A stretch of 20,213 nt of DNA from a virus, in IMG/VR virus record IMGVR_UViG_3300031857_001747, positions 1 to 20,213 of that record; one strand, given 5' to 3'. Within the stretch, counting starts at the first letter, position 1. The number at the start of each line of letters is the position of its first letter. The notes beneath the pieces were generated by a model, which was given only the letters and a program-made list of their open reading frames with translations, was not told the DNA's origin and did not search any database. The translations under genes and the position numbers were made by a program. Shown here piece after piece: positions 1 to 20,213 of the stretch.

Positions 1-1418
1 CCGATGGGATACAGGGCGACGTGCCCGAACAGGGATCCGACCAGCTTGTCGACCACGAAAGATTTACCTGAGCCTTGGTTGCCCGTGACCCAGCAGTGCG
101 TGCGCCAAGGCAGTGCGCCGCCGATGATTGCGGTTGCCACCCAGCCAGCCAGCAAGTCAGCATGCACGGGCGATTGCCAGCGCAGCAGCTTGATGATCTC
201 GCGTATGCGAAGGCCCTCTTCGTCTGTTGCCTGCGTCATATAGTCCACGCCGTCGCCTTCGTCTGCGATGATCGGCTTGGTCGCCCGGTAGAACCAGCGT
301 GACCGGATCCGTGAGCATGGGATCTCTCGTACCTCTTTGTCAGGCCGACCGAGATAAAGGGTGTTGCCAGCGTGCAGAACTACACGTTCTTGGCCCTTCA
401 TGTCCTTGTCGATCCAGACCCCACGACCCCGCTCCATGTCAGGGTTGTGCACCCCAGCCTCAAAGCATTGCTCCATGACCTTGGACCCAGCCGCCACCCA
501 GTCCACCTTGGCGCTCGGCATGTTCACTTGGTCAGCCCAGTACTCAACGCTGTTCACGACCTCTAGCATAGACGTTCTCGTCATCAGCTTAGCTGCGGTG
601 TATTCGTTGATCTGCTTGGCGCTCTCAGTCATCACGAAATAGATCTGGTTGTCGTAACCCAGTGGCCGATACAGCCGGGTCATTGACATATCAGGATCGT
701 CCCCGTCGATGTCGACGGTCACTGCGATGTCGAGCTTCTCAGGCATGGTCAGCGTCATGACATCGGCATCACGCACGCCGCGCTTGAGGAACTGAACCAC
801 TACCCCCTTTGTCACCTTCTCAGGTAATGGGTCAGCCAGATCCCAGCCATCAGGGAACTGAGGCGGGATGGCAACCATAGCCGATCTCACCTTGTGCTCA
901 GATAACTTGACGCGGATTGCTTCGCCGGCGAGCAGCCCAGCCTTGTCATTGTCCGGCCAGATCACGCACGTGTGGCCAGCCAGAACAGACCAGTCCGTCT
1001 TGTCGACTGCGTTCGCACCGCCCTGCCACGTCGTCACGACCCAGCCATCCGGCACGTATTCCTGCGCAGCAATCGCTGCCTTCTCACCCTCGACGATAAG
1101 CACCGGGGCGACAGGGGAGGCAGCTAACAGATCTCCGTTATAGAGCGGGCGCTTGTCCCCGAACCCAGATGTTACGTGTTCCTTTCCGTTCCATACGATA
1201 GGGCGGATCTGTTTCCGCTGCCCCTCTGGATCCCAGCGAGCGACCGCGCCGAACGCTGTGCCGTCCTGCATCCGATAGACCCACATCGATGCGGGATCAC
1301 CACCCATTGCATCGCGCAGCTTCTTCGGAACAACGACAGGCTCAGGCATCGGTGTGACTATCGTCACATCATTCGTCACGTCGATCGCCTCGACCTTGGT
1401 CAAGTCAATCTTATGCAT
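1..1418 (-). CDS. Primase-helicase with Toprim and P-loop domains (partial)
   Basis: The reading frame is open from the ATG at 1418 to the window edge (472 residues; the C-terminus lies outside). A Toprim domain is visible: VLIVEGEK at residues 106-113 with catalytic-type E110, then IWPDNDKAG with the acidic pair D156/D158. Near the edge a Walker A motif, GNQGSGKS, lies at 446-453, starting an ATPase/helicase domain. The family pattern is a phage replication primase-helicase that makes primers and unwinds DNA at the fork. The start overlaps the stop of the upstream primase-like gene by 8 nt, so the two are probably translationally coupled and may act as one split primase. The linker between Toprim and ATPase (about 200-430) is not recognised. 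Identity as Toprim plus P-loop is firm; the helicase assignment is inference because Walker B is not in the window. Confidence 0.88.
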   Translation of the reverse strand, partial: MHKIDLTKVEAIDVTNDVTIVTPMPEPVVVPKKLRDAMGGDPASMWVYRMQDGTAFGAVARWDPEGQRKQIRPIVWNGKEHVTSGFGDKRPLYNGDLLAASPVAPVLIVEGEKAAIAAQEYVPDGWVVTTWQGGANAVDKTDWSVLAGHTCVIWPDNDKAGLLAGEAIRVKLSEHKVRSAMVAIPPQFPDGWDLADPLPEKVTKGVVVQFLKRGVRDADVMTLTMPEKLDIAVTVDIDGDDPDMSMTRLYRPLGYDNQIYFVMTESAKQINEYTAAKLMTRTSMLEVVNSVEYWADQVNMPSAKVDWVAAGSKVMEQCFEAGVHNPDMERGRGVWIDKDMKGQERVVLHAGNTLYLGRPDKEVREIPCSRIRSRWFYRATKPIIADEGDGVDYMTQATDEEGLRIREIIKLLRWQSPVHADLLAGWVATAIIGGALPWRTHCWVTGNQGSGKSFVVDKLVGSLFGHVALYPI

Positions 1419-1854
1419 GATCCAACCCCAGCATCTCTGCGAATCCTTTGATTGTGTCGGCCATCGAGCCGCCAAACAGGCGCATCGATAGATCAAGCAT
1501 GTCGCCATGCTCGCCCGTAGTGAAATCTTTCCAGCGTCCGGTGGTCAGCGACACACCCAGTGATGGGTTCTTATCCTCCCGCCACGGCGTGCAAGCAAGC
1601 CACCATCCACCCTGCTTCTTACCATTCGGCAGCCAGCCACGGCACAGCACCTCGATGTGTGATGCGTGCAGGCGCGACTTGATATCCTGAATGGTAATGG
1701 ACCGGGAGGTGACGGGTCGACGAGGGCGCGGAAAGGTATCGCTGCCAGTCGCGACTCCGTGGTGTTTAGGCAAGCCTTGGACATTCCCACGGTTCCCGGT
1801 CATGGCTTTGTACTCCCGAAGGAGAACACGGTCAAATTTATAGACTGCATACAC
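1411..1854 (-). CDS. CHC2-like primase N-terminal domain protein
   Basis: 147 residues from GTG 1854 (upstream GGAGAGAG, short spacing). ATG 1803 (GGGAG with 9-nt spacing) is an equally good start and would give 130 residues. The region CTPWREDKNPSLGVS (88-102), followed by RWKDFTTGEHGDMLDL (108-123), matches the zinc-ribbon primase pattern that normally reads CPxHxEKxPSF...CxxCxxGGD. Here the second Cys pair is missing, so zinc binding is probably lost or altered. The gene directly precedes and overlaps the Toprim protein, so I infer that it supplies the template-recognition half of a split primase. Promoter A and a leader hairpin lie immediately upstream. Confidence 0.75.
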   Translation of the reverse strand: MYAVYKFDRVLLREYKAMTGNRGNVQGLPKHHGVATGSDTFPRPRRPVTSRSITIQDIKSRLHASHIEVLCRGWLPNGKKQGGWWLACTPWREDKNPSLGVSLTTGRWKDFTTGEHGDMLDLSMRLFGGSMADTIKGFAEMLGLDHA

Positions 1855-1867
1855 CTCTCTCCATCTA

Positions 1868-1882
1868 CTGCCGTCACAGCAG
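1868..1882 (-). promoter_or_regulatory. Leader hairpin A, loop TGTGACG
   Basis: On the minus strand CTGC-TGTGACG-GCAG forms a 4-bp stem with a 7-nt loop. It starts 37 nt after the beginning of the TTGACA of promoter A, so it would sit at the very 5' end of the primase mRNA, about 14 nt before the GTG start. The same loop with different stems occurs at 5166-5180 and 7514-7528. Confidence 0.6.
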
Positions 1883-1889
1883 GGACACG

Positions 1890-1919
1890 ATCATGCGGCG
1901 ACAAATCGCCCCATGTCAA
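1890..1919 (-). promoter_or_regulatory. Leftward promoter A (primase genes)
   Basis: TTGACA (1919-1914), an 18-bp spacer, and CATGAT (1895-1890) point toward the gene starting at 1854. The spacer contains a short inverted repeat, GGCGA-N4-TCGCC (1897-1910), which could be a regulator site. The element lies in the 83-nt gap between the nuclease gene and the primase gene. Confidence 0.55.
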
Positions 1920-1937
1920 CGGGAATAAAAATTATTC

Positions 1938-2348
1938 TCAGATCAGTTTGAACTGAGCGATTTCGATGTGAACGACGGGCTCAATATCTTGTATGTCACC
2001 ACGATCTCGACGCCCACCGATTGATTTTGTGTGCGAACAGGGCAGTGAAATAAATCCGACAGAGTCCGTCCATGAAACTAACAGGATAGGCTTGAGCCCG
2101 TAGCCCTCCCATGACAGGAGGCCCTCGTACTTATGCTGAGATATCATGTAAGTATCGTAGGCTAACCTACTGTTATTCCTACATTTTATTTCAACGACAG
2201 CCTTTGCTTCGCCGTCACGCACCATGATGAAATCTGCATGAGCATTGATCGGCAGCTTGACCGGGACCGAATCAGTCACGAACCCAAAGTAACGTGCTGC
2301 CTTTCGTTCCCGGCCTAAGTCTTCTCGTGTCTCATACAGCGGGCGCAT
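1938..2348 (-). CDS. Predicted PD-(D/E)XK nuclease
   Basis: 136 residues. The core motif is visible as HADFIMV (D39) followed by AVVEIKC (E53-x-K55), with a downstream helix SQHKYEGLL that fits the Q/K-bearing helix of this superfamily. The fold is shared by restriction enzymes, Holliday-junction resolvases and recombination exonucleases; which role applies here cannot be told. At this length it is a minimal single-domain enzyme. The start is ATG 2348, which overlaps the previous stop as TGATG. Placement beside primase genes suggests DNA replication, recombination or host DNA degradation. Confidence 0.68.
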   Translation of the reverse strand: MRPLYETREDLGRERKAARYFGFVTDSVPVKLPINAHADFIMVRDGEAKAVVEIKCRNNSRLAYDTYMISQHKYEGLLSWEGYGLKPILLVSWTDSVGFISLPCSHTKSIGGRRDRGDIQDIEPVVHIEIAQFKLI

Positions 2349-2533
2349 CAATCCCGCTTCAAGGTGCGCATGCTCTTCACGAACCGCCCAGTCTTGGGGT
2401 CGCGATCAACCAGCGTGTGGTACTCGTCGTTCAAAGCCTCGAGCTGCTTGCGCAGGCCGGCATTCACATAGAGCAGTGCGATCCCGACCAATGTCAGGAC
2501 GGCGATTGCTCCGATTGCAACTTCTTGTGGCAT
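2348..2533 (-). CDS. Small membrane-anchored protein, 61 aa
   Basis: A single hydrophobic helix, AIGAIAVLTLVGIALLYV, at residues 6-23 is followed by a charged, probably coiled segment (LRKQLEALNDEYHTLVDRD) and a basic tail. This predicts an N-terminal anchor with a cytoplasmic or periplasmic helical domain. Shine-Dalgarno GGGAG lies 8 nt before ATG 2533. It overlaps the next upstream gene by 40 nt in another frame. The shape resembles spanin or accessory lysis proteins, but no spanin-specific signal is visible. Function unknown. Confidence 0.7.
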   Translation of the reverse strand: MPQEVAIGAIAVLTLVGIALLYVNAGLRKQLEALNDEYHTLVDRDPKTGRFVKSMRTLKRD

Positions 2534-2676
2534 CCATCATCTCCCATACCATGAAGGAAGAGGCGTAGTTCATACGACATCTCAGGGTCCGCCTCATTAC
2601 CCTGCGAAGGTAGGAATTTCTTGAGATAGCTGTCGGGTATCTTGTTCCCGCCGTGCCAAGGGGGGCGCTTGCTCAC
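2494..2676 (-). CDS. Hypothetical protein, 60 aa
   Basis: The GTG at 2676 has GGAG 8 nt upstream and shares GTGA with the stop of the preceding gene, which argues for this start over the in-frame GTG at 2682. The protein begins VSKRPPWHGGNKIP and is soluble, with a basic N-terminus and acidic middle. Its last 40 nt lie inside the next gene. Not recognised. Confidence 0.55.
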   Translation of the reverse strand: MSKRPPWHGGNKIPDSYLKKFLPSQGNEADPEMSYELRLFLHGMGDDGCHKKLQSEQSPS

Positions 2677-2804
2677 GGCCACATCTCCTCATCACGCAGC
2701 ATCGCGTCACGCTCTTCGGGTGTCGTCTTGCTGGTCAACAGCATCCATATCGCCAGCGCCGCGACGCAGATAATGAATGCGAACAGCCAGTTATCTGCGG
2801 TCAT
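2673..2804 (-). CDS. Tiny single-pass membrane protein, 43 aa
   Basis: Hand translation gives MTADNWLFAFIICVAALAIW, then MLLTSKTTPEERDAMLRDEEMWP and a stop. One transmembrane helix spans about residues 7-24, followed by a charged tail. The start shares ATGA with the stop of the upstream gene and the stop shares GTGA with the downstream start, so it is tightly coupled on both sides. GGAGG is present upstream. Function unknown; holin-like or exclusion peptides are possible. Confidence 0.68.
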   Translation of the reverse strand: MTADNWLFAFIICVAALAIWMLLTSKTTPEERDAMLRDEEMWP

Positions 2805-2923
2805 ATCCACCAGTCCTCCTCGAACTCCCAGTGATTGACGCGGCCTGCCATCAGGTATGCCGCCAATGACAGCACCCCGATGGCGATCCCGAATAGCGTC
2901 AGCCCCGAATGCTTAGGGGACAT
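2801..2923 (-). CDS. Tiny single-pass membrane protein, 40 aa
   Basis: It starts MSPKHSGLTLFGIAIGVLSL, continues AAYLMAGRVNHWEFEEDWWI, then stops. A helix at about residues 8-26 is followed by an acidic, Trp-rich C-terminus (EFEEDWWI). It overlaps the preceding exported-protein gene by 25 nt in another frame and the following gene by ATGA. No Shine-Dalgarno is obvious, so translation is probably by coupling. Not recognised. Confidence 0.6.
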   Translation of the reverse strand: MSPKHSGLTLFGIAIGVLSLAAYLMAGRVNHWEFEEDWWI

Positions 2924-3075
2924 ACGCCGACACCGATGTTAAGCACTGTCCCGTTCTGATACTGGCAGAACAGGTTGCCCCGATCATACCATTGGCGCGT
3001 CAGGAAATACGTCATCTGTGCCAGTGCCGGCGTCGCTGTTGCAGCCAAGACGACTGCGATAATAACCTTCTTCAT
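2899..3075 (-). CDS. Small exported protein with signal peptide, 58 aa
   Basis: MKKVIIAVVLAATATPALAQ is a classic Sec signal peptide with an ALA|Q type I cleavage site, leaving about 39 mature residues. The mature part has two cysteines (C36 and C51) that could form a disulfide in the periplasm. There is no lipobox, so it is not an Rz1-type lipoprotein. ATG 3075 shares ATGA with the preceding stop. Its 3' end is nested over the start of the 40-aa membrane gene. Function unknown; envelope-targeted phage peptides often act in lysis timing or superinfection exclusion. Confidence 0.7.
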   Translation of the reverse strand: MKKVIIAVVLAATATPALAQMTYFLTRQWYDRGNLFCQYQNGTVLNIGVGVCPLSIRG

Positions 3076-3320
3076 CCTATCGTTCCCTTCCTCTTCACGA
3101 TGTTAACCTTCACTGCACCCGCAGCGTAACGCTCGAACTCAGCCAGCTCTTCAGCCGACATCTTCCGATAGACCTTGCCTGTCCGCCAGATCGACGCTGC
3201 CAACTTCATGGATCCCTCGATGATCCGATCCACCTCGCCGTGCTGCCTCGGGTATAGCGTCGCCGCATCGTCCCTCAGCAACTTCGATTGCCTCTCGAAA
3301 TTCTCTCGCACCCCTCGCAT
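3072..3320 (-). CDS. Hypothetical protein, 82 aa (frame B of an overlapping pair)
   Basis: This frame begins MRGVRENFERQSKLLRD (ATG 3320, GGGAG 11 nt upstream) and ends AGAVKVNIVKRKGTIG, with the stop sharing ATGA with the exported-protein gene. Codons in this stretch mostly end in G or C, as in neighbouring genes, which favours this frame over the competing one. It contains an amphipathic segment, MSAEELAEFERYAAGAV. The frame is open further up to GTG 3377. See the overlapping entry at 3151-3414: the two may be one gene joined by a frameshift. Confidence 0.5.
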   Translation of the reverse strand: MRGVRENFERQSKLLRDDAATLYPRQHGEVDRIIEGSMKLAASIWRTGKVYRKMSAEELAEFERYAAGAVKVNIVKRKGTIG

Positions 3321-3414
3321 CTTCGTCCGTCTCCCATCCATTACCCGAACCACAGTCACACCATGAACGGATGTCACCCCATCTGGTGATCGCGCAATTC
3401 GGATCGTGCATCAT
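3151..3414 (-). CDS. Hypothetical Cys-containing protein, 87 aa (frame A of an overlapping pair)
   Basis: ATG 3414 shares ATGA with the stop of the 176-aa gene, the usual coupling in this operon, so translation very probably starts here. The first 40 residues, with HDPNC and SWCDCGSGNGWE, look like a metal-binding or disulfide-rich fold. The rest of the frame overlaps frame B for about 170 nt and has poorer codon character. Either the C-terminal half is real in this frame, or the ribosome or the sequence shifts into frame B near 3300. Confidence 0.45.
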   Translation of the reverse strand: MMHDPNCAITRWGDIRSWCDCGSGNGWETDEDARGAREFREAIEVAEGRCGDAIPEAARRGGSDHRGIHEVGSVDLADRQGLSEDVG

Positions 3415-3941
3415 TCGCAATTCCACACTGTCCTGCTGACGCGCAGATCCTGCGGCCAGCCTTCGCCGTTCGTGAAGCTTCGCTCCGTGAACAGCAACAT
3501 ATTCGTTGGCCTGATCAGCAGCCGCCCGCCTCCGGTGCGCATGAACATAAACTCTTTGCTCTGCTCAGGCTCGGCACTGAACCCATCGCCATACGGGCAG
3601 GCCGTGAACAGATACTGCGCCTGCGCAATCCCGTAATCGTAGTGCGCCCAGAGATCAGACAGGTATTCATACCTGACCACGTCGAACCCTCTGCCGTAGC
3701 AGTTCCAGACCTGCGCATCCCGCAACGTCCACGTTTCAGGCGTCTGGTTAAACGCCAGCGCATGGGGCGGCAGCCCACGATAGACAGCCCCGCATTCCAG
3801 CATGACGTGGCAGGCCCACGCCCGCCCAGCCTCAGCCCTCACGGCAAACCAGACGGCAGGCTCGAAGCCAGTGCGCCCGTCCCTGACGAACGACGAATCC
3901 ACCCAGACGTATTGATGGTGCGGCAGGTCTCGACTGCTCAT
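3411..3941 (-). CDS. Hypothetical protein, 176 aa, aromatic-rich
   Basis: A soluble protein with many Trp and Tyr residues and no transmembrane segment or known catalytic motif that I can see. It starts at ATG 3941 (MSSRDLPHHQYVWVDSS), sharing ATGA with the stop of the HTH gene, and ends VSRTVWNCE. Four cysteines (C44, C50, C81 and C114) and a fifth at the C-terminus are scattered without CxxC spacing. Not recognised. Confidence 0.7.
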   Translation of the reverse strand: MSSRDLPHHQYVWVDSSFVRDGRTGFEPAVWFAVRAEAGRAWACHVMLECGAVYRGLPPHALAFNQTPETWTLRDAQVWNCYGRGFDVVRYEYLSDLWAHYDYGIAQAQYLFTACPYGDGFSAEPEQSKEFMFMRTGGGRLLIRPTNMLLFTERSFTNGEGWPQDLRVSRTVWNCE

Positions 3942-4123
3942 ACCAAATCAACCGCCCGGATCTTGCCGTCCGTCACGATCTCAATCTGGATCGCTTGCTC
4001 GGCAGGCACAGCGTCGCGCCGGAACCAGTGCGACACAGCACTGCGGGTCACACCCAACTGCCGTGCGATCTCAGCTTGCGTCTCGAAGTGCGCCAGCAAT
4101 TCCTCGAAGATAGGCTTACTCAT
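3938..4123 (-). CDS. Cro/YdaS-like HTH DNA-binding protein, 61 aa
   Basis: A compact helix-turn-helix protein: TQAEIARQLGVTRSAVSHWF (residues 15-34) carries the Q-x3-A-x3-G-V-x4-V-S-x-W signature of the lambda-Cro/YdaS superfamily. The C-terminal beta strand IQIEIVTDGKIRAVDLV is as in YdaS-like proteins. Such proteins bind palindromic operators as dimers and control phage promoters. Start ATG 4123 (TAATG overlap with the preceding gene) was chosen over the longer 82-codon frame. It is the only recognisable transcription factor in this window and so a natural candidate for the 19-bp palindromes found here; that link is inference. Confidence 0.82.
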   Translation of the reverse strand: MSKPIFEELLAHFETQAEIARQLGVTRSAVSHWFRRDAVPAEQAIQIEIVTDGKIRAVDLV

Positions 4124-4317
4124 TATGCTGCAATCCCTAGCCGTGCGTGCACCGCATGGCGCAGCATCGTGGGCGTGAAGCCCCACAGTTTCATCGCCAA
4201 GCTATATGCCTTGACCAGCTCCGCAATCTCAGCGTCTGCCTGCTTCAGCTCAGCCGCCAGCTTGTCGCGCTTCTTAAACGCAGCGTTCGCGCGCTTAATG
4301 ATTTCCTGTTCAGTCAC
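4123..4317 (-). CDS. Helical hypothetical protein, 64 aa
   Basis: Start GTG 4317 was chosen because GGAGAAAG sits 8-9 nt upstream; a longer frame from 4347 lacks this. The region EIIKRANAAFKKRDKLAAEL through AEIAELVKAYSLAMKL looks like a continuous amphipathic helix or coiled coil, followed by a short WGFTPTMLRHAV domain. It directly precedes the Cro-like gene (TAATG), so it may be a partner of that regulator. Confidence 0.68.
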   Translation of the reverse strand: MTEQEIIKRANAAFKKRDKLAAELKQADAEIAELVKAYSLAMKLWGFTPTMLRHAVHARLGIAA

Positions 4318-4489
4318 GTTCTTTCTCCGGCATTGGTCGAAACACATTGCGCAGTTCCCGCAGGAGCCACTCGTTCTCGTCCATTAAATCTTCAATCTCT
4401 TGCGCCGCAGCTTTGCATAGCGGTGCGTGCAGCAGCACTGATCGAAGCTGGTTAATTAAAGACCTGCGATACTCATCCTCTGCAGTCAT
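4310..4489 (-). CDS. Helical hypothetical protein, 59 aa
   Basis: Hand translation starts MTAEDEYRRSLINQLRSVLL and ends NVFRPMPEKERD. It is almost entirely helical and charged, with AAAQEIEDLMDENEWLLREL as a probable coiled coil. ATG 4489 shares ATGA with the upstream stop; the stop overlaps the downstream GTG start by 8 nt. Not recognised. Confidence 0.7.
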   Translation of the reverse strand: MTAEDEYRRSLINQLRSVLLHAPLCKAAAQEIEDLMDENEWLLRELRNVFRPMPEKERD

Positions 4490-4767
4490 CCCACAATCTC
4501 CAGTATCTCAGGCTTGTCCGTGCAGTCGCACACCACCTCGTCGGGGTCGTTGCCGTAGACCAGAAAAATCACACCGATCTTCTGCCGCGCAGCGTTCTCC
4601 ACGTGCAGCCACTCCTCATCGCAATGCCCAAGGTTATCCATCACCTCTTCGGCATCGTCACTGTGCATCACGGGCAGCTCTTCGCCGTCATCCACTGTCA
4701 GCAGATAGCCCTTGTCCAACGCGCGGTTCACGATCTGCCGCACCACGAATCGCTCTTCACTGTCCAT
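4486..4767 (-). CDS. Conserved phage-type protein, 93 aa
   Basis: The pattern GYLLTVDDGEELPV...SDDAEEVMDNLGHCDEEWL...IGVIFLVYGNDPDEVVCDCTD resembles a small acidic protein I have seen often in phage genomes without assigned function. GAGGAGG lies 5 nt before ATG 4767. No catalytic motif is evident. Strongly acidic, soluble, probably alpha/beta. Confidence 0.75.
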   Translation of the reverse strand: MDSEERFVVRQIVNRALDKGYLLTVDDGEELPVMHSDDAEEVMDNLGHCDEEWLHVENAARQKIGVIFLVYGNDPDEVVCDCTDKPEILEIVG

Positions 4768-4955
4768 CAGAACCTCCTCGGCGGGCGGCGTCCATATGTC
4801 CGCAGCGTGTCCATTGCCCTACCATAGTCATCCCATAGGGACTGATCGATGTCCTTACTGAAGTCACCGCTAACGTGCTGATCAATCGAATCAACAATTG
4901 CATCCAGCGCATCCAGCAGCTCCTCTGCATCCAGTGCATCCAGCTCCCGGTTCAT
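4767..4955 (-). CDS. Acidic hypothetical protein, 62 aa
   Basis: MNRELDALDAEELLDALDAI begins an acidic helical segment. The C-terminus (TLRTYGRRPPRRF) is basic. Start ATG 4955 shares ATGA with the upstream stop and the gene ends TGATG with the next. No family recognised. Confidence 0.65.
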   Translation of the reverse strand: MNRELDALDAEELLDALDAIVDSIDQHVSGDFSKDIDQSLWDDYGRAMDTLRTYGRRPPRRF

Positions 4956-5149
4956 GAAGCGATCCCGTTTTCATAGATGATCGTCAGATCTTCCTCGATG
5001 GGGAAGCGGTAATCAACCACCCGATACGTGCGCCCATCAGCCTCGCTCAGTGCACGCGCAGCTTCCATAGCCTGAGCGCCATGCTCAAACTTCGCAACCG
5101 GATACCACCGATGATAGGTGGTGTCCTTGATATCGACTTCTACTTTCAT
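4952..5149 (-). CDS. Hypothetical protein, 65 aa, first gene after promoter B
   Basis: Start ATG 5149 (MKVEVDIKDTTYHRWYPVAK) is preferred because AAGGA lies 6 nt upstream; a longer frame from 5167 would begin inside the leader hairpin. The alternating pattern KVEVDI...YRVVDYRFPIEEDLTIIYENG suggests a small beta-rich domain. It is the first gene downstream of promoter B. Not recognised. Confidence 0.65.
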   Translation of the reverse strand: MKVEVDIKDTTYHRWYPVAKFEHGAQAMEAARALSEADGRTYRVVDYRFPIEEDLTIIYENGIAS

Positions 5150-5165
5150 GCAACATCCTTTCTTC

Positions 5166-5180
5166 ATGCCGTCACAGCAC
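5166..5180 (-). promoter_or_regulatory. Leader hairpin B, loop TGTGACG
   Basis: Minus strand GTGC-TGTGACG-GCAT: 4 bp including one G-U pair, with the same 7-nt loop as hairpins A and C. It begins 34 nt after the start of the -35 hexamer, so near the expected transcript 5' end, and precedes the AAGGA ribosome site of the 65-aa gene. Confidence 0.6.
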
Positions 5181-5184
5181 GCAT

Positions 5185-5214
5185 CAATCGATCATATTGT
5201 TTAGCTCTTGTCAA
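5185..5214 (-). promoter_or_regulatory. Leftward promoter B (weak -10)
   Basis: TTGACA (5214-5209) is followed by sequence closely matching promoters C and D (GCTAAACAAT in the spacer). The -10 at the expected distance, TCGATT, is poor, so this promoter may need an activator. It overlaps the end of the upstream 107-aa gene. Confidence 0.45.
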
Positions 5215-5216
5215 CC
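5198..5216. promoter_or_regulatory. Operator-like 19-bp inverted repeat at promoter B
   Basis: TGTTTA-N7-TCAACC, a degenerate copy of the TGTTGA-N7-TCAACA palindrome. The -35 hexamer of promoter B occupies its right arm, two bases from the end, the same register as at 7547-7565 and 11189-11207. Confidence 0.5.
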
Positions 5217-5524
5217 CCATAGTGCTTCGTGATTGCGAGCAGCATATCCTGCACCATATCCAGCGCCAGACTGTGCTGCGCACGCACCTGCTTCTCGGTC
5301 GACCGCACGTTCCACTGCACCATGCGCCGACCGAAATCGCTGCGCGCTTGGTGTCGCTCAACCCTGAACCCACTGTCCTGCACCACGTGATGCACCAGTG
5401 CCGTCGTGCATAGCGACCCATCCAACGCCTTCGCTGTCGTCACCCGCAGGATCCGGTCATTGCCCAGATCGAAACGTGTGTTTGCTTGCCAACCTGACTT
5501 GGTCTTGGCGACACTGGTGTGCAT
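5201..5524 (-). CDS. Hypothetical protein, 107 aa
   Basis: MHTSVAKTKSGWQANTRFDL starts at ATG 5524, with AAGGA 8 nt upstream. The sequence has a beta-rich first half (RILRVTTAKALDGSLCTTALV) and a helical second half (TEKQVRAQHSLALDMVQDML). No known motif. Its 3' end carries promoter B and its operator, so coding and control overlap. Confidence 0.68.
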   Translation of the reverse strand: MHTSVAKTKSGWQANTRFDLGNDRILRVTTAKALDGSLCTTALVHHVVQDSGFRVERHQARSDFGRRMVQWNVRSTEKQVRAQHSLALDMVQDMLLAITKHYGVDKS

Positions 5525-5528
5525 CTCG

Positions 5529-5678
5529 TTATCCTTTTCTCTGACGCTGCCGAATCAGGTGCGTCTCATACAATCGGGCCATCTTGTCCATCCCGATATG
5601 ACGATATGCCTTGATGCGCTGCTGTAATTCAGCCTCGCCCAGCATCGCTGCGTATGTCTCAGCCAATTGCCCCATCAT
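5529..5678 (-). CDS. Basic helical protein, 49 aa
   Basis: Hand translation starts MMGQLAETYAAMLGEAELQQ and ends THLIRQRQRKG. It is predicted helical, with a basic C-terminus. Two consecutive ATGs (5678 and 5675) follow a G-rich ribosome site. It overlaps the end of the AT-hook gene by 20 nt; its TAA lies 5 nt before the next ATG. Confidence 0.62.
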   Translation of the reverse strand: MMGQLAETYAAMLGEAELQQRIKAYRHIGMDKMARLYETHLIRQRQRKG

Positions 5679-5928
5679 TCACCCCCTTCGGCTTGTTCTT
5701 GCTGCCCAATGGGCGGCCACGTTTCTTCGGTGCGGGCTTTTCTCCCGGAACCCAAGTGTGTGTGTGCCAGTTAGCGCGCTTCTTCGTCGCTAAGATCGGC
5801 GGCAGCCCCATCAAAGCACGGCTGACATCATCGGCGTAAACCAAGGCCCGTGCCGAAAATGTCGTGTGATCTCCGTCAATCCGCAGTGCCAGATTAAACA
5901 GCTTCTCTGCAATAAACTTACGCATCAT
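5659..5928 (-). CDS. Small protein with AT-hook, 89 aa
   Basis: The C-terminal KKRGRPLGSKNKPK (residues 68-81) is a canonical AT-hook (GRP core in basic context), which binds the minor groove of AT-rich DNA. The N-terminal half (RKFIAEKLFNLALRIDG) is helical. Start is ATG 5928 or 5925; GGGAG fits the second. A role in DNA organisation or in binding AT-rich control DNA such as 10098-10140 is plausible but is inference. The C-terminus overlaps the next gene by 20 nt. Confidence 0.75.
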   Translation of the reverse strand: MMRKFIAEKLFNLALRIDGDHTTFSARALVYADDVSRALMGLPPILATKKRANWHTHTWVPGEKPAPKKRGRPLGSKNKPKGVNDGAIG

Positions 5929-6073
5929 CCTCTCCCTTCTCCAAATGCATCGCCTTGAATATCTCTTCCTTGCTGATCGCCATCAGCAATTCCTTCAGCT
6001 TCACCCGTGCATCCAGCTCATCCGCTGCCATCACAGCAAAGCCCAGCGTGAAATCATATCTCTTCATCGTCAT
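5918..6073 (-). CDS. Hypothetical protein, 51 aa
   Basis: It starts MTMKRYDFTLGFAVMAADEL and ends KAMHLEKGEDDA. GGAGG lies 9 nt before ATG 6073; ATG 6067 in the same frame is the alternative. A beta strand then a helix, no transmembrane segment. It overlaps the upstream gene by 20 nt and the downstream start by 11 nt. Not recognised. Confidence 0.62.
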   Translation of the reverse strand: MTMKRYDFTLGFAVMAADELDARVKLKELLMAISKEEIFKAMHLEKGEDDA

Positions 6074-6407
6074 ATTTATATTCCTCCTCCGGTTCCTTTT
6101 CGTAAACCTCCCGGTAGTATTTCAGACCAGCGATAATGAACTCTTCCATTTCGGGTGGCTCATCATTGCGCAGTTGGTAGAACTCTTCGAAAGGCATATC
6201 GAAAATGATCTCGTCCTGTGACTCGTGCAGGTAAACATCAAGCACGATCCGCAGCTTCCCCTTGTAGGGATACACGTCAACGCGCAGGCCCTTGAGCCAC
6301 TCGGTAACGTGACTGTCGATCACGCTCCACATAGCTTCTTCGAAGCCTTCCAATTTGTTTTCCATCCTCACGATGCCGTCGAACTTCGTCACGTCAACGT
6401 ATGTCAT
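6054..6407 (-). CDS. Acidic hypothetical protein, 117 aa
   Basis: MTYVDVTKFDGIVRMENKLE starts at ATG 6407, coupled to the upstream gene by ATGA. The middle (LRVDVYPYKGKLRIVLDVYL) is beta-rich; the tail (EKEPEEEYKYDDEEI) is strongly acidic. Highly acidic small early proteins are common among phage host-takeover and DNA-mimic proteins, but nothing specific is visible here. Confidence 0.7.
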   Translation of the reverse strand: MTYVDVTKFDGIVRMENKLEGFEEAMWSVIDSHVTEWLKGLRVDVYPYKGKLRIVLDVYLHESQDEIIFDMPFEEFYQLRNDEPPEMEEFIIAGLKYYREVYEKEPEEEYKYDDEEI

Positions 6408-6625
6408 ACAACCTCCACGCTCATGACCATGTCCTCGACTGACACACCAATGTCAGCCGCTTCCTGCCATGTCAGATCCAGCTTCTCATTCAGCTCAGGC
6501 ACAGCCCAGATCTTAATCACCTGCCCATTGGGCAGCACCCAGCCACGCCCTCCGCTCATGTCCAGTGACGCGCTGCCATCGGGCAGCGTCAGCGTCACCT
6601 CCAGTGTCATATGCACCTGCATCAT
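6404..6625 (-). CDS. Hypothetical protein, 73 aa
   Basis: MMQVHMTLEVTLTLPDGSAS is a beta-rich start. The segment SGGRGWVLPNGQVIKIWAV follows, then an acidic helix. ATG 6625 shares ATGA with the upstream stop. No family recognised. Confidence 0.68.
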   Translation of the reverse strand: MMQVHMTLEVTLTLPDGSASLDMSGGRGWVLPNGQVIKIWAVPELNEKLDLTWQEAADIGVSVEDMVMSVEVV

Positions 6626-6777
6626 GCGGCCCCTTCGTCCGTCTCGATAAGATCAAAGGCCGAGCTATCGTCGGCGCGCACAATCTCCGCCAGCAGCTCA
6701 AGCAATCCGTCTCGCGCCTGATCCTCGGTGTCAGCCGCGATGTGAAAGTCGGTGCTAAAAACATATGTCGCCATCAT
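6622..6777 (-). CDS. Hypothetical protein, 51 aa
   Basis: Hand translation starts MMATYVFSTDFHIAADTEDQ and ends SSAFDLIETDEGAA. The strand-helix-strand arrangement is compact and acidic. ATG 6777 (alternative 6774) overlaps the end of the 239-aa gene by ATGA, and the ATG is preceded by AGGAGG. Not recognised. Confidence 0.7.
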   Translation of the reverse strand: MMATYVFSTDFHIAADTEDQARDGLLELLAEIVRADDSSAFDLIETDEGAA

Positions 6778-7493
6778 GCAGCCTCCTTAAAGTTACGACC
6801 ACCAGCCCCATGCGGTGCAATCTGTATCGACACCGGAGCCTTCGACGTGCTTCCCATGCACAGCTTGCAAGCGATGCACTGCGTGCGCTTGCCTGCCTCC
6901 TCGGATGCCGGGCAATTCACCTCGCGCCCCGTCATGGGTGCGCTGCCCACACGGAAGGTGCGATAGCCACGCAGCCATGCTTCCTTCGCATCTATCGGGC
7001 TGTCAGCCGACGCCATCACCAGACGCGACCAGCCACGCTCTGCCTTGCGCCATTGGTGTGTGTATCCCGTCCAGCCTGCGGCCTTCGCAACCAGCGTCTC
7101 CCACAGCGCAAGCGGCGCTGCCGCTGGATCGCCATAGGTTCCGAGCCGCACCATCTTACCGGCCACGATCTCGGCCACATCAGCCGCCGTTGCTGCCGGA
7201 TAAACGCCACGCTGATAGCTTTGCCACACGTTCTTGGGCCCATGCACCAGCGTCACATAGCATGAGCGCCCCTTGCCTGTGCCATCGCCACGATGGACGC
7301 AATCGCCGCAGATCGAGCGGTCAGCGCCAGTGCGCACCGCCTCAAGCGGGTGCATATCGGGGCGGATGATATACGTCTGCACCATCTTGCCTGTCTTCTG
7401 GTTCCGGCTTCCAGCCAGACCCGTCACAACCACAATGATACGCTCCCCATCCAGCATGGACGGGCCGTCATAAATCACATAACCTGCAGCCAT
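6774..7493 (-). CDS. Conserved phage protein with two Cys clusters, 239 aa
   Basis: The protein has an N-terminal ICGDCVHRG...RSCYV cluster (C62, C65, H67, C78) and a C-terminal cluster C194, C206, C209, C212 (NCPASEEAGKRTQCIACKLC). Between them is a conserved VRLGTYGDPAAAPL segment followed by GYTHQWR. I recall this overall pattern from many phage and prophage genomes as a protein of unknown function. The clusters could hold zinc or an iron-sulfur centre. It is the first gene after promoter C, with AAAGG 7 nt before ATG 7493. Function not assigned. Confidence 0.82.
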   Translation of the reverse strand: MAAGYVIYDGPSMLDGERIIVVVTGLAGSRNQKTGKMVQTYIIRPDMHPLEAVRTGADRSICGDCVHRGDGTGKGRSCYVTLVHGPKNVWQSYQRGVYPAATAADVAEIVAGKMVRLGTYGDPAAAPLALWETLVAKAAGWTGYTHQWRKAERGWSRLVMASADSPIDAKEAWLRGYRTFRVGSAPMTGREVNCPASEEAGKRTQCIACKLCMGSTSKAPVSIQIAPHGAGGRNFKEAA

Positions 7494-7513
7494 TGCGTTA
7501 CCTTTCCATCAGC

Positions 7514-7528
7514 GTGCCGTCACAGCAC
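7514..7528 (-). promoter_or_regulatory. Leader hairpin C, loop TGTGACG
   Basis: Minus strand GTGC-TGTGACG-GCAC, a perfect 4-bp stem with the same loop as hairpins A and B. It begins 35 nt from the start of the -35 hexamer, at the expected transcript 5' end, upstream of the Cys-cluster gene. Confidence 0.62.
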
Positions 7529-7534
7529 CCCTAT

Positions 7535-7563
7535 ATAACAGCCTATTGTTTAGCCCCTGTCAA
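7535..7563 (-). promoter_or_regulatory. Leftward promoter C
   Basis: TTGACA (7563-7558), a 17-bp spacer, TGTTAT (7540-7535), followed by ATAGGGGT. The spacer and -10 are nearly the same as promoter D at 11177-11205, which suggests duplication of a promoter cassette or selection by the same regulator. Confidence 0.68.
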
Positions 7564-7941
7564 CACCTGAGTTTTATGCACCACCTCATCTTCGATGCGG
7601 CGTCGGCGATCGTCATCAATCGCACCCGGTTCGCCCCAAAATTCGCGGCCCAGAATCTCCCAATCCCCGCCAATTAGATACGTCCCATTGTCGCCGTTGT
7701 CATAGTCCAGATCGCGCACCCGTCCGATGCCGATGCTGGTGCTGCCGCCGAAATAGTTAGCGATCACCTGCGTCAGCCGCGCCATTGCGTATGCCGGATC
7801 CTCCTCCGGCGTGCGCATATTCAGCTTCTGCGCCGCACCTAAGAATGCCGCGATCGACTCCGGCCCTCCGTTCCAGTGGACGTAAATCCCCACGTTATCC
7901 AGCCCGAACGGGGCCAGCGTGATTACTGCTCGATTACCCAT
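7543..7941 (-). CDS. Conserved phage-type protein, 132 aa
   Basis: Start ATG 7941 (MGNRAVITLAPFGLDNVGIY) is preferred over a longer 150-codon frame because GGAGG lies 6 nt upstream and the start nests in the upstream stop. The pattern MGNRAVIT...GIYVHWNGGPESIAAFL is one I recall from many phage genomes, without a known function. No catalytic motif is obvious. Promoter C and its operator lie over the 3' end and the gap after it. Confidence 0.78.
   Translation of the reverse strand: MGNRAVITLAPFGLDNVGIYVHWNGGPESIAAFLGAAQKLNMRTPEEDPAYAMARLTQVIANYFGGSTSIGIGRVRDLDYDNGDNGTYLIGGDWEILGREFWGEPGAIDDDRRRRIEDEVVHKTQVLTGAKQ
7547..7565. promoter_or_regulatory. Operator-like 19-bp inverted repeat at promoter C
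   Basis: TGTTTA-N7-TCAACA, one mismatch from a perfect palindrome. The promoter C -35 lies in the right arm in the same register as at promoters B and D. Confidence 0.6.
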
Positions 7942-8497
7942 TACACACCTCCATCTTATACTGCCGCCAGCTCGGCCACCGGAACGGCAAGCCATAGCCT
8001 TCTGTCATAAACCTCGGCACGCGACCGCCCACCACTACGCGCACCTCACGGATCGGCGCACCGCCTATCGTGGGCACGTTATCCGCAACCACACGCAGCT
8101 TCATGCCCGGCTCCAGCTTCGGAGCCGATGCCCGGTGCGCATGGTATGTCCGGCACTTCTCGCGCCAGCGATTCGCGTATTCGTTATCCGTCTCGGTCAG
8201 CAATTCCAGAATCCGCACCGGACAGCGCCAGATATACGGGCCCATATGCTCCGTCATATCCTTATACCCGAACGTGCATCCGTCCTTTGCCTTCGGCACA
8301 AACTGCAGCAGATAGGTCGCCGCCCAGACCTCGCGCGTCCCGTCCGGCTTGGTGTGCTCGACCGCTGCGTAATACTCACGCGCCGCCACGATCGCGGATG
8401 CCAACACGCGGCGCTTGCCCTCGGCATTCTCCCACGTCAGGCCCCGGTCAAGGTCAGCCTTCACGTCGCGCGGCTTCTCGTAAAACGTCCATCCCAT
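7934..8497 (-). CDS. Conserved phage-type protein, 187 aa
   Basis: Start ATG 8497 (MGWTFYEKPRDVKADLDRGL) has AAGGGA 6-7 nt upstream; the open frame runs 30 codons further but overlaps the previous gene. The C-terminal part, with LRVVADNVPTIGG and PFRWPSW, looks beta-rich. I recall MGWTF-starting proteins of this kind as conserved phage hypotheticals. It overlaps the next gene by 8 nt. Function unknown. Confidence 0.75.
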   Translation of the reverse strand: MGWTFYEKPRDVKADLDRGLTWENAEGKRRVLASAIVAAREYYAAVEHTKPDGTREVWAATYLLQFVPKAKDGCTFGYKDMTEHMGPYIWRCPVRILELLTETDNEYANRWREKCRTYHAHRASAPKLEPGMKLRVVADNVPTIGGAPIREVRVVVGGRVPRFMTEGYGLPFRWPSWRQYKMEVCNG

Positions 8498-8498
8498 A

Positions 8499-8741
8499 TC
8501 AGTCCCTTTCCACCCGATAGTAGCAATACCCATCGTCCTGCGTGCTTCGCGCCACCGCATACTCAATGCGCTCCTCGTCAAAGCCATGCAGAATATCGGC
8601 CAGCTTCGACGCCGCCTCCGTGTGCGCGTCCTCCGTGCTCAGCTCATACGGATACGGGATCGTCACGCTGGTCTCGCCGCTCCACGCCTTGATGCGCGCG
8701 CCCCGTGTGTCGGTCGGCCCCAGATATTTCGTCCGGATCAT
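8499..8741 (-). CDS. Conserved phage-type protein, 80 aa
   Basis: MIRTKYLGPTDTRGARIKAW is followed by a beta stretch (TSVTIPYPYEL) and a helix (DAHTEAASKLADIL), ending DDGYCYYRVERD. A small alpha/beta protein of a type commonly seen next to the MGWTF protein in phage early operons, by my recollection. ATG 8741 shares ATGA with the upstream stop. Confidence 0.74.
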   Translation of the reverse strand: MIRTKYLGPTDTRGARIKAWSGETSVTIPYPYELSTEDAHTEAASKLADILHGFDEERIEYAVARSTQDDGYCYYRVERD

Positions 8742-8992
8742 GCTTCAATCCCCTTCGCTCGTGCGATTGCTGCGTTCGCCTTCGACCACAGCTCCGGATC
8801 GTTGTCCCACATATAGCCTTTGTTGACCGCCTCTTGCAGCGCCGCCAGCATATCGACCACGATAGCCTCAGCCTCGCCCAGATCACGCTCCGCTGCCTTC
8901 ATGCGGGAGTTTTCCCCTGCCTCCAGCACCATCGCCGCATAACCCAGCGACCCCGCTGCATCCCGCAGCACGTCCGTTACCGGATAACCCAT
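8738..8992 (-). CDS. Helical hypothetical protein, 84 aa
   Basis: MGYPVTDVLRDAAGSLGYAA starts at ATG 8992 (TGATG with the upstream stop; a GTG one codon earlier would also work). Mostly helical, with AERDLGEAEAIVVDMLAALQ as a probable coiled coil. No family assigned. Confidence 0.68.
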   Translation of the reverse strand: MGYPVTDVLRDAAGSLGYAAMVLEAGENSRMKAAERDLGEAEAIVVDMLAALQEAVNKGYMWDNDPELWSKANAAIARAKGIEA

Positions 8993-9165
8993 CACTCAGC
9001 CCCTTCCAGCTCGCGGATATAGTCGCACGCTGCGTCATACTGACGCGCCAGCCGCCGGATCTCATCCCGCGCCGACTCCACGCCAGCGCCAGAGCCTCGC
9101 TCCAATGCGGTGATATAAATATCAATCACAGCCGACCATGTCGGTGTCACATCCACATATTCCAT
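8992..9165 (-). CDS. Conserved small helical phage protein, 57 aa
   Basis: Hand translation starts MEYVDVTPTWSAVIDIYITA and ends ACDYIRELEGAE. The EYVxVxPTWxA...A..E..RLA pattern recurs in phage genomes in my memory as a tiny helical protein of unknown role. Its TGA sits in TGATG with the next start. Too short for many ORF callers but well supported by overlap architecture and codon use. Confidence 0.72.
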   Translation of the reverse strand: MEYVDVTPTWSAVIDIYITALERGSGAGVESARDEIRRLARQYDAACDYIRELEGAE

Positions 9166-9167
9166 GC

Positions 9168-9518
9168 TCAATCCTCCGGATAGAATACCAGATCGAAGTT
9201 ATAGTGTGGCTCCGCAAAGACACCCAACTGTCCCAGCGCCTCGCTCGCCACATAGGCCCAGCTATACGGGCCAGCTTCCCACGACACGCGCCAGCCGCCA
9301 TGCTCAGGCCGCATGAACGTCTCCATATCGGGGCTTTGCCCATCTTCACGGGCCAGCAATCGCAGCACCGCATAGACCGCCTCAGCCGCAGCTTCAGCCC
9401 CCTTCGGGGCCGCTGCATACCCAGCCACAGCCACAGCCTCAGCCACACGGGCCGTGCCAGCCCCGTAATACACGCCCTCGCCTTTGCGGGCATAGTCCAG
9501 ATTCAATTCGCTCATCAT
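9168..9518 (-). CDS. Hypothetical protein, 116 aa
   Basis: It starts MMSELNLDYARKGEGVYYGA, with ATG 9518 sharing ATGA with the upstream stop (ATG 9515 is an alternative). An Ala-rich helix, EAVAVAGYAAAPKGAEAAAE, lies in the middle, and the end is HYNFDLVFYPED. No transmembrane segment is certain. Function unknown. Confidence 0.68.
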   Translation of the reverse strand: MMSELNLDYARKGEGVYYGAGTARVAEAVAVAGYAAAPKGAEAAAEAVYAVLRLLAREDGQSPDMETFMRPEHGGWRVSWEAGPYSWAYVASEALGQLGVFAEPHYNFDLVFYPED

Positions 9519-9709
9519 ATCTTCACCTTTTCCAGCCAGTCATGGCCCCAATTCGGATTATTGCGGATTGATCGCAACGCCCAGCCATCCGGCTCCAGCG
9601 TGTCGCGCCCATCACCCCAGTATAACGCCAGCTTTTCCTTCCAGCGCCGCCCATGCTTCGCAGCAAACGCTCGCACCGCTTCGCGGTGGTCTTCCGGCAA
9701 TTCATCCAT
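9515..9709 (-). CDS. Conserved phage-type protein, 64 aa
   Basis: The segments AVRAFAAKHGRRWKEKLALY and GWALRSIRNNPNWGHDWLEK match a small conserved phage protein pattern I have seen in many genomes (AFAAKHGRRWK...GRD...LR..RN..G..WL). It is basic and helical, and possibly a nucleic-acid or protein binder. Function unknown. Confidence 0.76.
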   Translation of the reverse strand: MDELPEDHREAVRAFAAKHGRRWKEKLALYWGDGRDTLEPDGWALRSIRNNPNWGHDWLEKVKI

Positions 9710-9711
9710 GC

Positions 9712-9858
9712 TCAGCCCTCCACACTATCACGATGAAACCACCTCACGCGACCGCCCCAGCTCTCAGCCCAGACGAAATGCGGGGTGATCTTAATCACGC
9801 GCCCAGTCCACGGCTCGCCATAGACAGTCGTAGTAATTTTCTGGCCTAATCGTATCAT
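9712..9858 (-). CDS. Small beta-rich protein, 48 aa, first gene of the left operon
   Basis: Hand translation starts MIRLGQKITTTVYGEPWTGR and ends GRVRWFHRDSVEG. The pattern of short strands with a G-x-W-x-G-R-V turn suggests a small SH3-like barrel. GGAGG lies 4 nt before ATG 9858. It is the first gene of the long leftward operon, directly downstream of the operator cluster. Confidence 0.7.
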   Translation of the reverse strand: MIRLGQKITTTVYGEPWTGRVIKITPHFVWAESWGGRVRWFHRDSVEG

Positions 9859-9874
9859 AAACCCTCCGATTTCG

Positions 9875-9893
9875 CGTTTACCTCACGTCAACA
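9875..9893. promoter_or_regulatory. Operator-like inverted repeat O1 (degenerate left arm)
   Basis: CGTTTAC-N5-GTCAACA: the right arm is exact and the left arm has two changes from TGTTGAC. It lies 17 bp upstream of the first gene of the left operon, a position that could block or recruit transcription. Confidence 0.45.
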
Positions 9894-9900
9894 CGTCTCA

Positions 9901-9919
9901 TGTTGAGCGTTCGTCAACA
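9901..9919. promoter_or_regulatory. Operator-like inverted repeat O2
   Basis: TGTTGA-N7-TCAACA, arms perfectly complementary, same 19-bp geometry as the sites at 10075 and 11189. Confidence 0.6.
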
Positions 9920-9936
9920 GTGACACCACGTCAACA
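9918..9936. promoter_or_regulatory. Operator-like inverted repeat O3 (degenerate left arm)
   Basis: CAGTGAC-N5-GTCAACA. The right arm is exact and the left arm matches 4 of 7. It abuts O2 with a 2-bp overlap, so a cooperative pair is possible. Confidence 0.35.
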
Positions 9937-10074
9937 AAAATCGCCCAAAAAGCCCTAAATGTAACAAATGTAACAGCAGTGTAACAACAATTGTTACGCT
10001 CTCAGCCGCAGTTTTCCGCCATTGTAACAAATGTAACAGGATTTCCGGAAAGACAGCCCCATAGAGAGATGGTA

Positions 10075-10093
10075 TGTTGACTATACGTCAACA
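10075..10093. promoter_or_regulatory. Operator-like inverted repeat O4 (perfect)
   Basis: TGTTGACTATACGTCAACA has 7-bp perfectly complementary arms around TATAC. It is the best copy of the family and lies just upstream of the AT-rich hairpin. Confidence 0.65.
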
Positions 10094-10114
10094 CAAAAAG
10101 ACAACTCTTTATAT

Positions 10115-10136
10115 ATATCTATATTTTTATAGATAT
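10115..10136. other. AT-only perfect hairpin in an AT-rich island
   Basis: ATATCTATA-TTTT-TATAGATAT: a 9-bp perfect inverted repeat with no G-C pairs except one, inside the most AT-rich stretch of the window (about 10098-10148). It abuts a TGTTACA site. Typical of a DNA-unwinding element; no downstream T-run order that would fit a terminator. Confidence 0.6.
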
Positions 10137-10257
10137 TGTTACATATAGCAGGAAATGGCGGATTTCTGCGGCTCACAGCGTAACAAGACCCTGTTACATT
10201 CTGTTACATCTGTTACACTTTTGGTGTAACCGCTGCAAAAATCGACGATTTTCTGCG

Positions 10258-10288
10258 AAAAAGGGGTGTAAGATTTTGTTACACCCCT
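10258..10288 (-). terminator. Rho-independent terminator (minus strand)
   Basis: On the minus strand, AGGGGTGTAA pairs perfectly with TTACACCCCT over a 7-nt loop, followed by five T residues (stem and tract 10288 to 10258). It lies 10 nt after the stop of the 59-aa gene, so it ends the short operon 10684-10298 before the left operon begins. The stem includes a TGTTACA site. Confidence 0.82.
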
Positions 10289-10297
10289 CTTCTCGGG

Positions 10298-10477
10298 TCA
10301 GAAATTTGGTGTGGCGCGGCATCGCTTGGCGAATGTTCTGGCCTTGGCCTTGTCTTTGACAATGACCTCTTCCCTCACCGCATAGCGGTGGCCTCTTGCG
10401 TCGGTTGCGTAGAACCTTAACAGGGCCCAAGGCCCTGTCTGCCATGTAAAGTATTCGGCTGTCAGTGTCGGCGTCAT
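10298..10477 (-). CDS. Hypothetical basic protein, 59 aa
   Basis: Hand translation starts MTPTLTAEYFTWQTGPWALL and ends TFAKRCRATPNF. A beta-rich front with a Trp/Tyr core (WALLRFYATDARGHRYAV) is followed by a basic helix. GGAGG sits 5 nt before ATG 10477, the strongest ribosome site in the region. It is 12 nt after the 64-aa gene and right before a terminator. Not recognised. Confidence 0.75.
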   Translation of the reverse strand: MTPTLTAEYFTWQTGPWALLRFYATDARGHRYAVREEVIVKDKAKARTFAKRCRATPNF

Positions 10478-10489
10478 GGTAACCTCCGG

Positions 10490-10684
10490 TTATTCGGCGT
10501 CGCGGATGGGGGTTTGGATCTGCTCGATGGCGACGCGCGGGCCCGGGCCATACTCGAGCCACGACTCGTCGTCCTTGTAGCGCGAGGACACCCCAAGCGC
10601 CTTGCCGAGAATGTTCATGACCTTCGCGGCATCTTCGATGCTCACGACGTAGCGGTTGTAATCGATCGAAAGAATGACGTTCAT
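10490..10684 (-). CDS. Hypothetical protein, 64 aa, with ribosome site in a hairpin loop
   Basis: Start ATG 10684 (MNVILSIDYNRYVVSIEDAA) is chosen over the in-frame ATG at 10699 because GGAG lies 7 nt upstream and the longer start would lie inside the hairpin. The protein has alternating strands and a helix (EDAAKVMNILGKALG), then RVAIEQIQTPIRDAE. It is the first ORF downstream of the structured block and promoter D. Not recognised. Confidence 0.75.
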   Translation of the reverse strand: MNVILSIDYNRYVVSIEDAAKVMNILGKALGVSSRYKDDESWLEYGPGPRVAIEQIQTPIRDAE

Positions 10685-10685
10685 G

Positions 10686-10702
10686 TTAATGCTCCGCATT
10701 AA
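10686..10702 (-). promoter_or_regulatory. Hairpin holding the Shine-Dalgarno of the 64-aa gene
   Basis: TTAATGC-GGA-GCATTAA, a perfect 7-bp stem on the minus strand. The loop plus the first stem base spell GGAG, 7 nt from ATG 10684. Ribosome access would depend on this tight triloop hairpin. Confidence 0.65.
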
Positions 10703-11174
10703 AGCAATCGGCCCAATGCCGATGCCTCCGGAACGGAGATGCTTCTCCCTTCGGGAGGCAAGAGGTGGCGTTCCCTCTTTGCCCTAGTCCGTAGCTATCA
10801 TGGGGATTTCGAACACACGTTCCGCTGTTGATTGGCCAAGCGCCCCCCGTCTCGGTGAACCACCCCGAGACTGACCGACACAAACCAGTCGGGCTGAAAG
10901 CCCTACGCTCCCTTCCAAGGGGTAGACGACTAGTGTCGAGCTGGAAGCCACTATCGTGGTGGCTATGATGACAGCGTCCAGCTTTAGCTGTCTGTTATGA
11001 AACCTTGCATTCCATCGCTCCGTCACAGAGCGGACTATGTGCCTCAGTTCTTGCCTGTCGAGGCTTCGCCTAGCTTTGACCGATCTAGGGTCGGGTCTGG
11101 TAACGGGTCTTCGACCTGTCTCATGTCGTCACTCGGACTGTCTGAGAAGCGAGGCGTTCATCGTTTCGACCCCT
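10703..11174. ncRNA. Candidate large structured noncoding RNA (strand unresolved)
   Basis: About 470 nt with no gene but at least fifteen local stem-loops. Perfect stems include 10707-10723 (ATCGGC/GCCGAT), 10726-10738, 10745-10757, 10849-10871 (GTCTCGG/CCGAGAC), 10875-10892, 10891-10903, 10946-10964, 11016-11032 and 11061-11071. AGCTGGA 10939-10945 pairs with TCCAGCT 10977-10983, while GACAGC 10970-10975 pairs with GCTGTC 10987-10992, giving a pseudoknot. A long-range helix joins 10802-10813 (GGGG, 3-nt bulge, TCGAA) with 11165-11173. Promoter D (minus) would start transcription at that closing helix, but several stems use G-U pairs only if the plus strand is transcribed. No known family was recognised. 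Confidence 0.55.
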
Positions 11175-11176
11175 TA

Positions 11177-11205
11177 ATAACAGCCGATTGTTGAGCGGCG
11201 GTCAA
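11177..11205 (-). promoter_or_regulatory. Leftward promoter D
   Basis: TTGACC (11205-11200), a 17-bp spacer, TGTTAT (11182-11177), then TAAGGGGT. Spacer bases and the -10 match promoter C closely. Predicted start is about 11170-11173, at the edge of the structured block, so the transcript would be the structured RNA followed by the two small genes and the terminator at 10258. Confidence 0.65.
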
Positions 11206-11207
11206 CA
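11189..11207. promoter_or_regulatory. Operator-like inverted repeat O5 at promoter D
   Basis: TGTTGA-N7-TCAACA, perfect 6-bp arms, with the -35 hexamer in the right arm two bases from the end. Confidence 0.65.
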
Positions 11208-11344
11208 CAATTCGAAAACTTTTTTTGTAACCCGTAGGGTTAGGGTTGCCGATCGAATGGCTTGCCCGATGATTTTTCTGGCGGATTTTTACAATTGTGC
11301 AGTGCAGCAAAACGCCGAGTCGCCTCGTGATGTGATCGTCATGA

Positions 11345-11490
11345 CGTGCAGGCGTGCAGGCGCGCGCGTCCCTGCGGATGCTAACCATCCGGTTAGCCGC
11401 GTGATCGCGTCACCCGCGCGTCATGCACAGGCGTGCCCCCGGGCGTGCGCGCGCACCCCCACCCACCCACTCGCGCGCGGGCGGGCCCGA
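11345..11490. other. GC-rich palindromic block
   Basis: Within 150 nt there are a tandem GTGCAGGC repeat (11345-11360), a perfect stem GCTAACC-atcc-GGTTAGC (about 11380-11397), a 12-bp palindrome GTGCGCGCGCAC (11445-11456) and C-runs at 11456-11468 (CCCCC, CCC, CCC) that make GGG runs on the minus strand. No coding frame is convincing. Possible roles are a protein-binding or packaging-related site; nothing specific is recognised. Confidence 0.45.
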
Positions 11491-11580
11491 TCCCCCACAG
11501 TATACACCCCCATCGATCCACGTTTGCGCACAGAAATTTCCGGTTCAGCGTTCAGACTCCCACCCCTGTAAAAATGCGAC

Positions 11581-11600
11581 ACCCCCGGGGGTTGTTTTTT
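11581..11600 (+). terminator. Rho-independent terminator (plus strand)
   Basis: ACCC-CCGG-GGGT (11581-11592) followed by TGTTTTTT. The order of stem and T-tract works only for rightward transcription. No plus-strand gene lies upstream between here and the left arm, so it either ends an unseen rightward RNA or shields the terminase promoter. Confidence 0.55.
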
Positions 11601-11614
11601 CCGGCCTCGAAAAT

Positions 11615-11643
11615 TTGAAATTTTGAAATCGTTACAGTGTAAC
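11615..11643 (+). promoter_or_regulatory. Possible rightward promoter for the terminase operon
   Basis: TTGAAA (11615-11620), a 17-bp spacer, TGTAAC (11638-11643). The -10 lies inside the first copy of the iteron-like repeat, so a protein bound to the array would control it. The match to consensus is modest. Confidence 0.35.
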
Positions 11644-11700
11644 GATTAGGTGTAACGATTAGCGTATCGATACGGTGTAACGATTAGTGTAGCGATTAAG
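11627..11700. repeat. Iteron-like array TGTAACGATTAG around a 12-bp palindrome
   Basis: GTGTAACGATTAG occurs at 11637, 11650 and 11675, with a variant, GTGTAGCGATTAA, at 11687. The palindrome CGTATCGATACG (11663-11674) separates the first pair from the second. The first copy also forms a 19-bp inverted repeat, ATCGTTACAGTGTAACGAT, ending at 11645. Layout of two pairs flanking a palindrome is typical of operators or replication iterons. Confidence 0.7.
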
Positions 11701-11820
11701 GGCTCCTCTTTACATCTAGGCCTGAAGCACGATATGCTGCGTTGGAGCGGCGCTGGTGTCGATGGATGGGGAAACCCCTCTTTCTGTCTATTGGAACGGC
11801 GTCGCTCACCGGAGAATAGA

Positions 11821-12372
11821 ATGGCTGACGAAGAAGAGGCCGGCGAAGAATTGTGGGCACAGACCGTGATGCACGGTGTGAACGGCGACACGTCGATGAC
11901 GCCGGACGCTGTATTTGTGCGTCAGTATGTGAAGACTGGCGACGCGATGTTGGCGGTGAGTCAGGCTGGATTGACGGACAGTCGGTATCCATTGAGTGTG
12001 ATGGCGGAGCATCATCTCTCGCGGCCTGAGATAAGGGCGGCGATTGAGATTCAGCAGCAGTTGATGAAGCAGGAGGAGAAGCGCCGCGCGCGGATGGCGG
12101 GTGGTTATTCGCTGCAGTTATTGCTGGATGATTTGGAGATTTTGCATCAGCAGGCGCGGGAGGGTGGTGCGTTTGCGCCGGCGATTAGCGCGAAGAAGGT
12201 GCAGGCGCAGATGCTGGGGTATTTGGATAAGACGGTTCACGTGACGCATTCGGTTGAGCCGCGCGAGATGACGACGGACGAGCTGAGGCGTCGGATTGCT
12301 GAGTTGAGTGCGCCGGCGTTGGAGGATAAGTCGATTATCGAGGGTGATTTCACGGAACTGAATAATGGCTGA
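11821..12372 (+). CDS. terS: Terminase small subunit
   Basis: 183 residues from ATG 11821, chosen over an upstream in-frame ATG (11734) because GGAG lies 7 nt before it. The N-terminal part, MTPDAVFVRQYVKTGDAMLA followed by VSQAGL, is a helix-turn-helix typical of small terminases that recognise the packaging site. The middle (EIQQQLMKQEEKRRARM) is a helical oligomerisation region. Assignment rests mainly on this plus its position directly before the large terminase, with an 8-nt overlap. First gene of the rightward head module. Confidence 0.82.
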   Translation: MADEEEAGEELWAQTVMHGVNGDTSMTPDAVFVRQYVKTGDAMLAVSQAGLTDSRYPLSVMAEHHLSRPEIRAAIEIQQQLMKQEEKRRARMAGGYSLQLLLDDLEILHQQAREGGAFAPAISAKKVQAQMLGYLDKTVHVTHSVEPREMTTDELRRRIAELSAPALEDKSIIEGDFTELNNG

Positions 12373-13903
12373 GGCCGACCCCGAAAATCTGAAGGCGATG
12401 ATGGAGGAGTTGCTGGCTCGTGAGGAGGCAGTGGACTCGTTGGCGAAGTATATTGAGTATGTGAGCGGGATGAAGCCTCCGAGGCACATAGAATTGCTAT
12501 GTGAGAAGCTGGAGGCTGTGGCTGACGGGCGCATTAAGCGCCTGATGATCTCGATGCCTCCGGGCCATGCGAAGTCGTTTACGGCATCGCAGCACTTTCC
12601 GGCGTGGTATCTGTCGAAATATGGGAAGAAGAACCTGATCTGCGCGACGCACACGCAGGAGCTGTCGGATAGTTTCGGTCTGAAGGTGCGCAATCTGATG
12701 AAGTCGGACGAGCACCGGAAGGTTTTCCCGGAGGCCGGCATCAGTTTGGATAAGACGGCAGCGGGCGAGTGGATGACGCTCGAGGACGGGTCGTATAAGG
12801 CAACCGCTGTGGGTGCGTCGGTTACGGGTCGTCGCGGGCACATGCTGATCGGGGACGATTTGCTGTCGGGTATTGAGGCGGCTGAGTCGGAGTCGCACCG
12901 CAGGAAGCTTTGGGCGTGGTATAACAGCGATTTCTATACGCGGCGCGTGGACGATGACACGTCGATCATATTGATTGGGACGCGCTGGCACTTAGGCGAT
13001 CACTTTGGGATGCTGGATCAGGAAGAGCGGGACGGCACGGGCGAGAAGTGGGAGCGCGTGATCCTGCCGGCGCTGGCGCTGGAGGATGATCCTCTGGGGA
13101 GAAAGCCCGGAGAGGCGCTCTGGGAGTCGCAGTTCAGCAAGGAAAATCTGGAGCGGATCAGGCAGCGGTCGTCGACGACGGCGCGCATGTGGTCGTCGCT
13201 GTATCAGCAGAACCCGGTCGTGGATTCGGGCGGTATCATTGACGGGACGTGGTTTAAGTGGTGGCGACAGCCCGAACCGCCGAAGGTGCAGTACGTCATT
13301 CAGGCGTGGGACACGGCGCTGACGGCGAATAAGACCTCGGCGTATAGCGCGTCGACGACGTGGGGCGTGTTCGAGGACGAGAACGGGGTTCCGAATATAA
13401 TTTTGCTGAGCGCGTGGCGGGATCGGGCGGAGTGGCCGGTGCTGAGGCGCATGGTGCAGCGCATGGCGAACGATTACCGGGACGATAACTATAAGCTGCC
13501 GATTAAGCCGCAGCGGGGGCGCAAGCCGGACACGATCTTGGTGGAGGCGAAGGCGAACGGTCAGATGCTGATCTTGGATCTGGCGAAGGCGGGGCTGGTG
13601 GCGACGCCGTTTAACCCGGATAAGTTCGGCGATAAGATTGCGCGTGTGCGGCTGGTGACGGATCTGATCGAGAATGGTCGGGTGTGGCTGCCGGCAGCGG
13701 GCCCGACGTATCAGCAGTTGCGTAAATGGGCAGAAGAGTTCATGCAGCAGTGCATTCAGTTTCCGGCAGCGGATGCGCGGGACTGGGTCGACACGATGAC
13801 GATGGCGTTTTTGAGGATCAAGCAGTCGGGTTGGGTGGCGAATACGGAAGACCCGTATGAGGAGCGTTACGATACGCCACTTGAGCAGGCAGCGTTTTAT
13901 TGA
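12365..13903 (+). CDS. terL: Terminase large subunit
   Basis: 512 residues, full length for the family. ATPase: Walker A PPGHAKS (65-71), Walker B LIGDDLL (161-167), coupling motif IILIGTRWH (201-209). RNase-H-like nuclease: D316 in QAWDTAL, E394 in ILVEAKANG, D473/D476 in ARDWVDTM. It pumps DNA into the prohead and cuts the concatemer. The start overlaps the small terminase stop by 8 nt. The Walker A with Ala before Lys is a common phage variant. Confidence 0.96.
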   Translation: MAEADPENLKAMMEELLAREEAVDSLAKYIEYVSGMKPPRHIELLCEKLEAVADGRIKRLMISMPPGHAKSFTASQHFPAWYLSKYGKKNLICATHTQELSDSFGLKVRNLMKSDEHRKVFPEAGISLDKTAAGEWMTLEDGSYKATAVGASVTGRRGHMLIGDDLLSGIEAAESESHRRKLWAWYNSDFYTRRVDDDTSIILIGTRWHLGDHFGMLDQEERDGTGEKWERVILPALALEDDPLGRKPGEALWESQFSKENLERIRQRSSTTARMWSSLYQQNPVVDSGGIIDGTWFKWWRQPEPPKVQYVIQAWDTALTANKTSAYSASTTWGVFEDENGVPNIILLSAWRDRAEWPVLRRMVQRMANDYRDDNYKLPIKPQRGRKPDTILVEAKANGQMLILDLAKAGLVATPFNPDKFGDKIARVRLVTDLIENGRVWLPAAGPTYQQLRKWAEEFMQQCIQFPAADARDWVDTMTMAFLRIKQSGWVANTEDPYEERYDTPLEQAAFY

Positions 13904-13914
13904 TAGGAAGCAGC

Positions 13915-16296
13915 ATGGCCCGTAGACCGACTAGCATCGCTGACACACTCCGCCCCGCTTATGAGGGCGTTGTGCCTATCGATATTGAAGATCCTGAGGG
14001 CGATGTTGAGTACGAGCTGGAAGACGACAGCACGCGCATCGTAGACGGTGCGCAGTTCACGGAATTGGAAGATGGCGGCGTTGAGATTGATCTCAATCCG
14101 GATCTGGATATTCCCGAAGAGGTGGCGTTTGACGCGAACCTCGCGCTTTACATGGACGATATGGACCTGAACGCACTGGGTGAGAACCTGCTGAGTGGAG
14201 TGGAGGAAGATCGTCAGTCTCGGGGTGAGTGGGAGGCCACGATGTCCGAGGGTATCAAGCTGATGGGCTTGAAGATTGAAGACCGCTCAGTGCCGTTTAA
14301 GGGCGCGTGTGGGGTGTTCGACCCTCTCTTGGCAGAGGCTGTGGTGCGCTGGCAGGCTGTGGCTTGTGGTGAGTTATTGCCGGCTGGCGGCCCGGTTAAA
14401 ACGCAGGTGGTTGGCGTGGCGAATGAGCAGTTGGAGGCTCAGGCGTCGCGTGTTCAGCAGTTCATGAACCTGTATCTGACGGAATTGGCCCCAGAATTTT
14501 ACGAAGAGTTCGACCAGATGCTGTTCTGGCTGTCACTGGTGGGCTCGACGTTTAAGAAAGTTTATCAAGACCGGCTGCTGGGACGCCCAGTGAGCCGGTT
14601 TGTTTTGCCGGATAACTTCATCGCGGCCTATGGCACGACGGATCTGGCGACCAGCCCGCGCTTCTGCCACATTTCGCCGATGACGCGCCGGAATTTCCGT
14701 TTGGCGCAGCTATCTGGCGTGTATCGCGACATTAAGGTCGGTGATCCGCAGCCGGATGACAGCTCGCAGACGCCGATTCAGGCTGAAGTTGACGGCGTTC
14801 AGGGCGTTGAGCCGGGCGCTGAGGGCACGGAAGAGTACCGTGTCTACGAAGTTTATGCCGATTTGAACCTATCTGGGTTCGAGAACGAGGACGGCATTCC
14901 GTTGCCGTATATCGTGTCGATCGAAGAGGGGAGCCGGAAGGTTCTCTCGATTTATCGGAACTATGAAGAGAACGATCCGACGTTCCAGCGTCGTGCGACG
15001 TTCGTCCACTATAAGTTCATGCCGGGCGTTGGCTTCTATGGCTTGGGCTATGCGCACTTGCTGGGCAATTCGGCGAAGACAGCGACATCGATCCGTCGTC
15101 AGCTGATTGACGCGGGTACGCTGAATAACTTCCCGGGTGGTCTGCGCGTGAAGGGCATGCGCATCGAGGACAATAACATCGGGATTGGCCCGACCGAGTT
15201 CCGTGAAATTGATACGGGCGGCCTGCCGATCCAGAACGCGATCATGACGATGCCCTATAAGGAGCCGTCGCAGGTATCGCTCGAGCTGTTGAGGGAAACC
15301 TATGAATCCGCCCGCAACCTTGCGAACACAGCCGAAATCGCGGTGGGAGAAGGCCGTCAGGACGCGCCTGTTGGAACGACGGTTGCGCTCATGGAGGCTG
15401 CGACCCGCCTACAGTCGGCCACACTGAAGCGTGCGCATAAGGCGTTTAGCCGCGAGCTGAAGCTGATTGCGGACCTGTTCGGCAAATATCTGCCGGATAC
15501 GCCGTATCCGTTCCCTGTTCGTGGCGGCATGTCGGCGATCATGAAGGAAGACTTCGCGAATAACATCGACGTTATTCCGGTGTCGGACCCGAACATTTCG
15601 TCGTCGGCTCAGCGCATGATGCGCGCCGAAGCGCTGTTGCGCTTTGCCACGCAGCAGCCGGACCAGCACAATATCCGCGAAGCCTATCGTCAGATGTACG
15701 TCGAGATGGGCATCCCCGAAGAGAAGATCAATTTGCTGCTGAAGCAGAACGCGCCGGAAGCAAAGCCGCTCGATCCGCTCACGGAGAACCAGAATGCGAT
15801 CCTCGGGGCCCCGCTGAAGGCCGCTCCGTATCAGGATCACGACGCGCACATTGCGGCACACGCGCCGATTGCTGCGGAAAATCCATCGCTTCAGGCGCAC
15901 ATCAACGAGCACTTGGCTCTGAAGATGCGCGTGCAGGTCGAACAGCAGATCGGTCAGCCGTTGCCGCCTCCGGGCACGCCGCTGCCGCCTGAGATTGAAA
16001 ACCAGATCGCCGTCATGGTCGCACAGGCCATGCAGCAGCTCGCGCCGATGTATCGTCCGCAGGAGCAGCCCGACCCGTATCTCGAGGTTGAGCAGGCGAA
16101 GATCGCTCAGAAGGACCGGAAGGCCGAGATTGATGCGCAGTCGCGTGAGCGGGTGGCGGAGATCACGGCAGCAGCCGATATGGCTGATACTGCGGCCCGA
16201 GAGCGGACGGCAACGCTGCGTGTGTTTGCTGATCTGGCAGATAATCCTGCGCCACCTGAACCCTACTCCGTCCAATTTCTTGGAGATCAACAATGA
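13915..16296 (+). CDS. Portal (head-tail connector) protein
   Basis: 793 residues from ATG 13915 (AGGA 7-9 nt upstream; an in-frame TTG at 13900 is less likely). Follows the large terminase by 11 nt. The segment WEATMSEGIKLMGLKIEDRS then PFKGACGVFDPLLAEAVVRW, and later DNFIAAYGTTDLATSPRFCH, fit the long P22-like portal type found in many environmental phages; its length is near that of P22 gp1 (725). An acidic N-terminal arm precedes the core, and the C-terminal 100 residues (EVEQAKIAQKDRKAEIDAQS onward) form a coiled coil as in the P22 barrel. Forms the dodecameric ring for DNA entry. Confidence 0.88.
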   Translation: MARRPTSIADTLRPAYEGVVPIDIEDPEGDVEYELEDDSTRIVDGAQFTELEDGGVEIDLNPDLDIPEEVAFDANLALYMDDMDLNALGENLLSGVEEDRQSRGEWEATMSEGIKLMGLKIEDRSVPFKGACGVFDPLLAEAVVRWQAVACGELLPAGGPVKTQVVGVANEQLEAQASRVQQFMNLYLTELAPEFYEEFDQMLFWLSLVGSTFKKVYQDRLLGRPVSRFVLPDNFIAAYGTTDLATSPRFCHISPMTRRNFRLAQLSGVYRDIKVGDPQPDDSSQTPIQAEVDGVQGVEPGAEGTEEYRVYEVYADLNLSGFENEDGIPLPYIVSIEEGSRKVLSIYRNYEENDPTFQRRATFVHYKFMPGVGFYGLGYAHLLGNSAKTATSIRRQLIDAGTLNNFPGGLRVKGMRIEDNNIGIGPTEFREIDTGGLPIQNAIMTMPYKEPSQVSLELLRETYESARNLANTAEIAVGEGRQDAPVGTTVALMEAATRLQSATLKRAHKAFSRELKLIADLFGKYLPDTPYPFPVRGGMSAIMKEDFANNIDVIPVSDPNISSSAQRMMRAEALLRFATQQPDQHNIREAYRQMYVEMGIPEEKINLLLKQNAPEAKPLDPLTENQNAILGAPLKAAPYQDHDAHIAAHAPIAAENPSLQAHINEHLALKMRVQVEQQIGQPLPPPGTPLPPEIENQIAVMVAQAMQQLAPMYRPQEQPDPYLEVEQAKIAQKDRKAEIDAQSRERVAEITAAADMADTAARERTATLRVFADLADNPAPPEPYSVQFLGDQQ

Positions 16297-17315
16297 AGAT
16301 GAGTGATCTGCGGGCGAAGGCTCGCGCAATCTTTGGCCCGGCCAATCCTGAGCCGATGCCGAACCAGCCGAATGGTGCAAAAGCCCTGCAACAGCGCGCG
16401 AATGCGCGTCCGATCCCGACCTACAAGGTGGGTGGTGTTGTGAAGAAGGCTGCCGGCGGCATGACGAAGCCGAAGCTCTCGGATGCTGAGCGCAAGATGG
16501 GCGATGCTCTGATGATGACCCGCAAGGGTAAGGAAGTCATGGACGCTCAGAAGCGCATGGAAGCCGTAAAGGAAATGGAGCGCCGCAAGAAAGCCGAAGC
16601 TGCTGATAAGCTTCTCGGCATTCGCATGAAGAATGGCGGCAAAGCTGGCTGCTACGCTGATGGCGGCGACGTTACAGCTGATCGCATTAAGGCTCGCATG
16701 GCTGCCGGCAATTACAAGAAGGGCGGCAAGGTTCAGAAGAAAGCTAACGGCGGAATTTTAGACCGCGTTGGACGGGCAATTTCCGATGTAGCGAATCAAG
16801 ATAAAATGAAGAAATATGGGATTCCGAAAGGGGAGCGCCCGAGCGCGCCATCTGGTGCTGATAAGAAACGCGACGAAGCTCCATCGGATCGCGGTAACAA
16901 GGCTCCTGTCACGGTCACGCCTACCGCTCCAAAGACGCAGACGGTTAAACTTACCGCGCCAAAGACGCAGACCGTTAAGCTGAATGAAAAGAAGAAGTAT
17001 GTGAAACTTAACCCGCACAAAGACGGCGGCAAGGTTCAGACTTCTGCTGACACTGCCAAGAAGCTGGCGACCGAAATGGGCGGCATGAAGAAGGGCGGTA
17101 AACCGAAGGATGGTCTGGCTGTCATGATCGCTATTGGCAAGCCGATGAAGAAGCCTGTGAAGAAAGCCGTTGGTGGCGCTGGTAAAACCCGCAAGGGCAT
17201 GGCCCCCATCAAGAAAGCTCAGGGCGGTGCCGCTAAGGTCCGCAAGGGGATGATGTCGCCGACGGGTGACATCAAGAAGGTCGTCACGCCGAAGAAGGGC
17301 ATCGGTGGGATGTAA
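16293..17315 (+). CDS. Lys/Gly-rich basic repeat protein, 340 aa
   Basis: ATG 16293 shares ATGA with the portal stop. The protein is extremely basic and built of repeated KxGGK-like units: KNGGKAG, KKGGKVQKK, KDGGKVQ, MKKGGKPK, AVGGAGK, AQGGAAK. It also contains an exact 10-residue tandem duplication, TAPKTQTVKL (DNA 16923-16952 and 16953-16982). No enzyme motif. I recall similar K-GG motif proteins near portals in marine and freshwater phages. The charge suggests it binds DNA inside the head or acts as an ejected or core protein; that is inference. Confidence 0.72.
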   Translation: MKMSDLRAKARAIFGPANPEPMPNQPNGAKALQQRANARPIPTYKVGGVVKKAAGGMTKPKLSDAERKMGDALMMTRKGKEVMDAQKRMEAVKEMERRKKAEAADKLLGIRMKNGGKAGCYADGGDVTADRIKARMAAGNYKKGGKVQKKANGGILDRVGRAISDVANQDKMKKYGIPKGERPSAPSGADKKRDEAPSDRGNKAPVTVTPTAPKTQTVKLTAPKTQTVKLNEKKKYVKLNPHKDGGKVQTSADTAKKLATEMGGMKKGGKPKDGLAVMIAIGKPMKKPVKKAVGGAGKTRKGMAPIKKAQGGAAKVRKGMMSPTGDIKKVVTPKKGIGGM

Positions 17316-17355
17316 ACGGGGGTACCCGTGGCGGCCCGGGTAATGACCGCCATAT
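17316..17355 (+). other. Two tandem hairpins after the basic protein gene
   Basis: ACGGG-ggta-CCCGT (17317-17330) and TGGCGG-N12-CCGCCA (about 17330-17353) fill the 60-nt gap before the next gene. No T-run follows, so these look like RNA-processing or stability elements rather than a terminator. Confidence 0.45.
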
Positions 17356-17375
17356 AAAAAACCGGAGAACACAAT

Positions 17376-17657
17376 ATGAGCGCAGAAGAACTGCGGAACA
17401 GGACCGCACAGCGGATCTCGGATTTGCGCGACCGCGCGATAGAGTATTCATTAAATGCAAGGTTTAGGCCTTCGGCGCATGGCAGTTCATACATGCCAGC
17501 GACGACGGCAGAAGAGATTGCCCTTCAGGTTCTGGAGGGGAATGCGTTGGCGCGTGCATACACGTCAGCGCTTGAAGTTATGAATGATGAGTTCAAGCGC
17601 ATGATGCAGCCAGATGAAGAGCGAAAACCGGAGCAACCAAGAGGGAGTGCATACTAA
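17376..17657 (+). CDS. Hypothetical protein, 93 aa, in head module
   Basis: MSAEELRNRTAQRISDLRDR is a charged helix; the middle (MPATTAEEIALQVLEGNALA) is helical, and the tail is acidic and Pro-rich. GGAG lies 8 nt before ATG 17376. It ends TAATG with the GroES-like gene. Position suggests a small structural or assembly factor. Not recognised. Confidence 0.75.
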   Translation: MSAEELRNRTAQRISDLRDRAIEYSLNARFRPSAHGSSYMPATTAEEIALQVLEGNALARAYTSALEVMNDEFKRMMQPDEERKPEQPRGSAY

Positions 17658-18115
17658 TGAGCATGAGTAACATCGAAGAGCACGAAGAAGCCGAAGCTAA
17701 GGCATTGATTGATCAGCATTTTATTGAGATGACTGGCAAGCCGTTTGACATGCGTCCGGCTGGCTATCTCGTGGCTGTGAAGATCTATGTGCGGCCTGAA
17801 GAGCTGAAGACGATCACGCAGGAGGACGGCACCGAGGTGACCCTTTACCTGCCTGATACTGTCCGCGCTGAGGACAAGTACAGCTCCGTTTCGGCTTTGG
17901 TCTGCGCTGTTGGGCCCGAAGCCTATCAGGGTGAGAAGTTCGAGCGTTCTGGCCCTTGGTGTAAGCCGGGTGACTGGATTCTGATCCCCCGCTACGAATC
18001 GACGATGGTGTCGTATCGCGGCGTGGCAATGGCCCTCCTCCCCGATGATCGCGTCATGGCTGTCATCACTGGCCCTGAGGACGTTATGTCCGGCAAATTT
18101 GCCGGCGACTTTTAA
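17657..18115 (+). CDS. GroES-like co-chaperonin
   Basis: 152 residues. The GroES fold can be followed: strand GYLVAVKIY (36-44), a mobile-loop equivalent with TLYLPDT (62-68, compare the GGIVLPD-type loop that touches GroEL), VSALVCAVGPEAY (78-90, compare GEVxAVGPG), CKPGDWILIPRY (102-113, compare KVGDxVLF), and DDRVMAVITG (130-139, compare DILAVI). The N-terminal 35 residues are extra. In T4, gp31 replaces host GroES to fold the capsid protein; position between portal and scaffold suggests the same role here. A GGGAG site precedes the TAATG start. Confidence 0.78.
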   Translation: MSMSNIEEHEEAEAKALIDQHFIEMTGKPFDMRPAGYLVAVKIYVRPEELKTITQEDGTEVTLYLPDTVRAEDKYSSVSALVCAVGPEAYQGEKFERSGPWCKPGDWILIPRYESTMVSYRGVAMALLPDDRVMAVITGPEDVMSGKFAGDF

Positions 18116-18125
18116 GGAGTAGGTT

Positions 18126-19181
18126 ATGTCAGAAGAAACAGAAGTTCCAGAACTTCCGCTGATCGAAGATGGCCAAACCGAGGACGTTGAGATTGAGATC
18201 ACTGAAGAAGATCTCGAGGATATGCCCGGTGATTTTCCTGAGGATGTGATCGAAGAAGAGGCATCCGAAGAGGAAGAGCCGCAGCAGGAGGAAGAGCAAG
18301 AAGAAGAGCAGCAGGAAGAGACGGCTGAGGAGGAAGAAGCTCCGAGGCCCAAGCGCTCTGCTGATCGTCGGATTGCCGAGCTTGCACGCAAAGCTGCCGA
18401 AGCAGAGCGGCGCGCGCAGGAAGTAGAAGCCCGTCTGGCGCAGGCTGAAGCTCAGCGTCAGCAGTCAGACATGGCGATGATGACGCACTATGAGCAGCGC
18501 CTCATCGGCCAGTCTCAGGTGATCAAGCAGCAGCTTATCGACGCACATTCGATTGGCGATAGCGAGCGCATCGTCGAGCTTCAGGGCGAGTATTACAAAC
18601 TCCAGACCGACCTGAACTCAATCGAGAACTGGAAGGCTCAGCAGGAGCTGACGCAGCCTCAGCCTAAGCAGGCTGTGCAGCCCCAGCCTCAACCTCAGCC
18701 CGAGCGTCAGGCATCGCAGCCTACGCTTGAGCCGCGCACAGCAGACTGGATCCAGCGCAACACTTGGTTCCAGCCCAACTCTCCTGACTTTGATCCTGAG
18801 ATGCACGAAGAGGCGACGATCCACGCTCGCCGTATCGAACGTCGCTATCGGGCTGAAGGTCGCGAGGATGAGATCGGTGGGATTGAATACTTCACCGAGA
18901 TCGATCGTATCATGCAGAGGGAGTTTCCTGATGCATTCAGTGAGCGCGTAGCACCAACCAAGAAAGTACCACCTATGAGCCGTGAATCAAATGTCGCTCC
19001 GGTGCAGCGTAGCGCGGCCCCGGGTCAGCCTTCGAAGAAATCTACAACTGGGAAGCTTAGTGCAAACGAGCGCACTCTTGCTCGTAGCATGAATGCTTCT
19101 GGTGCGTTCCCGAAGATAAACGGCGTTCGCATGACGGACGAACAAGCTGAAAAGTACTTTCTCATTCACAAGAAGAAATAA
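18126..19181 (+). CDS. Scaffolding protein
   Basis: 351 residues after a strong AAGGAG. An acidic Glu/Gln-rich N-terminus (residues about 1-75) precedes a long coiled coil (ADRRIAELARKAAEAERRAQ onward), a Pro/Gln linker (QPQPKQAVQPQPQPQPERQA), a WIQRNTWFQPN domain, and a basic helical C-terminus (LSANERTLARSM...DEQAEKYFLIHKKK). Basic C-terminal tails of scaffolds bind the capsid protein. Order just before the capsid gene supports this. Low sequence conservation of scaffolds keeps this at inference level. Confidence 0.75.
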   Translation: MSEETEVPELPLIEDGQTEDVEIEITEEDLEDMPGDFPEDVIEEEASEEEEPQQEEEQEEEQQEETAEEEEAPRPKRSADRRIAELARKAAEAERRAQEVEARLAQAEAQRQQSDMAMMTHYEQRLIGQSQVIKQQLIDAHSIGDSERIVELQGEYYKLQTDLNSIENWKAQQELTQPQPKQAVQPQPQPQPERQASQPTLEPRTADWIQRNTWFQPNSPDFDPEMHEEATIHARRIERRYRAEGREDEIGGIEYFTEIDRIMQREFPDAFSERVAPTKKVPPMSRESNVAPVQRSAAPGQPSKKSTTGKLSANERTLARSMNASGAFPKINGVRMTDEQAEKYFLIHKKK

Positions 19182-19193
19182 GGAGCCTGACAC

Positions 19194-19667
19194 ATGGCAC
19201 GATCATCACGCATGGCGCAGTCTCGCGCCGCAGAATCCCGCGAAGCTGGGCAGCGCAAGCGCCCCGAGACCCACTTCCAGTCGAAGCTCTATGTCCCCAA
19301 GGACAAGATCCCGTCTGGCATGACCTATGCTTGGGTCCGTGAGTCGACGCTGAACGAGCCCGATCCCGATAACATGACGGATCGCATGATCCGAGGCTGG
19401 CAGCCGGTTCCGGCCAACCGCCACCCTGAGATGGTTCCTCCTCCGCTTCCCGGTTATGAAGGCATGGAAGTCAGCGTCATCCGTCGTGGCGGCCTGATCC
19501 TGTGTGAATGCCCGACGCGCGACGTTGAAGAGCGCAATGCAGATCGGGATCTGGAAAACATCGAAACGCTGCAGGATGTGGCATGGACTGGTCAGGCTGA
19601 TCCTAACCTTCCGCGCATCGACGAGAGCAGTGTGGGCTTTGAACGGGTTACCTCCTTTAAGGATTAA
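19194..19667 (+). CDS. Hypothetical head-module protein, 157 aa
   Basis: AAGGAG lies 8 nt before ATG 19194. The N-terminus (MARSSRMAQSRAAESREAGQ) is basic and probably disordered. The later part contains KLYVPKDKIPSGMTYAWVRE and GMEVSVIRRGGLILCECPTR, which look beta-rich. It is the last gene before a terminator and the capsid promoter. It may be a minor capsid or assembly protein. Not recognised. Confidence 0.75.
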   Translation: MARSSRMAQSRAAESREAGQRKRPETHFQSKLYVPKDKIPSGMTYAWVRESTLNEPDPDNMTDRMIRGWQPVPANRHPEMVPPPLPGYEGMEVSVIRRGGLILCECPTRDVEERNADRDLENIETLQDVAWTGQADPNLPRIDESSVGFERVTSFKD

Positions 19668-19709
19668 CCTCCGGTCGCGGCGGGGGCCCCTCTCTCGTCG
19701 CGCCTAACT

Positions 19710-19744
19710 GCCCCGTCTAGCTGGTCTGGGCGGGGTCTTTTTAT
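19710..19744 (+). terminator. Rho-independent terminator before the capsid gene
   Basis: GCCCCGTC pairs with GGCGGGGT (with G-U pairs) around a short loop, followed by CTTTTTATT. It ends the terminase-to-157-aa transcript, so the capsid gene depends largely on its own promoter. A second GC-rich stem (CGCGGC/GTCGCG, about 19675-19702) precedes it. Confidence 0.75.
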
Positions 19745-19750
19745 TCAACG

Positions 19751-19777
19751 TTGACAGTGTATCTAGGGTAATATACT
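19751..19777 (+). promoter_or_regulatory. Promoter of the capsid gene
   Basis: TTGACA (19751-19756), a 15-bp spacer, TATACT (19772-19777). Both hexamers are close to consensus; the spacer is short. It follows a terminator directly and is preceded by TCAACG, making a TCAACGTTGA palindrome at 19745-19754. Confidence 0.7.
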
Positions 19778-19787
19778 TTCCGCGTAC

Positions 19788-19872
19788 TCGATGGTGGTCA
19801 CGTATCCACCAACTTCGATGGTGGTCACGTATCCACTAACCTAGATCGATTGCCGTTACGTATCGGCAGACA
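19788..19872 (+). repeat. Triple-hairpin leader of the capsid gene
   Basis: Three 27-nt units at 19788, 19815 and 19846 (4-nt insert before the third). Each folds as a 5-bp stem and 8-nt loop: GGTGG-TCACGTAT-CCACC; GGTGG-TCACGTAT-CCACT with one G-U pair; TGCCG-TTACGTAT-CGGCA. The loop is kept while the third stem changes on both sides. The predicted transcript start is about 19784, so the hairpins form the 5' end of the capsid mRNA. Confidence 0.75.
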
Positions 19873-19902
19873 AACCTTCAAACTTCAGCATGGAGAAACC
19901 GT

Positions 19903-20213
19903 ATGGCTTACGGCACCAATGCGCCTCAGGGTCTCGTACCCGTCAAGAAGCTCGATGGCTCTGCTTGGACCGGCGCGACAAATTCTTATCAAATTGTCAC
20001 AACCTACGCGACTGCCATTTTCCGTGGCGATCCCGTCACGATTGGTTCGACTGGCTACCTCGAAGTCGGCACTGCGGGCAACGCCTGCGTCGGCGTGTTC
20101 TGGGGTGTTAAGTACACCGACAGCACGGGCGTGGTTAAGTTCATGAACTACTGGCCCGGCAACCCGGGCGTTCTCACCGGCTCGACCGTCGAAGCTTTGG
20201 TTATCGACGATCC
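19903..20213 (+). CDS. Probable major capsid protein (partial, N-terminal 103 aa)
   Basis: ATG 19903 with GGAG 7 nt upstream; the frame runs off the window. It begins MAYGTNAPQGLVPVKKLDGS and continues with beta-rich segments TTYATAIFRGDPVTIGSTGY and ACVGVFWGVKYTDSTGVVKF. I recall MAYGxNAPxGLxP...N.YxI...YATxIFxGDPV as a structural/capsid protein of environmental tailed phages. Position after the scaffold and a dedicated strong promoter fit the most abundant virion protein. Confirmation needs the rest of the sequence. Confidence 0.75.
   Translation, partial: MAYGTNAPQGLVPVKKLDGSAWTGATNSYQIVTTYATAIFRGDPVTIGSTGYLEVGTAGNACVGVFWGVKYTDSTGVVKFMNYWPGNPGVLTGSTVEALVIDD

Follow-up and report, generated by a model that had tools for sequence, protein, structure and literature searches.

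Does the gene-free block at positions 10686-11174 of the window, i.e., of the complete 20,213-base IMG/VR virus record analyzed here, give rise to a structured RNA, and if so, from which strand and of which kind? The window is probably a fragment of a larger virus genome, and its leftward and rightward arms point away from each other on either side of an intergenic region about 2 kb long. The TerL protein shares at best about 36% identity with that of isolated phages (e.g., 023Pt_psg01 and pelagiphage HTVC027P), and the phage is therefore assigned to an uncultured group. A preliminary description had regarded the block as a large ornate RNA of no known family. This is supported by the comparative evidence, according to which positions 10688-11173 are a real structured RNA locus with a pseudoknot and a three-way junction on the minus strand (Table 1).

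Table 1. Features of the RNA and of its surroundings in the window
Feature	Position	Strand	Remarks
Large structured non-coding RNA	10688..11173	-	about 480 nt; seven homologues at the same site, covariation, held-out model test
5′ domain hairpin CUCAGACA-GUC-CGAGU-GAC-GACAUGAG	11120..11146	-	inner pair U-A becomes C-G in L005
Hairpin CGCUC-UGUGACG-GAGCG	11016..11032	-	stem letters vary with pairing kept; loop UNUGACG kept
Pseudoknot stem 1, GACAGC/GCUGUC	10992-10987/10975-10970	-	in 10970..10992
Pseudoknot stem 2, GCUGGA (5′ arm)/UCCAGC (3′ arm)	10982-10977/10945-10940	-	
Pb hairpin GCCAC/GUGGC	10963-10959/10951-10947	-	in 10940..10963
Pc, seven-pair helix UCGACAC/GUGUCGG	10939-10933/10881-10875	-	10875..10939; encloses UAG/CUG and a variable domain
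H6 hairpin GUCUCGG/CCGAGAC	10849..10871	-	both partners replaced in 6 of its 7 pairs across four sequences
Three-way junction	10802..10847	-	outer stem GGGG/CCCC, arms CGCU/AGCG and GAAC-GUGU-GUUC, linker GAAAU
3′ hairpins	10783-10757, 10759-10724, 10723-10707	-	10707..10783; compensatory changes in four close relatives
Hairpin AAUGC-GGA-GCAUU	10688..10700	-	contains the ribosome-binding GGAG of the leftward gene that follows
64-aa gene	10490..10684	-	weak PHROG 4367 match; neighbours the RNA only in the close group
Promoter-like TTGACC, 17 nt, TGTTAT	11205-11200, 11182-11177	-	11177..11207; at the RNA 5′ end
Dyad TGTTGA-N7-TCAACA	11189-11207		overlaps the promoter-like sequence
Leftward arm			primase, PDDEXK nuclease, numerous small genes
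Rightward arm	TerL at 12365, portal at 13900		TerS (by position), TerL, SU10-like portal, scaffold-like protein

Conserved pairing and the fold

In the block, 16 inverted repeats of at least 6 nt with arms within 60 nt were counted, five of which are self-overlapping palindromes, which agrees with the at least fifteen stems described before. For both strands, single-sequence folding compared with shuffled sequences resulted in z values between about -2.4 and -3.1. This proves nothing alone, because 490-nt coding stretches taken from this phage as controls deviate just as strongly (z from +1.7 to -3.3). Folding energy was therefore rejected as proof of a structured RNA: the comparison with shuffled sequences, proposed in the preliminary description as a check, yields the low energies and leaves the claim undecided on energy alone.

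Covariation in homologous phage loci, another check proposed there, was found. In the four close sequences a 46-pair core, comprising the two pseudoknot stems, Pb, Pc, a short continuation, H6 and the three-way junction, is 100% paired. All 182 of 182 cells hold standard pairs and 11 pairs are changed on both sides, a result reached by none of 500 shuffles. Sliding the partners by one to three columns lowers the pairing to 28-44%. Pb reads GCCCC/GGGGC in L003, L005 and L007 and CGGGC/GCCCG in L009, L017 and L029. The junction occurs with GGAG/CUCC (L007), GAUC/GAUC, GACC/GGUC, CGCU/GGCG and AGCGC/GCGCU as further variants.

A covariance model was built from the four close relatives only, and the three distant ones were held out and not used in the fit. 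On these it scored 42.9, 34.3, and 34.1 bits (E from 1e-10 to 4e-8), whereas the same alignment without structure reached 19.0 and 11.8 bits and gave no match for the third; the structure thus adds about 22-24 bits on the held-out sequences where both models match. Both pseudoknot stems are rewritten in the distant three while topology and position are kept, with GCGGC/GCCGC in place of GACAGC/GCUGUC for stem 1 and CUUCCC/GGGAAG in place of GCUGGA/UCCAGC for stem 2. Pb, H6, and the junction arms are rewritten as well, in the same order and with nearly the same loop lengths. Since the rewritten stems were misaligned in a MAFFT alignment of all seven cores, the close and the distant group were treated separately and linked by the model search.

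The pseudoknot at 10939-10992 had been recognized in the preliminary description and is real: one of this type is present in all seven sequences, at one homologous place each, while about 6% of shuffled sequences hold one anywhere. The loops UNUGACG, CAUAG, GUGU, and GAAAU are strongly conserved, and the peripheral domains are variable. Two long-range helices drawn there had to be given up, because the homologues do not keep them. The CCCC of the closing helix (10802-10813 with 11165-11173) is assigned by covariation to the three-way junction, with GGGG/CCCC in the window and GGAG/CUCC in L007, and TAGTCCG (10785-10791) is not complementary to the counterpart of CGGACTA (11031-11037) in L003, L005, and L007. 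In the 3′ part, the first two hairpins compete, because 3 nt are common to both. The last hairpin, at which the 3′ limit of the RNA was set ahead of the next start codon, is invariant in the four close relatives and missing from the distant three.

Distribution among related phages

Homologues were collected from TerL relatives in IMG/VR, then with a profile, and then with an exact pattern spanning the conserved word ATTTCGANCACACGNTCNGC, whose first two N positions show covariation (A/T, T/A, C/G). L001 is identical to the window. The close group holds the whole block at 70-79% identity in three distinct homologues (L003, identical to L004; L005; L007). Three divergent homologues (L009, identical to L030; L029; L017), which were obtained with the profile and the exact pattern, form the distant group. 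Seven distinct phages thus have the element, always between the leftward arm and TerS, and a model search of 84 sources returned the RNA in those seven only.

The block is missing between homologous flanks in L010 and L011, both with a TerL of 89% identity, and it was not found in the entire 59.5-kb L011 record. Among the matches listed in exact-pattern searches of viral contigs, there were just the seven distinct phages and chance hits. In genome contigs, the best model score among at least 80 kept matches was 17.2 bits, barely above that of the 20-nt search motif alone, and the phage and plasmid collections searched gave no relevant match. A further hit of the model search, L038:815-881 (E 0.07), was taken as chance, being partial and in the wrong orientation. 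A second copy of the RNA in the window was also rejected, as the weak matches elsewhere in the window were traced to a shared promoter motif.

Around the RNA, L009 (about 3575-3680) and L029 are near-identical, but the segment with the junction and H6 is exchanged for one with different pairing, suggestive of recombination inside the RNA. An insertion of about 58 nt (about 11040-11097), partly self-complementary, occurs only in the copy of the window; the other close relatives carry one of about 19 nt, and both insertions lie in peripheral parts. In L007, an int-alpA RNA (RF02996) was detected above the gathering threshold at 4491-4555 (+) between TerL and portal, where the window has no gap.

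Strand, promoter and neighbouring genes

The functional RNA is very probably the minus strand, the complement of the strand shown. A model mirrored to the plus strand scored 38.7, 24.8, and 24.0 bits on the held-out three, which leaves the minus model ahead by 4 to 10 bits in every case, with both models sharing helices chosen by hand on the minus-strand reading. Mirroring also lowers the paired cells to 95.6%. In the helix table, whose helices were picked by hand while the minus strand was read, 23 wobble pairs are G-U on the minus strand only (A-C on the plus strand) and 6, all of them in one 5′ hairpin, are plus-only. Pc, which occurs as UCGACAC/GUGUCGG, CCAUCAC/GUGGUGG, CCAUCAC/GUGAUGG and CCGUAUC/GAUAUGG, has seven pairs in all seven sequences on the minus strand, and the third version alone is unbroken on the plus strand; Pc and UAG/CUG are mismatched there in most relatives. 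That the functional RNA is instead the plus strand, running towards TerS, has a very small probability: the alignment energy is similar for both strands and two 5′ hairpins, near 11085-11118 and at a GAC-loop-GUC element near 11038, pair better on plus, but the minus model scores higher on each held-out relative, Pc and UAG/CUG are mismatched on plus in most, and the promoter motif points leftward.

This motif, GTTGACNGNNGCTNAACAATNGGCTGTTAT (GTTGACN5GCTNAACAATNGGCTGTTAT), lies directly upstream of the minus-strand 5′ end at 11206(-) and was first seen as an unexpected profile match. Ahead of another leftward gene, at 7564(-), it is found again with all 26 of its 26 fixed bases, a full match by construction, as the motif was derived from these two sites; both full matches in the window are on the minus strand. 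A site at 5215(-) matches 18 of 26 fixed bases, and 18 is likewise the maximum in shuffled sequences. Strict TGTTGA-N7-TCAACA dyads were found three times in the window, at 9901, 10075, and 11189 (0.015 per shuffle). The repeated motif and the dyads are probably sites of one phage regulator. At the equivalent place, L009 and L017 have another dyad, TTTTGAC-N5-GTCAAAA, with TTGACA-N17-CATAAA. Because of the motif at its 5′ end, which we place near 11170-11173, the RNA seems to be transcribed leftward from a regulated phage promoter. The preliminary description had noted a well-formed promoter next to the block; a promoter-like sequence does adjoin it (11205-11177, minus strand), and its activity is presumed.

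The block was correctly described as gene-free. No reading frame is conserved across the relatives, since each frame is interrupted in at least one of them and the longest frame differs between them. The first gene downstream of the RNA is the 64-aa gene (MNVIL) in the close group and a gene starting with MTRKDY or MAVITRK in the distant group. In the close group, MNVIL starts 4 nt past the last hairpin, which hides its ribosome-binding site, so that the RNA may, at least in this group, belong to an mRNA leader. The MTRKDY gene follows the RNA in L009 and L029 and is also present in many relatives in which the model detects no RNA. No clear intrinsic terminator was found between the RNA and the gene.

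Further elements were observed in the surroundings. Many TGTTACA/TGTAACA words are located around an AT-rich core (10100-10140) within 9955-10300, at the turning region of the GC skew, and this segment is a probable replication origin. Repeats of a similar kind occur in L010, L012, and L014, all of which are without the RNA. Ahead of TerS, a strongly conserved block (11270-11560; GTGCAGTGCAGCAAAACGCCGAG and CCCCCACCCACCCACTCGCGCGCGGGCGGGC) is partly retained in L009 and L017 and is a possible packaging or second regulatory site.

Possible roles and relation to known RNAs

The reading put first, with a probability of roughly 0.58, is that of a minus-strand non-coding RNA of about 480 nt with its own dyad-controlled promoter, a stand-alone accessory RNA acting in trans. 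It is put first because of the size and complexity of the RNA, its changing neighbours, and its presence or absence among relatives. The RNA would be transcribed leftward, probably early, from this promoter, and a promoter of the same type would precede at least one other leftward gene. On the comparative evidence, it folds into the pseudoknot, the seven-pair helix, the three-way junction, and the peripheral hairpins. As a stable structured molecule it may act in trans by itself, in oligomers, or jointly with a protein of host or phage, and it would be of accessory benefit in certain hosts, as with GOLLD and ROOL. More tentatively, it could represent a new class of large phage RNA, unrelated to any described RNA class and present as a free molecule in early infection, for which an RNA-only assembly, the disarming of a host defence, or the take-over of a host RNA-binding protein are conceivable examples.

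The main rival, which we consider rather unlikely, is that the RNA works in cis as the long 5′ leader of the leftward transcript, controlling antitermination or translation of the following genes. The RNA begins at the leftward promoter motif and is immediately followed by leftward genes in both groups, and the hairpin over the ribosome-binding site in the close group as well as the lack of a detected terminator are consistent with such a leader. However, this hairpin is missing in the distant group, and relatives without the RNA retain the same arm. A gene-specific leader of the riboswitch type is unlikely, because the downstream gene changes by group and the MTRKDY gene occurs without the RNA; the RNA could yet be a leader of general type, for instance for antitermination. 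With about 480 nt, a pseudoknot, and a junction, it is far larger than the antitermination RNAs known to us.

A self-processing ribozyme or a degenerate intron-like RNA with a catalytic core is improbable. The nested pseudoknot, the strongly conserved loops, and the variable peripheral domains would fit it, but neither group I introns nor known ribozymes gave a family-model match (up to E = 10 in the window and E = 5 in four relatives), no interrupted gene surrounds the RNA, which is intergenic in 7 of 7 phages, and its topology, as read from the sequence, is without the P3 helix of the HDV fold. That the hairpins act as DNA, as an origin, packaging, or protein-binding sites, without a functional RNA, is hardly to be expected, although the block adjoins the probable replication origin and TerS and has operator-like dyads on its flanks. 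The strong strand asymmetry of the wobbles is not expected of DNA hairpins, and phages without the block retain origin-like repeats and TerS.

The covariation-supported complex fold and the lack of conserved coding capacity place the preferred stand-alone RNA in the general kind of large structured non-coding RNAs. In the window, no Rfam family, including GOLLD, ROOL, and OLE, matched at the gathering score or with E values up to 10; in L005, L007, L009, and L017 no GOLLD, ROOL, or OLE match was found up to E = 5, and none was credible for the block. The preliminary description had mentioned GOLLD and ROOL with the remark that no family could be matched, and no relation to the two is seen at the level of Rfam models. 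Because its anatomy resembles large phage RNAs and none of their models match, the RNA is filed as a new family within a kind already known, the large ornate phage RNAs, and as a member of no catalogued family. Very few such families are known to us in phages. A compact new family with a core defined by covariation, relatives without the RNA as a control group, and two divergent groups offers a clean system for asking how a phage benefits.

The put RNAs of phage HK022, which act on RNA polymerase in antitermination, are likewise structured and stand at the head of an early phage transcript. They have about 70 nt and two hairpins, whereas the RNA described here has about 480 nt, is pseudoknotted, and is not bound to one downstream gene. 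GOLLD and ROOL are large phage-borne RNAs whose function is unknown; they are often located close to tRNAs, and both assemble into RNA-only cages (PMC12286853). ROOL is likewise several hundred nt long, pseudoknotted, and without a gene partner (PMC12286853), but the ROOL model shows no likeness in fold, and a location near a tRNA island, common and not obligatory for GOLLD and ROOL, was not found here, as the 20 kb window contains no tRNA gene. GOLLD differs also in size, with many members above 800 nt (PMC12286853). In phage ICP1, which has no tRNAs, an abundant intergenic non-coding RNA of about 800 nt was described (PMC7567579); it also comes from a gene-free interval and is likened here by description, being seen by RNA-seq, whereas the present RNA is seen by covariation only. 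Finally, in the passage of PMC7567579 that cites Harris and Breaker (2018), a GOLLD RNA is reported to be dispensable for the production of one phage; comparably, the present RNA is missing from near relatives.
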